Positions 1 to 64,000 of a stretch of DNA of 64,000 nucleotides are shown here, one piece after another. The translations under genes were made by a program, and so were the position numbers. A model generated the notes under the pieces. That model did no database searches. It was not told where the DNA came from and was given only the letters and a program-made list of their open reading frames with translations. The stretch spans positions 558,001 to 622,000 of the forward strand of contig NZ_JAPEHU010000001.1 of assembly GCF_028823635.1 (NCBI RefSeq), given 5' to 3'. This DNA comes from Demequina sp. B12. Lineage in GTDB: Bacteria; Actinomycetota; Actinomycetes; Actinomycetales; Demequinaceae. The stretch's first letter is position 1; each line of letters opens with the position of its first letter.

Positions 1-86
1 GCCTGACCTCGTTCACGATCGAGGATGGTGAGCCGGTGGCGATGTCGTATGCGGAGCCGGCGGCCCATATCGAGGTGCCCACGTGA
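1..86 (+). CDS. C-terminal end of an upstream gene, possibly histidine phosphatase family
   Basis: An open frame enters from the left edge and stops at TGA 84-86, giving about 27 C-terminal residues that end in HIEVPT. The stop overlaps the GTG start of the next gene (GTGA), so it belongs to the cytochrome c maturation operon. In many actinobacteria a phosphoglycerate-mutase-like histidine phosphatase gene lies directly before the TlpA-ccdA-resB-ccsB genes. That is the only reason for the suggested family; no catalytic motif is visible in this fragment. Confidence 0.5.
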   Translation, partial: LTSFTIEDGEPVAMSYAEPAAHIEVPT

Positions 87-643
87 GGCGACATGCGCGG
101 CTGGTGATTCTTGCCGCGGTGGTGATCGCGGCGGTGTTGTGGTTGGCTGCGTGTGCTCCGGGTGAGGTGGCGAACTCGCCTGGTTACGTCAGTGGTGATG
201 GCACGGTGACGGAGTGGGCTGAGGACAGTCGTAGCGAGCCGTTGGAGTTGACGGGCACAGACTTTGAGGGCAACACGGTGGATGTTGCGGAGTATCGCGG
301 CCAGGTGGTGTTGGTGAACACCTGGTACGCGTCGTGCCCGCCGTGCCGTGCGGAGGCACCGGACTTGGTGGCGCTTGATGCGATGGAGGATGTCCAGCTC
401 ATTGGTGTGAACAGTCGGGACGATGCGGCGACGGCGCAGGCGTTTGAACGCACCTTTGAGGTGGAGTACCCGAGCATCGATGACGCTGACGGCCAGGCCA
501 TTGCACATATGCAGGGTTTGGTGTCGATCAATGCGGTGCCGACCACGCTGATCTTGGACCCGGAGGGCCGTGTTGCGGCACGCGCGGTGGGCCGGGTGGA
601 GCCGTCCACGCTTGAGGCGTTGGTTGAGGGTGCCCGTTCGTGA
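83..643 (+). CDS. TlpA/ResA-like thiol-disulfide lipoprotein
   Basis: This is a membrane-anchored extracytoplasmic thioredoxin-fold protein that probably keeps apocytochrome c heme-binding cysteines reduced. The 186-residue protein starts at GTG. It has a lipoprotein signal with lipobox LAAC (Cys24) and a thioredoxin active site CPPC at Cys85-Cys88, followed by a TlpA-like C-terminal half containing a cis-Pro region (AVPTT). Its start overlaps the preceding stop by four bases (GTGA), and its own stop overlaps ccdA the same way, so the genes are translationally coupled. CcdA would pass electrons to it across the membrane. Whether it acts only on cytochrome c substrates is inferred from context. 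Confidence 0.9.
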   Translation: MRRHARLVILAAVVIAAVLWLAACAPGEVANSPGYVSGDGTVTEWAEDSRSEPLELTGTDFEGNTVDVAEYRGQVVLVNTWYASCPPCRAEAPDLVALDAMEDVQLIGVNSRDDAATAQAFERTFEVEYPSIDDADGQAIAHMQGLVSINAVPTTLILDPEGRVAARAVGRVEPSTLEALVEGARS

Positions 644-1398
644 ACCTTGCTGCGGTGTCTTTCTCTGAGACGGTCCTGACGGGCTCGTTGTTGCTTGCTA
701 TCCCGATCGCGATGTTGGCGGGGTTGGTGAGCTTTGCGTCGCCGTGTGTGGTGCCGCTCGTTCCCGGATACCTGGGGTACGTGTCAGGCATGGCGGGGGC
801 CGATGCTGGGGGTAAGAAGTCGCGGCCGCGCCTGGTGTTGGGCGTGCTGTTGTTTGTGTTGGGTTTTTCTGCGGTGTTTGTGTTGCTGGCGATTGTGGTG
901 TCCGCTGCGGGTGCTGCGTTCCAAACTCGGCTGGACATCATTACGCGCGTGTTGGGTGTGCTGGTCATTTTGATGGGTTTGGCGTTCATGGGTGCCATGC
1001 CGTTCTTGCAAAATGAGCGCCGTCTCCACATCAATCCCAAGGCGGGCCTTGCTGGTGCGCCGTTGCTGGGTGTGGTGTTTGGGCTTGGCTGGGCGCCGTG
1101 CATCGGCCCTACGTTGTCCGCGGTGATTGCGCTGGGTTTGACTGAGGGGTCGGTGGGCCGCGGGGCGTTGTTGGGGGTGGCGTACTGCCTGGGGTTGGGT
1201 TTGCCGTTTTTGGGGATTGCGTTGTGGTTCGAGCGCTCGGGCAAGATGCTGAAGTGGTTGCGCAAGCATCGTCGTGGTTTGCAGATCTTCGGCGGCTCGA
1301 TGCTGGTGATTTTGGGTGTGATGTTGGTGACTGGCCTGTGGGGGACGTTGACGGGTCAGATGCAGGGTTGGATTGATTCGTTCTGGGTGGCGATCTGA
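640..1398 (+). CDS. ccdA: Cytochrome c biogenesis protein CcdA (DsbD-like transmembrane electron carrier)
   Basis: CcdA moves reducing equivalents from cytoplasmic thioredoxin across the membrane to the TlpA/ResA protein. The 252-residue protein has about six membrane segments. The two family cysteines are visible in the repeated motifs FASPCVVPLVPGY near the N-terminus and GWAPCIGPTLSAV in the middle, each with the flanking prolines typical of the family. The GTG start overlaps the TlpA stop. The next gene, resB, begins on the last base of its stop codon (TGATG). Length and topology are normal for CcdA. Confidence 0.95.
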   Translation: MNLAAVSFSETVLTGSLLLAIPIAMLAGLVSFASPCVVPLVPGYLGYVSGMAGADAGGKKSRPRLVLGVLLFVLGFSAVFVLLAIVVSAAGAAFQTRLDIITRVLGVLVILMGLAFMGAMPFLQNERRLHINPKAGLAGAPLLGVVFGLGWAPCIGPTLSAVIALGLTEGSVGRGALLGVAYCLGLGLPFLGIALWFERSGKMLKWLRKHRRGLQIFGGSMLVILGVMLVTGLWGTLTGQMQGWIDSFWVAI

Positions 1399-3032
1399 TG
1401 AGTGCCCGGCTGAAGCTCGACAACTATGCGTACCGCGATGTGCCGCGTTTGGGGGTGCGCGGGTGGTTGCGGTGGATGTGGCGTCAGGTGACGTCGATGC
1501 GTGTGGCCGTGATTTTGCTGATTCTGTTGGCGTTGGCGTCGATTCCGGGGTCGGTGTTGCCGCAGTGGCCGCAGAATGCGGGGGATACGCAGGCGTTTAT
1601 TGATGCGAACCCGTTCTGGGGTCCGTTGTTGGATGCGACTGGCTTCCTTGATGTGTTTGGGTCCGCCTGGTTTACGGCGATCTATCTGTTGCTGTTTGCG
1701 TCGCTGATTGGCTGCATTGTGCCCCGGGTGGGCGTGTATTGGCGTGAGTTGCGTGAGCCGGTTCCGGCGGCGCCTAGCCGGTTGGACCGTTACGAGCCGG
1801 TGGAGGTTGAGGCGGACTCCAGCGCTGAGTCCGTGGTGGACGCGGCGCGCCGGGAGCTTGAGGGCTCGGGGCCGTTCCGGTGGTTGACGCATTACCGTGT
1901 GCGCGTCGATGAGCGGGAGCGTAAGGCGCCCGATGCTGGCCGTGAGCTGGCGTTGTCCGCACACAAGGGGCATGTGCGTGAGTTGGGCAATCTGGTGTTC
2001 CATTTGTCGCTCATTGGGATTCTGTTGGCGGTTGCTGCGGGGTCGTTGCTGACGTATCGGGGGCAGGCGCTGATTGTGGAGGGGGACACGTTCACGAATG
2101 CTGTGGTGGCGTATGACTCGTATGAGTCGGGGGCGTTGTTCAGCGAGGACGATTTGGATCCGTGGACGTTGACGCTGGAGAGCTTTGAGGCGGAGTTTGG
2201 GCTGGATGGGAATCCGCTGGAGTTCACCGCGCATGCGGTGTTGACGGAGCCGGGGCAGGAGCCGCGGACTGTGGAGGCTCAGGTGAACCGGCCTATCCAG
2301 GTGGATGGCGCCAAGATCTACTTGCAGGGCAATGGGTATGCGCCGCGGTTCACGGTCGCTGATGGTGACGGCAATGTGGCGTTCCAGGGGGCGGTGCCGT
2401 TCTTGCCGCAGGACAGCGTGTATACGTCGACCGGCGTGATCAAGGTTCCGGATGTCACCAGTGGCGAGCAGTTGGGTTTCAAGGCGACTTTGTTGCCCAC
2501 GGAGGGATCCTCGGAGGCGGGCCCAGTGTCGTTGCACCCGGCGCCGGGTAACCCGGTGATCTATCTGCAGGCCTACACCGGTGATTTGGGCCTTGATGCG
2601 GGGGTGCCGCAGAACGTGTACCAGCTCGATGAGTCGCAGCTGAGTCCGGTTCGTGGCGATGACGGCAATCCGTTGTTGGTGCGGATGGAACTGGGGGAGA
2701 CCATCTCGTTGCCGGATGGCTTGGGCACGGTGACGTGGGAGGAGATGCCGCGGTTTGCGGCGTTCGATCTGCGCCGTGACCCTACGTTGCCGTGGCTGTT
2801 GGTGGCGTCTATTGGCGCGCTGGTGGGTTTGGCGATGAGCTTGTTTGGTTCGCGCCGGCGCTTGTGGCTGGTGGCGGCGGTGGCGCCGCCTGCGGGCCGG
2901 AAGACTACAGTGGTCACCGCTGCCGCGTGGGCTCCCGCGCATGACACTGCCGTGCATGAGGACCTTGAGGCTCTCGTGGCACAGGCAACCGGAACTCTCA
3001 TCTTGGTCAAGACACCCCCGGAGGACTCATGA
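1398..3032 (+). CDS. resB: Cytochrome c biogenesis protein ResB
   Basis: ResB is the Ccs1 partner of CcsB in System II heme export and ligation. The 544-residue protein has an N-terminal pair of membrane helices, another helix around residue 200 (LVFHLSLIGILLAVAAGSLL), a large extracytoplasmic domain, and a final helix near residue 470 (WLLVASIGALVGLAMSLF). A cytoplasmic tail of roughly 60 residues follows. This arrangement is the family norm. It starts on the ccdA stop (TGATG) and its stop overlaps the ccsB start (ATGA), so stoichiometric co-translation with CcsB is likely. Confidence 0.95.
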   Translation: MSARLKLDNYAYRDVPRLGVRGWLRWMWRQVTSMRVAVILLILLALASIPGSVLPQWPQNAGDTQAFIDANPFWGPLLDATGFLDVFGSAWFTAIYLLLFASLIGCIVPRVGVYWRELREPVPAAPSRLDRYEPVEVEADSSAESVVDAARRELEGSGPFRWLTHYRVRVDERERKAPDAGRELALSAHKGHVRELGNLVFHLSLIGILLAVAAGSLLTYRGQALIVEGDTFTNAVVAYDSYESGALFSEDDLDPWTLTLESFEAEFGLDGNPLEFTAHAVLTEPGQEPRTVEAQVNRPIQVDGAKIYLQGNGYAPRFTVADGDGNVAFQGAVPFLPQDSVYTSTGVIKVPDVTSGEQLGFKATLLPTEGSSEAGPVSLHPAPGNPVIYLQAYTGDLGLDAGVPQNVYQLDESQLSPVRGDDGNPLLVRMELGETISLPDGLGTVTWEEMPRFAAFDLRRDPTLPWLLVASIGALVGLAMSLFGSRRRLWLVAAVAPPAGRKTTVVTAAAWAPAHDTAVHEDLEALVAQATGTLILVKTPPEDS

Positions 3033-4024
3033 CCGCCCAGGAACTGAGCTGGCTTGCGTTGTGGGGTGCCACAGCGTTGTATGCGATCGCGATGGTCGCG
3101 TCATCGATTCATCTGGCGCGCGTGGCAGATGCCAAGACCCAGGCGAAGGCGCTGGCCGCCACGGCCACGAGTAGCGCCGATGCTGATGTGAGTGGCGCAC
3201 AGGGCCTCACCGGGGATAGCGCCGCCGGTAGTGCGTCGGGCACGGCTGGCGCGTCCAGTGCTGTGCGGGTGCGGAGTAAGGCCTCGGGCATTGCTGCGTC
3301 GACGACTCTTGTGGGTGCGGTGCTGAACGGTGTGGGTGTCATTGCGCGCGGGTTTGAGTCCGGGCATGTCCCGTGGTCCACGATGTACGAGTACACGATC
3401 ACTGGCACGTGGGTTGCGGTGGTGGTGTTCCTGATCGTGCAACGCAAGCGTGACGTGTCGTACTTGGCGCCTGGTGTTACTGGTTTTGGCACGATCGCCC
3501 TGGGTTTGGGTATGACGGTGCTGTACGCGCAGTCGACGGGTTTGCAGCCTGCGTTGCAGAGTTTCTGGCTGGTCATTCACGTGTCGATCGCAATTATCGC
3601 GACGGGCATTTTTGTAGTGGGTGCGGTCGCGACGGTGCTGCAGTTGTGGCGCGATTACCGCGACTCGGGTAGCGCGTTCTTGCAGAAGTGGACGTGGCTG
3701 GAAGCGGTGCCCACGCCCGCCAAGTTGGAGGCGCTTGCGTTCCGCCTACATGCTGTGGGTTTTGTGTTGTGGACCTTCACTGTGATGGCGGGCGCCGTGT
3801 GGGCGGAGCACGCGTGGGGCCGCTATTGGGGTTGGGACCCCAAGGAAGTGTGGTCCTTTGTCATTTGGGTGATTTACGCTGCCTACTTGCACGCCCGCAC
3901 CACGCAGGGGTGGGCTGGACGGCGTAGCGCCTACTTGGCTTTGATCGGTTTTGTGGCACTCATCATGAACTTCACTGTGGTCAACCTGGTGTTCCAGGGG
4001 CTGCACAGCTATGCGGGGGTCTGA
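3029..4024 (+). CDS. ccsB: System II cytochrome c synthase subunit CcsB/CcsA
   Basis: This is the heme-handling subunit of the System II cytochrome c synthase. The 331-residue polytopic protein carries the tryptophan-rich heme motif WGRYWGWDPKEVW near residue 270. The conserved histidines lie in or beside the flanking helices (VIHVS, AEHAWG). A hydrophilic Ala/Ser/Gly-rich insertion at about residues 45-80 follows the first helix and is probably a loop of low conservation. It overlaps resB by four bases. The glycosyltransferase that follows starts 7 bases after its stop. Confidence 0.95.
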   Translation: MTAQELSWLALWGATALYAIAMVASSIHLARVADAKTQAKALAATATSSADADVSGAQGLTGDSAAGSASGTAGASSAVRVRSKASGIAASTTLVGAVLNGVGVIARGFESGHVPWSTMYEYTITGTWVAVVVFLIVQRKRDVSYLAPGVTGFGTIALGLGMTVLYAQSTGLQPALQSFWLVIHVSIAIIATGIFVVGAVATVLQLWRDYRDSGSAFLQKWTWLEAVPTPAKLEALAFRLHAVGFVLWTFTVMAGAVWAEHAWGRYWGWDPKEVWSFVIWVIYAAYLHARTTQGWAGRRSAYLALIGFVALIMNFTVVNLVFQGLHSYAGV

Positions 4025-4031
4025 TTCACGT

Positions 4032-5144
4032 ATGAAGATTGCGTTCGTTCTGGACGATTCCATTGACCGGCCGGACGGGGTTCAACAGTATGTGTTGACT
4101 CTGGGGGCGTTCATGGAGCGTGCGGGCCATGAGGTGCACTATGTGTGCTCGGAGGCCACCCGGACGGACGTGACGGTGCATTCGTTGGCGCGCAATGTGG
4201 GGGTGACGTTTAACGGCAATGGTTTGCGGATTCCGTTGCCGACGTCTCGCAAGGATTTGCGTGCGTTCCTTGATGAGCAGCGTTATGACGTGATCCACGT
4301 GCAGATCCCGCATTCGCCGCTGTTTGCGTCCCGAGTCGTGGATGAGGCGCGTGCGGTTCAGGGCCGCACGGTCCGGATCGTGGGCACGTTCCACATCCTT
4401 CCTGACGGCCGTGTTTCCGAGTATGGGACGCGACTGTTGGGCCGTATTCAGCGCCGCAACTTGGCGCGGTTTGATGCGTTCTGCGCGGTGTCGCCGCCGG
4501 CGGTGGAGTTTGCGCGCCGTGCCTTCGGCATTGAGGCGCAGGTGATTCCCTGCTCTATCGATACGTCCGCGTTTGCGGGCGCTGAGGCGGCGCCGCGGGA
4601 CGGTGACCGTGTGCGCATCGTCTTCTTGGGCAGGCTCGTGGAACGTAAGGGTGCTGCGGAACTGATCGCGGCCCTGGCCACGTTGCCCCCTGAGGTGCGG
4701 GACCGGCTTGAGGTGCGCATCGGCGGTAAAGGGCCGATGCTGGACCTCCTCACCACAGCCGTCGCCCACGCGGGGCTAGAGAACGTGGTGCACCTTGACG
4801 GGTTTGTGTCGGAAGAGGACAAGCCTGGCTATTACGCCAGCGCAGACCTTGCCGTGTTCCCGGCTACCGGTGGCGAGAGCTTTGGCATTGTGCTTATTGA
4901 GGCGATGGCCTCCGGGGCGGGCGTAGTGTTTGGCGGGGCGAACCCGGGGTATCTGTCGGTGCTTGGCGACCGGCCGGAGGTGTCCGTTGACGCCACGGAC
5001 ACTGCAGCATTCGCGGCGGCGCTGACCCGGCTCATTGAGGACGATGCTCTGCGCGCGGAACTCCACGCGGAACAAGCCGAGCGGGTGCAACGCTTTGACG
5101 TGCAGACCGTGGGCGCACAAATCCTGGACCTTTACGGCGCTTAG
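4032..5144 (+). CDS. GT4 family glycosyltransferase (PimA-like)
   Basis: This is a GT-B fold retaining glycosyltransferase of 370 residues. The N-terminal domain begins MKIAFVLDD and has the GVQQYV loop seen in actinobacterial phosphatidylinositol mannosyltransferases. The C-terminal domain contains the donor-site signature ESFGIVLIEAM, the EX7E motif of GT4. An earlier in-frame ATG at 4011 lies inside ccsB; ATG 4032 is preferred because family members begin with the beta strand MKIAFV. It probably shares a transcript with ccsB. The sugar and acceptor cannot be told from sequence, and a mannosyl or glucosyl transfer to a membrane lipid is only one option. Confidence 0.88.
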   Translation: MKIAFVLDDSIDRPDGVQQYVLTLGAFMERAGHEVHYVCSEATRTDVTVHSLARNVGVTFNGNGLRIPLPTSRKDLRAFLDEQRYDVIHVQIPHSPLFASRVVDEARAVQGRTVRIVGTFHILPDGRVSEYGTRLLGRIQRRNLARFDAFCAVSPPAVEFARRAFGIEAQVIPCSIDTSAFAGAEAAPRDGDRVRIVFLGRLVERKGAAELIAALATLPPEVRDRLEVRIGGKGPMLDLLTTAVAHAGLENVVHLDGFVSEEDKPGYYASADLAVFPATGGESFGIVLIEAMASGAGVVFGGANPGYLSVLGDRPEVSVDATDTAAFAAALTRLIEDDALRAELHAEQAERVQRFDVQTVGAQILDLYGA

Positions 5145-5160
5145 CGCGCCGGCGTGTCCG

Positions 5161-5166
5161 TAGAGT
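5161..5166 (+). promoter_or_regulatory. -10 element TAGAGT of a leaderless promoter for the SIS gene
   Basis: TAGAGT matches the TANNNT consensus and ends six bases before ATG 5173. The predicted first transcribed base therefore coincides with the start codon. There is no Shine-Dalgarno sequence in front of this ATG. Confidence 0.6.
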
Positions 5167-5172
5167 GGACGT

Positions 5173-5922
5173 ATGCCTGACACCTCCGCCGACGCCGTAT
5201 CCGCTAGCCCGCTGAACCCGGAAGGCGCGGGTGCGCGCTATCTGGCTGCCGTGACCTCCATGCTGGAGGAGGCCGCCGTTGCAGAGTCTGCTGCCATGTC
5301 CGCGGCGGCGGAAGCCATCGCATCGGCCCTCCTTCAGGGCGGAACGTTGCACGCGTTTGGCTCCGGCCACTCCACCATCATCAGCGAAGAGGTCTTCTAC
5401 CGCGCGGGTGGGCTCAAAGCGGTGCGGCCATTGTTTTTTGAAGGTCTCATGCTGCATGGTTCCAACCGGCTCGCCACCCAGTTAGAACGGATCTCCGGGC
5501 TTGCGGAGAAACTGCTCGATGACCACGGCGTGGAGGCGGGCGACGTGCTGATCGTCGCGTCGAACTCAGGCGGCAACGCGGTGTCCGTGGAAGCGGTTCA
5601 GGAGGCACGCAAGCGCGGTCTCACCACGATTGCGGTGACGTCTGTGGGCCACGCCACCTCGCCCGCAGCACGTCCCACGCCCCACCCCAAACTCCACGAA
5701 GTCGCTGACATTGTGCTCGACAACCACGGCGTCGTAGGCGATGCCGCGGTGCCGGTGGAAGTCGCTGGCACTCGTGTGGGGCCCACCTCGACCGTGGTGG
5801 GGGCGGCGTTGGTGAACGCGGTCGTGGCAGAAGCCATTGAGCGGGCGGCGTCCCGCGGCTGGACCCCGGACCTGTGGGTGTCGAGCGCGCTCGCGATTGG
5901 TGACGCCGCAAACGCGTCTTAG
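5173..5922 (+). CDS. SIS-domain sugar isomerase-like protein (UPF0309 type)
   Basis: This 249-residue cytoplasmic protein is a single SIS (sugar isomerase) domain. The phosphosugar-binding signatures are visible as GSGHSTIISEE near residue 63 and a Ser-rich loop VASNSGGNAVSVE near residue 128. An Ala-rich helix precedes them. Family members bind phosphorylated amino sugars, for example in N-acetylmuramate or hexosamine metabolism. No associated kinase, etherase or transporter is beside it here, so the substrate is unknown. It appears to be monocistronic with a leaderless start. Confidence 0.85.
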   Translation: MPDTSADAVSASPLNPEGAGARYLAAVTSMLEEAAVAESAAMSAAAEAIASALLQGGTLHAFGSGHSTIISEEVFYRAGGLKAVRPLFFEGLMLHGSNRLATQLERISGLAEKLLDDHGVEAGDVLIVASNSGGNAVSVEAVQEARKRGLTTIAVTSVGHATSPAARPTPHPKLHEVADIVLDNHGVVGDAAVPVEVAGTRVGPTSTVVGAALVNAVVAEAIERAASRGWTPDLWVSSALAIGDAANAS

Positions 5923-5949
5923 CCCGCGGAGTTGTTGCAGGCGGGAGGC

Positions 5950-6225
5950 CTAGTCGTCGTTTTTGCGACGTTCCTGTTGGCGTAGCCACCGCAGGTAGTC
6001 GGGGTCGTCGTCCGGGGCCTTCTGGCGGGGTTCGGAGGTGCCGCCGCGGCCGCGCATCTGCAACCCAATCCAGATCAGCGCACCCAAGTAGGGGGCCAAG
6101 ATGATGATCGCGATCCAGGCCGTCCGGTGGAGGCCAAAGTACTCCTGCTTGCCGCGGTTGAGGACGTCCGTGACCGCATAGGCCGCGAGCACGATGTACA
6201 GACCAAACAGCAGGAGGTAACGCAT
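5950..6225 (-). CDS. PLDc_N domain small membrane protein (copy 1)
   Basis: This 91-residue membrane protein has two hydrophobic helices (residues about 3-20 and 33-52) and a charged C-terminal tail ending in QQERRKNDD. The pattern matches the phospholipase D N-terminal (PLDc_N) family of small proteins, whose function is unknown. ATG 6225 is chosen over TTG 6228 because a TAGAAT -10 element lies six bases upstream of it. A paralogue with the same PDDDPxYLxWLxxQERR tail lies directly upstream at 6235-6519, so the pair is a tandem duplication. Confidence 0.8.
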   Translation of the reverse strand: MRYLLLFGLYIVLAAYAVTDVLNRGKQEYFGLHRTAWIAIIILAPYLGALIWIGLQMRGRGGTSEPRQKAPDDDPDYLRWLRQQERRKNDD

Positions 6226-6231
6226 CAACTC

Positions 6232-6237
6232 ATTCTA
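6232..6237 (-). promoter_or_regulatory. -10 element TAGAAT for PLDc_N copy 1
   Basis: On the minus strand TAGAAT is followed by six bases and then ATG 6225. Its TAG is also the stop codon of the upstream paralogue, so one triplet serves as both stop and promoter core. Confidence 0.55.
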
Positions 6238-6519
6238 GTCGTTGCCCAGCTTGCGGCGGCGCTCCTGCTCGTTGAGCCAAATGAGGTACTGGGGGTCGTC
6301 GTCCGGTGCCATGGGGCGGGGCTGGGGGCGGCTACGGCCAGTGCCGCGGGTGAACTTCAGAATGATCCACACTAGTGCGCCGATGTACGGGAATAGCAGG
6401 ATGATCACAATCCACGCCCACTTGGGGACACCGTGGGGTGAGGGCTCGGGATGCTGCACTGCGTCCGCGACACAGTAGGCAGTAATCACTACGTACAGGA
6501 TGAACGGAAGCGCGCGCAC
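6235..6519 (-). CDS. PLDc_N domain small membrane protein (copy 2)
   Basis: This is a 94-residue paralogue of the downstream gene. It begins VRALPFILYVV and has two membrane helices (about 3-20 and 34-54), a Pro/Arg-rich linker and the charged tail WLNEQERRRK. GTG 6519 is chosen because a TACAGT -10 lies six bases upstream and because other PLDc_N proteins begin at the same point. It ends nine bases before copy 1. No enzymatic residues are present, and a role in membrane stress or as an anchor would be speculation. Confidence 0.78.
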   Translation of the reverse strand: MRALPFILYVVITAYCVADAVQHPEPSPHGVPKWAWIVIILLFPYIGALVWIILKFTRGTGRSRPQPRPMAPDDDPQYLIWLNEQERRRKLGND

Positions 6520-6525
6520 AGGCAC

Positions 6526-6545
6526 ACTGTAGCCCCACGTACCCT
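6526..6545. promoter_or_regulatory. Head-to-head leaderless promoters (PLDc_N copy 2 / DUF4229)
   Basis: Only 33 bases separate the two start codons. On the minus strand TACAGT (6526-6531) ends six bases before GTG 6519. On the plus strand TACCCT (6540-6545) ends seven bases before ATG 6553. Each -35 region must fall in or near the other gene. Confidence 0.5.
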
Positions 6546-6552
6546 TATACGC

Positions 6553-6816
6553 ATGAGGATTCTTGCCTATTGGGCTGCACGCACGGGTATTTTCTTTGCC
6601 GTGGTGGGTGTGCTGTACCTGGTCGGCTGGTTCGACATCATCTCTGTGATTGCCGCGTTTTTCATCGCCTGGATGATTTCTTACCTGGCCTTGGATGGTT
6701 TGCGCCGTCAGGCCGGGCAGCAGATGGAAGGCGTCATTGACCGCTCGCAGCGGGGGATCCGCACACTTGATGCGGAAGAGGACGCGGAGATCGGCGACGG
6801 GCAGGACAAGCGCTAA
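6553..6816 (+). CDS. DUF4229 small membrane protein
   Basis: This 87-residue protein has two hydrophobic helices (about residues 10-27 and 30-48) followed by a charged cytoplasmic tail. The length and the layout LAYWAARTGIFF then YLALDGLRRQ match the DUF4229 family, which often lies beside menA in actinobacteria. The start at 6553 fits a leaderless promoter. Its last four bases overlap the convergent menA stop. Function is unknown; linkage to menA suggests a membrane role near menaquinone synthesis, which is inference only. Confidence 0.8.
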   Translation: MRILAYWAARTGIFFAVVGVLYLVGWFDIISVIAAFFIAWMISYLALDGLRRQAGQQMEGVIDRSQRGIRTLDAEEDAEIGDGQDKR

Positions 6817-7697
6817 AGCGCGAGCGCCACTCCCAGCAGCAGCCCATAGGCGAGTCCCACGCCAGAGATCGCGCTGAAGATCACCTTCATCGACACTTTC
6901 TCTGCGCCAATCCGCATGCCGCCCGCGATCAGCAGGCTGGGTAGTGCCACCACGGTCGCAATGAGTGCCCACGGGTGTGCGAACGCGACCACCACGGCAC
7001 ACACCACAGGCAGCAGGACCGATGCCACAAAGAGCCGGCGTGCCCGGGGCACGCCCCACTTCACGGCCAGGGTGAGTTTGCCGGTGACGGCATCCGTGTC
7101 AGCGTCGCGGATGTTGTTCACCAGGAGCAGTGCCACGGCGTACAGGCCCACACCGGTCGAGGCGATCACGGCCCACCACGTGATGGAGGCGTCGCCTGAG
7201 AATGCAGTCTGGGTGAGCATGGTGCCCAGCACAGCCACGGGACCAAAGAAAATGAAGACGCTGACTTCACCCCAGCCGGCATACCCATAGGGCCGCGTAG
7301 TGCCGGTGTACGTCCAGGCCGCAACAATCGCGACCGCACCCACGAGCAGCAGCCACCACGTTCCGGTGATCGCGACCAGGGTCAGACCCAACACGCCAGC
7401 CACCCCAAACGACACGAACGCAGCACGCTTCACCGCCGTGGGAGTGGCGCGGCCCGTGGCGACCAGACGGTCCGGGCCAATGCGGTCCATGTCAGTGCCA
7501 CGGATACCGTCCGAGTAGTCGTTGCCGTAGTTCGAGGCCACTTGGAGTGCCACGGCAACGCCCAGAGCAAGCAACGCTGGGATGAACGCAAAACCGTCGA
7601 CCGCAGCGGCAGCACCGCTACCGACCGCCACGGCAGAGATCGACGTCCACAGGGTGCGGGGACGGGCTCCGTCGATCCAGTCTTGGGTGGTCGTCAT
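6813..7697 (-). CDS. menA: 1,4-dihydroxy-2-naphthoate polyprenyltransferase MenA
   Basis: MenA attaches the polyprenyl tail to 1,4-dihydroxy-2-naphthoate to give demethylmenaquinone. The 294-residue UbiA-superfamily membrane protein has eight to nine helices. Both Asp-rich motifs are visible: NYGNDYSDGIRG near residue 57, which binds the prenyl diphosphate through Mg2+, and NNIRDADTDAVTGK near residue 190. It follows menE with a four-base overlap and is presumably co-transcribed from the menE promoter. The polyprenyl donor could come from the synthase at 48473-49468. Confidence 0.95.
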   Translation of the reverse strand: MTTTQDWIDGARPRTLWTSISAVAVGSGAAAAVDGFAFIPALLALGVAVALQVASNYGNDYSDGIRGTDMDRIGPDRLVATGRATPTAVKRAAFVSFGVAGVLGLTLVAITGTWWLLLVGAVAIVAAWTYTGTTRPYGYAGWGEVSVFIFFGPVAVLGTMLTQTAFSGDASITWWAVIASTGVGLYAVALLLVNNIRDADTDAVTGKLTLAVKWGVPRARRLFVASVLLPVVCAVVVAFAHPWALIATVVALPSLLIAGGMRIGAEKVSMKVIFSAISGVGLAYGLLLGVALAL

Positions 7698-8719
7698 GCG
7701 GGCTCCTTGGGGTCTGCTGCTGCGGCGATCTGGCGCGCGGCACTGCGATCGATTTTGCCAGCCTCAGTACGAGGCACGGAATCCATGGGGACAATGAGGC
7801 GCGGCAGCGCATGCCTGGGCAGGTCCACCGACTCCCGAATGTGCGTCACCGTAGGAGCAGGGGGAACGCACGCCACCACCGCAGCGACCCGCTCTCCCCA
7901 TTCCGGATCAGGAACTCCCACCACGATGGCGTCCTTCACCCCTGGTAAGGCCAGCAGGGCACGCTCCACAGTCGCGGGATGCACGTTGTGGCCACCGGTA
8001 ATGATCACGTCGTCGGCCCGCCCGTGAACGTCCAACCGTCCATCCCAGTCGCCCAGGTCGCCAGTCACGAACCAGCGCCGGCCATGCCTCACCTCAAAAG
8101 CTGAGTTGTCCCCATCCTCATAGCCGTCCGCCAGGACCGGGCCTGCCAAGGCGATCCGGGCATCGTCCCTCACCCGCACGTTCACCCCCGGCAGCGGCAC
8201 CCCGTCATACACACAACCGCCGCACGTTTCCGTCATGCCGTACGTCTCCACAGCGTTGGCGGGCAACTCCATTCCGGGCGCGGCACCTCCCACGAGAACC
8301 GCGTCGAAACTTGCGAGCGCGCTAGCCCCCGCCGCATCGGCCAAGAGCCTGCGGACCTGCGTAGGCACCAAGGACACATACCGCCGGCCAGCAGGCATCG
8401 ATGCCACGGCCTGCGCGAAGCCCTGCGCCGTGAACGGGCCGGCCGGCATGCGCGTCACGTGGGCATCCGCCATCTCCGCACGCGCCAACACCATCGCACC
8501 CGCGATCCTGTCCTGAGGCACAGCAAGCAACCAATGCGCAGGCCCACCCAGCCGGTTCAACGTGGCACGGGCCGATGCCCGGACGGCCTCCGCACTCAAC
8601 AACACTTCACGCGGCTCACCAGTAGAACCGGAGGTACGGGCAGCAATGCCAGCAGCCTGTCCATGGACCACAGCGTGAATGGCGGCGGGCGCATCTCGGG
8701 CAATCCGGGCGTACGTCAT
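7694..8719 (-). CDS. menE: o-Succinylbenzoate-CoA ligase MenE (compact form)
   Basis: MenE activates o-succinylbenzoate to its CoA thioester by way of an acyl-adenylate. The 341-residue protein has the P-loop-like motif TSGSTGEPREV near residue 31, the core YGMTETCGG near residue 165, the GDLGDWDGRLDVHGRADDVIITGG hinge and the C-terminal lysine motif RTEAGKIDR. It is shorter than typical 450-500-residue AMP ligases because the N-terminal subdomain is reduced, as in many actinobacterial MenE proteins. The start is leaderless (TACGCT, seven bases, ATG). It is coupled to menA. Confidence 0.92.
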   Translation of the reverse strand: MTYARIARDAPAAIHAVVHGQAAGIAARTSGSTGEPREVLLSAEAVRASARATLNRLGGPAHWLLAVPQDRIAGAMVLARAEMADAHVTRMPAGPFTAQGFAQAVASMPAGRRYVSLVPTQVRRLLADAAGASALASFDAVLVGGAAPGMELPANAVETYGMTETCGGCVYDGVPLPGVNVRVRDDARIALAGPVLADGYEDGDNSAFEVRHGRRWFVTGDLGDWDGRLDVHGRADDVIITGGHNVHPATVERALLALPGVKDAIVVGVPDPEWGERVAAVVACVPPAPTVTHIRESVDLPRHALPRLIVPMDSVPRTEAGKIDRSAARQIAAAADPKEPA

Positions 8720-8720
8720 G

Positions 8721-8747
8721 TGGACAAGCGTAAGCGGCCCCTAGAAT
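8721..8747. promoter_or_regulatory. Overlapping divergent promoters of menE and the DUF3048 gene
   Basis: The minus-strand -10 for menE is TACGCT at 8727-8732, seven bases before ATG 8719. The plus-strand -10 for the DUF3048 gene is TAGAAT at 8742-8747, seven bases before ATG 8755. TGGACA at 8721-8726 is a candidate plus-strand -35 with a short 15-base spacer, and it abuts the menE -10. The two promoters cannot easily be occupied together. Confidence 0.55.
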
Positions 8748-8754
8748 GGCGGCC

Positions 8755-9831
8755 ATGAAGACCCGTCGCGTCGTCCCGCTGACAGCCTTCGCTGCCGCAG
8801 CGTTGCTCCTGACCGCCTGCTCGTCCAATGTTGCGGAAGGCACGGCCACCACGGCATCGCCCTCAGCGTCCGCAGTGGAACGCACCGTTGTCCCTTCGCC
8901 GCCCGCAGACCCCCAACCAGAAGTGATCTGGCCGCTGACGGGTGTGGACGCCACCGAGGCCAACGAGGACCTGCTGGCCCGTCCCGCGCTGTCCATCAAG
9001 ATCGAGAACTCTGCGGCCGCCCGCCCACAGCAGAACCTCGTCAACGCGGACGTCGTGTTCGAGGAGTACGTGGAGTCCGGCATCTCCCGCCTGGTGGCCG
9101 TGTACCACTCGGACGTTCCCGAAACCCTGGGGCCCATCCGCTCCATGCGTCCCATGGACAAGAACATCATGGGTTCGTTTGAAGGACCGCTGATCTTCTC
9201 CGGTGCCCAGGGACGGTTCATCAACCAGACGGCATCCACCGGCCAGGAGATGATCGCTCAAGACACCGGCGGCTACGGCTTCTACCGCACCTCCAACCGT
9301 GCGGCACCGCACAACCTCTATGGCACGCCAGAGGACTTCTTCGCTCAGACTGACGCCACCACCCCACCGCAGCAGTTCGAGTACGCCTACCCCGCCGAAG
9401 AGTCCAACGTCGTCACCGGCGGCACCACGGCCTCCGCGATCGACATCCACATGTCGCAGTACTCCAACCCGTCATGGGACTTCGACGGTGAGGTGTGGCA
9501 GCGTTCCGAGGGCGGCTCGCCCCACGTCCAGGACGACGGCACCCAGCTGTACGCCGACAACGTGATCGTGCTGCGCGTCGACGTCGAGTACACGGGCCGC
9601 AGCGGAGGATCATCTGTTCCGGAAACCATGCTTGCAGGACGTGACGGCACCGGATTCGCTGTGGTCGGCGACGCGTACCAGGAGATCACTTGGTCCAAGG
9701 CCGGACAGTTTGATCCCTACGTGTTGAAGAACACCGACGGCGAAGTGGTGCAGCTCATCCCCGGTAAGACCTGGGTGGAGCTGGTGCCGCAGTCCGGAGT
9801 GTCCGACAACCCCACGGTCAACATTTCCTAA
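8755..9831 (+). CDS. DUF3048 (YerB-like) lipoprotein
   Basis: This 358-residue exported lipoprotein has a signal peptide ending in lipobox LTAC, a Thr/Ser/Pro-rich linker, then the DUF3048 N-terminal domain with IKIENSAAARPQQ and the ESGISRLVAVYHS strand. The C-terminal half contains VLRVDVEYTG. ATG 8755 is chosen over ATG 8746 because the TAGAAT -10 element overlaps the earlier codon. DUF3048 proteins such as B. subtilis YerB have no established reaction. A hairpin with a short T tract follows the gene. Confidence 0.88.
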   Translation: MKTRRVVPLTAFAAAALLLTACSSNVAEGTATTASPSASAVERTVVPSPPADPQPEVIWPLTGVDATEANEDLLARPALSIKIENSAAARPQQNLVNADVVFEEYVESGISRLVAVYHSDVPETLGPIRSMRPMDKNIMGSFEGPLIFSGAQGRFINQTASTGQEMIAQDTGGYGFYRTSNRAAPHNLYGTPEDFFAQTDATTPPQQFEYAYPAEESNVVTGGTTASAIDIHMSQYSNPSWDFDGEVWQRSEGGSPHVQDDGTQLYADNVIVLRVDVEYTGRSGGSSVPETMLAGRDGTGFAVVGDAYQEITWSKAGQFDPYVLKNTDGEVVQLIPGKTWVELVPQSGVSDNPTVNIS

Positions 9832-9836
9832 CCCGC

Positions 9837-9882
9837 AGCCCCCTTCCCCTGGCCGTATAAACTCGGCGGGGGTCAGGGGGCT
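9837..9882 (+). terminator. Stem-loop terminator after the DUF3048 gene
   Basis: AGCCCCCT (9837-9844) pairs perfectly with AGGGGGCT (9875-9882) across a 30-base loop and is followed by TTTG. The T tract is short, so termination may be partial. It lies between convergent genes. Confidence 0.5.
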
Positions 9883-9899
9883 TTGTGGTCCTGGCCGTA
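9848..9899. repeat. Two copies of CCTGGCCGTA 42 bp apart (locus A)
   Basis: CCTGGCCGTA occurs at 9848-9857 and 9890-9899, with starts 42 bp apart. The following bases are partly similar (CTCGGCGG versus CTTGGTTGG). The same 42-bp arrangement recurs at 49476 and 49518. Both loci lie between the stops of convergent genes. Confidence 0.6.
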
Positions 9900-9919
9900 G
9901 TTCTTGGTTGGTCGGATCG

Positions 9920-10849
9920 TTAGAACGCGTACGGGAACTGCGTCCAATCCGGGTCCCGTCGCTGGAGGAACGCATCGCGACCCTCTTGCGCCTCATCCGT
10001 CATATACGCCATTCGGGTCGCCTCACCGGCGAACACCTGCTGGCCAGCAAGCCCGTCGTCTGCAAGGTTGAACGCGAACTTCAGCATCCGGATCGCTTGC
10101 GGCGACTTGGTGGCGATGGTCTTCGCGTACTCCAGAGCCGTGCTCTCCAGCTCCGCGTGCGGCACTGCCTCGTTGACGACGCCCCAGGCTGCGGCATCGG
10201 CCCCTGAGTATTCGCGGGCCAGGAAGAAAATCTCGCGGGCCTTCTTGTCGCCCACCTGCCGGGCCAGCAACGCAGATCCGTAGCCGGCGTCGAACGACCC
10301 CACATTCGCATCCGTCTGCTTGAACCGTGCGTGTTCGAGCGACGCGATCGAAAGGTCAGCGACCACGTTGAGGCTGTGCCCGCCACCGGCCGCCCACCCG
10401 TTGACGGCCGCGATGGTGACCTTGGGCATGGTGCGCATGAGGCGCTGGACTTCCAGAATGTGAAGGCGGCCGCCGTGCGCGGGGGCGTCTTCGGCGGAGC
10501 CTTCGTACAGGTAGCCGTCACGCCCGCGAATGCGCTGGTCGCCCCCGGAGCAGAACGCCCACACGCCGTCCTTGGGTGCGGGGCCGTTGCCGGTCAGGAT
10601 CACGGCAGCAACGTCCGAGGTCATGCGGGCGTGGTCCAGGGCGCGGTACAGCTCGTCGACCGTTTGGGGGCGGAACGCGTTGCGCACCTCCGGCCGGTTG
10701 AACGCGATGCGCACGGCGGGCAGGTCGCGCGTGGTGTCTCCGTCGCGCTGCACCCAGCGGTGGTACGTGATGTCGCCGTCGGGGAACCCGTCGATGGAAC
10801 GCCACTGCTGCGGGTCGAACGTGTCCGAAACCTGGGAGGGAATGCTCAT
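9920..10849 (-). CDS. menB: 1,4-Dihydroxy-2-naphthoyl-CoA synthase MenB
   Basis: MenB performs the Dieckmann-type ring closure of o-succinylbenzoyl-CoA. The 309-residue crotonase-fold protein contains VRNAFRPQTVDEL, the oxyanion-hole region AVNGWAAGGGHSLNVVADL near residue 165, and the family block KQTDANVGSFDAGYGSALLARQVGDKKAREI. It ends with the conserved FLQRRDPDWTQFP. ATG 10849 is used because TACCCT ends six bases upstream; an alternative GTG at 10870 lies upstream of that -10 element. It is transcribed alone and divergently from menC-menD. Confidence 0.96.
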   Translation of the reverse strand: MSIPSQVSDTFDPQQWRSIDGFPDGDITYHRWVQRDGDTTRDLPAVRIAFNRPEVRNAFRPQTVDELYRALDHARMTSDVAAVILTGNGPAPKDGVWAFCSGGDQRIRGRDGYLYEGSAEDAPAHGGRLHILEVQRLMRTMPKVTIAAVNGWAAGGGHSLNVVADLSIASLEHARFKQTDANVGSFDAGYGSALLARQVGDKKAREIFFLAREYSGADAAAWGVVNEAVPHAELESTALEYAKTIATKSPQAIRMLKFAFNLADDGLAGQQVFAGEATRMAYMTDEAQEGRDAFLQRRDPDWTQFPYAF

Positions 10850-10855
10850 GTGGCC

Positions 10856-10861
10856 AGGGTA
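10856..10861 (-). promoter_or_regulatory. -10 element TACCCT of the leaderless menB promoter
   Basis: On the minus strand TACCCT is followed by GGCCAC and then ATG 10849, so transcription is predicted to begin at the start codon. No ribosome binding site is present. Confidence 0.6.
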
Positions 10862-10973
10862 GTCGGCCACTGCTGCCTTCGGTTTGGCACACCACTGTGG
10901 CGCATGGGGCCGATGCGCCGCTTTAGACAGTCACAACTGCCGCACTCGACACTTCAGCCCCAGGCTTGTGTCA

Positions 10974-11023
10974 AACCGATGTGGGGGAGCGCGGGCCGAA
11001 CCGATGTGGGGGAGCGCGGGCCG
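10974..11023. repeat. Perfect 2 x 25-bp tandem repeat upstream of menC
   Basis: Two identical 25-bp units (10974-10998 and 10999-11023) begin AACCGATGTGGGGGAG and end GGGCCG. A partial third copy, beginning ATGTGG and ending CGGGCCG, follows up to about 11036. The array ends a few bases before the menC -10, so it covers the -35 region. The rest of the menB-menC gap shows nothing else clear. Confidence 0.8.
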
Positions 11024-11039
11024 ATGTGGCGGGCCGCCG

Positions 11040-11045
11040 TAGTCT
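11040..11045 (+). promoter_or_regulatory. -10 element TAGTCT of the leaderless menC promoter
   Basis: TAGTCT is followed by TGAGCC and then ATG 11052, which predicts a leaderless menC-menD transcript. The 25-bp repeats lie immediately upstream. Confidence 0.55.
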
Positions 11046-11051
11046 TGAGCC

Positions 11052-11942
11052 ATGGAGTTTCGTCCGTTCACTGTTGAGCTCCTGACGCGTTTTCGTGCGA
11101 CCACGCGGCGCAGCGGGGTGCTGATCAGCAGCGCGGATGCACACGGCAACCGGCATTGGGGCGAGTACAGCCCGTTCCCTGACTATGACGCGGAGCGTGC
11201 GGGCCGCTGGTGGCGTGCCGCCATGGAGGCCGCCCGGGGGGAGTGGCCGGATCCGGTGCGCGCGAGTGTGGCTGTCAACAGCATCGTCCCTCTTGTGGGG
11301 CCGGACCAGGCGCGCGACTATGCGACGCGCAATGGCTGCACCACGGCCAAGGTGAAGGTGGGGGGAGGCTCGGACCTCGCGCAGGACATTGCGCGTGTGG
11401 AGGCGGTGGCGGATGCGCTCGGCCCAGCAGGTGCGATCCGGGTCGATGTCAATGGTGGCTGGGATGTTGATGAGGCCGTCCGTTCCTTGCGCGCTTTGGA
11501 TGCGGCTGCACGCAGCGCTGGTGGCCCGGGCTTGCAGTATGCGGAGCAGCCCGTGGAGTCCGTGGGTGACCTGGCGCTCCTGCGGCGCCGCGTCGACGTG
11601 CCGATCGCTGCCGACGAGTCCATCAGGATTCCCGGCACCGCGGACCACGTGGTGAGAGCCGATGCCGCGGACGTCTTTATCCTCAAGGCACAGCCGTTGG
11701 GTGGGGTGCGGCGGGCGCTGGAGATTGTTGACAGCATCGGCGACCGTCCTGTGGTGGTGTCGAGTGCGATGGAGTCGTCGGTGGGGTTGGCGGCTGGCGT
11801 GGCGTTAGCGAGAGCGTTGCCGCGTGAACCGTTAGCGTGTGGGTTGGGGACCGGGGCGTTGTTGGCAACGGATACGGTGGCGCGGACGTGGCTGCCGGTG
11901 GGTGGCGTGATGGCCGCTGGTGAGCTTGAGGTGATCGTGTGA
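11052..11942 (+). CDS. menC: o-Succinylbenzoate synthase MenC
   Basis: MenC dehydrates SHCHC to o-succinylbenzoate. The 296-residue enolase-superfamily protein shows the catalytic lysine strand TAKVKVGGG near residue 98, metal-binding acids in DVNGGWD, AEQPVE and IAADESI, and the second lysine in ILKAQPLGGV. It begins directly downstream of the leaderless -10. Its TGA overlaps the menD GTG start (GTGA), so the two are coupled. Length and motif order are normal for the actinobacterial enzyme. Confidence 0.93.
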   Translation: MEFRPFTVELLTRFRATTRRSGVLISSADAHGNRHWGEYSPFPDYDAERAGRWWRAAMEAARGEWPDPVRASVAVNSIVPLVGPDQARDYATRNGCTTAKVKVGGGSDLAQDIARVEAVADALGPAGAIRVDVNGGWDVDEAVRSLRALDAAARSAGGPGLQYAEQPVESVGDLALLRRRVDVPIAADESIRIPGTADHVVRADAADVFILKAQPLGGVRRALEIVDSIGDRPVVVSSAMESSVGLAAGVALARALPREPLACGLGTGALLATDTVARTWLPVGGVMAAGELEVIV

Positions 11943-13609
11943 GTAACCCGTCGGCCCCGTTTGCGCGGGAGTTGGTGGCCACGCTGGCTGAGCGTGGGGT
12001 GCGGGACTTTGTGTTGTGTCCGGGGTCGCGTTCGGGTCCGTTGGCGCATGCGTTGGCGGAGGCGGGTGCGGACAATCCGCCGTTGGGTGCGCCGCGAGTG
12101 AATCTGCATGTGCGGATTGATGAACGGTCGGCGGCGTTTGTGGCGTTGGGTTTGGCGCGTGGCGCGCAGGCTTTGGGGCAGCCGCGTGCGGTGGCGGTGG
12201 TGACGACGTCTGGCACTGCGGTGGGGAACTTGCTTCCGGCGGTGATGGAGGCGCACCACACGGGTGTGCCGTTGATTTTGTTGACGGCTGACCGTCCTGG
12301 TGAGTTGCGTGGTGTGGGGGCGAACCAGACTACGGATCAGTCGGGGATTTTTGGCACGTTTGTGCGGTGGGATGCGACGGCTGCTGCACCGGCAGAGGGG
12401 GATGAGCCGGGGCGTGCTGCCCGGTTGGCGACTCGTGCGGTGGCGGTGGCGTTGGGTGATCCTGCCCGCGATGACATGACGGGCACGCCGGGTGCAGTGC
12501 ATCTGGATCTCGCGTTCCGGGATCCCTTGGGGCCTGACAATGGTGTGTGGGATGACCCGCCGTTGGTGGATCCGGTGCCGTCGCAGGGCACGTATGGCGT
12601 GCCGGTGGTGGCGGAGCCGGAGCCGTTGCCCGTGGTGGAGCGTGGCGTGGTGATCGCGGGCGATGGTGCGGGTGAGGTGGCCCGTCAGGTCGCTGAGGCG
12701 CATGGGTGGCCGCTGTTGGCGGAGCCCACGTCGGGTGCGCGTGGGGGTGAGGCGTGCATCGGCCCGTATCTGGAGTTGTTGGGGACGCGTGCGGGGCAGG
12801 ATCTTGCGGACCGGGTCCATCAGGTAGTCGTGATCGGGCGGCCTACGTTGTCGCGTGCAGTGCAGGCGTTGATCGCGCGTGCACCGGCGTTGATGGTGGC
12901 GGCTCATGGGGCGCGCTGGCGGGAGGCTCCGCGGCATGCGCAGCGGGTGTTGCATAGGGTTCCTGCGGCGTGGCTGACGAGCGATGGTGGTCAGCTGAAC
13001 TTGGGGGATTCGGCATGGTTGCGGCAGTGGCGTGATGCTGCGGCGGCGTTGCAGGTGGAGGTTCCGGTGTGGGGCCGGCGTGCGGTGGCGCGAGCGTTCA
13101 TGGAGTCGTTGGCGCCGGGTGACGTGGCGTTGATTGGCTCGTCAGGGTCGATCCGTGCGCTTGACCGGTTGGGTCCGCTTCAGGACGCCGATGCTGGGGT
13201 GACGTTGATCGCGAACCGTGGCCTGGCGGGCATTGATGGCACGGTGTCGACGGCTGTGGGAGTGGCGCTGGCAGTGGGGAAGCCCACGCAGGCACTCATG
13301 GGTGATGTGACGTTTGTGCACGATGTGGGGGGACTGCTCATTGGTCCGCGCGAGCAGCGGCCCCGGCTACGGATCGTGGTGGTCAACGATGGTGGCGGCA
13401 CCATTTTTGGTGGTTTGGAGCATGCTGCTGCGCCCGCCGCGAATGTGGAGCGGGTGTTCACCACGCCGCATGGTGCGGACTTGGCGAGCCTGTGTGCGGG
13501 CTATGGCGTGGGGTACCGGCTGGTGAAGAACGCCGATGCCTTGGCGAAGGCCCTCGCTGCTCCACCGGTGGCGATGGAAGTGGTGGAGGCGCGCCTCAAG
13601 TCACACTGA
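11939..13609 (+). CDS. menD: SEPHCHC synthase MenD
   Basis: MenD is the thiamine diphosphate-dependent enzyme that joins isochorismate and 2-oxoglutarate. The 556-residue protein begins with the conserved ARELVATLAERGVRDFVLCPGSRSGPLA-type segment, contains the ERSAAFVALGLARG loop with the catalytic Glu, and has the TPP-binding region GDVTFVHDVGGLL with VVNDGGGTIF near residue 465. The GTG start overlaps menC. Its last nine bases overlap the convergent dehydrogenase gene. Confidence 0.95.
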   Translation: MSNPSAPFARELVATLAERGVRDFVLCPGSRSGPLAHALAEAGADNPPLGAPRVNLHVRIDERSAAFVALGLARGAQALGQPRAVAVVTTSGTAVGNLLPAVMEAHHTGVPLILLTADRPGELRGVGANQTTDQSGIFGTFVRWDATAAAPAEGDEPGRAARLATRAVAVALGDPARDDMTGTPGAVHLDLAFRDPLGPDNGVWDDPPLVDPVPSQGTYGVPVVAEPEPLPVVERGVVIAGDGAGEVARQVAEAHGWPLLAEPTSGARGGEACIGPYLELLGTRAGQDLADRVHQVVVIGRPTLSRAVQALIARAPALMVAAHGARWREAPRHAQRVLHRVPAAWLTSDGGQLNLGDSAWLRQWRDAAAALQVEVPVWGRRAVARAFMESLAPGDVALIGSSGSIRALDRLGPLQDADAGVTLIANRGLAGIDGTVSTAVGVALAVGKPTQALMGDVTFVHDVGGLLIGPREQRPRLRIVVVNDGGGTIFGGLEHAAAPAANVERVFTTPHGADLASLCAGYGVGYRLVKNADALAKALAAPPVAMEVVEARLKSH

Positions 13610-14557
13610 CAGGACGATCTTGCGCTGACCCGGCTTGGGGTGGCAGGCGGCGTGGAAAGCGTCGCCCACGTTCTCGATGGGCACCACGTCGGTGACGATG
13701 CGTTCCGCGAACCACGGGTTGTCGATCAGGTAGTCCTGCGCGCGTTCCAGGGTGTCGCGGTGGTGGGTGGTGACGCCTGTGATGAGGGTGCCGTTGCGGC
13801 GGAAGAAGCTGCGCATGGGCAGGGCGTACCAGTCGTCGTCCGGCACACCGAATGCGAGGACGGTGCCTCCCTTAGCGACGGCGTTCATACCGTCGGCGAC
13901 GGTGGAGGGCTGGTGGCCCACCATTTCGATCACAATGTCGGGACGGTCCGCGTCAGTGATGTCTTCTGCCCACACGCGGGAGTTGAGACGCAGCAGTCCG
14001 TCGAAGGGGAGGCCTTCGGCGTCGGCACGGCGGTCGAGCGGGTCCACGCCCGTGATGCGGCCTGCCCCAAAGTGCTTGGCGAGGATGGACGTCATCAGAC
14101 CGAACGGGCCCACGCCAATGATGCCAACCGAGCGGCCGTCCAACGGACCCAAGCGGTCGAACACCGTCATCAGGCACGCCACCGACTGAGCGACGGTGGC
14201 GAGTGGCGCAGTAGTGCTGGTGCGCACCTTCGCCACCTGCGACCCGTGAGTCACAAAAAAGCCACGCAGTGCATCCCAGTTGGAAGCCCATCCGACCACC
14301 TCATCGCCAGGCGCAAAGTCGCTGTGCTCACTGGCACGCACAATGCCCACGACCTCGTGCATCGGCCGTCCTGGCTGTCCGGCACCGCCGGCAGGTACCA
14401 GCGCTCCGCGAGCGAACGGAAGGTCGGAGCCGCACACTGCACCAGCGGTGAGTTCCACCAGCAGCTCGCCGGGCCCGGCCGTGGACGGCACGGGGACCTC
14501 AACACGCTCGAACTGGAAGGGAGCGGTGAGGCGGTACGCCCAGGTGGTGTCGGTCAT
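13601..14557 (-). CDS. Zinc-type (MDR) alcohol dehydrogenase-like protein
   Basis: This 318-residue medium-chain dehydrogenase/reductase has a GroES-like domain with AGAVCGSDLPFARG near residue 41 (the catalytic-zinc Cys) and HEVVGIV near residue 72. The Rossmann motif GIIGVGPFGLMT follows near residue 147. The four structural-zinc cysteines usual near residues 95-110 are not seen, so it probably binds only one zinc. ATG 14557 has TACCGT seven bases upstream. Substrate is unknown; a threonine or sorbitol dehydrogenase-like activity would be a guess. Confidence 0.82.
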   Translation of the reverse strand: MTDTTWAYRLTAPFQFERVEVPVPSTAGPGELLVELTAGAVCGSDLPFARGALVPAGGAGQPGRPMHEVVGIVRASEHSDFAPGDEVVGWASNWDALRGFFVTHGSQVAKVRTSTTAPLATVAQSVACLMTVFDRLGPLDGRSVGIIGVGPFGLMTSILAKHFGAGRITGVDPLDRRADAEGLPFDGLLRLNSRVWAEDITDADRPDIVIEMVGHQPSTVADGMNAVAKGGTVLAFGVPDDDWYALPMRSFFRRNGTLITGVTTHHRDTLERAQDYLIDNPWFAERIVTDVVPIENVGDAFHAACHPKPGQRKIVLSV

Positions 14558-14564
14558 GGTCGGG

Positions 14565-14570
14565 ACGGTA
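14565..14570 (-). promoter_or_regulatory. -10 element TACCGT for the dehydrogenase gene
   Basis: On the minus strand TACCGT is followed by seven bases and ATG 14557, with no ribosome binding site. This fits the leaderless pattern seen across the window. Confidence 0.5.
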
Positions 14571-14646
14571 GCAACGCCTCGCACGGCGCACCTGGGACCT
14601 TTGGCGCTGGTCAGGGGTGGAACATTTCGCACACCGTGACCGGCGG

Positions 14647-15300
14647 TTAGCCGTGGCGGCGGGCCACCAACACCGAGTCACGCCACAGGCGCTCGCGGCC
14701 GTCCGCTTCATAGGAGGTGCGTTCGCGTAGCGTCGCGGACACTTCCCAGGCGTCCCGCGACAGGACGTCGGCGACGTCTTCTGCACTGAAAGCGGCCCGT
14801 TGCAGGTCGGGGTGTTCGGCGGCGTGGGGGTCGGTGGGGTGGTGGCCCACGATCAGCAGCATTCCACCGGGAGCGACGGCTTCCGCAAGGGTGGACACAA
14901 GCCACCGGCTGCCTTGTTCCGGATGGGTGTACTGGCTGGACACCAGATTCCACGGGCCGCGGTTCGCGATCACCTGGTCGAGGTCCGCGTCAGTGAACTC
15001 AATATGGGCGTCCACTCCCGCGGCGGTGGCGTGTGCGGTGGCGCGTTCGATCGCGGTGGCAGACAGGTCCACCGCCGTGACCTGCCACCCGTTCTGGGCC
15101 AGCCACACGGCATCGGCCCCCTCACCGCATCCCACGTCCAGCGCATGTGCAGGCTCCACGGTTTCCAGTTCCGTCACGAGTTGGGCGTTGGGACGTCCGC
15201 TCCACATCGCGTCACGGGACCGGTAGCGCTCCTCCCACGACTCACGCGAGAAGTCCTTCATGGGAGGTGTGGCCTGGTGTTCGGGGTGGTGGTGCGACAT
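14647..15300 (-). CDS. Class I SAM-dependent methyltransferase
   Basis: This 217-residue Rossmann-fold methyltransferase has motif I ALDVGCGEGADAVWLA near residue 53 and the acidic strand VTAVDLSATAIERA that follows it. The N-terminus WEERYRSRDAMWSGRPN resembles TehB/tellurite-resistance-like and thiopurine-type methyltransferases. AGGGG sits about eight bases ahead of ATG 15300. It lacks the UbiE/MenG signatures, so despite lying among men genes it should not be called the demethylmenaquinone methyltransferase. Substrate unknown. Confidence 0.85.
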   Translation of the reverse strand: MSHHHPEHQATPPMKDFSRESWEERYRSRDAMWSGRPNAQLVTELETVEPAHALDVGCGEGADAVWLAQNGWQVTAVDLSATAIERATAHATAAGVDAHIEFTDADLDQVIANRGPWNLVSSQYTHPEQGSRWLVSTLAEAVAPGGMLLIVGHHPTDPHAAEHPDLQRAAFSAEDVADVLSRDAWEVSATLRERTSYEADGRERLWRDSVLVARRHG

Positions 15301-15393
15301 GAAACGTCCCCTTGTCCTGGTTGCAGTCCGGTTGCGGCGGTGTTGTTTCTGATTGTGCCTGGGAACGGGCCGATGCGCTGGCTGAGTGGCGTA

Positions 15394-16653
15394 CTACGCG
15401 CTGAGCGCCCGGCGCATGGGTTCGAGTTTTGCTTCTGACTCGGCCCATTCGGAGTCGGGTTCGGATGCGGCGACGATTCCGCAACCGGCGAAGAGGCGTA
15501 GCCGGGTGGGGTCGTTGGTGTTGATTTCTGCGGAGCGTAGACCAATGCACCATTCGCCGTCGCCTGCGGCGTTGATCCATCCCACGGGGCCGGCGTAGCG
15601 TCCGCGGTCCAGGCCTTCGAGCTCGTCGATCACGCTTGCTGCGGTGAGGGTGGGGGTGCCGCAGACGGCCGCAGAGGGGTGGAGTTCCCGGATCAGTTCG
15701 AGCGCGGACGCGTTGTGGCTGAGGACTCCGGTGACGTCGGTGGCGAGGTGCATGACGTTGGGGAGGTGGAGGACGGAGGGCGCGTCGGGTACGTTCACGG
15801 ATCCGCAATGGGTGGTGAGGACTTGGGTGACGGATTGGACGGCGTACTCGTGTTCTTCGAGGTCTTTTGAGGACCGGGCGAGTGCGGCAGCGTGGGCGAG
15901 GTCTGCGGTTTCGTCGCCGGTGGGGCGGATGGTGCCGGCGAGTACGCGGGATGTGACGAGGCCGTGGTCTACGCGGGCCAACAGTTCCGGGGTCGCGCCT
16001 ACGAGTCCGTCGACGTGGAACGTCCAACAGGTTTCGTAGTCCTGCGCCAGGCGTGTCAGTACGGGCCGCACGTCAATGGGGGAGTTGGCGGTGGCGTGGA
16101 CGGCGCGCGCCAACACCACTTTGTCCAACTCGCCAGCGCCGATGCGTGTCACCGCATGCGTGACAGCTTCACCCCAAGCGGCACGGTCGCCGGGCTCGAT
16201 GCTGACGTGCGGCATCGGCCCGGCAGGGGTGACGCCTGCTGTTGCTTCCGCGAGGGTGGGGACGGCGCTGTGTCCGTCTTCGGAGATCACGGTGAGCCAC
16301 GCATCGTCTCCACGGACGCCCAGGACGTACCGGGGGATGACGAGGGCGCCACCTGCGGCTGACGAGTCCGCGAAGGCGAACGACCCGAACGCGATGAGTC
16401 CGGTTCCTGGGGCTTGGACGTCGTCACGCACTACCGCGTGACGGGAGATGCGGCGCCACCAGGCGTCGGCCTCGTCGATGCGGGACGCTCCCGTGGTGTC
16501 CAGCCGTGCGACCTCTCCCCACGCGACCATGCCTTCGCCCCTGCGCACCCATGACATGCCCCCGTGGGGCAGAACCGCCAGGAGGTCACTGGGCGGGTCG
16601 ACTTCGATGGTGCGCACAGTCAGGGGACCGGGCGTGGCGGCTTGGACACTCAC
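15394..16653 (-). CDS. menF: Isochorismate synthase (MenF/EntC family)
   Basis: It converts chorismate to isochorismate, the entry step of menaquinone synthesis. The 419-residue protein has a weakly conserved N-terminal half and a C-terminal chorismate-binding domain with SRVLAGTIRPTGDE, the HPSAAVCGTPT block and RGRYAGPVGW. The start GTG 16653 lies seven bases after a TAGGCT -10 element, so it is leaderless. With menD, C, E, B and A in the same 10 kb, the menaquinone role is more likely than siderophore synthesis. No pyruvate-lyase partner is present. Confidence 0.92.
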   Translation of the reverse strand: MSVQAATPGPLTVRTIEVDPPSDLLAVLPHGGMSWVRRGEGMVAWGEVARLDTTGASRIDEADAWWRRISRHAVVRDDVQAPGTGLIAFGSFAFADSSAAGGALVIPRYVLGVRGDDAWLTVISEDGHSAVPTLAEATAGVTPAGPMPHVSIEPGDRAAWGEAVTHAVTRIGAGELDKVVLARAVHATANSPIDVRPVLTRLAQDYETCWTFHVDGLVGATPELLARVDHGLVTSRVLAGTIRPTGDETADLAHAAALARSSKDLEEHEYAVQSVTQVLTTHCGSVNVPDAPSVLHLPNVMHLATDVTGVLSHNASALELIRELHPSAAVCGTPTLTAASVIDELEGLDRGRYAGPVGWINAAGDGEWCIGLRSAEINTNDPTRLRLFAGCGIVAASEPDSEWAESEAKLEPMRRALSA

Positions 16654-16660
16654 CTGTACA

Positions 16661-16666
16661 AGCCTA
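16661..16666 (-). promoter_or_regulatory. -10 element TAGGCT of the leaderless menF promoter
   Basis: On the minus strand TAGGCT is followed by TGTACAG and then GTG 16653. The short gap to the EccC-like stop at 16701 shows no other clear signal. Confidence 0.6.
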
Positions 16667-16700
16667 CGTGGGGTTGATGGGTGTGCTGGTGCGTAGGCAG

Positions 16701-19700
16701 TTACTGGGTGTTGGTGGTGGGGGATTCGGGCTGAGGTACGCGGACCCCGTAGTAGTTGCCGTCTAGATAGAGGGCGCCTTCTCCGGCACTGCCACGTCCC
16801 ACCATGGACTTGGGGATGGATTGGCTCAAGATTTGGGTACCGAGCAGACTCGACGATGGTTGCAGGATCAGGCCGCGGGCTGCTTTCTTGCCTTCGGCGA
16901 CGGGTCCAGCGAACGCTGTTGCCACGTAGCCCGGGCGGGCTGAGGTGATGTACGTGCGGTTTCCCTTGTCGAGCATGAGTGCTTGTTCGAGCGGGGTGTC
17001 CCGGATGTGGTCGGCGTCGTCAATGATGACAACGGAGTGGCCGGCGGGAGGTGTGCCAAGCCGGTCTGCGTCCGTTTGGGGGTCGGTGACGACGGGCACT
17101 CCAGCTGCGGCGGCAACCTCAGCCAGCATGGACTCGCGCGTTGCGACGGCCAGGACTGGAACGTCGCCGTGGGCGAACTGGGCGCAGAGGGCTGCGAGCG
17201 CGGTGCTCTTTCCGGTTCCTTGGTCTCCGACCACCATGAAGTGTTGGGAGTTCCCGACGGGGATGGTGAACTGGGAGAGCTCGTCTCCTCCGACCGCCAG
17301 TACCGGTCCTGCCGGGTCGCAGTGTGATCGCACTGGTAGCGCGAGTGCTTCAGACAGGCCGATGCGTGGGGGAAGGACGTCGACGCGCATGGGTGAGTGG
17401 CGGGGGTCCAGGGTGGCCCAGTGCTCGGCGACGGTAGCGACTACGGCGTTGACGTGCCTGTGCTGGGCTTCTCCTGAGGTGTCAGGAGTGGGGCACGTGA
17501 ACTGCATCTCTGCGCCTTGCGGTCCGTGCATTGCCCGCCCTGGGGGGAGGTTTTCTGGCAGTTCCCGGATCATGATGCCGGCGGCGCGGTAGTCGGACAC
17601 GTCCCGCAGTGGCAGCACGTACATGCTGCTCACGGCGGCTGCGATGCGATCAGCGGGGAGACCTCGGTCTCCTGTCATGACGAGTGCGACTCCTGCAGAG
17701 GGGCCTTCGCGGACGATCCGCATGATGGAGTCGCGTAGCGCGGTCATTTCGTCGGCGCCCATGGTGGCGGAGGCGCGTTCCCAACCGTCGATGGCGAGCA
17801 CGATTTGGGGGAGTCGTTCCTCTGGTGTGGCTGCGTTTGCCCGCTGCTCGCTGATGGAGCTGACCCCGGCAGTCGACAACACGTTCTGGCGTCGCGTCAG
17901 TTCTTTGAGGATGCGGTCCAGGAGACGGGTGATGCGTGCGTTGTCGAGACCGGGGACAACGGCGCCAGTGTGGGGCGCCGTCGAGAACGGTAGGAGGGCG
18001 CCGTTGCCGTAGTCGATCGCGTAGAGGTGGAGGTCTTGTGGGGTGAAGCGTTGGATCAACTGCAGAAGGATTGATCGCATCGCCGTGGTGCGTCCCGACC
18101 GGGCTCCACCCGCGATGAGGAGATGCGAGTCGTCTGCGACGTGCCACAGCCGGGGTGCTTGGCGCTGGTCGTCGGGGAGGTCCTCGAGGCCCAGGATGAC
18201 CGAGCCTGAGGGCAGGCGCTGCCCCACAAAGTGGTCCAAGGTGAGGGTGGCCGGGAGTGGCGTGAGCCATGGCGACGGGTTCTTGGGGATTCCGGCCAAC
18301 TCTGCTGCGCTGAGGACAACGTTGACGAGTGCCCGCAGGTCCGTATCGTCGTGGTCGAGGTTGTCGTCAGCAACCGCGGCGGAAGGAAAACGTGGGGCGT
18401 AGCCGATGCGATCCCACGCCAGCGGTGCGGCAGGAGTGACGGCCCGTCTTTCTACGACAGTTCCGGGCCGTACGCCTGCGACGCGGGCGGACTGGAAGGC
18501 GACGGGTGCTTGGTTGGCGCCTGCCTTGATGTAGCCGCGTCCGGGGGTTGAGGTGCTGATGAGCGCTGCCTCGCCGGAGCCCAGAACGTCGGAGGAGTCG
18601 CCTTGGTCGGTGACTCGGAGGGCAACACGGAGGTTGATGTTGGACTGCATCTCAGGGGTGACTGCGCCTGATGGACGTTGTGTAGCGAGCACCAGGTGCA
18701 CGCCCAGGGAACGTCCCACTCGGGCGATACGGACTAGCCCATTGATGAAGTCTGGTAGTTCGGTCTTGAGTTCCGCGAACTCGTCAATCACCAGGACGAG
18801 TCGCGCTAGCCCTGCACTTGCCGCGGCTTCTGGGTTCTTTGCCCACGCTGTGTCGACGTCCTTGGCGTTGAGGTCGTCCTTGAGGACACGTTCGCGTCGC
18901 TTGAGTTCCGCTTCCAGCGAGGCGAGTGCTCGTTCGGTTTCGCGGGCGTCGAGGTTGGTCACCATTCCTACGGTGTGTGGCAGGCGCTCGCAGTCGGCGA
19001 AGGCGGATCCGCCCTTGTAGTCGACGAGTACAAAGTTCAGGGCATCGGGCCGGTTGGCCATGGCGAGCGCGATGATGAGTGTTTGGAGGAACTCGGATTT
19101 ACCTGATCCGGTGGTGCCTGCCACGAGGGCGTGTGGTCCGGCGGTGGCGAGGTCGACTGCTACCTCGCCGTCAGCATCGGCGCCCATGACGACATAGGTT
19201 TGTCGGGGAGTACGGGCCCAGCGATCCAGCACGGGTGCGGCCGAGTCCAGGTCGACTCCCATGAGCTCCACGAACCGGACGGATGTGGGCATCACTCCGT
19301 CGTCGCCGATTCCGCTGATGTGGTGATAGCCACACAGCGAGCGTGCGATTTCTTCGGAGACTGCCAGCGAGGCGCCGTCGAGCAGGACGCGAGCGATGAA
19401 CTCTCCTTGCGTTTGGACACGGGCGATGGCGGCATCGGTGTGGTCGATGTCGATGACGGTGGCGACTTCTTCGGGGAGGCGGGATACGTCGTCGTCGAGC
19501 GCGATCACGTAGATGCCGTGCTTGTGCCCGTGCTTGAGCAGTTCGACCATGCCGGGCAGCATGCGGTAGCGGCGCGCACCGTCGAGCACCACAAAGATGT
19601 GTGAACCTGCGGCTACGCCTTGTGCGGACGCGAGCCGCCGCATGTGCAAAGTTGACGCGAGTTCGCGGAGGCGTTCGCGGCGAGAGTCGTCGGTGTTGCC

Positions 19701-21023
19701 CAGGGTGGCCCCCACGTGGGTGCTTTCGTGGAGGTGGGGGAGCCAGGTGGTCCATTGCCACTGGTCCGGATCGTCATCGCAGATCATGACCATTTGGCAG
19801 TCTCGCGGAGAGCGCAGCGTTGCTAGCGAGAGTAGGGCGGCGCGAGCCGCGAGCCGGGTTGCGTGTGCGGTTCCGGCGATGCCGATGGGACCGTCGGCAG
19901 CGTTGACGGAGAACGGTTGCGGTGAGACTCCAGCACTGTGGGGGCGGTCGCGGAACGAGGCGCCGCCTCCCTCGTATCTGACGTGAAGGTCACGTTGCGC
20001 GACACCCACACGGATCATGAGGGCGTCGGGGTCGTCATAGCGGCGCTCCCACAGGCGGGCCGTGGGTAGGCATGCGGTGTCACGGATGACAACGGGGTCG
20101 GGTTGGTCGTACCAGGTTTGGATTCGCTGTTCGCGTACGAGCTGGTCGACGCGATCGGAGGCCGCTTGAACCTCGTCGCGCCATGACGATTCGGTGCGTT
20201 CGCCGCGTTTGCGTGCCAGTTTCCGGTTGGTGAGGAAGGAACCCACGACCATGATTGGGGAGGCTGCCGCCATCAGCAGCATGACGGCGCGTCCAAAGAT
20301 GATGGCCATGGAGACGCCCAGCACGACTGGAACGATGGCGGACAGCCATGGCAGGGGTGTCTGTTCTTGTTCTTCCGGTGGGTCGCCGGGGAGGGTCACG
20401 ACGGGAACATCGCCACGGGGGACGATGCGTGAGGGCCGGTTGAATCCACGGACGCCAACGTCGTCCTGGGTGAGGTCTGCGTCTGATGGTGGAGCGATTC
20501 CGAGCCGGAAGATGTGTGTGCCCCATTGGAAGACATCGGCAGGTACGACGGTCGCGGGTGCGCCGGGAGCGTGGGCTTCACCGTTGACGACGCACGCGTC
20601 GTCGCCTGTGGGGGCCAGTTCGAGTTGAAGTGCGCCGGTGTCGCCGTGTCGCCGGAGGGTGAGGCGTGCGTGTTCGGGCTCGAGGTACGCGTCGTCCAGC
20701 ACAATCGTGCAGTTGATGCCTCGCCCCAGGGTGACGGGTGCATCGACGGTGAGGTTCACGGTGTGTCCGGCGAGTGGGCCTCCCACGACTTCGAGGCGTG
20801 GCTGTCCAGGAGACGTCGTGGTGCGCCTGTGTGTGAGGTTGGTTCCTGACAGCACACCTGTTGTGCTGAGGGGCTCCTCGGGATCGGTGAAGAGTGTGGT
20901 GGCGTCGAGCCCCATGGCCGAGGCGAGGTCGCTCGCTGTGGTGCCCTCGTCGACGGTCACCAGCCAGTCGGTGGTTTCTGCGTCGTCGTTCGCGGATGGG
21001 GCCGTGAGGCGCATACGGGTCAT
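16701..21023 (-). CDS. FHA-containing EccC/EssC-like FtsK-SpoIIIE ATPase of a type VII (WXG100) secretion system
   Basis: This is the motor protein predicted to export WXG100 substrates. At 1440 residues it has an N-terminal FHA-like domain (about 70-180, with TLGRGINCTIVLDDAYLEPEHA-type residues), two membrane helices (about 225-265) and three FtsK/SpoIIIE ATPase domains. P-loop 1, GTTGSGKSEF near residue 635, is followed by an intact Walker B VLVIDEFAEL. P-loop 2, GGARSGRTT near 972, lacks the catalytic Lys and its Walker B reads AIDGW. P-loop 3, GDQGTGKST near 1270, is intact. The N-terminal FHA is an EssC (Firmicutes-like) feature. ATG 21023 has AAGGAG six bases upstream and overlaps the preceding stop. 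Confidence 0.9.
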   Translation of the reverse strand: MTRMRLTAPSANDDAETTDWLVTVDEGTTASDLASAMGLDATTLFTDPEEPLSTTGVLSGTNLTHRRTTTSPGQPRLEVVGGPLAGHTVNLTVDAPVTLGRGINCTIVLDDAYLEPEHARLTLRRHGDTGALQLELAPTGDDACVVNGEAHAPGAPATVVPADVFQWGTHIFRLGIAPPSDADLTQDDVGVRGFNRPSRIVPRGDVPVVTLPGDPPEEQEQTPLPWLSAIVPVVLGVSMAIIFGRAVMLLMAAASPIMVVGSFLTNRKLARKRGERTESSWRDEVQAASDRVDQLVREQRIQTWYDQPDPVVIRDTACLPTARLWERRYDDPDALMIRVGVAQRDLHVRYEGGGASFRDRPHSAGVSPQPFSVNAADGPIGIAGTAHATRLAARAALLSLATLRSPRDCQMVMICDDDPDQWQWTTWLPHLHESTHVGATLGNTDDSRRERLRELASTLHMRRLASAQGVAAGSHIFVVLDGARRYRMLPGMVELLKHGHKHGIYVIALDDDVSRLPEEVATVIDIDHTDAAIARVQTQGEFIARVLLDGASLAVSEEIARSLCGYHHISGIGDDGVMPTSVRFVELMGVDLDSAAPVLDRWARTPRQTYVVMGADADGEVAVDLATAGPHALVAGTTGSGKSEFLQTLIIALAMANRPDALNFVLVDYKGGSAFADCERLPHTVGMVTNLDARETERALASLEAELKRRERVLKDDLNAKDVDTAWAKNPEAAASAGLARLVLVIDEFAELKTELPDFINGLVRIARVGRSLGVHLVLATQRPSGAVTPEMQSNINLRVALRVTDQGDSSDVLGSGEAALISTSTPGRGYIKAGANQAPVAFQSARVAGVRPGTVVERRAVTPAAPLAWDRIGYAPRFPSAAVADDNLDHDDTDLRALVNVVLSAAELAGIPKNPSPWLTPLPATLTLDHFVGQRLPSGSVILGLEDLPDDQRQAPRLWHVADDSHLLIAGGARSGRTTAMRSILLQLIQRFTPQDLHLYAIDYGNGALLPFSTAPHTGAVVPGLDNARITRLLDRILKELTRRQNVLSTAGVSSISEQRANAATPEERLPQIVLAIDGWERASATMGADEMTALRDSIMRIVREGPSAGVALVMTGDRGLPADRIAAAVSSMYVLPLRDVSDYRAAGIMIRELPENLPPGRAMHGPQGAEMQFTCPTPDTSGEAQHRHVNAVVATVAEHWATLDPRHSPMRVDVLPPRIGLSEALALPVRSHCDPAGPVLAVGGDELSQFTIPVGNSQHFMVVGDQGTGKSTALAALCAQFAHGDVPVLAVATRESMLAEVAAAAGVPVVTDPQTDADRLGTPPAGHSVVIIDDADHIRDTPLEQALMLDKGNRTYITSARPGYVATAFAGPVAEGKKAARGLILQPSSSLLGTQILSQSIPKSMVGRGSAGEGALYLDGNYYGVRVPQPESPTTNTQ

Positions 21024-22138
21024 GGGGTCTCCTTGGGGGTGGAGGGGGAGAGTGCGGCCCACAGTGGGGTCAGGATGCCTGAGTCGGCTCCCGCGGCTCC
21101 GGTGCGTGTGGTGGGAGGTTGTGGCGTGGCGATGGGGCTGAGCTCGTTGGTCGCGGGTGCAGCGCTCGCAAGTGCGGGTGCGTCGAGGTCCGGGACGAAG
21201 GTGACAGATGAGACCACGACTCGACCGCTAGCTGACGTGAGCGTGACGGTGACCTGGTCTGCCAGGGGTTCTGCGGCATCGGCCGCTGCGTAGGTCAGTT
21301 CTGTCGGAGAGCACGTCGCCGTGCCTGTGACGCCACTGGTGCAGGACGTGATTGCCCATATGGCGCCCTCCGGGTCGGCGACGAGGTCCTGTGCGTTCAT
21401 GGGGCCCGATGCCGTGGCCGGGGAGAGCCAGTGGAGAGCCGTGGCGGTGGCATCCGTGCGAGTGACGAGTGGGACGGTGAGTTCCGAGGGCTCGCCGGGG
21501 TTGCCACTGCCGTCGGTGATCGCAAGTGAGATGGTGGTAGTGGCCTCTTGTGTTGGCGCGTCGATCACCAGGTGGTGAGCCGCGACGTAGACCGTGGGGG
21601 CAGGGGCGCCAGTGTCTCCCTCAATGCCTTCGACGTCGACGGTGAATCCGTTCACACAGTACGTGCACGACACCACAAGATCCGCGAGCGGGATGAGTGT
21701 TCGCCCGCCTGCGAGAGCCGGGTACGGCAACTGGGCATCTATGGGTTCTGCGGGTTCCGGGGCTGCAAGACCAAGCAGGTACGGCAAGGTGCGGGGGCTG
21801 CCGTCGCTGGTCGTGACCTGCACAGGGAACGGCACGGAGCCAAAGGCGGGGTCGTAGTAGTCCGTGCTCACGGAGATTTGACCGGAGTCGTCGCATTCGA
21901 TGGATAGCGGACGGTCCAGATCCACAGTGGGGCATTCCGTGAGCGTCCAGGCAGGATTGACCGTGACTTGGGTGCCGTCAAGGTAGGGAACCTCAATCAG
22001 CATGGGGTCTTGGGGTGGATCCGTGGCGGATGTTGCGTGTGCTGGGATCACATGGGGTTCAGCATGGCCGGGACCCGCGACCGCGAATGCCAGAGCAAAA
22101 GCTCCGACCACCGCAACGCCCGTTCTGCCTGCAATCAT
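21020..22138 (-). CDS. Secreted protein of the type VII locus, unknown function
   Basis: This 372-residue protein has a Sec signal peptide ending near GPGHA-EPH (residue 27) and no clear later membrane helix. The mature part is Thr/Pro/Ala-rich with repeated beta-type segments (TTISLAITDGSG, VTVTLTSASGRVVVSSV) that suggest immunoglobulin-like or cadherin-like folds. One CTYC pair is present near residue 155. It is coupled to the ATPase gene by an ATGA overlap, so it is probably part of the secretion machinery or its cell-surface partner. I do not recognise a family. Confidence 0.75.
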   Translation of the reverse strand: MIAGRTGVAVVGAFALAFAVAGPGHAEPHVIPAHATSATDPPQDPMLIEVPYLDGTQVTVNPAWTLTECPTVDLDRPLSIECDDSGQISVSTDYYDPAFGSVPFPVQVTTSDGSPRTLPYLLGLAAPEPAEPIDAQLPYPALAGGRTLIPLADLVVSCTYCVNGFTVDVEGIEGDTGAPAPTVYVAAHHLVIDAPTQEATTTISLAITDGSGNPGEPSELTVPLVTRTDATATALHWLSPATASGPMNAQDLVADPEGAIWAITSCTSGVTGTATCSPTELTYAAADAAEPLADQVTVTLTSASGRVVVSSVTFVPDLDAPALASAAPATNELSPIATPQPPTTRTGAAGADSGILTPLWAALSPSTPKETP

Positions 22139-22156
22139 GCTGATGCCGTTTCCCCC

Positions 22157-22163
22157 TAGTATG
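22157..22163. promoter_or_regulatory. Candidate shared -10 region of the divergent type VII operons
   Basis: TAGTAT (22157-22162) is a plus-strand -10 candidate for the gene at 22235. Read on the minus strand, the same place gives CATACT (22158-22163) about 20 bases before ATG 22138. The 96-bp gap between the two operons holds no other strong signal. -35 elements are not obvious. Confidence 0.35.
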
Positions 22164-22234
22164 ACGTGCAGAGCAAATCTGCCACAAAACTACGCGCGAG
22201 TGTAGCGGACACGTGATGAGGGGGGCGGGAAACG

Positions 22235-22810
22235 TTGGATTCGAACAATCGCAGGCCAGGTGATGCCGGTGCTCGCGTCAGCATTGGCTACGACGACTAT
22301 GAAGGCAGGCAACTTCCAGGCGGCGAAAGTGCAGTAGCACGCGTTCGCTTGGAAACACCACGCCGGATCTTTCCCGAACTCGATGACGCTCAGCGAGTAT
22401 CGAGGCCGTGGTTCCGGCATCCTGCCTTTCTTGTTTCGGTTGTTTCAACGGCGCTCGCGCTGATCGCTATGGGCGTTTTGCTTGTATTCGACCCTTTTGG
22501 CGGGGATGAAGTTGATGCTGTTGTTGATCTGAATGTGGTGGCTGACGACGGGAGCGTGACGTTGTCCTGGAGCGGCGCCGTTGATGGGGCTTTGCTGTAC
22601 GCGATTGATCCCGGTGATGAGGCACCTTTGGACGTCAGCCAACTCGTTCAGGGGCGTTCTGCGTGGATTCCTGTGAGCGCGGGTGTCTACACGCCTCGCA
22701 CGTGCTTTGTAGTGCTGCCATTGGTGGAGGACGCGCCTGAGTCGGTACCCATGACGGCAGTTGATGCGCAAGCGGTGGGCGGCGCCATGATTTGCGTCTC
22801 CGATGCCTAG
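22235..22810 (+). CDS. Single-pass membrane protein of the type VII locus
   Basis: This 191-residue protein has a charged cytoplasmic N-terminus (about 60 residues), one membrane helix at about residues 63-86 (FLVSVVSTALALIAMGVLLVF), and an extracytoplasmic domain of about 100 residues that ends with two cysteines (near residues 158 and 187) able to form a disulfide. The TTG start follows a GGGGGCGGGA purine run. The first plus-strand gene of the island, it overlaps the next gene's most upstream possible start. The topology resembles small T7SS accessory proteins, but no family is recognised. Confidence 0.65.
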   Translation: MDSNNRRPGDAGARVSIGYDDYEGRQLPGGESAVARVRLETPRRIFPELDDAQRVSRPWFRHPAFLVSVVSTALALIAMGVLLVFDPFGGDEVDAVVDLNVVADDGSVTLSWSGAVDGALLYAIDPGDEAPLDVSQLVQGRSAWIPVSAGVYTPRTCFVVLPLVEDAPESVPMTAVDAQAVGGAMICVSDA

Positions 22811-22853
22811 ATCCGCAGCGCCTGAGTTCCGGGGACTTGCGCATGGATGGCGT

Positions 22854-23603
22854 ATGTCCAGCGGGCGCCTGCTGGCAGCGGGCTTAGTGAGTGTGATCCT
22901 GACGAGTTGCTCCGCTGGGACTTCAGCGCCTGGCGTCAGCCCTACTGTGCCGCCAGGTTTGGAGTCAGTGCCTGTGACTCCATTGCCTTCGGGACGCAAC
23001 GCAATCGAGTCTGTACCTGCTGTGAGCGCCCCGGAACTCATTGTGGAAGCGGTGACGCAGTCAACGGGCGTGCAGGTCCGCGGAGATCTGGTGCGCGTCG
23101 AGACACAGGAAGACGGAAGCGTGGCGGAGACGCCCATGACGTTTTCGCTCACCGGTTCCGGTCAGGCCTACGTGGGTAACGCAGGCTGGGACGGCTACGA
23201 GGTTGAGATGTCCCGGGATGGAGACTCCGTGTGGTTCACCGCGAACGACGCGTACGTCGAGGCTTTGGGCCGCTCGGAGTTGGCTGGCGTGTGTCTCAGC
23301 TCCCACGACCCATTGGTGGCCCAATGGCAGTGGCTCGACGGTCCCGAGGGGGTGCTTGCAGGCCTCCTGGGGGAAGCGCAGTTGGGTGCCCCCACGGTGG
23401 ACGAGTCAGGGGCTGAAGTGTTGTTCTCTGTGGTCTCCGGTGGAGCAGTGGTGGGCAGTCTCCAAGTGAGCGCACTTGGCGACCCGGTTCCAACCCTGCT
23501 AGAAATAGACGACCCGTCCGGGTGGGGGACTGTGGAGTTCACTGAGTGGGGGGAAGTCGGTACACCAGAAAAGACTGGTTGCCAGCGGGAAGATTCACCA
23601 TGA
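22854..23603 (+). CDS. Lipoprotein of the type VII locus, unknown function
   Basis: This 249-residue lipoprotein has a short signal MSSGRLLAAGLVSVILTSC with the lipobox Cys at residue 19, a Pro/Val/Ser-rich linker, and a globular domain of about 180 residues with the strands GQAYVGNAGWDGYEVEM and VWFTANDAYVEAL. The layout resembles LppX/LprG-like lipoproteins, but the similarity is not strong enough for a name. ATG 22854 puts the signal peptide at the N-terminus; an earlier ATG at 22803 would add 17 residues and overlap the preceding gene. Confidence 0.7.
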   Translation: MSSGRLLAAGLVSVILTSCSAGTSAPGVSPTVPPGLESVPVTPLPSGRNAIESVPAVSAPELIVEAVTQSTGVQVRGDLVRVETQEDGSVAETPMTFSLTGSGQAYVGNAGWDGYEVEMSRDGDSVWFTANDAYVEALGRSELAGVCLSSHDPLVAQWQWLDGPEGVLAGLLGEAQLGAPTVDESGAEVLFSVVSGGAVVGSLQVSALGDPVPTLLEIDDPSGWGTVEFTEWGEVGTPEKTGCQREDSP

Positions 23604-23654
23604 TCGCCCGTACGGGGGTTAACACTCATCGTGTGTTGAGCAGGGAGGGAGCTC

Positions 23655-24260
23655 ATGGCCGCTAGTTGCATGTACTGCGGTTCGGACCTGCGTCCGAACA
23701 GCATGTTCTGTCTTGAATGCGGCCAGATCGTGGCGCGCAAAGCAACTCACGAGCACGCCGTGGGATCACGTTCGCAGTCTGAGACTCGTGACCGCTACGA
23801 GGTGCCTAGCCAGACCCGCGCTCCCGAGCCGCGTGAACCGGTTGCTGAGCCTGTGATCGCGCCCTTACCTCCGATGCAGCCGCCGGCACAAGTAGCGCCG
23901 AATGCTCCGGAAGACCGGGAGTGGGTCCTGACGTGTAGCACGGGTTCCCAGCCAGTGGTGAAGGACCTGTTTGTTGGGAGGCGACCCTCCGCCGACGCTA
24001 GTGCTGCCGTGCTTGTGCTCGAAGACCCCACTCGCACCCTGTCGCGGACCCATGCCGTGGTGAGAGTTGTGGGTGATGGACTCGTCGTGGAGGACTTGGG
24101 AAGCGCCAATGGCACACGCCTGGAGCGCGCCGGCCAGTGGTCGTGGTGCCAGTCGGGGAGCCCCGTCGCAGTTGCGCCAGGCGACATTGTGCACTTTGGT
24201 GGCGCTCCGGTGGCCGTATCCCTGCGTTCCCGCGGCGTTGATGCGGTGCCGACCTCGTGA
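23655..24260 (+). CDS. Zinc-ribbon plus FHA-domain protein
   Basis: This 201-residue cytoplasmic protein opens with a zinc ribbon (Cys5, Cys8, Cys19, Cys22, in CMYCG and CLECGQ), then a Pro-rich linker. A C-terminal FHA domain (about 95-185) carries the signature RTLSRTHAVV and the NG-containing SANGTRLE loop. FHA domains bind phosphothreonine, so it may sense Ser/Thr kinase signalling to the secretion system; the EccC-like ATPase also carries an FHA. The start ATG is preceded by GGGAGG. No kinase gene is present in the window. Confidence 0.85.
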   Translation: MAASCMYCGSDLRPNSMFCLECGQIVARKATHEHAVGSRSQSETRDRYEVPSQTRAPEPREPVAEPVIAPLPPMQPPAQVAPNAPEDREWVLTCSTGSQPVVKDLFVGRRPSADASAAVLVLEDPTRTLSRTHAVVRVVGDGLVVEDLGSANGTRLERAGQWSWCQSGSPVAVAPGDIVHFGGAPVAVSLRSRGVDAVPTS

Positions 24261-24269
24261 GGAGACAAT

Positions 24270-24587
24270 GTGAGCGAACTTAAGGACTTCTGTGCTGCGG
24301 TGAAGGCGCCCACAGTGGGACTGATGGCGTCACTCTTTGACCTTCAACGTGACCCAACCAAAGCGGCCGATGTCGTCGCACAAGTTGACGCGATTCTGGA
24401 TGCGCAACGATTGTGGCCATCTGGGTTGGTTGGGCACGTCTGGGCGACGCAAGGGAGTGAGACCCTCCGCGGGATCAAGGCTGCAGCCAACGCGGGCGAT
24501 GGCGCACGCGCTTGGGAACTGTTTGCATCGCAAGAATCGGGTCTACACCTCTTGGGCGAACTGTGTCGCGGCCAGGAGGGGTGGTGA
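24270..24587 (+). CDS. Small protein of the type VII locus, unknown
   Basis: This 105-residue soluble protein is predicted to be mostly helical and begins at GTG with GAGGAG about five bases upstream. It has no signal peptide, no membrane helix and no WXG motif. It contains FDLQRDPTKAADVVAQVDAIL and an Ala-rich region AAANAGDGARAWELF. It sits nine bases after the FHA gene and five bases before a small membrane protein, so it is in the same operon. Function unknown. Confidence 0.6.
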   Translation: MSELKDFCAAVKAPTVGLMASLFDLQRDPTKAADVVAQVDAILDAQRLWPSGLVGHVWATQGSETLRGIKAAANAGDGARAWELFASQESGLHLLGELCRGQEGW

Positions 24588-24591
24588 CCGA

Positions 24592-24918
24592 GTGACGGTG
24601 CCCGGCGAGAGTCTTTCTTGGAAGCGAGTGCTGGTTGCGCGGCTAGCGGTACTGATGCTCGCTTGTTTGAGTTTGTTCGTTGCCGCAGTCTTCGCCTCGA
24701 AAGCGAGCCCTGGCGAACTGAGTTTGGTGACATTTAGTTGGATTGTCCTCTCGCTTGTCACCCTTGTGATCTCCGCAGTGCGGGTCATCGTGGACCCTGT
24801 TCGAGCGGCTGCTCGACGCCGTGTCTCGCCGGGCGCTTTGCAGTTCGGCGTTGAGGTGAAACCGTCCCTGCGCTCTTCAAATCCCAACGACCAAGGGGAA
24901 ACAAACCATGGTGGATAA
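24592..24918 (+). CDS. Small two-helix membrane protein of the type VII locus
   Basis: This protein of about 108 residues begins at GTG (VTVPGESLSWK) and has two membrane helices (about residues 14-36 and 44-66) followed by a basic stretch PVRAAARRRVSPG and a polar tail. The AGGAGG site is about 12 bases upstream of this GTG, longer than ideal; a GTG two codons later is also possible. Its end overlaps the next gene by 11 bases. No family recognised. Confidence 0.55.
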   Translation: MTVPGESLSWKRVLVARLAVLMLACLSLFVAAVFASKASPGELSLVTFSWIVLSLVTLVISAVRVIVDPVRAAARRRVSPGALQFGVEVKPSLRSSNPNDQGETNHGG

Positions 24919-25534
24919 CTCCAGACCGGAAGTCTTGTACTTCAAGAGCGCGTCGGCGAGCGTTCGTGAGATTGTCCTCGGCCTCATCGCCCTTGGAGGC
25001 GCGGCCCTCATCGGCTTTTATCCTTCATCGGACTCTGGCTGGGTCACCTTCTTCACCGGACTACTCGCGGTCCTTGTGGCACTTTTCGGTGTGGGGAAGA
25101 TCTGGAGTGCTATCTACAAGCTCACGGAGCGAGGGAAGTTGGCGCTAGGGGTTTCCCCGGACGGGCTGAAGGTGTCCCGTTCCGTGGAGTTGCCATGGTC
25201 AGATATTGATCACATCAGAGTTTTCTGTGAGTTCCAGTCGGTGTCAATCACGCAGCAACTGGCGAACTTCTTTATCAGATCGGTTGATCTTCGCCTCATC
25301 ATCGTGACCAAGCAAAAGCCTGGAGAAAACACCTCAGAGTTTGAACGTACCCATATCGCTGCATGGGAACGTGACCTTCGGGGCCGCACCTCAGCGTTCT
25401 ACGAGCTGGCGCGGGTGACATACGCCGAAGCCACGCGTCATGGTGTGCCGATGTCCGCAGCAACACAGCAACGTGCGGGAGTGGCCGAAGCCATTGGGAT
25501 TCCGTTGCACGAGCCTAGTGCCGGGCCACGGTAG
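24908..25534 (+). CDS. Membrane protein with a PH-like C-terminal domain
   Basis: This 208-residue protein has two membrane helices (about residues 18-40 and 47-68), then a cytoplasmic domain with KLALGVSPDGLKVSRSVELPWSDIDHIRV, which looks like a bacterial PH/STM3941-type fold. GGGGAAA lies about eight bases before ATG 24908. It is the last gene before the WXG100 promoter. The function is unknown; position suggests an accessory subunit of the secretion complex. Confidence 0.65.
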   Translation: MVDNSRPEVLYFKSASASVREIVLGLIALGGAALIGFYPSSDSGWVTFFTGLLAVLVALFGVGKIWSAIYKLTERGKLALGVSPDGLKVSRSVELPWSDIDHIRVFCEFQSVSITQQLANFFIRSVDLRLIIVTKQKPGENTSEFERTHIAAWERDLRGRTSAFYELARVTYAEATRHGVPMSAATQQRAGVAEAIGIPLHEPSAGPR

Positions 25535-25564
25535 CCGTTCTTTGTTGCTGGCCACAGGCGTCTC

Positions 25565-25593
25565 TTGCCTGCGGCTGACCAAACATATAGAGT
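25565..25593 (+). promoter_or_regulatory. Promoter of the WXG100 operon
   Basis: TTGCCT (25565-25570) and TAGAGT (25588-25593) are separated by 17 bases, the best -35/-10 pair in the island. The predicted leader is about 35 bases and carries AGGAGG just before ATG 25634. It would let the three WXG100 genes be expressed more strongly than the upstream membrane genes. Confidence 0.6.
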
Positions 25594-25633
25594 TCCTTTC
25601 GCGACCACGTCGCATCAATTAATAGGAGGGGTA

Positions 25634-25927
25634 ATGGCCGAGATCAAGGTCACATCAGAGTCGCTTTCCGGCGTCGCGAACCAACTGAGTTCCGGGGCGA
25701 CCCAGATCGAGTCGCAGTTGGCAAATCTCAAGTCGCTTGTCAACGGACTCGTCGCCGGTGACTGGGGTGGCGCAGCCTCCCAGAGCTTCTTGGATCTGTT
25801 TGAGCAGTGGGACGCGGCTGGCATCCAGTTGAAGGAATCGCTGGTCGGGATCTCTGACCAACTGTCCAAGACTGCGCTTGCCTACGAAGAATCCGAAAGT
25901 AACATCGCAAACTCTTTCCGCGGGTAG
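25634..25927 (+). CDS. WXG100 family (ESAT-6-like) protein 1
   Basis: This is a 97-residue helical-hairpin protein secreted by type VII systems. The turn motif W44-G-G46 (in DWGGAASQSF) and the C-terminal export signal Y84xxxE88 (YEESE) are both present. Length is exactly that of the family. AGGAGGGG precedes the ATG closely. It is followed by a strong hairpin and a second WXG100 gene, the usual pairing for heterodimers or a substrate/chaperone pair. Confidence 0.93.
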   Translation: MAEIKVTSESLSGVANQLSSGATQIESQLANLKSLVNGLVAGDWGGAASQSFLDLFEQWDAAGIQLKESLVGISDQLSKTALAYEESESNIANSFRG

Positions 25928-25933
25928 TCCACC

Positions 25934-25965
25934 CCAGTCTCCCCTCGGCATCGAGGGGAGACTGG
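25934..25965 (+). other. Perfect 14-bp stem-loop between two WXG100 genes
   Basis: CCAGTCTCCCCTCG (25934-25947) pairs without mismatch with CGAGGGGAGACTGG (25952-25965) around a GCAT loop. No T tract follows and the next ribosome binding site starts about ten bases later. It is better read as an mRNA-stabilising or attenuating element than as a full terminator. Confidence 0.75.
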
Positions 25966-25986
25966 CGTATGGATTGAGGAGCAAAT

Positions 25987-26388
25987 ATGTCTCGATTCTT
26001 TGTTTCAACTGGCGCCGTCGCTACCACCGCAGACGCATTGCAGGCGCTCGTCTCTGAGTTCGATAGTCAGCTTGAGACGGCGAACGCGTCCGTAACTGGT
26101 GTTGTGGGCGCGACCTGGACAGGAGAGTCCGCGGACGAGTTCGCTTCGGAGTGGCAGTCACTCCTCGGTGACGCCGCGGCGACTCGTGCGGCGTTGGCAT
26201 CTCTTGTCGCGCGTATGCGTGCGGCAGATGCGGGCTACGAGGGAGTCGACGCAAGTCGGAGTGGAGCCGCGCGCGCCGCGGCAACTGAGGTGCGGGCGTT
26301 GGGCAAGGCCCCGTCTGCGCGTACAAGTATGGGTAGTTCACAGGTATCTGGGGGGAAAGACAATGGCCCGGCACGCAGTCACAACTGA
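25987..26388 (+). CDS. WXG100 family protein 2 with C-terminal extension
   Basis: This 133-residue protein has the WXG turn at W44-T-G46 (TWTGESADEF) and a Y84xxxD88 export motif (YEGVD). About 45 extra, Ser/Ala/Gly-rich and probably disordered residues follow. TGAGGAG lies ahead of the ATG. The W44 and Y84 positions match those of protein 1 exactly, supporting a duplicated pair. The tail overlaps the next gene by 26 bases. The extension past the export signal is unusual for a 100-residue family. Confidence 0.88.
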   Translation: MSRFFVSTGAVATTADALQALVSEFDSQLETANASVTGVVGATWTGESADEFASEWQSLLGDAAATRAALASLVARMRAADAGYEGVDASRSGAARAAATEVRALGKAPSARTSMGSSQVSGGKDNGPARSHN

Positions 26389-26650
26389 CGATCTCGCGTC
26401 ACTTCATCGGTCGCTGGCAGATTTTGCAGATTTTCTTAGCCGCTTCGAACGCTCAGCCTCAAGCCACGGCTCTGCCCTGTTGTCAGCCTGGTCTGGTCAA
26501 GCCTCACGTGAGTTCATGGGAGAGGTCGGCGTGTGGGCGGTTGGCGCCCGGCTGATCCATGACCGTACCGAGAACCTTGCGCAGCGGACTGACGGTGCAC
26601 GGCAGGGGTACGAGTCGGCGATCGAACAGGCCAAGCAGGTTGTGGCCTAG
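26363..26650 (+). CDS. WXG100 family protein 3
   Basis: This 95-residue helical protein has a W43-S-G45 turn (AWSGQASREF). The C-terminal Tyr83 is followed by Ile rather than an acid at +4 (YESAIE), so the YxxxD/E export signal is imperfect. GGGGGAAAG precedes the ATG. It overlaps protein 2 and lies 14 bases before the large effector-like gene, a common position for an effector-dedicated WXG100 partner or chaperone. Confidence 0.8.
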   Translation: MARHAVTTDDLASLHRSLADFADFLSRFERSASSHGSALLSAWSGQASREFMGEVGVWAVGARLIHDRTENLAQRTDGARQGYESAIEQAKQVVA

Positions 26651-26664
26651 CGGCCGGAGTTGTG

Positions 26665-29523
26665 ATGCCTAGCCTTGATCTAGATCCGTCAGACTATTCA
26701 ACCGCTGGCCGCGAGGCGATTGCTCGGGAGGCCTCGTTGAAGCGCGTGGTCGGCGACGCGTCGTCGGAACTTTCGCGCGGGTACAACATGGCGGGATCCG
26801 ACGACGGTGGCGAGCAGTACTCGTCGTCGTATGACCCTGCCGTCGCTGAGGTGTTCTCGGCCCTTGAGGACTCCGTGGCGGGTCTACGCTGGCTCGCGCG
26901 CGCATTGATTGCTGCGGGCGCAATCCACTCAACCGCGGAGCGCGGTGCGAGAGGGCTGTCGGGTGCCGGGCCTGGCCTTGTCGACCCAGGTCCTGGTACC
27001 GCGCTCGCCGCGAGTTTGCCTCCGACCTCTTCCGGCGGAAACGCGTCGCCCATCCCCGGATGGGAACTGATCGTCGACTTTGTTGGCGGCATGTTCTGGC
27101 CAGACGCGGACGTTGATCGTTTGCGGGAGGCCGGACGGGCGTGGGCCCAGTTGGCCCGCGATCTGCGGTCTGAAGCTCGAGAGTTGCGTGGACTGACGGC
27201 CGAGCTCTCCGGGATCACCACGGACGAAGTGAGTTTGTTTGAGACGAACATCGAAGAACTTGCTTCCCAGTTGGACCAGATCGCCGATGCTGTCGATGCT
27301 GGGGCCGAAGGGCTTGGCGGGCTTTGCGACTCGTATGCGACCCAGGTTGAAGATACTCGCAACGAGACCACCGACATGTTGAAAGACTTGGCGATTGAGC
27401 TGGCCGCCACGGTAGGTGTTGGGGTTGTACTCAGTTTCGTGACTTTTGGCGGTGCGGGCGCTGCCGCTGCCGCTGTCGCCGTCGCGCGCACCGCTGCAGT
27501 CGGGGCTCGTGTTGTCTCGGTTCTGAACAGGCTGCGTATGGCTGCCTCGGCAGCGGCGAATCAGTTCAGGGCGGTGCAAGCCGCCTTGCGTGCTCTTCAG
27601 CGTTGGAGGGCTTGGCAGGTGGCAGGGTCTAATGGGGCGAAGTTCACGAGAGCCGCAGTCACTGATGGAACCGGCTCCTTTGTTGCCGCCTTCTGGACGA
27701 AAGATGACACCAGTCCGTTCTTGGCGGCGGCATCGTCTGCCGGCGGGGGTTTCCTCGGCAACGTCGCTTCGTCGGCCAAGTATCTCGACAACGTGGCGGG
27801 GCGCATGTTCGGAGGTGTGGTCGACGGTGTCTCGTCTTATGGAATCGAGACTGTGGGGAAGCAGGAGGAGTTCCAGCTTTCTGACGCCGTCCTGTCGGCG
27901 GTTTTGGGTGGAGCCACCGGGGCGTTGCCAGGTGGTTCGACGCGGGCGCGCCGTGACGTAATCTCTGGCCGCAACCAAGCTGACCTGGGTGGCACTGACT
28001 TCAATGTGCGTCAGGCAGCTGACACGGCTCCCACGAGCGGCCGGCCCACTGCAGAAGCAGCGACAGCTACGTCAGGGTCTGCTACCCGCACGGATGTGGA
28101 TGCTCCGGTGCGTGGTGGCGGTGATGTCGCGGCCGCACAGGGCGCTGGTACGGCGTCGAAGGTCCCTGAGGGGGAGGCGCCGGTATCGGGTGGCGGTGAG
28201 GTTGCTGGAGCTAGTGCTGAAGGCGGCGGGGTTAAGGTCCCGGACGGTGAGGCGCCCGTTGCTGCTGACGTGGATGTTCCTTCTGGGAGTGCGGTAGCTG
28301 ACGCGCCGTCGGTTGATGCTGGTGCTGCGCCTGACGCGTCTGTGAGCGCGGCGGATGCCCCGTCGGCGGGTGCTGCCAACTCTGCTGTGGAAGCGTCGCC
28401 GTCCCATTTCGATAGAGGTGTTGAGGTCGATGCTCGGGCTGATGCGCCGGTCAGGTCTGTAGCGGACGCCGCTGACGGTGATGGTCCTGTTCGACGCTTG
28501 CCTGGTGGTCGAGGTAGGGACGATGTTGACAGTGCCGATGCCGGTACGGATGTGCACAGTAGTGCAGTTGAGACTGCCGGAAGCAACGTTGAGGCTCCGA
28601 CTAGCCCGGACGTGGAGACTTCTTCATCGCGTGCCGATGGAGAGGGTGACGCGGAGGGCAGTGCCGATGCTCAGGCTCGGAGCGCAACGGATGGCACCGA
28701 TGCCGATGGGTCGCAGTCGAAGGCTGACGGAGATTCCGGCACGGTGGCGGATTCTGATGTGTCGCCTCAGTCTTCAGACGTTGACGGTGTGACTGGGGAT
28801 GCGGATGCTGCTGGTGCGGATGGCGCTGGCACGTCGCAGGACGCTTCTGTACAGGCGGGCGCTGCTCCTGGACGTGAGTCGTGGGAGGGAATAGATCGGT
28901 TCCCCGACAACTACTCCACTGAGATGCGGGTGCTGGATCCGTCAGATCCGAACAGCCGGCAGGTGGTGACGCTCCGTGATGAGAACGGCACGGTGGTGCG
29001 TCAGCGAGAGATTCCTGCCACGCCTGCGATTTCCCCGGAGTTGCGGGCTAACGGCCTGACTGATGAAGTGTGGGCGCGTACGTATATGGAGTCCACGCAC
29101 AACATGGACACCGCCGGCCGTGCCACTTTGGGGTCTTATGTGGGCGATCCAGAAATGCGTCACTCGTCGTATGAACAGCGCGCGATGGCTGATGGTGATG
29201 CCTACTTCAACTACGGTGAGTGGGTGCAGTTCCAGAATCGCTACGGTAGCGACAGTAGCCCGGTTCCCGACCGGGATATGTTTGAGTTCTTCAACAAGCC
29301 GTTCCTGGAGGATGCCCAGGCTCGCGGCATGGACGTGCGGTTCACCCATGACCCAACGGAGGCGGCTCCAAAGCCTCCTGCTCCGGGAACGCCGCCGGAG
29401 GAACCACGTGCGTTGTGGAAAGAGTATCTGTGGGCGCAGGAATCGCCCCATTATCCTGACGAAGTCCCAAAGAAACCGAGTCCGGAGGGTTGGGAAATGC
29501 CTTATCGCGAGAGGACTGAGTGA
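26665..29523 (+). CDS. Large type VII effector-like protein (CpnT-like N-terminus, unknown C-terminal module)
   Basis: This 952-residue putative secreted effector has a helical N-terminal region (about 1-110), a second helical WXG100-like domain (about 140-235, WAQLARDLRSEARELRGL) and a Gly/Ala hydrophobic stretch near 245-275, as in CpnT-type proteins. A region at about 450-735 is rich in Asp, Ala, Gly and Ser and includes a 25-residue tandem repeat (bases 28114-28188 and 28189-28263). A C-terminal module (about 735-952) has NYSTEMRVLDPSDPNSRQVV and DRDMFEFFNKPFLEDA. The module matches no toxin class I recognise. GGAG lies five bases before ATG 26665. Small downstream genes could supply immunity. 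Confidence 0.75.
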   Translation: MPSLDLDPSDYSTAGREAIAREASLKRVVGDASSELSRGYNMAGSDDGGEQYSSSYDPAVAEVFSALEDSVAGLRWLARALIAAGAIHSTAERGARGLSGAGPGLVDPGPGTALAASLPPTSSGGNASPIPGWELIVDFVGGMFWPDADVDRLREAGRAWAQLARDLRSEARELRGLTAELSGITTDEVSLFETNIEELASQLDQIADAVDAGAEGLGGLCDSYATQVEDTRNETTDMLKDLAIELAATVGVGVVLSFVTFGGAGAAAAAVAVARTAAVGARVVSVLNRLRMAASAAANQFRAVQAALRALQRWRAWQVAGSNGAKFTRAAVTDGTGSFVAAFWTKDDTSPFLAAASSAGGGFLGNVASSAKYLDNVAGRMFGGVVDGVSSYGIETVGKQEEFQLSDAVLSAVLGGATGALPGGSTRARRDVISGRNQADLGGTDFNVRQAADTAPTSGRPTAEAATATSGSATRTDVDAPVRGGGDVAAAQGAGTASKVPEGEAPVSGGGEVAGASAEGGGVKVPDGEAPVAADVDVPSGSAVADAPSVDAGAAPDASVSAADAPSAGAANSAVEASPSHFDRGVEVDARADAPVRSVADAADGDGPVRRLPGGRGRDDVDSADAGTDVHSSAVETAGSNVEAPTSPDVETSSSRADGEGDAEGSADAQARSATDGTDADGSQSKADGDSGTVADSDVSPQSSDVDGVTGDADAAGADGAGTSQDASVQAGAAPGRESWEGIDRFPDNYSTEMRVLDPSDPNSRQVVTLRDENGTVVRQREIPATPAISPELRANGLTDEVWARTYMESTHNMDTAGRATLGSYVGDPEMRHSSYEQRAMADGDAYFNYGEWVQFQNRYGSDSSPVPDRDMFEFFNKPFLEDAQARGMDVRFTHDPTEAAPKPPAPGTPPEEPRALWKEYLWAQESPHYPDEVPKKPSPEGWEMPYRERTE

Positions 29524-29524
29524 G

Positions 29525-30352
29525 GTGGCGTACGAGAGAAGTCCGCGTCACCAGACCTTCAAAGCGGCGTTTGCTAGAGACGATGGCGTGCTGCTAGCTC
29601 ATCCTGGCTTCATCCTCGAACCCGAGGGCACCGGTATGGCGGTCGCCCCCAACTGGTTTGGGATCGTCGATGTGGTGCTGGTCTTACGTGCTGATGGGCG
29701 CACCGTTGAGTCTTCCTTGGACCCTTTCCTGAGTGCGGAAGGCAATCCTGTTCCGGTGGTGTTTCGTCGGTATGTGTTGCCTGAGGGGTGGGGTGCGGAG
29801 GATTTGCGGCCCATTGTTGAGGCTGAGCGGGAGCGGGCGGCGGCGGTGTTGCCGGAGGAGTACGTGCGATGGTCTACGGAGGTCATTGACTCGTACACAT
29901 TGACGCCGTTGCCGGTGTTTCCTCATTCCAGTGAGGATCCGTCGTCGGCGTGGGAGAGCGCGGGCCCTGCGGTGGTGACGTCGTTGCAGCAGGTGTTTGG
30001 CAAAGCGATCCAGTTTGAACGGGCACGGGTTGGTTCGGGTGCGGTGCAGGCCCGTCTGTTTGAGGCGTTCGAGTTAGAGATTGCACCGTTGGATCGCGCT
30101 GCGACGTGTGACATTCGGATCTTTGTTGATAACCGTCAGTTGACGGAGCAGACCTGGTCGGCCATGGGGCACCGGTATCGGTATCCGCGGTCGTGGCAAG
30201 CGGTGGAGTTGGTGGAGCGCTTGACAGATGTGCGCACGTGGTGTGTGAAGGTGTTGCCGGAGGACTTTTTGGCCCGTCTTGAGCAGGCGTATGGTCCGCT
30301 ACCTGGGGTCTCTGGACCAGACAGGGTCAGTTCAGAGTTTGGGGGTGCATGA
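29525..30352 (+). CDS. Unknown protein downstream of the effector gene
   Basis: This 275-residue protein has no signal peptide or membrane helix. It begins at GTG one base after the effector stop (TGAGGTG), so it is strongly coupled to the effector. It has VLRADGRTVESSLDPFL in the N-terminal third and a tryptophan-containing C-terminal third. It might be an effector chaperone or immunity protein because of its position, but the sequence itself does not show this. Its stop overlaps the next start (ATGA). Confidence 0.6.
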   Translation: MAYERSPRHQTFKAAFARDDGVLLAHPGFILEPEGTGMAVAPNWFGIVDVVLVLRADGRTVESSLDPFLSAEGNPVPVVFRRYVLPEGWGAEDLRPIVEAERERAAAVLPEEYVRWSTEVIDSYTLTPLPVFPHSSEDPSSAWESAGPAVVTSLQQVFGKAIQFERARVGSGAVQARLFEAFELEIAPLDRAATCDIRIFVDNRQLTEQTWSAMGHRYRYPRSWQAVELVERLTDVRTWCVKVLPEDFLARLEQAYGPLPGVSGPDRVSSEFGGA

Positions 30353-30630
30353 TGGGTGAGGGTCCACAGTTTGTGATGCCTGATGAGAAGTGGCAGGCGT
30401 TGAAAGCCCAGTTGGGGATGACTGATCGGGACATGGTGGACATGTTCGTCAAGCCCTATTTGCAGGACATTGCTTCGCGTGGTGAGATCGCGTTCACAAC
30501 GGATCCTCGGGTGGCTCCGGAGTCGTCGATGCTTGGCGAACAGTGGCGGATCTTGCGTGACGAGATGGGCTTCGTATTCGATGGTCTCCATATGGTGGCG
30601 ACGCCTTTGTCCAAGGTGGTGGAGTCATGA
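30349..30630 (+). CDS. Small protein related to the effector C-terminal module
   Basis: This 93-residue protein contains TDRDMVDMFVKPYLQDIASRGEIAFTTDP. This aligns with the end of the large effector, PDRDMFEFFNKPFLEDAQARGMDVRFTHDP, with W and acidic residues spaced alike on either side (EKWQAL versus EWVQFQ; EQWRIL versus LWKEYL). It is therefore a paralogue of about 80 residues of that module with its own ATGA-coupled start. It may be a stand-alone domain, an immunity decoy or a leftover effector cassette. Confidence 0.65.
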   Translation: MMGEGPQFVMPDEKWQALKAQLGMTDRDMVDMFVKPYLQDIASRGEIAFTTDPRVAPESSMLGEQWRILRDEMGFVFDGLHMVATPLSKVVES

Positions 30631-30944
30631 GTGAAGTGGTGACTACCACGGACCAGATGGTGGAGCTGTTTGGTGGCGTGTTCGGGTCTCATGGCCTGGT
30701 GGTGAAGGTTGATGAGGAACGTCGTCATGTCACTGCGGTGGTGCGTGAACGGTTCGAGGTGCGGTTCGCGCTCGAGCCCGAGCATGGAATGTTCTCGATT
30801 GCGGTCGTGATTGGTCCTACAGCGTCCACGACCACGTTCTTTGGAAAGCCACCCCTGCTAGACCCGCGCGAGCAGTACGTGCGCGAAATGATGCAACGGG
30901 TTCACGAGTGGACCACGCTACGTATCGCCCCCGCAGGCCGGTAG
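30627..30944 (+). CDS. Small unknown protein, candidate immunity protein
   Basis: This 105-residue soluble protein has an alternating strand pattern (RRHVTAVVRERFEVRFALEPEHG) and a C-terminal helix. The start overlaps the previous stop (ATGA). It is the last gene of the tight effector cluster, where immunity genes are commonly found. No family is recognised and no catalytic residues stand out. Confidence 0.55.
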   Translation: MSEVVTTTDQMVELFGGVFGSHGLVVKVDEERRHVTAVVRERFEVRFALEPEHGMFSIAVVIGPTASTTTFFGKPPLLDPREQYVREMMQRVHEWTTLRIAPAGR

Positions 30945-31068
30945 AGGCCCACTCACTCTCACAACGTTGTTCCGGCTTCAGTTTCCTGGTCGAGGCCCAG
31001 TAGCAACTCCGGGGACTGACTGTTGCGAGCCTGTGGACCGGACAGGGTTTTGCTTGAGGGGTGATGAA

Positions 31069-31581
31069 GTGAAACGCATAGTTCTGACGAACGAACTGAT
31101 GGCTGCTATCGAGGACGCCGCATTTGATTGGGAGCTGTCGGAGGACGGCCGGCGGTTGGATGTGGGGCCAGACCTGTGGCAGTTGCATGACCGCTGGATT
31201 CTCAACGATGACGGTTCGCTCGACCAGTACAAGAAACGTGAACGCTCTGCTGGCTATGACTACTGGTCGTGGTTCGCGTCATGGGAGTACGGGTACCGGT
31301 GGTTGCTGTGGGACGTGCTCAGTTCCGGTAAGTCCTACCGGGTTCCTGCGATTTTCACGAGGTTCGACGGCCCGGATAAGCGCTTCAGCTTTGCGGACGT
31401 CACGGTGCATGGACGTGAACGCGTGCAGATGTCAGTCGGAGGGGTCGCCGTCGCAAGGATGAAGTACTACGAAGTCGATTTCGCTTCCCATGTGCTCCTG
31501 GCGTCGATCCCTGACTTGGTTGAGTCCCTCACCGCCACCACGGGCGAGCCGCTGTTCGGTCTCCGTGATGATCGAGGCTGA
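31069..31581 (+). CDS. Unknown Trp/Tyr-rich protein
   Basis: This 170-residue soluble protein starts at GTG with GAGGGG seven bases upstream. It is rich in aromatic residues (AGYDYWSWFASWEYGYRWLLWDVL around residues 60-85) and has a C-terminal half with FSFADVTVHGRERVQM. No recognised family. The 124-bp gap before it contains no clear promoter, so it may belong to the effector operon. A short hairpin with a T tract follows. Confidence 0.55.
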   Translation: MKRIVLTNELMAAIEDAAFDWELSEDGRRLDVGPDLWQLHDRWILNDDGSLDQYKKRERSAGYDYWSWFASWEYGYRWLLWDVLSSGKSYRVPAIFTRFDGPDKRFSFADVTVHGRERVQMSVGGVAVARMKYYEVDFASHVLLASIPDLVESLTATTGEPLFGLRDDRG

Positions 31582-31611
31582 CGTGGGGGAGTGCCCAGCA
31601 CACGTGATTTT

Positions 31612-31635
31612 CGCAACGTCGAACTTGCGTTTTTT
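31612..31635 (+). terminator. Candidate terminator at the end of the type VII island
   Basis: CGCAA (31612-31616) pairs with TTGCG (31625-31629) and is followed directly by six T residues. The stem is short, but the T tract is one of the longest in the intergenic regions here. Confidence 0.4.
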
Positions 31636-31662
31636 GTGTGGGGGTGGCATATTTGAGCGTTC

Positions 31663-31690
31663 GTGACCATGGTCCCGGACCGCGTAGGCT
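31663..31690 (+). promoter_or_regulatory. Promoter of the menJ-like gene, possibly of the nuo operon
   Basis: GTGACC (31663-31668), a 16-base spacer and TAGGCT (31685-31690) precede GTG 31697 by six bases. This predicts a leaderless start at the GTG rather than at ATG 31691. Confidence 0.5.
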
Positions 31691-31696
31691 ATGGGC

Positions 31697-32980
31697 GTGA
31701 AAACGCAAGCCGACGTGATTGTGGTGGGTGCCGGGCCTGGTGGCTCCGCTGCCGCGTATTACCTGGCACGCGAGGGATTTGACGTCATCGCGCTAGAGAA
31801 GTCGTACTTCCCGCGTGAGAAGGTCTGTGGCGACGGACTCACCCCCAAAGCCGTCAAAGAGCTGGAACTTCTCAACCTCCCCACCCCCCGCGATGAAGGA
31901 TGGATCCCCAACTGGGGTCTCCGCATGGTGGGCGGCGGCCACCGCCTCGAGTTCCCCTGGCACGAACAAGACTCATTCCCCAACTACGGACTCAGCCTGC
32001 CGCGCGCCAGCTTTGACCACATCCTCGCGCAGCACGCACGCTCCGCAGGGGCCGATGTCCGCGAAGGTTGGTTCGTGACCGGTTCCGTTCGCGATGAACT
32101 CACCGGCAGGGTCACGGGAGTGACCGCGAAAGCGACAGACGAGAAGGGGCGCAAGGTAGGCGAAGAAGTCACCTACACCGCGCCCATCGTGATCGCCGCG
32201 GACGGCGTCAGCGCCCGCATCGCGCTCGGCCTTGGTCTAGAACGCATGGACAACCGCCCCATGGGCGTGGCTGTCCGCACCTACTTCGACACCCCACGCC
32301 ACGACGAAGAATGGATGGAAGGCCACCTCACCATCTGGGACGGAGAGGCAGGTAAGTCGAACCTCCTTCCCGGCTACGGCTGGATCTTCCCGCTCGGCGA
32401 CGGCACCGCGAACATCGGCCTGGGCACCCTCAGCCCCAACGGAGCCCCCTCCGGCCTGGACCACCGCGCCTTGTTCGACGGCTGGGTGAAGAACAGCCTG
32501 GGCGACTGGGGCATCGACCCTGAAGCACCCCTAGGCAAAGTCCAAGGCGCCGCCATCCCCATGGCCTTCAACCGCCAGCCTCACTACGTCCCCGGCCTCA
32601 TGCTCATCGGAGACTCCGGCGGCATGGTGAGCCCCTTCAACGGCGAAGGCATCGCCTACGCCATGCAGTCCGCGCGCCGTGCCAGCGAAGCGATCGTCGC
32701 CTGGCGGGAAGCCCGCACCGACGGCGCCCGCGAAGCCGCACTCGAAGGCTACGCACAGCAAATGAAGGACGATCTAGGCGGCTACTTCTCCCTAGGCCGA
32801 GTGTTCGCACACCTCATCGCCCACCCCTCCGTCATGAAGATCTGCACCACCTACGGCCTTCCCCGGCCCCTGGTGATGCGCTTCACCCATAAACTGCTGG
32901 CAGACGTCTACGAACCGACCGGCGGGGACTGGGCAGACCGGCTGATGTCAACCTTGACCAAGGTGGCTCCGCAGGCATGA
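31697..32980 (+). CDS. menJ: Geranylgeranyl reductase family flavoprotein (MenJ-like)
   Basis: This FAD-dependent reductase of about 427 residues is related to mycobacterial MenJ, which saturates one isoprene unit of the menaquinone tail. The N-terminal Rossmann motif VIVVGAGPGGSAAAYYLA is intact, followed by PREKVCGDGLTPKAVKEL and the second FAD motif LIGDSGGMVSPFNGEGIAYAM near residue 310. GTG 31697 is preferred from the promoter position. It lies 46 bases before nuoA, and the nuo cluster ends with a polyprenyl synthase, which supports a quinone role. Archaeal-type lipid saturation is a less likely alternative. Confidence 0.85.
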   Translation: MKTQADVIVVGAGPGGSAAAYYLAREGFDVIALEKSYFPREKVCGDGLTPKAVKELELLNLPTPRDEGWIPNWGLRMVGGGHRLEFPWHEQDSFPNYGLSLPRASFDHILAQHARSAGADVREGWFVTGSVRDELTGRVTGVTAKATDEKGRKVGEEVTYTAPIVIAADGVSARIALGLGLERMDNRPMGVAVRTYFDTPRHDEEWMEGHLTIWDGEAGKSNLLPGYGWIFPLGDGTANIGLGTLSPNGAPSGLDHRALFDGWVKNSLGDWGIDPEAPLGKVQGAAIPMAFNRQPHYVPGLMLIGDSGGMVSPFNGEGIAYAMQSARRASEAIVAWREARTDGAREAALEGYAQQMKDDLGGYFSLGRVFAHLIAHPSVMKICTTYGLPRPLVMRFTHKLLADVYEPTGGDWADRLMSTLTKVAPQA

Positions 32981-33026
32981 CCTTCATCCCCGGCGTCCCC
33001 GACGCGACAAACAAAGGAGTTGACCA

Positions 33027-33386
33027 GTGAATCCCTACGTGCCAATCGTGGTGATGATCTGCGTCGCCGCGGCCATGGCAGTCGCGGGACTGATCATCAG
33101 CTCGCTGACTGGCCCCAAGCGGTACAACTCCGCAAAAGTGGACCAGTACGAGTCCGGCCTGCAGCCCACCCCGGGCGCAACCGGCGGTGGCCGAGTACCG
33201 ATCAAGTACTACCTGGTCGCCATGACATTCATCGTCTTCGACATCGAGGTCGTCTTCCTCTACCCCTGGGCCGTCGCACACGACGCCCTGGGCTGGTTCG
33301 GCCTCATCGCAACCATGACCTTCCTCGCCCTCATCACCATCCCCTTTGTGTATGAGTGGCGTCGCGGCGGATTTGAGTGGGACTGA
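33027..33386 (+). CDS. nuoA: NADH-quinone oxidoreductase subunit A
   Basis: This is a membrane subunit of complex I, 119 residues with three helices. The conserved loop KRYNSAKVDQYESG and the following segment FIVFDIEVVFLYPWA are diagnostic of NuoA/ND3. It starts at GTG with GGAG seven bases upstream. As first gene of the nuo operon it follows the menJ-like gene after 46 bases; a separate promoter was not seen, so co-transcription is possible. Confidence 0.97.
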   Translation: MNPYVPIVVMICVAAAMAVAGLIISSLTGPKRYNSAKVDQYESGLQPTPGATGGGRVPIKYYLVAMTFIVFDIEVVFLYPWAVAHDALGWFGLIATMTFLALITIPFVYEWRRGGFEWD

Positions 33387-33389
33387 CTT

Positions 33390-33941
33390 ATGGGTATTGA
33401 AGAGAGTGCACCTCCGTTCATGCTCGGCACTGTCGAGAGCTTTGTTGGCTGGGCCCGCGCGGGCTCACTATGGCCAGCAACGTTCGGACTGGCATGCTGC
33501 GCAATCGAAATGATGGGAACCGGAACCTCCCGGTTCGACATCTCCCGGTTTGGATCTGAAGTCTTCCGCGGTTCACCCCGCCAAGCGGACCTCATGATCG
33601 TCGCCGGCCGCGTATCCAACAAGATGGCACCCATCGTCCGCCAGGTCTACGACCAGATGGCCAACCCCAAGTGGGTGCTGTCCATGGGCGTCTGCGCCTC
33701 CTCCGGTGGCATGTTCAACAACTACGCCATCGTCCAAGGCGTCGACCACATCGTCCCCGTGGACATCTACCTCCCCGGCTGTCCGCCCCGCCCCGAAATG
33801 CTGATCAACGCCCTGCTGGAACTCCAGAACCAGGTCAAGACCACGCCGTTCGGAGCCAACCGCCGCGAAATCGCCGCAGCGGCAGAAGCCGCCGCACTCA
33901 AGGCGACCCCCACCATCGACCAGAAGGGCCTGCTGCGTTGA
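33390..33941 (+). CDS. nuoB: NADH-quinone oxidoreductase subunit B
   Basis: This 183-residue peripheral-arm subunit holds cluster N2, the last iron-sulfur cluster before quinone. The ligands are visible as the adjacent cysteines in LACCAIEMM, then [10 protein letters not shown] and LPGCPPRPE. The stop overlaps the nuoC TTG start (TTGA), which decides the nuoC start. Length is normal. Confidence 0.97.
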
Positions 33942-34633
33942 GCGACAACAACGACATCCAGCCCGTCGCAGCCGAAGGGCGCTCCCCGCTGACCCTCATC
34001 AACGTCCGTGAAGGACTGTTCGGTGCCAAGGGCGACACCTCTGGATTCGACGGACTGGTCAAGCCCGTACAGATGCCCGGCGCCTCCGAACGCCCCTACG
34101 GCGAATGGTTCGACGGCGTCGTCGACATCCTCGAAGAACTCCTGGGCGACGCCGCACAGGAAGCCATCGAGTACGTGGTCGTGGACCGCGGAGAACTGAC
34201 CCTCTACATTGCCCGCGAGCACCTCCTTGCCGTCGCCCAACACCTGCGCGACGACCAAGACCTGCGCTTCGAAATGTGCTTGGGAGTCTCCGGCGTTCAC
34301 TACCCCGCAGACAAGGGCCGCGAACTCCACGCCGTCTACCCCATGCAGTCCATCACCCACAACCGTCGCCTCCGCATCGAGGTCGCCGTGGATGAAAACG
34401 ACGCCCACATCCCCTCGCTGTGCGGCATCTACCCCATGAACAACTGGCACGAACGCGAAACGTGGGACTTCTTTGGCATCATCTTTGACGGCCACCCCGC
34501 ACTCGCCCGCATCGAGATGCCAGACGACTGGGTAGGCCACCCCCAGCGCAAGGACTACCCGCTAGGCGGCATCCCCATCGAATACAAGGGCGCAGAAGTA
34601 CCCTCGCCCGGTGAGCGGAGGCAGTACCGATGA
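33938..34633 (+). CDS. nuoC: NADH-quinone oxidoreductase subunit C
   Basis: This 231-residue subunit of the complex I Q-module is a separate protein from NuoD here. The family block [24 protein letters not shown] is near residue 150, and the sequence ends with the DYPLGGIP strand. The rare TTG start is chosen because it overlaps the nuoB stop and places the N-terminus (LSDNNDIQ) correctly. The first 40 residues are poorly conserved, as in other actinobacteria. Confidence 0.95.
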
Positions 34634-35970
34634 CTCACGCACCCCACGCCACCGGCGCCTTCACTGACGACCCGACCGTCCCCGAGTACACCGTCTACGG
34701 TGCCGACTGGTCAGAAACTGTCGAAGAAGCCATGCGCCTGGGCCAACAGCGCATCGTCATGAACATGGGCCCCCAGCACCCCTCCACGCACGGCGTGCTA
34801 CGCGTCATGCTGGAAATCGAAGGTGAGACCGTCACGGAAGCCCGTGCCGGCATCGGCTACCTCCACACCGGCATCGAAAAGAACATGGAGTACCGGACCT
34901 GGACGCAAGGCGTCACGTTCTGTACCCGCATGGACTACGTGGCGTCCATGGCGCAAGAACTCGTCTACTGCCTGGGCATCGAAAAGCTGCTGGGCATCAC
35001 CGACGACATCCCCGAACGCGCCTCAATCCTGCGCGTCCTGATGTCGGAGCTCACCCGCATCGGCTCCCACCTGGTAGCTGTGGGAACCGGTGGTAACGAG
35101 CTTGGTGCCACCACCATCATGACCACCGCGTTCATTGGTCGCGAAGAAACCTTCAAGATCATCGAAATGATCTCCGGTCTGCGCACCAACAACGCCTACA
35201 TTCGCCCCGGCGGCGTCGCGCAAGGCCTGCCCGAAGGTGGCATCGCAGCGCTCCGCAAGATGATCCCCGCAGTGAAGCAGCGCCTCGACGAGATGGCTGC
35301 ACTGCAGATGGAAAACCCCATCCTCAAGGGACGTCTCAAGAACGTTGCCACCATGAACCTGTCGGCCGCAACGGCGCTCGGTATCACCGGGCCCATCCTG
35401 CGCTCCACCGGTCTGCCCTACGACGTCCGCAAGGCCGAGCCGTACTGCGGCTACGAAACCTACGACTTCCAGGTCCCCACCAGCACCGACTGCGACGCCT
35501 GGTCGCGCATGGTGCTGCGCATGGAAGAGTGCTACGAGTCCCTGAAGATCGTCGAACAGTGCGTGGACCGTCTCGAAAAGCTTGGCGACGGCCCCGTCAT
35601 GGTCGCGGACAAGAAGATCGCCTGGCCCGCCCAGCTGTCGATCGGTACCGACGGCCAGGGAAACTCGCCCGAGCACATCCGGCACATCATGGGCGAATCC
35701 ATGGAAGCCCTCATCCACCACTTCAAGCTGGTGACCGAAGGCTTCGACGTCCCCGCCGGCCAGGTGTACCAAGCCATCGAAGGCCCCAAGGGCTTGCTGG
35801 GCGTCCACCTGGTGTCCGACGGCGGCACCAAGCCCTGGCGTGCCCACTTCCGTGACCCCGGCTTCAACAACCTGCAGGCGCTGTCGATCATGGCGGAGGG
35901 CGGCCAGATCGCCGACGTCGTGGTCGCGATCGCCTCGATCGACATGGTTCTGGGAGGCGTAGACCGATGA
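34630..35970 (+). CDS. nuoD: NADH-quinone oxidoreductase subunit D
   Basis: This 446-residue 49-kDa-type subunit forms the quinone pocket with NuoB. The N-terminal [16 protein letters not shown] motif (His and Thr at the quinone site) is followed by [16 protein letters not shown] and [10 protein letters not shown], and the protein ends with the conserved [11 protein letters not shown]. It overlaps nuoC and nuoE by four bases each. Confidence 0.98.
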
Positions 35971-36620
35971 CCTACGACGCAGACACCCTGGCGCAACTGC
36001 GCAAGGACGCCAACGACATCGTTGGCCGCTACCCAGTTAAGCGTTCGGCACTGCTGCCGCTACTGCACTTGGTGCAGTCCGTGGACGGCTACGTCAGCCC
36101 CGACGGCATCGCCTTCTGCGCCGATGTCGTGGACCTGACCTCCGCGGAAGTGTCCGCCGTCGCAACGTTCTACACCCAGTACAAGCGCCGCCCCAACGGC
36201 GAGTACCAGGTGGGCGTCTGCACCACGGCACTGTGCGCCACTATGGGCGGCGACGAAATTTGGCGCCAACTGTCGGACAAGTGCGGCGTGGGTCACGACG
36301 AAACCACCGCCGACGGCAAGATCTCGCTGGAACGCATCGAATGCAACGCGGCCTGCGACTACGCGCCCGTGATGATGGTCAACTGGGAGTTCTTCGACAA
36401 CATGACGCCCGACCGTGCACTGCGGATCGTGGACGACATCCTTGAAGGACGCGACGTCAAGCCCACCCGCGGCCCCAACAAGGTCTCCACCTTCAAGGAG
36501 ACTGAGCGTGTCCTGGCAGGCTTCGAAGACGGCAAAGCCGATGAAGACCAGGGCGTGGGCGACCCCACGCTCGTGGGACTCAAGATTGCCCGCGAACAGG
36601 GTTGGGAGGAGCAGCGATGA
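35967..36620 (+). CDS. nuoE: NADH-quinone oxidoreductase subunit E
   Basis: This 217-residue thioredoxin-like subunit binds the [2Fe-2S] cluster N1a. Its cysteines are visible as [10 protein letters not shown] and [12 protein letters not shown]-terminal extension of about 60 residues after the fold ([18 protein letters not shown]) is typical of actinobacterial NuoE. ATGA overlaps occur at both ends. Confidence 0.96.
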
Positions 36621-37942
36621 CGGAACTCACCCCGGTACTGTCCGCCACCTGGGACGCAGAACAGTCCTGGAAGCTGTCGACCTACGAGGACCACGGTGGC
36701 TACCGTGCGCTCAAGAAGGCGCTCGGCATGGAGCAGAACGACATCGTTCAGGCCATTAAGGACTCCGGCCTGCGTGGCCGTGGCGGTGCGGGCTTCCCCA
36801 CCGGAATGAAGTGGGGCTTCCTGCCCCCGGACGACGGCGGCCCGCGCTACCTGGTGGTCAACGCCGACGAATCCGAGCCCGGCACGTGCAAAGACATCCC
36901 CACGATGCTGTCCGCACCCCACGTCCTCATTGAGGGTGTCGCGATCACGTCGTACGCGATCGGCTGTAACCACGCCTTCATCTACCTGCGCGGTGAAGTC
37001 ACTCACGTCTACCGCCGCCTGATGCAGGCCGTCCGTGAGGCCTACGCCGCCGGACACCTGGGCAAGAACATTCACGGCTCCGGGTTCGACCTGGACGTCA
37101 CCGTGCACGCTGGTGCTGGTGCCTACATCTGTGGTGAAGAGACAGCGCTGCTGGACTCGTTGGAGGGCCGTCGCGGTCAGCCACGTCTCAAGCCGCCGTT
37201 CCCCGCCGTGGCCGGCCTGTACGCCCGCCCCACCGTGGTGAACAACGTCGAATCCGTGTCCTCCGTCCCCGCGATCATTGACCGTGGCGTCGAATGGTTC
37301 ACCTCTATGGGCACCGAACGCTCCAAGGGCATGGGACTCTTCTCGCTGTCCGGTCACGTGGAACGTCCCGGCCAGTACGAGGCTCCGCTGGGCATCACCC
37401 TGCGCGAACTGATCGACATGGCTGGCGGCATGCGCGGTGGCAAGAAGTTGAAGTTCTGGACCCCCGGCGGTTCCTCGACCCCGATCTTCACAGAAGAGCA
37501 CCTCGACACACCGCTCGACTATGAATCCGTAGGCGCCGCCGGCTCCATGCTGGGCACCCGCGCTCTACAGATCTTCGACGAAACCACCTGTGTGGTGCGC
37601 GTCGTCACCCGCTGGACCGAGTTCTACAAGCACGAGTCCTGCGGAAAGTGCACCCCCTGCCGTGAAGGCACCTTCTGGCTGACCCAAATCCTCAAGCGTG
37701 TGGAAAACGGTCAGGGCACCGAAGCCGACATCCAGCAGTTGCTCGACACGTGCGAGTCGATCCTGGGCCGCGCGTTCTGCGCCCTGGGAGACGGCGCCAC
37801 CAGTTGTATCTCCAGTTCCATCCAGTACTTCCGCGAGGAGTTCGAACAGCACATCGCTGAGGGCGCATGCCCGTTCGACCACTCCAAGTCGGCTCTGTTT
37901 GAGTACGACGCCGCGAAGGTCACCGAGGAGGCTCACGCATGA
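36617..37942 (+). CDS. nuoF: NADH-quinone oxidoreductase subunit F
   Basis: This 441-residue NADH- and FMN-binding subunit has the flavin/NADH region GLRGRGGAGFPTGMKWGF near residue 55, the ESEPGTCKD loop, and the N3 [4Fe-4S] ligands SCGKCTPCREG near residue 350. ATG 36617 is taken because it overlaps the nuoE stop and follows GGAGGAG; an in-frame upstream start would extend into nuoE. Confidence 0.97.
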   Translation: MTELTPVLSATWDAEQSWKLSTYEDHGGYRALKKALGMEQNDIVQAIKDSGLRGRGGAGFPTGMKWGFLPPDDGGPRYLVVNADESEPGTCKDIPTMLSAPHVLIEGVAITSYAIGCNHAFIYLRGEVTHVYRRLMQAVREAYAAGHLGKNIHGSGFDLDVTVHAGAGAYICGEETALLDSLEGRRGQPRLKPPFPAVAGLYARPTVVNNVESVSSVPAIIDRGVEWFTSMGTERSKGMGLFSLSGHVERPGQYEAPLGITLRELIDMAGGMRGGKKLKFWTPGGSSTPIFTEEHLDTPLDYESVGAAGSMLGTRALQIFDETTCVVRVVTRWTEFYKHESCGKCTPCREGTFWLTQILKRVENGQGTEADIQQLLDTCESILGRAFCALGDGATSCISSSIQYFREEFEQHIAEGACPFDHSKSALFEYDAAKVTEEAHA

Positions 37943-40440
37943 CCTCGACCGCGGACAAGGCCACCACTGAGGCTGTCGAAACCGTCACTTTGACGATTGA
38001 CAGCCGTGAGGTGACCGTGCCCAAGGGCACCCTCATCATTCGCGCTGCCGAGCAGGTCGGCATCGACATTCCACGCTTCTGCGACCACCCGCTGCTGAAG
38101 CCAGCGGGCGCGTGCCGTCAGTGCCTCGTGGACGTCGCTGCTCCGGACCGTGAAGGCAACGTCCGTCCGTTCCCCAAGCCGCAGGCGTCATGCACGATGA
38201 CGGCGATGGACGGCATGGTCGTCAACACGCAGCACTCGTCTGAGTCTGCGAAGAAGGCGCAAGAAGGTGTGATGGAGCTGCTGCTCATCAACCACCCTCT
38301 TGACTGCCCGGTCTGTGACAAGGGCGGCGAATGCCCCCTGCAGAACCAGGCGATGAGCAGCGGCCGTACCGAGACCCGCTTCATTGATGTGAAGCGTGTT
38401 TTTGAGAAGCCGCTTGCGCTCAGCTCTGAGATTCTCTTGGACCGCGAACGGTGTGTGCTGTGCCAGCGTTGCACCCGTTTCTCCAAGGAGATCGCGGGAG
38501 ACGCCTTCATTGACTTGCAGAACCGTGGCGCTATGCAGCAGATCGGTACGTTCAACGAGGACGTGCTGAACTTTGACGGGTACGAGCCCATTGGTGTGGC
38601 TGCTGAGGACGAGTCGGGACGCGCATTCTCGTCGTACTTCTCCGGCAACACCGTCCAGATTTGCCCGGTGGGTGCGCTCACCAGCGCGTCCTACCGCTTC
38701 CGTTCACGTCCGTTCGACTTGGTGTCGAGCGCAGGTATCTCGGAGCACGACTCGTCCGGTGCGGCCATCCGTACGGACCACCGTCGCGGCAAGATTCTGC
38801 GTCGCCTTGCGGACAACGATCCCGTGGTGAACGAAGAGTGGGTGACCGACAAGGACCGCTTCGCGTTCACGTGGCAGAACCTGTCCGACCGCATCACCCG
38901 CCCGCTGGTGCGTGGTGAAGATGGCGAACTGCATGAGGCTTCCTGGCCGGAGGCGCTTGCCGCCGCGGCCAAGGGCCTGCGCACCGCGCTTGACGGTGAC
39001 GGCGAGGACGCCACGCCTCAGGGTGCCGCGGTGTTGCCTGGCGGTCGAGTCACGATGGAAGACGCCTACGCGTACCAAAAGTTCGCTCGCCTGGTGCTGC
39101 GCACCAACGACGTCGACATCCGTACACGTGTGGCTTCCGATGAGGAGCAGGACTTCCTGGGTTCCTCTGTTGCCGGTACGGGCATGGGTGTCACCTTCAC
39201 TGACTTGGAGAAGGCTCCGGCCGTTCTCCTCGCAGGCTTCGAGCCTGAGGATGAGGGCGGCGTGGTGTTCCTGCGTCTGCGCAAGTCCCTGGGCCGCCAG
39301 CGGGTCTTCACGATCGCGCCTTACTTGTCGCGTGGCGCTGAGAAGCTGGATGCCACCTTGCTCGCTACCGCCCCCGGCGGCGAGGGTAAGGCCTTCGCGG
39401 CAGTCAAGGGCTCCACTGATGCCGCTGAGGCACTCAAGCAGGACGGCGCCGTCATCATCGTGGGCGAGCGTCTTGCCGGCGCACCCGGCGCCTTCACCCA
39501 GGCGCTGGCCTTGGCCAAGCGCACGGGAGCCAAGCTGGCGTGGATTCCTCGCCGTGCAGGTGAACGTGGCGCCGTTGAAGCTGGCGCGCTTCCCGCACTG
39601 TTGCCGGGCGGACGTTCGGTGACTGAGGCATCGGCCCGTGACGCTGTTGCTCAGGCTTGGGGAGCCGATGCGCTTCCTGAGCAGGCAGGTCGTTCGGCTT
39701 CCGCGATTATCGCCGATGCCGCGGCAGGCAAGATTGACGCGCTCGTCGTGGGTGGTGTGACACCGTCCGACCTCAGCGATGACCTGACGGCGGCGCTGGA
39801 AGCTACCGGCTTTGTGTTGTCGCTTGAGGTGCGCCGCTCCGAAGTTGCCGACTACGCCGATGTGGTGTTGCCTGTGGCGCCCCCGTCGGAGAAGTCCGGA
39901 ACCTTCGTCAACTGGGAAGGCCGCCTGCGTGGATTCGCGACCGCCATCAAGACGGATGCGATGAGCGACCACCGGGTGCTCGACATTCTGGCGCGTGAAC
40001 TGGGCGTCCACCTGGGTACCGGTGCTGTCGCTGAGATTTCGCAGCAGCTCGGTTCGTTGGGCGCCGCTACCAAGGCTGAACGCCCCGCCGCCCCCAAGGT
40101 GGACGCCGCCAAGGTGGACGCTAAGGCTGGCTCGGAACTGGTCCTGGCCTCGTGGCACCTGCTGGTCGACGAAGGTGCGCTGCAGGACGGCGAACCGTAC
40201 CTCGCCGGCACGGGACGCACCGCTGTGGCGCGTCTGTCGCGCAAGACCGCGGACGCCGTGGGACTCAAGGACGGCCTGGTCACCATCTCCAGTGGCACCG
40301 GTTCCCTTGAACTCCCTGTTGTCATCACTGACATGATCGATGGCGTGGTGTGGGTGCCCGCCAAGTCGCCTGGCTCCTGGGTGGCTCAAGAACTGGGCGT
40401 CGAGCCCGGCGCACGCGTCACCGTGAAGGGAGGGGTGTGA
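37939..40440 (+). CDS. nuoG: NADH-quinone oxidoreductase subunit G
   Basis: This 833-residue iron-sulfur subunit has N-terminal ferredoxin-like ligands (RFCDHPLLKPAGACRQC), the His/Cys-ligated cluster region CPVCDKGGECPLQ, and the RCVLCQRCTRFSKE cluster near residue 175. A molybdopterin-oxidoreductase-like fold without cofactor chemistry makes up the rest. An Ala/Lys-rich linker near residue 720 (KAERPAAPKVDAAKVDAK) precedes the C-terminal domain. It overlaps nuoF and nuoH. Confidence 0.96.
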   Translation: MTSTADKATTEAVETVTLTIDSREVTVPKGTLIIRAAEQVGIDIPRFCDHPLLKPAGACRQCLVDVAAPDREGNVRPFPKPQASCTMTAMDGMVVNTQHSSESAKKAQEGVMELLLINHPLDCPVCDKGGECPLQNQAMSSGRTETRFIDVKRVFEKPLALSSEILLDRERCVLCQRCTRFSKEIAGDAFIDLQNRGAMQQIGTFNEDVLNFDGYEPIGVAAEDESGRAFSSYFSGNTVQICPVGALTSASYRFRSRPFDLVSSAGISEHDSSGAAIRTDHRRGKILRRLADNDPVVNEEWVTDKDRFAFTWQNLSDRITRPLVRGEDGELHEASWPEALAAAAKGLRTALDGDGEDATPQGAAVLPGGRVTMEDAYAYQKFARLVLRTNDVDIRTRVASDEEQDFLGSSVAGTGMGVTFTDLEKAPAVLLAGFEPEDEGGVVFLRLRKSLGRQRVFTIAPYLSRGAEKLDATLLATAPGGEGKAFAAVKGSTDAAEALKQDGAVIIVGERLAGAPGAFTQALALAKRTGAKLAWIPRRAGERGAVEAGALPALLPGGRSVTEASARDAVAQAWGADALPEQAGRSASAIIADAAAGKIDALVVGGVTPSDLSDDLTAALEATGFVLSLEVRRSEVADYADVVLPVAPPSEKSGTFVNWEGRLRGFATAIKTDAMSDHRVLDILARELGVHLGTGAVAEISQQLGSLGAATKAERPAAPKVDAAKVDAKAGSELVLASWHLLVDEGALQDGEPYLAGTGRTAVARLSRKTADAVGLKDGLVTISSGTGSLELPVVITDMIDGVVWVPAKSPGSWVAQELGVEPGARVTVKGGV

Positions 40441-41801
40441 TGCTGTCCTCGCTGATGACCGCAGTCGACCCGGGCGGAGTTCCGGTCGACGTAGCGGAGG
40501 CCCTCGCTGACGACCCGTTATGGGTACCAATCGTCAAGGCCGTCCTCATCCTGGTGTTCCTGCTGCTGAGCGTGCTGTTCGCAGTGTGGTTCGAGCGCCG
40601 TGTGATCGGACGCTTGCAGTCCCGTCCGGGCCCCAACCGTTTGGGTCCGTTCGGTCTGCTGCAGTCCGTCTCCGACGCCATGAAGCTGATGTTCAAGGAA
40701 GACATCACAGTCCGCGCCGCAGACAAGGTGCTGTACATCGCAGCGCCCATGATCTCCGTGTTCTGTGCCTTCCTGATCTTCTCCGTGATCCCGTTCGGCC
40801 CTGTCGTGACCATCCCGGGCACAGACATCACGACCCCCATGATGTTGACCGACTTCCCGGTCGCCGTGCTGTTCATCCTGGCCTGCGCCGCCCTGGGTGT
40901 GTACGGCATCGTCCTGGGTGGTTGGGCCTCCGGCTCCACCTACCCGCTGATGGGTGCGATCCGCTCCACCGCACAGGTCATCTCCTACGAACTGGCCATG
41001 GGCTTGTCGCTGGTGACGGTGTTCCTGCTGTCGGGCACGATGTCAACGTCCGGAATCGTGGAAGCTCAGGACGCCCGCTGGTGGATTTGGCCACTGTTCC
41101 CGGCGTTCGTGCTGTACGTCATCTCGATGATCGGTGAAACGAACCGTCTGCCGTTTGACCTTCCGGAAGCGGAAGGTGAACTGGTCGCCGGCTTCATGAC
41201 GGAGTACTCCTCCATGAAGTTCGCATGGTTCTTCCTCGCTGAATACATGAACATGATCAACGTGTCCGCCGTCGCCGCCACGCTGTTCCTGGGTGGCTGG
41301 CATGCGCCGTGGCCCATGGACTGGCCAGGTGGCGAGTTCCTCAACTCCGGCTGGCTTGCGCCCATCTGGCTGATCATCAAGATCTGGCTGCTCATGTTCT
41401 TCTTTGTCTGGGTGCGCGGTTCGCTCCTGCGATTCCGCTACGACCAGTTCATGAAGTTCGGCTGGAAGATCCTGATCCCCGTGGGTCTGGGGTGGCTGGT
41501 CTTCTTCTCCGTGGGTCGCCAGATCTTCGACTCGTGGGGCCGTGACCTCAACGTGTACGACGCCGTTGCCGGACTGGTGGGAATCCTGCTCACTATTTCC
41601 GTCATCAGCTTCATCAAGGATGCGAAGGACGCGAAGAAACCCGAGGAAACCGAGCCGGAGCCTGAGGTGCTTGACGCCTTTGCCGGTGGCTTCCCCGTGC
41701 CGCCGCTGCCGCACCAGACCTTGCCCCCCTCGCCACGCTCGGGTCGCACCGTCGAGGCGAGCACCAGCCGAGCCGCCACCGAAGGAGGCGACGATGACTG
41801 A
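40440..41801 (+). CDS. nuoH: NADH-quinone oxidoreductase subunit H
   Basis: This membrane subunit forms the junction between the peripheral and membrane arms of complex I. The 453-residue protein includes [18 protein letters not shown], the quinone-cavity loop [18 protein letters not shown] and [18 protein letters not shown] tail of about 50 residues rich in Pro, Glu and Ser follows the last helix and is probably disordered; such tails occur in other actinobacterial NuoH. The ATG shares a base with the nuoG stop (TGATG). Confidence 0.96.
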
Positions 41802-42480
41802 GTCAGATGACGTCTGGAAGGTGAACCGCGAGCGTGAAGGCCAAGCCGAACGCTTTGTGTCGAACCTCCCCGAGCCGGGCCCCGTGGGCAAGGTTTTTGC
41901 CCCGGTCGCTGGGTTCGGTGTGACGATTCGTAACTTCTTCAAGCCCACTGTCACCGAGCAGTACCCCGAAAAGCGCGACACTGCGATGCCGCGCTACCAC
42001 GGGCGTCACCAGCTCAACCGCTATGAAGACGGACTTGAGAAGTGCATCGGCTGTGAACTGTGTGCGTGGGCCTGCCCCGCAGACGCGATCTATGTCGAGG
42101 CCGACTCCAACACGCCTGACGCCCAGTACTCACCGGGTGAGCGTTACGGTCGCGTCTATCAGATCAACTACCTGCGCTGCATCTTCTGTGGTTTGTGCAT
42201 CGAGGCGTGCCCCACGCGTGCGCTGACGATGACCAACGACTTTGAGCTTGCAGGCCCCACCCGTGAGGGTCTGATCTACGAAAAGCAGGACCTGTTGGCT
42301 CCGCTCGAGGACGGCATGCTGGCCGCGCCTCACCCCATGGTGCCGGGCACCAAGGATGACGACTACTACAAGGGTGACGTGACCCAGGTGGTCGACGAGC
42401 AGGTCGAGTGGGTGCGTGAGCACCGCCCCGAGGAGCCGACTCTTCCGGAGAACCGAAAGGCGGAGGCCGCCCGTGGTTAA
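41794..42480 (+). CDS. nuoI: NADH-quinone oxidoreductase subunit I
   Basis: This 228-residue 8Fe ferredoxin-like subunit carries clusters N6a and N6b through [12 protein letters not shown] and [12 protein letters not shown]. The C-terminal tail of about 60 residues is acidic and Pro-rich. AAGGAGG lies seven bases ahead of ATG 41794. It overlaps nuoH by eight bases and nuoJ by eight bases. Confidence 0.97.
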
Positions 42481-43213
42481 CGAAGTGTTGTTCTGGATCG
42501 TCGCATTCTTGACGGTGATCCCTTCGCTCGCGTTGCTGTTTGCCAAGCGTCCGGTGCACATCGCTATGTCGATCGTTACCGTGATGGTCGGTTTGGCCGC
42601 CGCTTACGTGGGCCTGGGCGCACCGTTCCTTGGTGTGGTGCAGATCGTGGTCTACACCGGCGCCGTCATGATGATGTTCCTGTTCGTGCTGATGCTGGTG
42701 GGTGTTGACCAGCGTGAGGACCTCAAGGAAACCATCAAGGGTCAGAAGTGGATTGGTTTTGCCGGCTCTATCGGTTTGGCCATTCTCCTGATCGCCGTGA
42801 TTGGCAAGGTCACCATGGAGCCCCGCATCACTGGTGTGGAAGGCAACCCTGAAGAGATCGCTTTGCAGCTGTTCTCCGAGTACGTCCTGGTGATGGAAGT
42901 GCTGGGCTTCCTGCTCATCACCGCCGCCGTGGGCGCGCTGGTCTTGACGCATGTGCCTCGCTTGACGCCGCGCCGCACGCAGGTCGAGCTGGCTGAGGCG
43001 CGTGTTCTTGCGGGTGCGAACCCGGTGAACAAGCCCATGCCTGGTGTGTACGCCCGCCACAATGCGCTCGACGTGCCGGCTCTTGATCCTGAGGGCAACG
43101 TCATCGAGGACTCGGTGTCCCGTGTGCTGGAGATTCGTCACCAGACGCAGGATGGTGCGGAGTTCCGCGCCCACCTTGAGAACCCGGAGCAGAAGGGCGG
43201 TGATGACAAGTGA
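42473..43213 (+). CDS. nuoJ: NADH-quinone oxidoreductase subunit J
   Basis: This 246-residue membrane subunit has five helices including the signature [22 protein letters not shown], which contains the conserved pi-bulge helix of ND6. A hydrophilic C-terminal tail of about 70 residues follows the last helix. The start is GTG (VVNEVLFW) with CGGAGG upstream, inside the end of nuoI. It overlaps nuoK with GTGA. Confidence 0.95.
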
Positions 43214-43509
43214 ACCCCATGAACTACGTCATCCTCGCCGCGATTTTGTTCTCGATCGGTTCCGCGGCCGTACTGTTGCGCCGCAATGCGATCGTGGCGT
43301 TCATGGGTGTGGAACTCATGCTGAACGCCGCCAACCTCGCGCTTGTCGCGTTCTCCCGCATGTTCGGTGAACTCGACGGCCAGATCATGGCGTTCTTCGT
43401 CATGGTCGTGGCAGCCGCTGAGGTGGTGGTGGGTCTCGCGATCATCATCGCGCTGTTCCGCGCACGTCAGACCATCTCGCTCGACGAGCCCGCCGAGCTG
43501 AAGGGGTAA
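43210..43509 (+). CDS. nuoK: NADH-quinone oxidoreductase subunit K
   Basis: This 99-residue ND4L-type subunit has three helices. The two conserved membrane glutamates are in [13 protein letters not shown] and [12 protein letters not shown]. The GTG start overlaps the nuoJ stop. The stop is three bases before nuoL. Confidence 0.97.
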
Positions 43510-43512
43510 GGA

Positions 43513-45390
43513 ATGCAGTCACTGATCTGGCTCGCCATCGCCATCCCGCTGGCAAGCGCAGCATTCCTGCTGCTTGCTGGCAAGAGGGCCGATGCGTGGG
43601 GTCACTGGGTAGGCGTGGCCGCCTCCTCTGTCGCTTTCCTTGTGGGCGCTGGCGCGCTCCTGGAAATGTTGGGCGAGAGTGGGGACCACCCCGGCATGAC
43701 GTTGACGCTGTGGGAGTTCATCCCCGGCGGTGACCTCAACGTCGATGTAGGCCTCCTGGTGGACCCGCTGTCCATCACCTTCGTGATGCTCATCACGTTC
43801 GTGGGAACCCTGATCCACTTTTACTCGGTGGCGTACATGGAGCACGACGTTGCACGTCGCCGCTTCTTCGCTTACCTGAACCTGTTCATTGCCGCGATGC
43901 TCCTGCTGGTGCTCGCCGACTCGTTCCTGCTGCTGTTCTTCGGCTGGGAAGGTGTGGGTCTGGCGTCGTACCTGCTGATCGGTTTCTGGAACCAGAAGAA
44001 CGAGTACGCCACCGCCGCGAACAAGGCGTTTGTGGTGAACCGCATCGGTGACATCGGTCTGATTGTCGCGATGGGAATGATGTTCGCTGCGTTTGGCGCG
44101 GTGGACTTCGAGACGGTGTTTGCTCAGGCGCCGGAAGCGTCCACCGCGACGCTGACCGCGATTGGTTTGGCTCTGCTGCTGGCCGCGTGCGGTAAGTCTG
44201 CTCAGTTCCCCTTGCAGTCCTGGCTGGGTGACGCGATGGCTGGTCCTACGCCGGTGTCCGCACTGATCCACGCCGCGACCATGGTGACCGCGGGTGTCTA
44301 CCTGATTGTGCGTTCCGCACCCATCTTTAACGGTGCGCCCGATGCTCAGCTGGTGGTGGCCGTGGTGGGTGCGATCACGCTGCTCTTGGGTGCGTTCATC
44401 GGTATGGCTAAGGACGACATCAAGAAGGCGCTCGCCGCGTCCACGATGTCGCAGATTGGCTACATGATGCTGGCTGCGGGTCTTGGGCCCATCGGCTACG
44501 CGTTCGCGATCTTCCACCTGGTGACGCACGGCTTCTTCAAGGCCGGCATGTTCCTCGGTGCGGGTTCCGTGATGCACGCCATGAACGACGGCGTCGACAT
44601 GCGTCGCTACGGCGCCTTGCGTGGCGTCATGACCATCACCTGGGTGACGTTCGGTCTGGGATGGCTCGCCATCTTGGGTGTGCCGCCGTTCTCTGGCTAC
44701 TGGTCCAAGGACAAGATCATTGAAGCGGCGTTTGTGGGCGACGGCTGGCAGCCGTGGGTCCTCGGTGGCGCTGCACTGGTGGGTGCGGGTCTGACGGCGT
44801 TCTACATGTCGCGCCTGTTCTTCATGACGTTCCACGGCAAGGCCCGCTGGAATGACGAGGTCCACCCGCACGAGTCGCCGTTGCTGATGACGGTCCCGAT
44901 GATGATTCTTGCGGTCGGATCGGCCTTCCTTGGTCTGTTCCTCGCCTCGGGTGACCGCTTCGCTCACTTCCTTGAGCCCGTCACCGGTCATGCTGAACAC
45001 CACGACCCGGTCATTCCTATCCCGCTCATCATTGGCTTGACGCTTGCGTTGGTGATCCTGGGCGCCGTGATCGCTTGGTTGAAGTACGGCCGCGCAGACG
45101 TCCCCGAAGAAGCTCCCGCGGGGTCGCTCGCGACCATCACGGCACGCAACGACTTCTTCCAGGACTCCGTCAACCGTGCAGTGTTCCAGCGTCCCGGTCA
45201 GCACCTCACGCGCACGCTCGTCTACGGAGATGCCGCCATCATCGACGGCGCCGTCAACAAGCAGGCACGTGGCTGGGCCCGGTTGGGTGAAGGATCGCGC
45301 AAGTTCCAAAACGGCCAGGTCCGCAGTTACGCATTGACGATGCTCGTAGGAGTCGTTGTGATCGCACTTGTCATCGTGATGGGGGCTTAA
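43513..45390 (+). CDS. nuoL: NADH-quinone oxidoreductase subunit L
   Basis: This 625-residue antiporter-like proton-pumping subunit has [18 protein letters not shown] (conserved Glu near residue 140), [35 protein letters not shown] core and [19 protein letters not shown]. The long lateral helix and the final membrane anchor are present at the C-terminus. It is followed by nuoM after seven bases. Confidence 0.97.
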
Positions 45391-45397
45391 GAAAACT

Positions 45398-46891
45398 ATG
45401 TTTCCTTTCCTGACTGTCCTCATCGCCCTCCCCGTCGTGGGTGCCGCGCTGCTGTGGGCCCTGCCCGCATCGGCCCGTACCAAGGCGCGCGAGATTGCGC
45501 TGGGCGTCACCGTGGCCGAGGCCGCACTGTTCGTCGTCATGGCGTTGCAGTTCGACAAGGCCGACGCTGGCGCCATCCAGTTCGCGGAGACGCACGCGTG
45601 GATTCCGCAGATCGGTGCCTCCTGGGCGCTGGGTGTGAATGGCCTGGGCTTGCTGATGATTGCGTTGTCGGTCATCTTGGTGCCGCTTGCCATCCTGGCG
45701 GGCTGGCGTGAAGAGACCGACGCCACCCGCCGCCGCAACTACATGGCGCTGGTGCTGCTGGGCCAGGCGTTCATGGTCGGCATCTTCGCGGCCCGCGACG
45801 TGTTCCTGTTCTACGTGCTCTTTGAAGCGATGCTGGTACCGCTGTACTTCTTGATTGGTGGCTTTGGTGGCGCACAACGCCGCTACGCAGCCGTGAAGTT
45901 CCTGCTGTACTCGCTCGTGGGTGGCCTCATCATGCTGGTCGCCGTCGTGGCGCTGTACTTCGTGGGTGAAGGGGGCGAGCAGGCGTTCCTGATCGACAAC
46001 CTCACCGGCATGGAGATGTCCTCCACCACGGAGCGCCTGCTGTTCCTGGGCTTCTTCCTCGCGTTCGCGATCAAGGCCCCCATGGTTCCCCTGCACACGT
46101 GGCTTCCCACCGTCGCAGAAGAGGCCCGCCCCGGCACCACCGCCCTGTTGGTCGCGGTACTGGACAAGATCGGCACCTTCGGCATGATCACGCTATGCCT
46201 GACGATGTTCCCGAACGCCTCCCAGTGGGCGGCGCCGGTCATCATCGTCCTGGCCGTGATCTCTGTGATCTACGGTGCACTGCTCGCGATCGGGCAGAAG
46301 AACATGATGCGCCTGGTCGCGTTCACCTCGGTGAGCCACTTTGGCGTGATGATCCTGGGAATCTTCGCGTTCCAGCAGACCTCCATGGAGGGCGCCGCGC
46401 TCTACATGTTCAACCACGGTCTGTCGACAGCAGCGTTGTTCTTCCTCGTGGGCTTCCTGATCGAACGCACCGGCTCGGCGGATCTGGCCGACTACGGCGG
46501 TTTGCAGCGAGTCATTCCGGTGTTCGCGGGATCGTTCCTGATCGTCGGTATGTCGGCTGCCGCCCTGCCGGGTCTGTCGCCGTTCGTGTCGGAAATCATG
46601 GTCTTCATTGGCGCGTACCCCGTTGCCAAGGCCGCAGTGATCGTGTCCGCGATCTCCGTGGTGCTGGCCGCGCTGTACATCCTGCTGACTTACAAGAAGG
46701 TCTTCACCGGACCAGTGCTGGAAGGCAGCGAAGGCACCCGCGAGATGACCCTGCGGGAAAAGCTCGTGGCGTGGCCGCTGATTGTCGCCATGCTGGTCCT
46801 GGGCTTCCTGCCCGGCTTGGCCATTGACTACGTACGTGAGCCGGCGGCCGATGCCGTGGCCTACGTCGCTATCGAGGAGGCGAACGCGTGA
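45398..46891 (+). CDS. nuoM: NADH-quinone oxidoreductase subunit M
   Basis: This 497-residue antiporter-like subunit has VLFEAMLVPLYFLIGGFGG (essential Glu near residue 140), IKAPMVPLHTWLPTVAEEARP and MRLVAFTSVSHFGVMILG. It has 14 predicted helices. Spacing and overlap with nuoN (GTGA) show coupling. Length is normal. Confidence 0.97.
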   Translation: MFPFLTVLIALPVVGAALLWALPASARTKAREIALGVTVAEAALFVVMALQFDKADAGAIQFAETHAWIPQIGASWALGVNGLGLLMIALSVILVPLAILAGWREETDATRRRNYMALVLLGQAFMVGIFAARDVFLFYVLFEAMLVPLYFLIGGFGGAQRRYAAVKFLLYSLVGGLIMLVAVVALYFVGEGGEQAFLIDNLTGMEMSSTTERLLFLGFFLAFAIKAPMVPLHTWLPTVAEEARPGTTALLVAVLDKIGTFGMITLCLTMFPNASQWAAPVIIVLAVISVIYGALLAIGQKNMMRLVAFTSVSHFGVMILGIFAFQQTSMEGAALYMFNHGLSTAALFFLVGFLIERTGSADLADYGGLQRVIPVFAGSFLIVGMSAAALPGLSPFVSEIMVFIGAYPVAKAAVIVSAISVVLAALYILLTYKKVFTGPVLEGSEGTREMTLREKLVAWPLIVAMLVLGFLPGLAIDYVREPAADAVAYVAIEEANA

Positions 46892-48468
46892 ACTTCGTGA
46901 CCCCCGAGATCGCTTGGGCGCCGCTGACGCCCATCCTGATCGTCCTGGGCGCCGCGGCAGCCGGCGTGCTCGTTGAGTCGTTCATCAAGACTCCCGCCAC
47001 CCGCCGGGTGGTGCAGCTGTGGCTGTCCGGTGCGGCGCTGCTTGCTGCGCTCGTGGCCGTGGTGGTGCAGTGGGGAGGACTCGAGGGTGCTGCAGGCACC
47101 GTCGTGATGTCCGGCAAGATCACCGTGGACCTCCAGTCCCTGGCGTGGCAGCTGATGCTGCTGATCTTTGCCGTCCTCAGCGTGCTGCTGTTCGCGTCAA
47201 AGACCTCCGACAACGAGGAGTCCTTCACCGCGCTGGGCTCGGTCGCTCCGGGCTCCGTCGAAGAGAAGCTGGCACGCCGTGCCGGTCTGCAGGTGACGGA
47301 AGTCTTCCCGCTGGCGCTGTTCGCGGTGGGCGGCATGATGCTGTTCACCTGTGTCACGGACCTGATCTTCCTGTTCGTCGCGCTCGAACTGTTCTCCTTG
47401 CCGCTGTACATCCTCGTGGCGCTTGCGCGCCGTCGCCGCCTGCTGTCGCAGGAAGCCGCCCTGAAGTACTTCCTCCTGGGGGCGTTCTCCTCGGCGATCT
47501 TCCTGTTTGGTGCTGCGCTGGTCTACGGTGCCACCACGCAGATCGACGTAGCCTTCATTGGCATCGCGATCGAGATCGTCGACGGACGCGATGGCATGCT
47601 GCTCCTTGGAGCAGTGATGGTGATCGTGGGCCTGATGTTCAAGATCGGTGCCGCACCGTTCCACTCCTGGGTGCCGGATGTTTACCAGGGTGCCCCCACC
47701 CCCGTGACGGCGTTCATGGGTGCCGCGACCAAGGCAGCCGCCACGGCCGCACTGATCCGCGTCATGTACCTGGCGTTCTACCCGCTGGAGTGGGAACTGT
47801 CGTGGATGTTCTGGGCTGTCGCAATCCTGTCGATGGCACTGGGAACCGTCCTGGCGCTGGTGCAGACCGACATCAAGCGCATGCTTGCCTACTCCGCAGT
47901 CGCACACGCAGGATTCATCCTCGTGGCCTTCGCGGGTCTTGAAGCCGAGGCCCTGGCGGCGTTGCCGTTCTACCTGTTGACTTACGGTCTGGCCACCATC
48001 GGTGCGTTCGCGATCATCACCCAGGTACGGGAACGTGCCGAAGACGGTGGCGTGGGTGCAGAAGCCGTGCGTTTGGGTCAGTGGGCTGGACTGGGGAAGC
48101 GTTCGCCGCTCCTTGCTGGCGCGATGGCGCTGTTCCTGCTGTCCTTTGCTGGCATCCCGTTGACCGCAGGCTTCATCGGAAAGTTTGAGGTCTTCTCCGC
48201 GGCCGTCGCCGGCGGCGCCTGGATCCTGGTGCTGATCGCCGTGATTGCCTCGGCCGTGGCGGCGTTCTTCTACGTACGCCTCATTGTGCTGATGTTCTTC
48301 ACTGATGTGCCGGAAGGCGCAGAGGACTCCATCGCAGTGGGCAACGAGCCTTTGTCTCGCGTGGTCATCTACCTGACTGCGATCGCTATCCTGGTGCTGG
48401 GCATTCTGCCTTCCGGAGTCTTGGAACTGTTCCAAGAATCCGCAGTCTTTCTGGTGATCGGCGGCTAA
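46888..48468 (+). CDS. nuoN: NADH-quinone oxidoreductase subunit N
   Basis: This 526-residue third antiporter-like subunit has LFVALELFSLPLYILVAL, the core KIGAAPFHSWVPDVYQGAPTPVTAF, and DIKRMLAYSAVAHAGF. It starts at GTG overlapping nuoM. The next gene, a prenyl synthase, starts five bases after its stop, so the prenyl synthase probably belongs to the same transcript. Confidence 0.97.
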   Translation: MNFVTPEIAWAPLTPILIVLGAAAAGVLVESFIKTPATRRVVQLWLSGAALLAALVAVVVQWGGLEGAAGTVVMSGKITVDLQSLAWQLMLLIFAVLSVLLFASKTSDNEESFTALGSVAPGSVEEKLARRAGLQVTEVFPLALFAVGGMMLFTCVTDLIFLFVALELFSLPLYILVALARRRRLLSQEAALKYFLLGAFSSAIFLFGAALVYGATTQIDVAFIGIAIEIVDGRDGMLLLGAVMVIVGLMFKIGAAPFHSWVPDVYQGAPTPVTAFMGAATKAAATAALIRVMYLAFYPLEWELSWMFWAVAILSMALGTVLALVQTDIKRMLAYSAVAHAGFILVAFAGLEAEALAALPFYLLTYGLATIGAFAIITQVRERAEDGGVGAEAVRLGQWAGLGKRSPLLAGAMALFLLSFAGIPLTAGFIGKFEVFSAAVAGGAWILVLIAVIASAVAAFFYVRLIVLMFFTDVPEGAEDSIAVGNEPLSRVVIYLTAIAILVLGILPSGVLELFQESAVFLVIGG

Positions 48469-48472
48469 TTAC

Positions 48473-49468
48473 ATGTCACTTCCGCTGGGCAGCGACGAGC
48501 TGGACGGCATCCTGACCCCGCGTCTGGAACTCGTTGAAGAACGACTCCGTGACGCGGTGGGCCAGGCGGATTCTCTTGCGGACGCCACGTCCAAGCACCT
48601 GGTGAACGCCGGAGGGAAACGTCTGCGCCCCATGCTGACGCTGCTCGCGGCGCAGTTGGGCGATGGCACCCGTCAGGAAGTGATTGAAGCGGCCGTCGTG
48701 GTCGAGCTCACGCATCTTGCGACGCTCTATCACGACGACGTCATGGACTCCGCTCCCACCCGTCGTGGCGCCCCTGCGGCGCACGAGGTCTGGGGCAACT
48801 CGGTGGCGATCCTCACCGGCGACCTCCTGTTCGCACGCGCGTCCCGTGTAGTCGCTGGGCTAGGCCCGGAAGCCGTACGGATTCAGGCACAGACCTTCGA
48901 ACGGCTATGCCTGGGACAGCTCCACGAAACCGTGGGCCCGCGCGAAGGTGACAGTGCTGTGGACCACTACATCCAGGTGCTCGCGGACAAGACCGGCTCA
49001 CTGATCGCCACCTCGGCTCGTTTTGGCGCGCTGTTTGCCGGCTGTGAACCCAGCATCGTGGAGAAGGTCACGCGCTACGGCGAGCTTGCTGGTGTGGCGT
49101 TCCAACTCGCGGACGACGTCATCGATGTGCGGTCCACCGCCGCGGACACCGGCAAGACCCCCGGCACCGACCTACGCGAAGGCGTGCCCACCATGCCCGT
49201 GCTGCTCTTGCGGGAGCGCGTCGCCGCTGGCTCTGCGACCGATGCGGACATCGCATTGCTCGCCGACATTGACGGTGACCTGTCCTCCGATGAGGTCCTC
49301 GCGGACGTGGTGTCACGCCTGGCCGTTCACCCGGTGGTCGACGAGACCAGCGCGAAGGCTCGCGAGTGGGCCGAGCATGCGGCAGATGCCGTGTCGACTC
49401 TGCCCGATGGTGCAGTGAAGGACGCGCTCAACACCTTCGCCGATGCTTTGGTGGCCCGAGCAGCCTAA
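48473..49468 (+). CDS. Polyprenyl diphosphate synthase (long-chain, probable menaquinone tail supplier)
   Basis: This is a 331-residue trans-isoprenyl diphosphate synthase. The first Asp-rich motif (HDDVMD near residue 88) with following RRGAPAAHEVWG, and the second (LADDVIDVRST near residue 213), are intact, with the GGKRLRPML substrate loop near residue 43. Chain length is set by residues before the first motif and cannot be stated firmly; the position after nuoN and the presence of menA and menJ point to the heptaprenyl to nonaprenyl range for menaquinone. It is the last gene of the nuo operon. Confidence 0.9.
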   Translation: MSLPLGSDELDGILTPRLELVEERLRDAVGQADSLADATSKHLVNAGGKRLRPMLTLLAAQLGDGTRQEVIEAAVVVELTHLATLYHDDVMDSAPTRRGAPAAHEVWGNSVAILTGDLLFARASRVVAGLGPEAVRIQAQTFERLCLGQLHETVGPREGDSAVDHYIQVLADKTGSLIATSARFGALFAGCEPSIVEKVTRYGELAGVAFQLADDVIDVRSTAADTGKTPGTDLREGVPTMPVLLLRERVAAGSATDADIALLADIDGDLSSDEVLADVVSRLAVHPVVDETSAKAREWAEHAADAVSTLPDGAVKDALNTFADALVARAA

Positions 49469-49475
49469 AACCTCC

Positions 49476-49553
49476 CCTGGCCGTAGATACACGGTGGTAA
49501 TTGGGACGGTTCTTCCTCCTGGCCGTAGAGTCTCGGTGGCTATCGTGGCCAGG
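49476..49553. repeat. Two copies of CCTGGCCGTA 42 bp apart (locus B)
   Basis: CCTGGCCGTA occurs at 49476-49485 and 49518-49527, 42 bp apart as at 9848/9890. Both copies continue with GA then a CGGTGG block. The second copy also starts an inverted repeat: CCTGGCC (49518-49524) pairs with GGCCAGG (49547-49553). It lies between the convergent prenyl synthase and rarD genes and could act in termination. Confidence 0.6.
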
Positions 49554-49565
49554 CTCGTGCCCCCA

Positions 49566-50504
49566 TCACACTGGTTCTGCAGGCTGAACGACCGCCTGAG
49601 GCTTGCGCGCGCGCGATCGCCAGCCGTCCACGGTGAGCACCACCAGTGCCACCCACACCAGGGAGAACCCCGCCCAACGGGTCCACGGCATCGGCTCGCC
49701 AAAGTACGTCACTGCGAGCGCAAACATCATGGTGGGTGCGATGTACTGCAGCAGTCCCGTCACGAACAGTGGCAGACGGCGCGCACCTGCGGCGAACAGC
49801 AGCAGCGAGCCCGCCGTCACAATCCCGGTCGACACCAGCAGGAGGTCGTGGGTCAGGCCCAGGCCAGGCTCGCCCCGCTGGCCAAAGGTGATCCCTCCGG
49901 CGTTGGACATGAGCGCGAGCCCCGCCAGCGCCACCGGAGCCAGCAGCAGCGTCTCCACCGTCAAACCAGTGAGCGCATCAACGTCCCGGCCCACCTGCTT
50001 CTTCAACAAGCCATAGCAACCAAACGACCCGGCCAGCACCAGCGAGATCCACGGGAACTCACCCAGGCCTGCGCCAATCACCACGATCGCCACTAGCGCA
50101 ATGCCCAACGCCACGACTTGTGCGCGGCGCAGACGTTCGCCCAGGAACACCACTCCCAGCGCCACGAGGACCAGCGGATTGATGTAGTACCCCAGCGAGG
50201 CCGAACTCACATGGCCCGTCTCCACTGCGAACACGTAGACCAGCCAGTTAATGACGATCACGGACGCGGAAGCGCCCAACATCAGCAGCGTGCGGCGGTT
50301 GCGGACCACGGCCGCCATTCGCTGCCATCCGTTCATGACCGTGAGCAGCAGGGCGCACACCACGAGCGACCACACGGAGCGCTGGGCGGTCACTTCAAGG
50401 GCATTCGCGGGGGCGAGCTCCGTCAACAACAGTGGGAACAGACCCCAGATGACGTAGGCACTTGCGCCAAAGGCCAGTCCGGAGCTCGACAGGGGAGTGT
50501 TCAC
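49566..50504 (-). CDS. rarD: EamA family transporter RarD
   Basis: This 312-residue drug/metabolite-superfamily permease has ten predicted helices in two EamA repeats. RarD-type features are ASAYVIWGLFPLL at the N-terminus, TAQRSVWSL, and the INWLVYVFAVETGHVSSASLGYYINPLV block. GTG 50504 matches the usual family N-terminus; a longer frame upstream reads through GC-rich repeats and is not credible. CACACT lies six bases upstream, a weak leaderless -10. Substrate unknown; RarD was named for chloramphenicol sensitivity. Confidence 0.88.
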   Translation of the reverse strand: MNTPLSSSGLAFGASAYVIWGLFPLLLTELAPANALEVTAQRSVWSLVVCALLLTVMNGWQRMAAVVRNRRTLLMLGASASVIVINWLVYVFAVETGHVSSASLGYYINPLVLVALGVVFLGERLRRAQVVALGIALVAIVVIGAGLGEFPWISLVLAGSFGCYGLLKKQVGRDVDALTGLTVETLLLAPVALAGLALMSNAGGITFGQRGEPGLGLTHDLLLVSTGIVTAGSLLLFAAGARRLPLFVTGLLQYIAPTMMFALAVTYFGEPMPWTRWAGFSLVWVALVVLTVDGWRSRARKPQAVVQPAEPV

Positions 50505-50630
50505 GTTCTGAGTGTGGCACCGGACCCTGCCGACCGGAACCGTGTGCCGCGCGGCACCGGCATCGAGGTGCCAGTTGGGGGCCGGGTGGTTGGTGGCCGG
50601 CTGCGGGTAGCCCAGCGGTTGCGCGACTGT

Positions 50631-50716
50631 GCCGTCCCTGACACGTCGGGCAGACCGGGCCCGGCGTGTCTCGCACGACACGCCGTCCGCGGCCCCGCTG
50701 CTGTGTCAGGGACGGC
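50631..50716. repeat. Nested inverted repeats between the ABC permease and rarD
   Basis: An outer pair of perfect 14-bp arms (50631-50644, GCCGTCCCTGACAC, and its complement at 50703-50716) encloses a second perfect hairpin, CGGCGTGTC (50662-50670) with GACACGCCG (50677-50685) around a 6-base loop. Together with the repeats at 50721-50820 it fills most of the 317-bp gene-free gap 50505-50821. It may end the sulfur operon or hold the rarD control region. Confidence 0.75.
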
Positions 50717-50720
50717 TCGG

Positions 50721-50820
50721 GGCGGGCGCGGAAACCCGGGGGCGGGCGCGGAAACCCGGGGGCGGGCGCGGAGACCGGGGGGCGGGCGCGGAGACCCGGA
50801 GCGGGAGGGGCAGCCCGGGA
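50721..50820. repeat. Tandem 20-bp GC-rich repeat, four copies plus one degenerate
   Basis: Units at 50721, 50741, 50761 and 50781 each begin GGCGGGCGCGGA and end with an ACCCGGG-like block; the fifth unit (50801-50820) is degenerate. Units one and two are identical. The array ends two bases before the permease stop codon (50822) on the minus strand, so it is the 3' untranslated region of the sulfur operon. Confidence 0.85.
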
Positions 50821-50821
50821 C

Positions 50822-51652
50822 CTAGTGCGGCAGCCCGGAGTCCACGAGGCCTCGCGACACGCGTAGGCGGTGCTGCACCTTGGCGAACACCAGGCGGTCC
50901 ACGAGCAGGGTGAACGCGAGCACGATCATGATGGTGGCCATCATCTCGGTGAGGTCGCCGGTTTCACGCGAACGGGAGATGACGTTGCCGATGCCTGTGC
51001 CGGACAGGGCACCGGAGAAGATCTCGCCGGCTACCAGGCAGCGGAAGGCAATGGACCAGCCGAGTTCCAGGCCGGTCATGATGCCGGGCAGGGCGGCGGG
51101 CAGGACCACGTGACGCAACAGTGTGCCGCCCTCGGCACCAAAGGTGCGTCCGGCGCGGATCAGCAGCGGTGGCACGTTCGCGACCGCGGACCGGGTGCCC
51201 AGCATGATGGCAGGCATCGCACCGATGGACACGACTGCAGCCAGCGACCACGGCGAGGTTCCCAGCACCACGGCGGCGACAGGGATCCACATCGAGGTAG
51301 GCATGCCTTGGAGGGCAGCGAGATACGGCGACAAACCGCGGTCGAGCCAGCGGCGTGAGCCCAACAGCAGCCCCAACGTCACCCCACCGATGGCCGCGAT
51401 CGCGAAGCACACCGTCATGAACAGGGTGATGCGGCCAAAGATGGACCACAGTTGCCCGTCCACGGCCATGCGCCACAGTTCGTCACCTGTCGCGGCAGGT
51501 CCAGGCAGGGTGTCGACAAACACTGACACCCCGGCCCACACCAGCAGCAGCACGGCGCCGGTGATGAGGATGGGGGCCGATGCTTTCCACCAGGGGGCAC
51601 GCGATCCCACCTGGACGCGCTGCTCGGTGGTGAGGGTGTCAGATCGCGACAT
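50822..51652 (-). CDS. ABC transporter permease of the sulfonate/nitrate/taurine type
   Basis: This 276-residue inner-membrane permease has about six helices and the BPD-type EAA loop region (RAGRTFGAEGGTLLRHVVLPAALPGIMTG near residue 170). ATG 51652 overlaps the end of the ATPase gene by 14 bases and has GGAG upstream; an upstream in-frame extension would run deep into the ATPase gene. Context with sir and cys genes suggests import of sulfonates or sulfate. The periplasmic binding protein usually encoded beside such a pair is absent here. Confidence 0.85.
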   Translation of the reverse strand: MSRSDTLTTEQRVQVGSRAPWWKASAPILITGAVLLLVWAGVSVFVDTLPGPAATGDELWRMAVDGQLWSIFGRITLFMTVCFAIAAIGGVTLGLLLGSRRWLDRGLSPYLAALQGMPTSMWIPVAAVVLGTSPWSLAAVVSIGAMPAIMLGTRSAVANVPPLLIRAGRTFGAEGGTLLRHVVLPAALPGIMTGLELGWSIAFRCLVAGEIFSGALSGTGIGNVISRSRETGDLTEMMATIMIVLAFTLLVDRLVFAKVQHRLRVSRGLVDSGLPH

Positions 51653-52442
51653 AGGAGTCTCCACCTTCACGGGGTGTGGTGATACCGAGCTGGTCGGCTT
51701 CGTCGAGCAGTCCGCGGACCTTGTGCGCCAACGTGACCACGCGCTCCGACTCGACCACGCGGGGGCGGGCGAGCGACACGGGTACGTCGCCGATGATTCG
51801 GCCGGGCCCTGAGGATAGGACGATGACACGGTCGCCTAGCGCCACCGCTTCACGCACGTTGTGCGTGACAAAGATGATGGTGGTTTCCGTGTCCGCCCAC
51901 AGCTCCTGCAACTCCACGTGCAGGCGGTCACGCGAGGGTGCATCGAGCGCGGAAAACGGCTCGTCCATGAGCAGGACTTGGGGTCGCATCGCGAATGCCC
52001 GTGCCAGTGCCGCACGCTGCCGCATGCCACCGGAGAGCTGATGCGGATGCAACGCCCCCGCGTCCGTCAGTCCCACCTTTGCCAGCCACGTCGCTACGGT
52101 TGCTTCCCGCTCGGCGGCAGAGATGCCCGCGTTCTTGAGCCCAAAGCCCACGTTGTCCGCCACGCTCATCCAGGGGAACAGCGCGTGGTCTTGGAACACC
52201 ATGACGCGGTCGAGCCCGGGGCCCTTGACTGCAGCATCGGCCACTGCGACGGAGCCTCGCGCGGGGCGGGTGTGCCCCGCGACAAGGTCCAGCAGCGTAG
52301 ATTTTCCGCAGCCCGACGGTCCCACCACGCACACGAACTGGCCAGCCTCAATGGTGAGGGTGATGCCATCGAGTGCAAGGCGGGCACGCTCACGACCGGG
52401 GAACGCCTGTGCGACGTCGGTGAGGGTGACGGATGCGCTCAT
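51639..52442 (-). CDS. ABC transporter ATP-binding protein (SsuB/TauB-like)
   Basis: This 267-residue ATPase has Walker A GPSGCGKSTLLD near residue 40, the Q-loop, the signature LSGGMRQRAALARA near residue 138, Walker B VLLMDEPFSALD and the switch His in FVTHNVREAV. The set matches the nitrate/sulfonate/taurine importer family. Its start shares a base with the cysN stop (TGATG), so sulfur activation and uptake genes are translationally linked. Confidence 0.9.
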   Translation of the reverse strand: MSASVTLTDVAQAFPGRERARLALDGITLTIEAGQFVCVVGPSGCGKSTLLDLVAGHTRPARGSVAVADAAVKGPGLDRVMVFQDHALFPWMSVADNVGFGLKNAGISAAEREATVATWLAKVGLTDAGALHPHQLSGGMRQRAALARAFAMRPQVLLMDEPFSALDAPSRDRLHVELQELWADTETTIIFVTHNVREAVALGDRVIVLSSGPGRIIGDVPVSLARPRVVESERVVTLAHKVRGLLDEADQLGITTPREGGDSYVAI

Positions 52443-53893
52443 CAGATGGAAACGTACGTGTCCTCGCCGGTACCGGGCACGTGTGCACGTGCGGTGCCGG
52501 CGGCTAGCGTGTTGCCATCCTGAGGGTCTACCAGGCAGAACGCGCCGGTGCGACGGTGTTTGCCGTAGTCCTCGACAGCGAGGGGCTGTGCCAACTGCAG
52601 CGTCACCACACCGATGTCATTGAGCAGGAGTTCGTGGCCTGGCTTGATCGACGAGTCCAGGGTCCCGCCCGGAAGCGAGATGTCGAGGATGCCGTCGATG
52701 GACGCGACCATGGCCTGAACGGTGGCGGAACCGTGCTGCACCAGGACGCGGTCGCGTACCCGCAGCGGCCGGTCGGTGAGCCACGCCACGTGTGCGTGGA
52801 ACTTCTTCGAGGCGCTGGTGGCGTCTTCCGCGGAGGACAACAGGTCGCCGCGGGCAATGTCGATCTCGTCAGCCAGGCGGATCGCCACTGACTGGCCTGT
52901 GTGGGCGGCCTCGAGCGGACCGGTCGCGGTGTCGATTCCGGCAACGGTGGTGCGCTTGCCCGAGGGCTGCACGACGACCTCGTCTCCCACGCGGACCGTG
53001 CCTTCGGCTACCTGGCCGGCGTATCCGCGGTACTCACGGAACTCCTCGGCAACAGCTGCATCCTGCGGACGCAACACCAGCTGCACGGGGAAGCGCCATC
53101 CGCTGGCCGCCGCTTCGGCATCGGCCGCCGTGGGGTGGGCCACTCCGTGGCGGTGTGCTGCCGCGAACTCGTCGGCGCCTTGGTCGATGGACGGGACCGT
53201 CTCGAGGATCTCAAGGACGGTGGGGCCCTCATACCAAGGGGTCGACTCCGACCGGGTTGCCACATTGTCGCCGTTCAACGCGGACACGGGCACCGTGATG
53301 ACGTTCGGCAGTCCCAGGGACTCCGCATGCGACTGCACGTGCTGCGCGATGGAACGGTACGGGCCCTGTGCATAGTCGAGCAGGTCGATCTTGTTGACCG
53401 CGACAATCACGTGGGGGACGCGCAGCAACGCTGCCACCGCAAGGTGACGCTTGGTCTGCTCCACCACGCCGTAGCGGGCATCGATCAAGACCACCAAAGC
53501 ATCGGCCGTGGACGCACCGGTGACGGTGTTGCGGGTGTACTGCACGTGGCCGGGGCAGTCCGCCAAAATAAACGTGCGGCGCGGGGTGGAGAAGTAGCGG
53601 TAGGCCACATCGATGGTGATGCCCTGTTCACGTTCGGCTCGCAGGCCGTCGGTGAGTAGCGCCAAGTCCACTTCTTCGGAGCCGCGCTCGCGGGACACCC
53701 GTTCGACGGCTTCGTATGCGTCGGCAAGGATGGATTTGGTGTCGTGCAGCAGGCGGCCCACCAGGGTGGACTTGCCGTCGTCAACGGAGCCAGCGGTCGC
53801 AAAACGCAACAAAGACGTGCGGGTGGTGTCGGGGACGGCCGATGCGTCAGAAGCGTCGTCGGTGGTGGTCACGGATTCGGGTGCGGCAGTCAT
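52442..53893 (-). CDS. cysN: Sulfate adenylyltransferase subunit 1 (GTPase) CysN
   Basis: CysN is the GTPase that drives ATP sulfurylase together with CysD. The 483-residue EF-Tu-like protein shows G1 GSVDDGKSTLVGRLL near residue 35, G3 DCPGH, and G4 NKID near residue 170, followed by beta-barrel domains. There is no fused C-terminal APS kinase domain, and no cysC gene lies nearby, which fits an APS-reducing route. It overlaps cysD by one base (TAATG). Confidence 0.95.
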   Translation of the reverse strand: MTAAPESVTTTDDASDASAVPDTTRTSLLRFATAGSVDDGKSTLVGRLLHDTKSILADAYEAVERVSRERGSEEVDLALLTDGLRAEREQGITIDVAYRYFSTPRRTFILADCPGHVQYTRNTVTGASTADALVVLIDARYGVVEQTKRHLAVAALLRVPHVIVAVNKIDLLDYAQGPYRSIAQHVQSHAESLGLPNVITVPVSALNGDNVATRSESTPWYEGPTVLEILETVPSIDQGADEFAAAHRHGVAHPTAADAEAAASGWRFPVQLVLRPQDAAVAEEFREYRGYAGQVAEGTVRVGDEVVVQPSGKRTTVAGIDTATGPLEAAHTGQSVAIRLADEIDIARGDLLSSAEDATSASKKFHAHVAWLTDRPLRVRDRVLVQHGSATVQAMVASIDGILDISLPGGTLDSSIKPGHELLLNDIGVVTLQLAQPLAVEDYGKHRRTGAFCLVDPQDGNTLAAGTARAHVPGTGEDTYVSI

Positions 53894-54810
53894 TAGAAGT
53901 ACCCCTCCTTCTTGCGGTCTTCCATGGCGGCCTCTGACAGCCGGTCGTCGGCGCGGGTGGCTCCCCGCTCGGTGATACGGGTGGAGGCGACTTCCGCGAT
54001 GACGTCGGAGACGGTGATCGCGGGGGATTCAACAGCGCCGGTGCAGGACGCATCGCCAACGGTGCGGTAGCGGACGGTGCGCTTGACGATCTGGTCGGTG
54101 TCGCGCACGCGCACACTGTGGTGCGGGGTCAACCACATGCCGTCACGCTGGAACACGTCACGTTCGTGCGCGTAGTACAGGGACGGAAGTTCGATGTTTT
54201 CGCGTTCGATGTAGCGCCACACGTCCAACTCGGTCCAGTTCGACAGCGGGAACACGCGCACGTGCTGGCCTGGTAGGTGGCGAGGGTTGTACAGGTTCCA
54301 CAGCTCGGGGCGCTGGTTTCGGGGGTCCCAGGCGCCAAACTCGTCGCGCAGTGACACCACGCGTTCCTTGGCGCGGGCCTTTTCTTCGTCACGGCGTGCC
54401 CCACCAAAGACCACGTCGTACTTGTGTTCGGCGATGCCGTCGAGCAAAGGAACGGTTTGCAACGGGTTGCGGGTGCCGTCGGGACGTTCGCGCAGGCGGC
54501 CGTCGTCGATGTAGTCCTGAACCTTCGCTACCTGGAGGCGCAGCCCCAAGCGTTCAACGGTGCGGTCGCGGAACTCCAACACTTCGTCAAAGTTGTGGCC
54601 GGTGTCGACGTGGAGCAGTTCGAACGGCACCTTGCCGGGCCAGAAGGCCTTGGTGGCGAGGTGCAGCACGACCACGGAGTCTTTGCCGCCGGAAAAGAGG
54701 AGGACTGGCTTGCGGGCGGTGCCCACTGCCTCCCGAATGATGTGGATGCCCTCGGCTTCAAGCGAGTCGAGCGTGCTCAGCCGAGCGGGCGCGGTTGTCT
54801 GATCAGTCAT
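53893..54810 (-). CDS. cysD: Sulfate adenylyltransferase subunit 2 CysD
   Basis: CysD is the catalytic subunit that makes adenylyl sulfate from ATP and sulfate. The 305-residue PP-loop ATPase has LLFSGGKDSVVVLHLA near residue 36, GGARRDEEKARAKER near residue 130 and the family-conserved C-terminal end RLSEAAMEDRKKEGYF. ATG 54810 gives the standard N-terminus (TLDSLEAEGIHIIRE). It lies 23 bases after cysH and overlaps cysN. Confidence 0.96.
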   Translation of the reverse strand: MTDQTTAPARLSTLDSLEAEGIHIIREAVGTARKPVLLFSGGKDSVVVLHLATKAFWPGKVPFELLHVDTGHNFDEVLEFRDRTVERLGLRLQVAKVQDYIDDGRLRERPDGTRNPLQTVPLLDGIAEHKYDVVFGGARRDEEKARAKERVVSLRDEFGAWDPRNQRPELWNLYNPRHLPGQHVRVFPLSNWTELDVWRYIERENIELPSLYYAHERDVFQRDGMWLTPHHSVRVRDTDQIVKRTVRYRTVGDASCTGAVESPAITVSDVIAEVASTRITERGATRADDRLSEAAMEDRKKEGYF

Positions 54811-54833
54811 AGGTGATGTCCTGCCGTGGTCGC

Positions 54834-55565
54834 TTACGTGTGCAGCCCGCACTCGGTCTTGTTCTGGCCTGCCCAGCGACCCGCCCTGGGGTCTTCGCCG
54901 GGCGCAACCTTGCGCGTGCATGGCGCGCAGCCGATGCTGGGGTAGCCGTCGGCCACCAAAGGGTTGCGGGGGAGGTCGTGGGTGACTTGGTACTGCTCAA
55001 CGGTGTCGTCGTCCCACAAGGCCAGGGGGTTGATCTTCACGAGGCCGTGCTTGGCGTCCCAGGACACCACCGGCATCTCGGACCGGGTGGCGGCGTCGAC
55101 GCGGCGGACCCCTGTGACCCAGGCGTCGTAGTTCGACAAGGCGCGGCGCAGCGGCTCCACCTTGCGCAACTGGCAGCACAGGTTGGGGTCGGTGCGGAAC
55201 AGGTCTTTGCCGTACTTCTGTGCTTGTTCGTCGATGCTGAGTTCGGATTCGGCGTTGACCACGGTGATGGGGAAGCGGCGTGCGGCCTCGTCGCGCGTGG
55301 CAATGGTTTCGGGGAAGTGATAGCCGGTTTCGAGGAACAGGATGTCCACGCCTTCAAGACGTGTACCGAACATGTGCGGCAGGATCGTGTCCTGCATCGA
55401 TGAGGCGACGATGAGGTTCTTGCCGAACGTGGCGACAGCCCAGTCGGCAATGTGTGCGGCAGAGGCGTTCTCTAACCGACCATTGACGACTGCGCAGGTC
55501 TCAGCGTTCCACTCCTGCGGGTTGAGCAGGGTGAGTGAGGCGGCTCCGGGGACAAGAGGGTTCAC
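54834..55565 (-). CDS. cysH: Adenylyl-sulfate (APS) reductase CysH
   Basis: CysH reduces activated sulfate to sulfite using thioredoxin. The 243-residue protein has the cluster-binding pairs CCQLRKVEPL near residue 130 and CAPCTRKV near residue 211, and the C-terminal catalytic Cys motif TECGLH. The two Cys pairs are the [4Fe-4S] marker of APS reductases rather than classical PAPS reductases; the absence of cysC agrees. Its GTG start overlaps the sir stop. Confidence 0.93.
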   Translation of the reverse strand: MNPLVPGAASLTLLNPQEWNAETCAVVNGRLENASAAHIADWAVATFGKNLIVASSMQDTILPHMFGTRLEGVDILFLETGYHFPETIATRDEAARRFPITVVNAESELSIDEQAQKYGKDLFRTDPNLCCQLRKVEPLRRALSNYDAWVTGVRRVDAATRSEMPVVSWDAKHGLVKINPLALWDDDTVEQYQVTHDLPRNPLVADGYPSIGCAPCTRKVAPGEDPRAGRWAGQNKTECGLHT

Positions 55566-57343
55566 TTGATGAGTTCCTCCTCAGCCCGGATAGCCCAGGT
55601 CGCGAAGCTTTCGTCGGGGCCGTTGCGGTCGGCAAGGTAGTTGGCTGTGACCCGCTCTACATATTCGGGCATACCGGTCTGGGTGACCTTGTGGCCGCGG
55701 ATCTTGCGGCCAAAGTCGTTGTCCTCGCCGTGGCCCAGGCGTCCACCCAGGTGAACCTGGAATCCCGGAACCTGTTCGCCTGACTCCTCATCGAGGACCA
55801 GCTGGCCCTTGAAGCCGATGTCCGCGACCTGCACACGTGCGCAGGAGTTGGGGCAGCCGTTGACGTGCACGGTGATGGGGTTGTCGAGTGTGGGGAACTT
55901 GTTGTCCAAGATCTCCACGACTTCCTTCGCGGTGGCCTTTGTCTCGACGATCGCGAGCTTGCAGTACTCGATTCCGGTGCACGCCATGACGTTGCGGTGG
56001 AACTCGCCGGGCTGTGCTTCTAGTTCGAGTGAACGCAGGCCGTTGACGACGTCGTTGACCTTGTCTTCCGGCACGTCCAGGATGAGGATTTTCTGCAACG
56101 GCGTGAGGCGGATCCGGTCCGAACCTGCGGCTTCCGCGATGTCTGCGATTGCGGCGAGCTTCTCACCGGAGATTCGTCCAGCGATGGGTGCAGCGCCGAT
56201 GTAGTAGCGGCCGTCGCGCTGTTCGTGGATTCCTACGTGGTCGCCACGGTCGCCGGGGCTGGCAACTTCGGGGCCAGGGCCGTCAGGAAGTGCCCATCCC
56301 AGGTAGTCCTCTTCGAGAACCTTGCGGAACTTCTCTGCACCCCACGCCTTGACCAGGAACTTCAGGCGCGCTCTGGTGCGGAGGCGGCGGTAGCCGTGGT
56401 CACGGAAGATGCCGATGACACCGGCCCATACTTCGGCAACCTTGGCGGGTTCAACGAACGCACCAAGACGCACACCCAGGTGGGGGTTGATGCTGAGACC
56501 ACCGCCAACCCACAGGTCGTATCCGACTCCCAGTTCGGGGTGTTCCACGGCCACGAACGCAATGTCCTGGACTTCGTGAACGATGTCGGGGATCCGGGTG
56601 CCGGAGATGGCGGACTTGAACTTACGGGGCAGGTTGGAGAACTCGGGGTTGCCGATGCCGCGTTCAATGATCGCTTGGATCGCGGGGGTGGGGTCGAGCA
56701 GTTCGTCCTTGGCGACTCCTGCGACGGGGGAGCCCAGGATGACGCGGGGCGAGTCGCCGCACGCCTCCGTGGTGAACAGTCCGACTTCTTCCACGCGGCG
56801 GAAGATCTCGGGAACGTCCTCAATGCGGATCCAGTGCAACTGAATGTTCTGGCGGTCGGACACGTCTGCGGTGTTCCGGCCAAAGTCCACGGAGATCTTC
56901 GCGATCGCACGTGCCTGTTCCACGTTCAGCTGGCCGCCGTCGGAGCGGACTCGCAGCATGAAGTATTCGTCGTCCAGCTGGTGCGGTTCGAGCACGGCGG
57001 TGCGGCCGCCGTCGATCCCGGGACGGCGCTGCGTGTACAGCCCCCACCAGCGGAAACGACCACGGAGGTCGCTGGGCGGAATGGACCAGAAGCCCCACTT
57101 GGAGTACATCGACTCGATGCGACCACGGACCTCGAGCGGGTCTCCCGTGGACTTGAACTCCTCGTTGGGGTTCAGGGGAGTGCGGTCACCGGCTGCCCAC
57201 TGGCCGTCCTTGGACGCGGTGTTCTTGCGTGCGGCTGCCTCACGCGTGCGGATCTTGCGCGCTTCCTCGCGGTGACGGCGGCGCTCTTCGGCGTCGGTCA
57301 GGGCGGCAGGGGTGCCAGGTGTAGTGGCATCGGCGTCAGTCAC
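55562..57343 (-). CDS. sir: Ferredoxin-type sulfite reductase (nitrite/sulfite reductase family)
   Basis: This enzyme reduces sulfite to sulfide with six electrons, probably from ferredoxin. The 593-residue protein has two ferredoxin-like half domains and the siroheme/[4Fe-4S] cysteines CTGIEYC near residue 454 and GCPNSC near residue 496. A Lys/Arg-rich stretch in the N-terminal 40 residues precedes the first domain. GTG 57343 follows GAGGAG by five bases. Context with cysH, cysD and cysN makes sulfite rather than nitrite the substrate. It heads the operon behind the leader peptide. Confidence 0.94.
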   Translation of the reverse strand: MTDADATTPGTPAALTDAEERRRHREEARKIRTREAAARKNTASKDGQWAAGDRTPLNPNEEFKSTGDPLEVRGRIESMYSKWGFWSIPPSDLRGRFRWWGLYTQRRPGIDGGRTAVLEPHQLDDEYFMLRVRSDGGQLNVEQARAIAKISVDFGRNTADVSDRQNIQLHWIRIEDVPEIFRRVEEVGLFTTEACGDSPRVILGSPVAGVAKDELLDPTPAIQAIIERGIGNPEFSNLPRKFKSAISGTRIPDIVHEVQDIAFVAVEHPELGVGYDLWVGGGLSINPHLGVRLGAFVEPAKVAEVWAGVIGIFRDHGYRRLRTRARLKFLVKAWGAEKFRKVLEEDYLGWALPDGPGPEVASPGDRGDHVGIHEQRDGRYYIGAAPIAGRISGEKLAAIADIAEAAGSDRIRLTPLQKILILDVPEDKVNDVVNGLRSLELEAQPGEFHRNVMACTGIEYCKLAIVETKATAKEVVEILDNKFPTLDNPITVHVNGCPNSCARVQVADIGFKGQLVLDEESGEQVPGFQVHLGGRLGHGEDNDFGRKIRGHKVTQTGMPEYVERVTANYLADRNGPDESFATWAIRAEEELIK

Positions 57344-57366
57344 CGAAACTCCTCGACTCGTATGTT

Positions 57367-57427
57367 CACTGATCAGTGGGAGCGAGGCCTTAGAGCACAA
57401 TCTGGACTGCGCTCGATGGCCGAGCGC
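57367..57427 (-). promoter_or_regulatory. Candidate attenuator structures between the Cys-rich leader and sir
   Basis: In the 112 bases between the leader stop and the sir start are a perfect hairpin, GCGCTCG (57409-57415) with CGAGCGC (57421-57427) and a 5-base loop, and a perfect 12-bp palindrome CACTGATCAGTG (57367-57378). The palindrome is about 12 bases from the sir ribosome binding site. Stalling on the leader cysteines could change which structure forms. Confidence 0.5.
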
Positions 57428-57455
57428 CCAGGGCTACATGCGTATCCGCGGGCGA

Positions 57456-57527
57456 CTAGGCCGACAGACACATGGCACAGCAGCAACGGCACATCAGGGA
57501 TGCGCGCATGGTGAGCTGCTGTGACAT
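57456..57527 (-). CDS. Polycysteine leader peptide of the sulfur-assimilation operon
   Basis: This 23-codon reading frame starts at ATG 57527 and stops with TAG at 57458-57456. Its second half reads MCRCCCAMCLSA: five cysteines in the last eleven codons, with three consecutive TGC/TGT codons. A CACAAT -10-like hexamer ends seven bases before the ATG, so the frame would be leaderless. Short cysteine-rich upstream frames before sulfur genes are known from mycobacteria, where cysteine-tRNA supply controls the downstream operon. Placement 112 bases before sir fits this. Expression is inferred, not shown. Confidence 0.7.
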   Translation of the reverse strand: MSQQLTMRASLMCRCCCAMCLSA

Positions 57528-57534
57528 GGCTGTG

Positions 57535-57540
57535 ATTGTG
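57535..57540 (-). promoter_or_regulatory. -10-like element CACAAT of the sulfur operon promoter
   Basis: On the minus strand CACAAT is followed by seven bases and the leader peptide ATG 57527, the same geometry as the other leaderless promoters, though its first base is not T. The -35 region is not obvious. Confidence 0.4.
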
Positions 57541-57578
57541 CCACAGCATCGTCGCCATGCCTAGCCCCCAATTTTCCG

Positions 57579-57584
57579 TAGACT
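57579..57584 (+). promoter_or_regulatory. -10 element TAGACT for the DUF4037 gene
   Basis: TAGACT lies about 57 bases before TTG 57642, predicting a leader of about 50 bases that carries GGAGGA. This promoter and the leader-peptide promoter diverge within about 40 bases of each other. Confidence 0.4.
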
Positions 57585-57641
57585 GGTGCAACGGCGCAGT
57601 CCCCGTCGCCGCAGTTGCTCGACGGACATGGAGGAATCTGG

Positions 57642-59612
57642 TTGAGGTCTCACCCGCACGACGGCCAGTTTCCCGTCGCTGACTTCCTGCAGCACCTCGA
57701 TCGTTTGTTCGCCACTCAGGCGGGACCCGAGGCGGCGCACGCTCACCTGGACCAGGGCATTGCGGATGCCACTGAGTTGGGGGACAAGCCTGCGTTGCTG
57801 ACGCTCCACAACGAGGCCGCAGGGTTTTTCCGGTCCATCAGCGCGCACCAAGAGTCGTTGCAGCACGCCGATGCTGCGCTCGCGTTGATCTCAGAACTTG
57901 ACTTGGGTGGCACGGAAGCGGACGCCACCACGCTGATCAACGCGGCCACCGCCCAACGGGCTGCCGGCCAGACGGCCGATGCGCGGGCCACTTACGAGCG
58001 CGCGCTCGCCGTTGCGACTGGGGTGTTCGGCGGTGATGACAGGCGGCTCGCTGCGTTGCACAACAACCTGTCCCTTGCGTTGACCGATGTGGGGGAACTG
58101 GACTCTGCGGTCGCCGAGCAGGAGCGGGCGCTCGCAATCCTCACCCAGGCGTCTGTTGACCCGGACCACGACCTGGACATCGCGATGACGCACGCGAACA
58201 TGGCGCATGCGTGCGACGCTGCCGGGGACGCCGATGCCGCGCTCACCCACTCGTCACGCGCCGTCGCGATCTTCCGTGCAGCCGGGGCTAGCGACGATCC
58301 GCACTATGCCGCGGCGCTCGCGGCACATGCCTCGATGCAGCTCCGTGCTGGCGAAGCTGTGGACGCCGTCGCACATCTGCAGCAAGCGCGCGACATCGTG
58401 GAGCGTGCTTACGGACGTGACAGCGAGGCGTACCGCGTCACCGCAGCAAACCTGATCGAAGCAACCGCCATCCGTGACGCGCTGGGCACCGACGGTCACG
58501 GCGCGGCTTCCCGCGCCACTGCGGCAGAAGCGGCCACGTCGACCACGCCGCCCAGCCCTGCATCCGTGGCCGAGCCCGGAAACGCATCGGCCCCCCGCGC
58601 CCGGCGGCCCCATATCCCCGGCCTTGACCTTGCTCGCGGCTATTGGCAAGACCATGGCCGGCCGATGATCGAGGAACGCTATCCCGCCTACGCCGGGCGG
58701 ATCGCGGCGGGACTCGTGGGCCACGGATCCGAGTGCTACGGCTTCGATGACGAGATCAGCACTGACCACGACTTTGGGGTGGGGTTCTGCCTGTGGCTCA
58801 CCACCGAGGACTACATGCTGATCGGCGCAGACCTCCAAGCCGACTACGAGTCCCTGCCCCTCGAATACCGGGGCTATCCGGTGCGCCCAGCGCTGGCAGC
58901 CCGTGACCAACGCCGGTCCGGAGTGTTCGAGATCGGCGACTTCTTCGAGTCCATCACCGGGCAACGCCACGCCCCCACCCCGGACGAACCGCACCTGTGG
59001 ATCAACCTCGACGAGGCCACTCTTGCCGCAGCGACCAACGGCGAAGTGTTCGCCGACCCGCACGGGGCCTTCGGCGCCGCTCGCGGCTCATTCCAACGCA
59101 TGCCGCGCGACGTGTGGCTTACCCACCTGTCGCGGCGCGCCGGACTCGCCGCCCAAACCGGCCAATACAACGTTCCCCGCATGCTTGACCGGGGTGACGG
59201 AGAAGCCGCCTGGGTGAGCGTCGGAGAGTTCGTCGGTGCAGCATCGTCCCTCGTATTCCTCCTAAACCGGCCAGCTCAGGTGGGGTACTTGCCGTACTAC
59301 AAGTGGCGCTTCGCTGCCCTGCGTGAGCTCCAGTCCAGGCCATTGGCACGCCTTGGCTCCGTGGTGGACGAGCTCACCGCAGTGATGCGTCTGGCATCCG
59401 CCGCCTGCCTGGGTGGTGCCGCCTTTGGCGAAGGTGGCAAGGGGTCCTCGGGAGCCCGGGAAGCGCTCACGGACCGGATCGAGTCCATCTGCGCCGCGAT
59501 CGCAGACGAGTTCAGAATCCAAGGGCTGTCAGGTTCCGCCTCCACCTTCCTGGAACACCACCGTGCCGAACTGACCGTCCGGATCGCCGATGCTTGGTTG
59601 AGGCAGCAATGA
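57642..59612 (+). CDS. TPR-domain protein fused to a DUF4037 nucleotidyltransferase-like domain
   Basis: This 656-residue protein begins at TTG, chosen because GGAGGA ends six bases upstream. Residues about 20-290 form six or so TPR-like helical pairs (ATYERALAVATGVFGGD, AVAEQERALAILTQ, AVAHLQQARDIVERA). After an Ala/Thr/Pro-rich linker comes the DUF4037 domain with a nucleotidyltransferase-type motif GHGSECYGFDDEISTDHDFG near residue 360, where Ser, Asp and Asp would bind metal. DUF4037 proteins are usually shorter and lack the repeat half. It is coupled to a DUF4125 gene (ATGA). Substrate is unknown; transfer of a nucleotide to a protein or small molecule is a guess. Confidence 0.8.
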   Translation: MRSHPHDGQFPVADFLQHLDRLFATQAGPEAAHAHLDQGIADATELGDKPALLTLHNEAAGFFRSISAHQESLQHADAALALISELDLGGTEADATTLINAATAQRAAGQTADARATYERALAVATGVFGGDDRRLAALHNNLSLALTDVGELDSAVAEQERALAILTQASVDPDHDLDIAMTHANMAHACDAAGDADAALTHSSRAVAIFRAAGASDDPHYAAALAAHASMQLRAGEAVDAVAHLQQARDIVERAYGRDSEAYRVTAANLIEATAIRDALGTDGHGAASRATAAEAATSTTPPSPASVAEPGNASAPRARRPHIPGLDLARGYWQDHGRPMIEERYPAYAGRIAAGLVGHGSECYGFDDEISTDHDFGVGFCLWLTTEDYMLIGADLQADYESLPLEYRGYPVRPALAARDQRRSGVFEIGDFFESITGQRHAPTPDEPHLWINLDEATLAAATNGEVFADPHGAFGAARGSFQRMPRDVWLTHLSRRAGLAAQTGQYNVPRMLDRGDGEAAWVSVGEFVGAASSLVFLLNRPAQVGYLPYYKWRFAALRELQSRPLARLGSVVDELTAVMRLASAACLGGAAFGEGGKGSSGAREALTDRIESICAAIADEFRIQGLSGSASTFLEHHRAELTVRIADAWLRQQ

Positions 59613-60259
59613 CAGGTGTCAGTGACGATCGCGAAGCGCTCGCGGCACGGCTGGATGTCGCCGAAGCGATCGTTCGCCACGAGTACGCCCAGTTCGACAA
59701 AGTGAACTCCGAAGGTGGACGAGCGTTCTGCCAAGACGACTGGCCTACCTTCCATGCGCAACGCCTCAGCCAGTTCCTCACCTGGCCAGTGCCGCTGCTG
59801 GAGTCCTACGCCGCAGACCTTGACCGCGCAGACGAGCGTGGACGCAACCTGCTGACCGAAAAATACGCCTGGATGATGGCCACCACCGAACCCGAGCGCT
59901 TCACCACCGAGATCGCACCACGGCTACCGGTCCTCACGCCATCCCGGGTGCACACGCAGGAACGCATCATTGAAACCCAGGTGGCCTGGGCGCAGGCCTT
60001 CCATGCGGAGTATCCGCGGCTCGGCGCACACATGCGCGTCCTGCGCACGCATCAGGACACGCTCGCTGCGACCTCCTTCGAGACGTACCTGCGCGGCGAG
60101 TTGAGTTCCTATTCGGACACTACGATCGACCTGTACGCAGGGTTCGTGGCGGACCTCGAAAAGCGGGGCGTGAACCTCACAGAACAGACCGTGGCGCTGA
60201 CCGTCGGGCTCGCCGGGTACGGCTCACTGAGCGAAGCCGAAGCGGACCAGCCCCAGTAG
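59609..60259 (+). CDS. DUF4125 family protein
   Basis: This 216-residue soluble, mostly helical protein has the family block IVRHEYAQFDKVNSEGGRAFCQDDWPTF near residue 21 and EKYAWMMATTEPE near residue 90. DUF4125 and DUF4037 genes are known to be neighbours in several actinobacteria and Firmicutes, and here they overlap by four bases. The function of either is not established; the pair probably forms one enzyme/partner unit. Confidence 0.83.
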   Translation: MTGVSDDREALAARLDVAEAIVRHEYAQFDKVNSEGGRAFCQDDWPTFHAQRLSQFLTWPVPLLESYAADLDRADERGRNLLTEKYAWMMATTEPERFTTEIAPRLPVLTPSRVHTQERIIETQVAWAQAFHAEYPRLGAHMRVLRTHQDTLAATSFETYLRGELSSYSDTTIDLYAGFVADLEKRGVNLTEQTVALTVGLAGYGSLSEAEADQPQ

Positions 60260-60302
60260 CGAGAATTGGCGGCCACGGCGATTTACGCTTGACGGACGTG
60301 TC

Positions 60303-60308
60303 TATACT
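60303..60308 (+). promoter_or_regulatory. -10 element TATACT for fprA
   Basis: TATACT is the closest match to consensus -10 in the window. It predicts a leader of about 55-60 bases with AAGGA at 60359-60363. A convincing -35 at 17 bases is not seen. Confidence 0.5.
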
Positions 60309-60374
60309 CTTGGCCATTGCGACCGGGAGCGTCCCCGGCTCGCCGCCCCCCATCCCCCAAGGATTGTGATTCGC

Positions 60375-61757
60375 GTGACCACGGAACGCCCCCTGCGCGT
60401 CGCTGTTATCGGTGCCGGCCCTGCCGGAACCTACGCCAGCGACATTCTGTCCAAGTCCGGCCTCAATGTGTCAATCGACCTGATTGAACGCCTCCCGGCA
60501 CCCTTTGGCCTGGTGCGTTACGGAGTGGCTCCGGACCACCCCCGCATTAAGCAGATCATTGTGGCATTGGCCAATGTTCTAGGCCGCGGAGATATCCGTT
60601 TGCTCGCCAACGTTAATGTCGGCACGGACCTCACGCTCGACGATTTGCGTGAGCACTACGACGCCGTCATTTTCGCTACCGGAGCATTTGAAGACGCCGA
60701 CCTTGACATCCCTGGTATTGACCTGGATGGCTCGTATGGCGCAGCCGACTTTGTGTCCTGGTTCGACGGTCACCCCGACGTTCCCCGTACCTGGCCGTTG
60801 AATGCAAAAGAAATCGCGATCTTCGGCGTCGGAAATGTGGCGCTCGACGTCGCTCGAGTCCTCGCCAAGCACCCCAAGGATCTGGCTTCCACTGAAGTCC
60901 CCGACAACGTTCTGGACGGACTCAAAGAATCGCCCGTCACCGACGTTCACGTCTTTGGGCGCCGCGGCCCCGCACAGGTGAAGTTCTCGCCGCTCGAACT
61001 GCGTGAACTCGGTCACGTCCCCGACGTCGACATCGTGGTCTACCCGGAGACCGACTACGAGTTCGACGAAGCTTCCATGGAGATCGCTGAGAACAACAAG
61101 CAGCAGAAGCTTGTCGTCAAGACGCTCACCGACTACGCCCTCAAGGAGCCCGGCAACGCCTCGCGCCGCATCCACCTGCACTTCCTGCAGAGCCCGCACG
61201 AGATCCTCGGCGAAGACGGCAAGGTCGTAGGAGTCCGCATGGAACGCACCGCCCTCCAGGGCGACGGTTCCGTCAAGGGCACCGGCGAGTTCATCGACTA
61301 CCCCGTCCAGGCCGTGTACCGCGCAGTTGGCTACTACGGCACCGAGATTGACGGCGTTCCCTTCAACTCCAAGAAGGGCACCATCAACAACGAAGCCGGC
61401 CGCGTCCTCGACGAATACGGCAACCAGGTCCCCGGCTTCTACACCACCGGCTGGATCAAGCGTGGACCCGTGGGCCTCATCGGCCACACCAAGTCCGATG
61501 CCCAGGAGACCATCGCGAACATCGTGGCGGACGCACCCGCACTGTACGAAAACACGCGTGCCGGAGCGGAACAGCTCAGCCCCGACAACCTCCTGACGCT
61601 GCTCAAGAACCGCGGAGTCGACGTCATTGAATGGAAGGACTGGGAAGTCCTCGACGCCCACGAGCGCGCACTCGGCGAGGCCGACGGACGCGAACGAATC
61701 AAGGTCGTCCCCCGTGAAGAAATGACCGACATCTCGCTGGGCCGTCACCACAAGTAA
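60375..61757 (+). CDS. fprA: NADPH-ferredoxin reductase FprA
   Basis: This adrenodoxin-reductase-type flavoprotein of about 460 residues has the FAD motif VAVIGAGPAGTYASDIL at the N-terminus, the VRYGVAPDHPRIK block, the NADP motif IFGVGNVALDVARVL near residue 155, and the GRRGPAQVKFSPLELREL segment. The C-terminal GWIKRGPVGLIGHTKSDA motif is intact. GTG 60375 lies eleven bases after AAGGA; GTG 60366 is too close to that site. It could supply electrons to ferredoxin for the sulfite reductase nearby, which is inference. A strong terminator follows. Confidence 0.94.
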   Translation: MTTERPLRVAVIGAGPAGTYASDILSKSGLNVSIDLIERLPAPFGLVRYGVAPDHPRIKQIIVALANVLGRGDIRLLANVNVGTDLTLDDLREHYDAVIFATGAFEDADLDIPGIDLDGSYGAADFVSWFDGHPDVPRTWPLNAKEIAIFGVGNVALDVARVLAKHPKDLASTEVPDNVLDGLKESPVTDVHVFGRRGPAQVKFSPLELRELGHVPDVDIVVYPETDYEFDEASMEIAENNKQQKLVVKTLTDYALKEPGNASRRIHLHFLQSPHEILGEDGKVVGVRMERTALQGDGSVKGTGEFIDYPVQAVYRAVGYYGTEIDGVPFNSKKGTINNEAGRVLDEYGNQVPGFYTTGWIKRGPVGLIGHTKSDAQETIANIVADAPALYENTRAGAEQLSPDNLLTLLKNRGVDVIEWKDWEVLDAHERALGEADGRERIKVVPREEMTDISLGRHHK

Positions 61758-61768
61758 CGCCACGGCAC

Positions 61769-61833
61769 GCCAGTTCACACTGGCTCATGCTGTCGCCGGC
61801 GGGTCCTATCACTAGGGCCCGCCGGTTTCTTTT
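61769..61833 (+). terminator. Double stem-loop terminator after fprA
   Basis: A first hairpin GCCAGT-TCAC-ACTGGC (61769-61784) is followed by a stronger stem, CCGGCGGG (61796-61803) with CCCGCCGG (61818-61825), and then TTTCTTTT. This is the clearest intrinsic terminator in the window. Confidence 0.85.
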
Positions 61834-61920
61834 CCCCCACGACGCACCGGGAACCGAGTGCCCCACACGACCGTTCTCATGACGCAGAATGTTTGCCGGG
61901 GGATATGGACCGGAGGAAGA

Positions 61921-62796
61921 GTGTCAGGGAAGTACTTCAACGGCGTCAAGACCATGGGTCTGTTCGTGTTGCTGTGGGTTGTCCTACTAGGAGTCGGCTC
62001 CTTCGTGGGCGGCGGCCAGTTCATCTGGATCTTCGCCATGCTGGGCCTGGGCGGCACCATCTACGGCTACTGGAACTCAGACAAGCTCGCGATCCGCGCC
62101 ATGCACGCCCGCCCCGTCACTGAAGTCGAACAACCCACGATGTACCGCATCGTCCGGGAACTGTCCGCAGAAGCCAACCAGCCCATGCCCCGGCTGTACG
62201 TCTCACCCACGGCAGCCCCCAACGCCTTCGCCACGGGCCGCAACCCGCAAAACGCCGCCGTGTGCTGCACCGAAGGAATCCTGCAACTCCTCGACGAACG
62301 CGAACTGCGCGGCGTGCTCGGACACGAACTGATGCACGTCTACAACCGCGACATCCTCATCGGTTCCGTCGCAGCCGCATTCGCAGGCATGATCACCGCG
62401 CTCGCCCAAATGCTGTTCTTCTTTGGCGGCGGCGGAAACAACCGCGACAACCCGTTCGGCCCCTTCGCGATGCTCGCCATGCTGATCCTCGCCCCGATCG
62501 CCGCGTCACTGATCCGCATGGCCATCTCCCGCACCCGCGAGTACGACGCCGACGAAGACGGAGCCTCCCTCACCGGCGACCCCCTCGCCCTCGCATCGGC
62601 CCTCCGCAAACTCGAACGCGGCACCCAAACCCGCCCCCTGCCACCCGAGCCCAGCCTCGAAAACGTCTCCCACATGATGATCGCCAACCCCTTCAAGGGC
62701 GAAGGCCTCGCCAACCTGTTCGCCACCCACCCGCCCATGGACCAGCGCATCGGCCGGCTTGAAGAGATGGCACGCAAGAACGGGCAGTACTTCTAG
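61921..62796 (+). CDS. htpX: HtpX-like M48 zinc metalloprotease
   Basis: This membrane-bound quality-control protease of about 291 residues has two N-terminal helices (about 10-50), the zinc motif GHELMHVYNRD near residue 135, two further helices (about 150-205), and the third zinc ligand region SRTREYDADEDGA. The C-terminal ATHPPMDQRIGRLEEMA is a family hallmark. GTG 61921 is chosen because GGAGGAA lies just upstream and homologues start about ten residues before the first helix. An ATG at 61954 is a less likely alternative. Confidence 0.92.
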   Translation: MSGKYFNGVKTMGLFVLLWVVLLGVGSFVGGGQFIWIFAMLGLGGTIYGYWNSDKLAIRAMHARPVTEVEQPTMYRIVRELSAEANQPMPRLYVSPTAAPNAFATGRNPQNAAVCCTEGILQLLDERELRGVLGHELMHVYNRDILIGSVAAAFAGMITALAQMLFFFGGGGNNRDNPFGPFAMLAMLILAPIAASLIRMAISRTREYDADEDGASLTGDPLALASALRKLERGTQTRPLPPEPSLENVSHMMIANPFKGEGLANLFATHPPMDQRIGRLEEMARKNGQYF

Positions 62797-62886
62797 CCCA
62801 ACCCAGCGACTGCCCGGGTGTTGAGTCGGTTCGTGTGGGTGAGCGGCAGCCGTGACCTGCGGATGCGGGTCTCATGCGGCTGTGCT

Positions 62887-62892
62887 TATCAT
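62887..62892 (+). promoter_or_regulatory. -10 element TATCAT of a leaderless promoter for the DUF4190 gene
   Basis: TATCAT is followed by CACTGAC and then ATG 62900, with no ribosome binding site. This decides the start of the gene. Confidence 0.55.
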
Positions 62893-62899
62893 CACTGAC

Positions 62900-63169
62900 A
62901 TGAGCGAACCGTCGGTCACCCCGTCGCAGCCAGCCGCAGAGCCAGGCACCAATGTCTTCGCGATCCTTGCGATCATCTTCGTGTGGTTTACAGGAATCCT
63001 CGGATTGGTCTTCGGGTACATCGCGCTGTCCCAGATCAAGCGCACAGGTGAGCGGGGCCATGGCATGGCCGTCGCTGCTGTGGTGCTCGGATGGATTGCC
63101 GTCGCCATCGCCGTGATCATTCTGTTGCTCGTCGCGCTCGGATTCATTGGCGCTGTGGCGAACGCTTAG
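62900..63169 (+). CDS. DUF4190 small membrane protein
   Basis: This 89-residue protein begins MSEPSVTPSQ and has two membrane helices (about residues 20-42 and 57-83) with the connecting segment GYIALSQIKRTGERGHGMAVAAVVLGW, which is characteristic of DUF4190. Function unknown. The start fits a leaderless promoter; an upstream in-frame ATG at 62852 is outside the predicted transcript. It converges with the DUF1361 gene after three bases. Confidence 0.85.
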   Translation: MSEPSVTPSQPAAEPGTNVFAILAIIFVWFTGILGLVFGYIALSQIKRTGERGHGMAVAAVVLGWIAVAIAVIILLLVALGFIGAVANA

Positions 63170-63172
63170 CCG

Positions 63173-63898
63173 CTACAGCCCGATGAGCGCCGCGTAGACC
63201 AGGACGTAGATCGGCGCATACAGCAACGCGATCAGGCCAGCGTGGAGCGATGTGAAGCCGACTGCAGTCGCGAGTTTCCCATGCTCGCGGAAGTGCGACA
63301 CGAGTTTGCGGACGAAATCGCTCGGGTGCCGCACGTCCCAACTGTTGAACCTCAAGACCCGTCCCAGGTAGACACCCCACGCCCCCAGCACGATCACGAT
63401 GGCCGCGAAGACCCAACTGGACCACGGCGCCAAGAGCGACGCCCCGGGGTCGACGATCAACAGCACAAACAATGTCTGCATGACTGCGAGGCTCACGATG
63501 GCGTTCGCGATGCCCGACAAGGTCAATGACAGCGTTTGAACGATGTCGAACCACAGCGGCACGGGCGAGTCTGAGCGCCGGTGGCTGAAGTTCAGCTCAG
63601 TGATCAAGTACGTGGCGTTCGGGAAGAACAGCACCCACGTTACGGTTCCCACACCGAGCAACACCCAAAAGGTTGCGCTCGCGGCCTCGGCGCGGAGCTG
63701 CTCAATGGCCGGCGTGAGTGCGATGATGCCGACCGCCGTCAGGACGGCCACGGCCACGGGCACGATTGAAAGCCCGAGATTCAGGACCATGGGGCGGTAG
63801 AGCGTGACGCCGAAAGCTCGCGGACGCACCACAATCAGGATGAGCGCGTAGAGGTTCAGGAGTCCGACGGGGACAAGCGCGAGCGCGGCAGTGGTCAC
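63173..63898 (-). CDS. DUF1361 membrane protein
   Basis: This 241-residue polytopic protein has six to seven helices. The family signature regions VLFFPNATYLITELNF and GAWGVYLGRVLRFNSWDVRHPSDF are both present. The GTG start overlaps the stop of the upstream gene (GTGA), so the two form an operon. No reaction is known for DUF1361. Confidence 0.88.
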   Translation of the reverse strand: MTTAALALVPVGLLNLYALILIVVRPRAFGVTLYRPMVLNLGLSIVPVAVAVLTAVGIIALTPAIEQLRAEAASATFWVLLGVGTVTWVLFFPNATYLITELNFSHRRSDSPVPLWFDIVQTLSLTLSGIANAIVSLAVMQTLFVLLIVDPGASLLAPWSSWVFAAIVIVLGAWGVYLGRVLRFNSWDVRHPSDFVRKLVSHFREHGKLATAVGFTSLHAGLIALLYAPIYVLVYAALIGL

Positions 63899-64000
63899 GA
63901 GGTGGGTGTCCTCTCGAGAGTTCGGGAGTCGATGAGATCGGCCTGAGCAGCGAGACCCGGGAGCCCGCGGCCTTCACGGGTGAAGAAGACAGCGATGACT
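63895..64000 (-). CDS. C-terminal end of a gene running off the right edge
   Basis: An open minus-strand frame enters from the right edge and ends at TGA 63897-63895, overlapping the DUF1361 GTG start. It gives about 34 residues including VFFTREGRGLPGLAAQADL. No family can be assigned from this short piece; the tight coupling is the main reason to believe it is coding. Confidence 0.5.
   Translation of the reverse strand, partial: VIAVFFTREGRGLPGLAAQADLIDSRTLERTPTS

Follow-up and report, generated by a model that had tools for sequence, protein, structure and literature searches.

A cysteine-rich leader frame ahead of the sulfur assimilation operon

How is the sulfur assimilation operon of Demequina sp. 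B12 controlled? In the 64,000-nt stretch of DNA analyzed here (the window), six genes lie on the minus strand in the order sir–cysH–cysD–cysN–ABC ATPase–ABC permease. The first, sir (55562–57343; GTG start codon at 57343–57341), encodes a sulfite/nitrite reductase with Pfam domains NIR_SIR and NIR_SIR_ferr; its top NCBIfam models are of the nitrite reductase/NirA type, with scores below the model cut-offs. Domain matches identify cysH (54834–55565), cysD (53893–54921) and cysN (52442–53893), and NCBIfam matches below curated cut-offs identify the transporter ATPase (SaoA/taurine/nitrate-like, 51639–52442) and permease (50822–51829). The original prediction placed a leaderless polycysteine leader of 23 codons upstream of sir and proposed that cysteine supply attenuates the entire operon. 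The frame is present as described (57527–57456, minus strand). It translates to MSQQLTMRASLMCRCCCAMCLSA followed by stop, with five Cys codons; a short leader ORF precedes a cysteine-pathway operon (sir–cysH–cysD–cysN), as in polycysteine attenuators. Among all ATG/GTG-to-stop frames of 10–40 codons on both strands of the window (n = 1498, nested starts counted separately), 14 have at least five Cys codons, and only three have five Cys within eight codons, all of them nested starts of this frame. The sir leader frame is far above chance, and it is conserved.

Conservation was assessed in one genus, Demequina. The 72 usable upstream regions collapse to 41 distinct leaders, many species being present twice, and the window is the same locus as one of the collected regions (L038). 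Two regions were left out, one beginning within sir (L031) and one from a gammaproteobacterium (L037), and 9 of 48 non-Demequina regions, which had no tblastn anchor, were excluded ahead of counting. In two leaders (L027 and L035), an SD–GTG pattern, not tblastn, defined the start of sir. An ORF of 21–24 codons with at least three Cys and an M-C-x-x-A end occurs in 69 of the 72 regions and 39 of the 41 distinct leaders, so the frame and its Cys codons are kept among relatives. The exceptions, three regions representing two distinct leaders, have 2 or 1 Cys and retain the M-C-x-x-A end. All 41 leaders finish with M-C-(L/P)-x-A-stop; the Met ahead of the last Cys and the Ala ahead of the stop are invariant. 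The last Cys codon (57470–57468), fourth upstream of the stop, is TGT in every leader, as against 216 TGC and 2 TGT in the sir stretches at the same loci. The number and placement of the remaining Cys vary between leaders.

The CACAAT hexamer that had been pointed out seven bases upstream of the leader ATG (57540–57535) turns out to belong to an extended –10-like element, TG-G-CACAAT (57543–57535), with no –35 match. Four of its positions, T57543, G57542, A57539 and T57535, are invariant in all 41 leaders, and in each the extended –10 (TG-n-nAnnnT) ends 6–7 nt upstream of the ATG, which supports the predicted leaderless start. A sigma-70 consensus scan of 57300–57650 returned no two-hexamer site. 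Judged by the conservation of its Cys codons, its –10 element and spacing, and the pairings described below, a predicted leaderless, cysteine-sensing leader is well supported.

Genome-wide, the pattern TGYTGYTGYN6TGY has 30 matches (22 for the reversed pattern), and among the frames of up to 60 codons at those matches, the sir leader alone was judged leader-like. Another polycysteine pattern gave four further matches, one of them a leader of cysK, and a third gave zero; these patterns cover a part of all possible Cys-rich frames. The polycysteine leader ahead of cysK is unrelated to that of sir and is present at all 23 Demequina loci inspected. It is led by a Shine–Dalgarno (SD) sequence and appears independently built, ahead of cysK–cysE.

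Conserved helices that share one strand

Downstream of the leader Cys cluster, several strands can pair in alternative ways. At the center is a hub strand, E1 (GGGCGCTCGGCC, 57429–57418), whose first ten bases are invariant. Strand E0 (57462–57450) combines GGCC of the leader tail (57462–57459) with CGCCC beyond the stop (57454–57450) and pairs with E1 to form helix P1. In the alignment, 86.6% of P1 cells are paired, compared to 22–49% for slid registers, and two-sided changes number 12 versus 6.0 in shuffles, with 0 of 500 shuffles reaching 12; the covariation score is equalled by two slid versions. Pairing is nearly complete in the outer helix (99.4% of cells) and reaches only 60% in the inner stem. 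E1 can alternatively form hairpin P2 with E2 (57427–57409), in which GCGCTCG (57427–57421) pairs with CGAGCGC (57415–57409). All 287 cells of this helix are paired (100%), in 41 of 41 leaders. Its loop varies from 5 to 7 nt, and six leaders have CGGGCGC as the 3' arm, which keeps a U-G pair in the RNA. Because E1:E2 and the core of E0:E1 are nearly invariant, covariation cannot test either.

Other pairings surround this pair of helices. E2 has an alternative partner in E3, in a computed 9-bp hairpin (57414–57406 with 57401–57393); one group and L073 combine an A-to-G change in E2 with T-to-C in E3, whereas in L002 and L034 only the C is present. A further strand, E4 (AGGCCTCGCTCCC, 57390–57378), has E1 and the sir SD (GAGGAG, 57354–57349) as possible partners; GGAG of the SD is invariant in all 41 leaders. 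Pairing between the 5' end and the Ala-Met codons is seen in 97.2% of cells, with 6 two-sided changes versus 1.0 in shuffles (0 of 500 as many). A candidate helix around the leader stop, H (57469–57460 with 57453–57444), is paired in 90.2% of cells in register versus 29–49% when slid; its covariation was not above that of shuffles (87 of 500). With 1.0–1.5 expected pairs in free RNA, H was rejected as a strong default-off hairpin.

The original prediction had noted two RNA structures between the leader stop and the sir ribosome-binding site, a 7-bp hairpin and a 12-bp palindrome. Both exist, and their fates differ. The hairpin is P2, conserved throughout. Of the 41 aligned leaders, that of the window alone has the palindrome (CACTGATCAGTG, 57378–57367) in perfect form; it is probably incidental and, not being conserved, was discarded as an element of the device.

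A 76-position RNA model had a single match in each of 36 Demequina genomes out of 37; the remaining one (G019) also lacks a sir match. A match in genome G049 (34.7 bits), which lies inside an apparent response-regulator gene, was judged to be chance. Searching 57200–57900 with Rfam covariance models gave nothing above gathering score, only two chance-level matches.

Ribosome position and helix choice

We folded each leader with a ribosome at defined positions, on transcripts ending at E2, and counted a helix as leading when its margin exceeded one expected pair. E0:E1 leads in 35 and 37 of 41 leaders when the A site holds codon –7 and –6, respectively. When it holds codon –4, the last Cys codon, the outcome is divided (E0:E1 in 16, E1:E2 in 19), and at –2, –1 or stop, all 41 leaders favor E1:E2 by that margin. 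The computed changeover thus resembles that of a trp-type attenuator in falling near the final Cys codon, which is invariant. Untranslated RNA prefers E0:E1 in 37 of 41 leaders, and so there is no default-off fold. Scanning 57300–57650 for intrinsic terminators yielded 0 terminator-like sites and no U-tract terminator.

We consider it probable that the conserved Cys-rich leader, at the predicted 5' end of the operon message, is a cysteine-responsive attenuator with two exclusive helices. Where the ribosome stands on the Cys codons would select between E0:E1 and E1:E2. In the computed folds, E0, just 3' of the stop codon, pairs with E1 while the ribosome is at the Cys cluster; a ribosome beyond the last Cys codon covers E0, so that E1 folds as the E1:E2 hairpin. 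When cysteinyl-tRNA is scarce, the ribosome would be held on the Cys codons, E0:E1 would form and the operon would be on; plentiful cysteine would favor E1:E2 and reduce expression. Attenuation of the whole operon by cysteine supply, as originally suggested, is putative and plausible. The least certain step is the output, which may mainly be access to the sir ribosome-binding site, closable by E4 acting as a conserved anti-SD.

A possible output at the sir ribosome-binding site

The mutual fit of E4 and SD beats permuted partners (p = 0.0016, 0.009 and 0.03 with 26, 16 and 10 representatives). In the permutation test on 41 rows, p ≤ 0.001 was also reached by some pairings to which no role is assigned. 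The E4:SD energy, –11.6, is little better than the –10.1 seen with shuffled partners (sd 4.1). Across the 41 leaders, the site is mostly closed in every computed state, its mean accessibility staying at 0.20–0.22 at each ribosome position; relative to folds with E1:E2 kept, stalling increases opening in 10 of 41 leaders and decreases it in 7. In the window's own leader, stalling at –7 acts in the expected direction only when compared with folds in which E1:E2 is held, GGAG being 0.44 open on stalling and 0.16 with E1:E2 held. At equilibrium, with E1:E2 unheld, openness of the site is 0.29 for a ribosome at stop and 0.23 for one stalled at –7. On shorter transcripts, GGAG openness is 0.14 in free RNA, 0.18 when the ribosome stalls on the last Cys codon and 0.26 when it is at stop. 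Release of E2 alone was rejected as a means of opening the SD (0.19 versus 0.17). In full-length folds, a ribosome at stop favors E1:E4 and frees the SD from the anti-SD, the opposite of what a cysteine-repressed operon calls for. Equilibrium folding was rejected as a test of SD opening, ribosome positions making no useful difference or acting in the unexpected direction.

Alternative explanations

That direction would suit an alternative with the same sensor and the same E0:E1/E1:E2 switch in which the output is premature transcription termination, probably by Rho. Translation of the leader through its stop would leave the C-rich E0–E1 stretch single-stranded and able to recruit Rho, whereas stalling would bury it in P1. 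Full-length folds, with E1:E4 or E1:E2 on completed translation, match this direction; the stretch has 10–18 C and 4–8 G in 26–32 nt, keeping E1:E2 leaves it more exposed than stalling does in 23 of 41 leaders (less exposed in none), and Rho was suggested for mycobacterial cys leaders in 2005, in a passage of PMC1262725. Yet the gain in openness is small (mean 0.46 versus 0.40; 0.41 versus 0.37 in the window), the window's stretch is just slightly enriched in C (10 C, 7 G), the terminator scan came back empty and the conserved anti-SD strand is left without explanation. We regard the Rho reading as doubtful. Plain translational attenuation in the M. smegmatis style, with a stalled ribosome preventing the fold that masks the sir ribosome-binding site while E0, E1 and E2 form no two-state switch, seems to us unlikely. 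It has experimental precedent in a similar type of leader ahead of cysteine-pathway genes (passages of PMC9031893 and PMC13236596) and is favored by the mutual fit of E4 and SD, but stalling gives no mean opening of the site in folds, and it offers no reason for E0, E1 and E2 to be so strictly conserved.

Two further readings have little probability. The nearly invariant inverted repeat GCGCTCG-N5-7-CGAGCGC, 3' of the promoter, could be a DNA operator bound by a sulfur regulator, the leader ORF being secondary. The spacing of its arms varies from 5 to 7 nt, however, and the CGGGCGC arm of six leaders breaks DNA symmetry while preserving RNA pairing; Cys codons and E0 would also go unexplained, and an operator is very improbable. 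Slightly less probable still is a functional small Cys-rich protein, metal-binding for example, conserved in its own right. The highly conserved C-terminal (A/V)-M-C-(L/P)-x-A speaks for such a protein, but synonymous positions are constrained (TGT in 41 of 41 where sir uses TGC), the bases encoding this C-terminus are also engaged in RNA pairings, and the other Cys vary in number and place, down to 2 or 1 in two leaders.

Comparison with known cysteine leaders

A cysteine-responsive attenuator in Demequina would have known relatives, and the claim that Cys-rich upstream frames serve as mycobacterial cysteine sensors finds precedent in passages of PMC1262725, PMC9031893 and PMC13236596. Cysteine leader peptides upstream of actinobacterial cys operons were predicted in 2005 by Seliverstov et al. 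(PMC1262725), and leaderless polycysteine ORFs were shown to be active in M. smegmatis by Canestrari et al. in 2020, as related in PMC9031893, PMC9094748 and PMC13236596. According to these three papers, the mycobacterial attenuators share a leaderless, Cys-rich short ORF ahead of cysteine-pathway genes, leaderlessness being a prediction in Demequina, and act through ribosome speed on Cys codons, as proposed here. The Demequina system departs from them in its peptide and in its conserved, mutually exclusive helices around an invariant hub, bearing out the expectation that this case has a peptide and RNA structures of its own; its cysteine response is a prediction. The candidate leaders of the Mycobacterium and P. 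acnes cys operons and of B. longum cbs have Cys runs near the short-ORF stop and no terminator seen, like Demequina (PMC1262725). Its authors also report no conserved candidate terminator hairpins for the 2005 leaders, whose mode of regulation they called unknown; in contrast, Demequina has conserved alternative helices. For uORFC-8-2, upstream of cysS in Rhodobacterales, ribosome-mediated attenuation was likewise predicted on the basis of a short ORF with tandem Cys codons, although that leader is alphaproteobacterial, has a U-run terminator and uses mainly UGC codons (PMC8632094). Trp-type attenuators and the M. tuberculosis ilvB1 leader share the logic by which a stalled ribosome exposes, and a finishing ribosome masks, an antiterminator-like strand (a passage of PMC13236596), but the sir leader has no detected U-tract terminator. 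It would be a well-conserved new version of a switch known from mycobacteria.

More tentatively, Demequina may possess a ribosome-run cysteine regulon, made up of the leaderless sir leader, with its three-partner hub across UGU, and the independent cysK–cysE leader, and following trp-type logic without an intrinsic terminator. The three partners of E1, exchanged while the ribosome passes the invariant UGU, would be E0, the hairpin arm E2 and the anti-SD E4. Should this hold, attenuation by polycysteine short ORFs in response to cysteine would extend well past mycobacteria, in a design whose conserved two-state RNA is testable arm by arm. Since the 2005 survey (PMC1262725) describes no conserved terminator hairpins for mycobacterial cys leaders and leaves the mode of action open, Demequina would provide a tractable case for leaders that lack a U-tract terminator. 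Unrelated leaders at sir and cysKE within one genus would suggest that ribosome-sensed control by cysteine has been assembled repeatedly.

The sir leader ORF and its promoter

The leader ORF lies on the minus strand at 57527-57456, encodes the peptide MSQQLTMRASLMCRCCCAMCLSA and ends at a TAG stop codon. All features named in the original prediction were recovered from the window sequence on the same strand: the frame itself, a CACAAT hexamer (57540-57535), a 7-bp inverted repeat (57427-57421 with 57415-57409), the palindrome CACTGATCAGTG (57378-57367), the Shine–Dalgarno (SD) element GAGGAG of sir (57354-57349) and the GTG start codon of sir (57343-57341). Among 1498 ATG- or GTG-to-stop frames of 10–40 codons in the window, three have five Cys in eight codons, and all three are nested starts of the sir leader frame. 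By domain and family matches, the first gene downstream encodes a NIR_SIR reductase and is followed by cysH, cysD, cysN and genes for an ABC-type ATPase and permease. A RarD/EamA transporter gene, 140 bases past the permease, comes next among the genes found on the minus strand. The divergent neighbour (57615-59612, plus strand) has TPR_12 and DUF4037 domains.

A scan of the leader region found no two-hexamer sigma-70 site. All 41 distinct Demequina leaders carry a TG-n-nAnnnT element whose four named bases never vary and whose 3' end falls 6 or 7 bases 5' of the ATG, the arrangement to be expected if an extended –10 drove a leaderless start.

Conservation of the leader in Demequina

A protein search of named genomes yielded 37 sir loci, one of them from a gammaproteobacterium; by name, the remaining 36 comprise 34 Demequina, one Demequinaceae and Actinobacteria bacterium HGW-Actinobacteria-4. 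A search of a second genome set recovered sir from the window's own genome and from 35 of 36 others of the genus. Regions upstream of sir gave 72 Demequina rows, with many species drawn from both collections and the window itself counted twice, and these reduced to 41 distinct leaders (L031 and L037 excluded). An ATG-started ORF of 21–24 codons with at least three Cys, ending M-C-x-x-A-stop, was found in 69 of the 72 rows and 39 of the 41 distinct leaders. The alignment of close relatives proposed in the original prediction shows the frame to be kept and, in most leaders, its Cys codons too. The Cys-poor exceptions, D. pelophila (L029, identical to L048) with two Cys and genome G009 (L073) with one, have the M-C-x-x-A ending intact. 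In L073 and L029, the downstream helices are retained despite one or two Cys codons. The sir gene of G009 was split across two pieces in the search, reflecting decay or sequencing error.

Counting codons back from the leader stop, Ala at –1, Cys at –4 and Met at –5 are invariant (41/41). Other Cys occur at –7 in 40 leaders, –8 in 32, –11 in 27 and –10 in 17. For the last Cys, all 41 leaders use TGT, a codon that occurs only twice, against 216 TGC, in the sir stretches from these loci. The third base of this last Cys codon can pair with a post-stop A (37 leaders) or G (four) in helix H, around the leader stop codon, and this pairing may be the reason that TGT is fixed.

Conserved RNA pairings

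Four helices were counted in the 41-row alignment A1, with slid registers and shuffles as controls. Helix P0 joins the 5' end, CAUGGC in most leaders, to GCCAUG of the Ala-Met codons (57523-57528 with 57471-57476, one of the six pairs being mismatched in the window), with 97.2% of cells paired versus 11–70% in slid registers. Its two-sided changes number six (shuffles, 1.0) and fall at a single pair, at which six leaders have A-U in place of G-C. P0 would lock up the 5'-terminal start codon when the ribosome is absent. Helix P1 pairs E0 (leader tail GGCC plus post-stop CGCCC) with the hub strand E1, GGGCGCUCGGCC, and includes an inner stem; 86.6% of cells are paired versus 22–49% in slid registers, with 12 two-sided changes versus 6.0 in shuffles (0/500 shuffles as high). 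Its covariation score of 0.063 was matched by two slid versions, and its innermost three pairs formed in only 60% of cells. Helix P2, between E1 and E2, is the 7-bp hairpin of the original prediction, with 100% of cells paired across the 41 leaders. Helix H was paired in 90.2% of cells versus 29–49% in slid registers, with covariation no higher than in shuffles. Because P1 and P2 share the hub, they are mutually exclusive.

Segment fit was assessed by permuting partners among clade representatives (16 or 10) or among all 41 rows. With 16 and 10 representatives, respectively, p was 0.003 and 0.007 for the 5' end and Ala-Met codons, 0.002 and 0.27 for the inner stem, 0.009 and 0.03 for the anti-SD strand E4 and the SD, and 0.09 (suggestive) and 0.06 for E2 and its alternative partner E3. 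No signal was seen for five comparison pairings in the representative-based test. With all 41 rows, pairings of no proposed role (e.g. tail/E3, E0/E3) also reached p ≤0.001, indicating that relatedness inflates that test. E1:E4 has the strongest duplex energy (mean –16.6 kcal/mol over 41 leaders), and E1 is nearly invariant, making co-variation uninformative.

Ribosome position and the predicted switch

For folding, transcripts were cut off at E2 to mimic the point reached by RNA polymerase, and a 28-nt ribosome footprint was masked codon by codon; a helix was scored as ahead when it led by more than one expected pair. E0:E1 was ahead in 35 of 41 leaders with the A site at –7 and in 37 with it at –6. 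Leads for E0:E1 versus E1:E2 were then 22 versus 16 at –5, 16 versus 19 at –4 (the last Cys) and 2 versus 35 at –3, and E1:E2 was ahead in all 41 at –2, –1 and the stop codon. By these counts no Cys codon lies beyond the changeover, and the invariant last one coincides with it; this control-codon geometry, as computed here, is that of a trp-type attenuator. Counting against a switch, free RNA preferred E0:E1 in 37 of 41 leaders, and at upstream Cys positions –8 to –11 E0:E1 was ahead in only 28–31.

The output could be the sir ribosome-binding site or Rho. In full-length folds with translation finished, E1 lay on E4 (7.3 expected pairs) and E4:SD fell to 1.5 from 4.3 in free RNA. Alone, this departure of E4 from the SD would open sir under plentiful cysteine. 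The site itself was 0.20–0.22 open in every ribosome state of these folds. In shorter transcripts, GGAG openness was 0.14 in free RNA; a ribosome stalled on the last Cys codon brought it to 0.18 and one at the stop to 0.26. With E1:E2 held, the site was 0.20 open versus 0.21 when stalled at –7 (stalled higher in 10/41, lower in 7/41). The window's leader followed the expected direction in this comparison (GGAG 0.44 stalled versus 0.16 with E1:E2); without holding E1:E2, its site was 0.29 open at the stop versus 0.23 stalled. For a Rho route, the C-rich stretch between E0 and E1 would have to open with E1:E2; compared with the stalled state, E1:E2 raised its openness in 23 of 41 leaders and lowered it in none. 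E4 retains its anti-SD and fits its own SD, and for this reason the ribosome-binding site is favoured as the likelier output in these models, at a chance little better than even.

Other lineages and a second leader

RNA model R1, covering the Ala-Met codons to E2, had one match in each of 36 Demequina genomes out of 37 searched, the exception being G019; its single match in 22 further genomes of the order was weak and lay inside a coding region. G019, of the same genus and 94% complete, has neither a sir match nor the leader element, yet carries a divergent Cys-rich frame before cysK. Of 48 non-Demequina upstream regions (eight from the order, 40 chosen from 126 matching genomes of the class), 39 were anchored, and nine of these have a frame of at most 45 codons with three Cys in eight codons, L108 and L115 looking weak. 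Regions L110 and L121, from one family that we take to be Mycobacteriaceae, have in common ARRH(V/I)D and KRVC followed by a Cys cluster, differing from the Demequina peptide. Unrelated Cys-rich short ORFs precede sir in other actinobacterial families, as in L101, L107 and L079 (here at –219 to –114, counted from the sir match), which suggests that such leaders originated repeatedly. One of these short ORFs ends MCSCQCSCR and is preceded by a TAGATT element.

A pattern search of the window's own genome found a second polycysteine leader, MSNAPRTDATFAPASTMCTCAPCLCCCMCAEGCCL, 141 nt 5' of cysK-cysE (L140:1652-1759, G000:C30). All 23 Demequina cysK loci examined (own plus 22) have a Cys-rich short ORF ahead of the gene, against none of the seven other genera of the order that were examined; L157, L163 (the most divergent) and L165 were entered from an earlier in-frame start. 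The cysK leader is not leaderless, since in most loci an SD-like AAAGG or GGAGG stands 5' of its ATG. Its stop codon adjoins a mostly conserved AGCGCTGGC / GCCAGCGCT pair.

Relation to known cysteine leaders

Literature searches covering only a minority of subscription journals showed no published account of the Demequina sir element. The kind of leader is already known: Cys leader peptides were predicted in 2005 upstream of cys operons in Mycobacterium and P. acnes (PMC1262725), and leaders of this kind were shown to act in M. smegmatis by Canestrari in 2020, as described in passages of PMC9031893, PMC9094748 and PMC13236596. A passage of PMC8632094 describes uORFC-8-2. For Streptomyces lividans, passages of PMC8079986 give eight leader peptides and term none cysteine-dependent; the metL one contains C-M-C-R-R-M-C. 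Judged by its sequence conservation, the Demequina sir leader is a real, well conserved cysteine leader, with a two-state fold in computed models, and it likely functions as a cysteine sensor. It occurs in a lineage different from that of the known cases and, as originally proposed, has a peptide and RNA structures distinct from theirs, the conserved RNA being of a two-state design in the computed folds.
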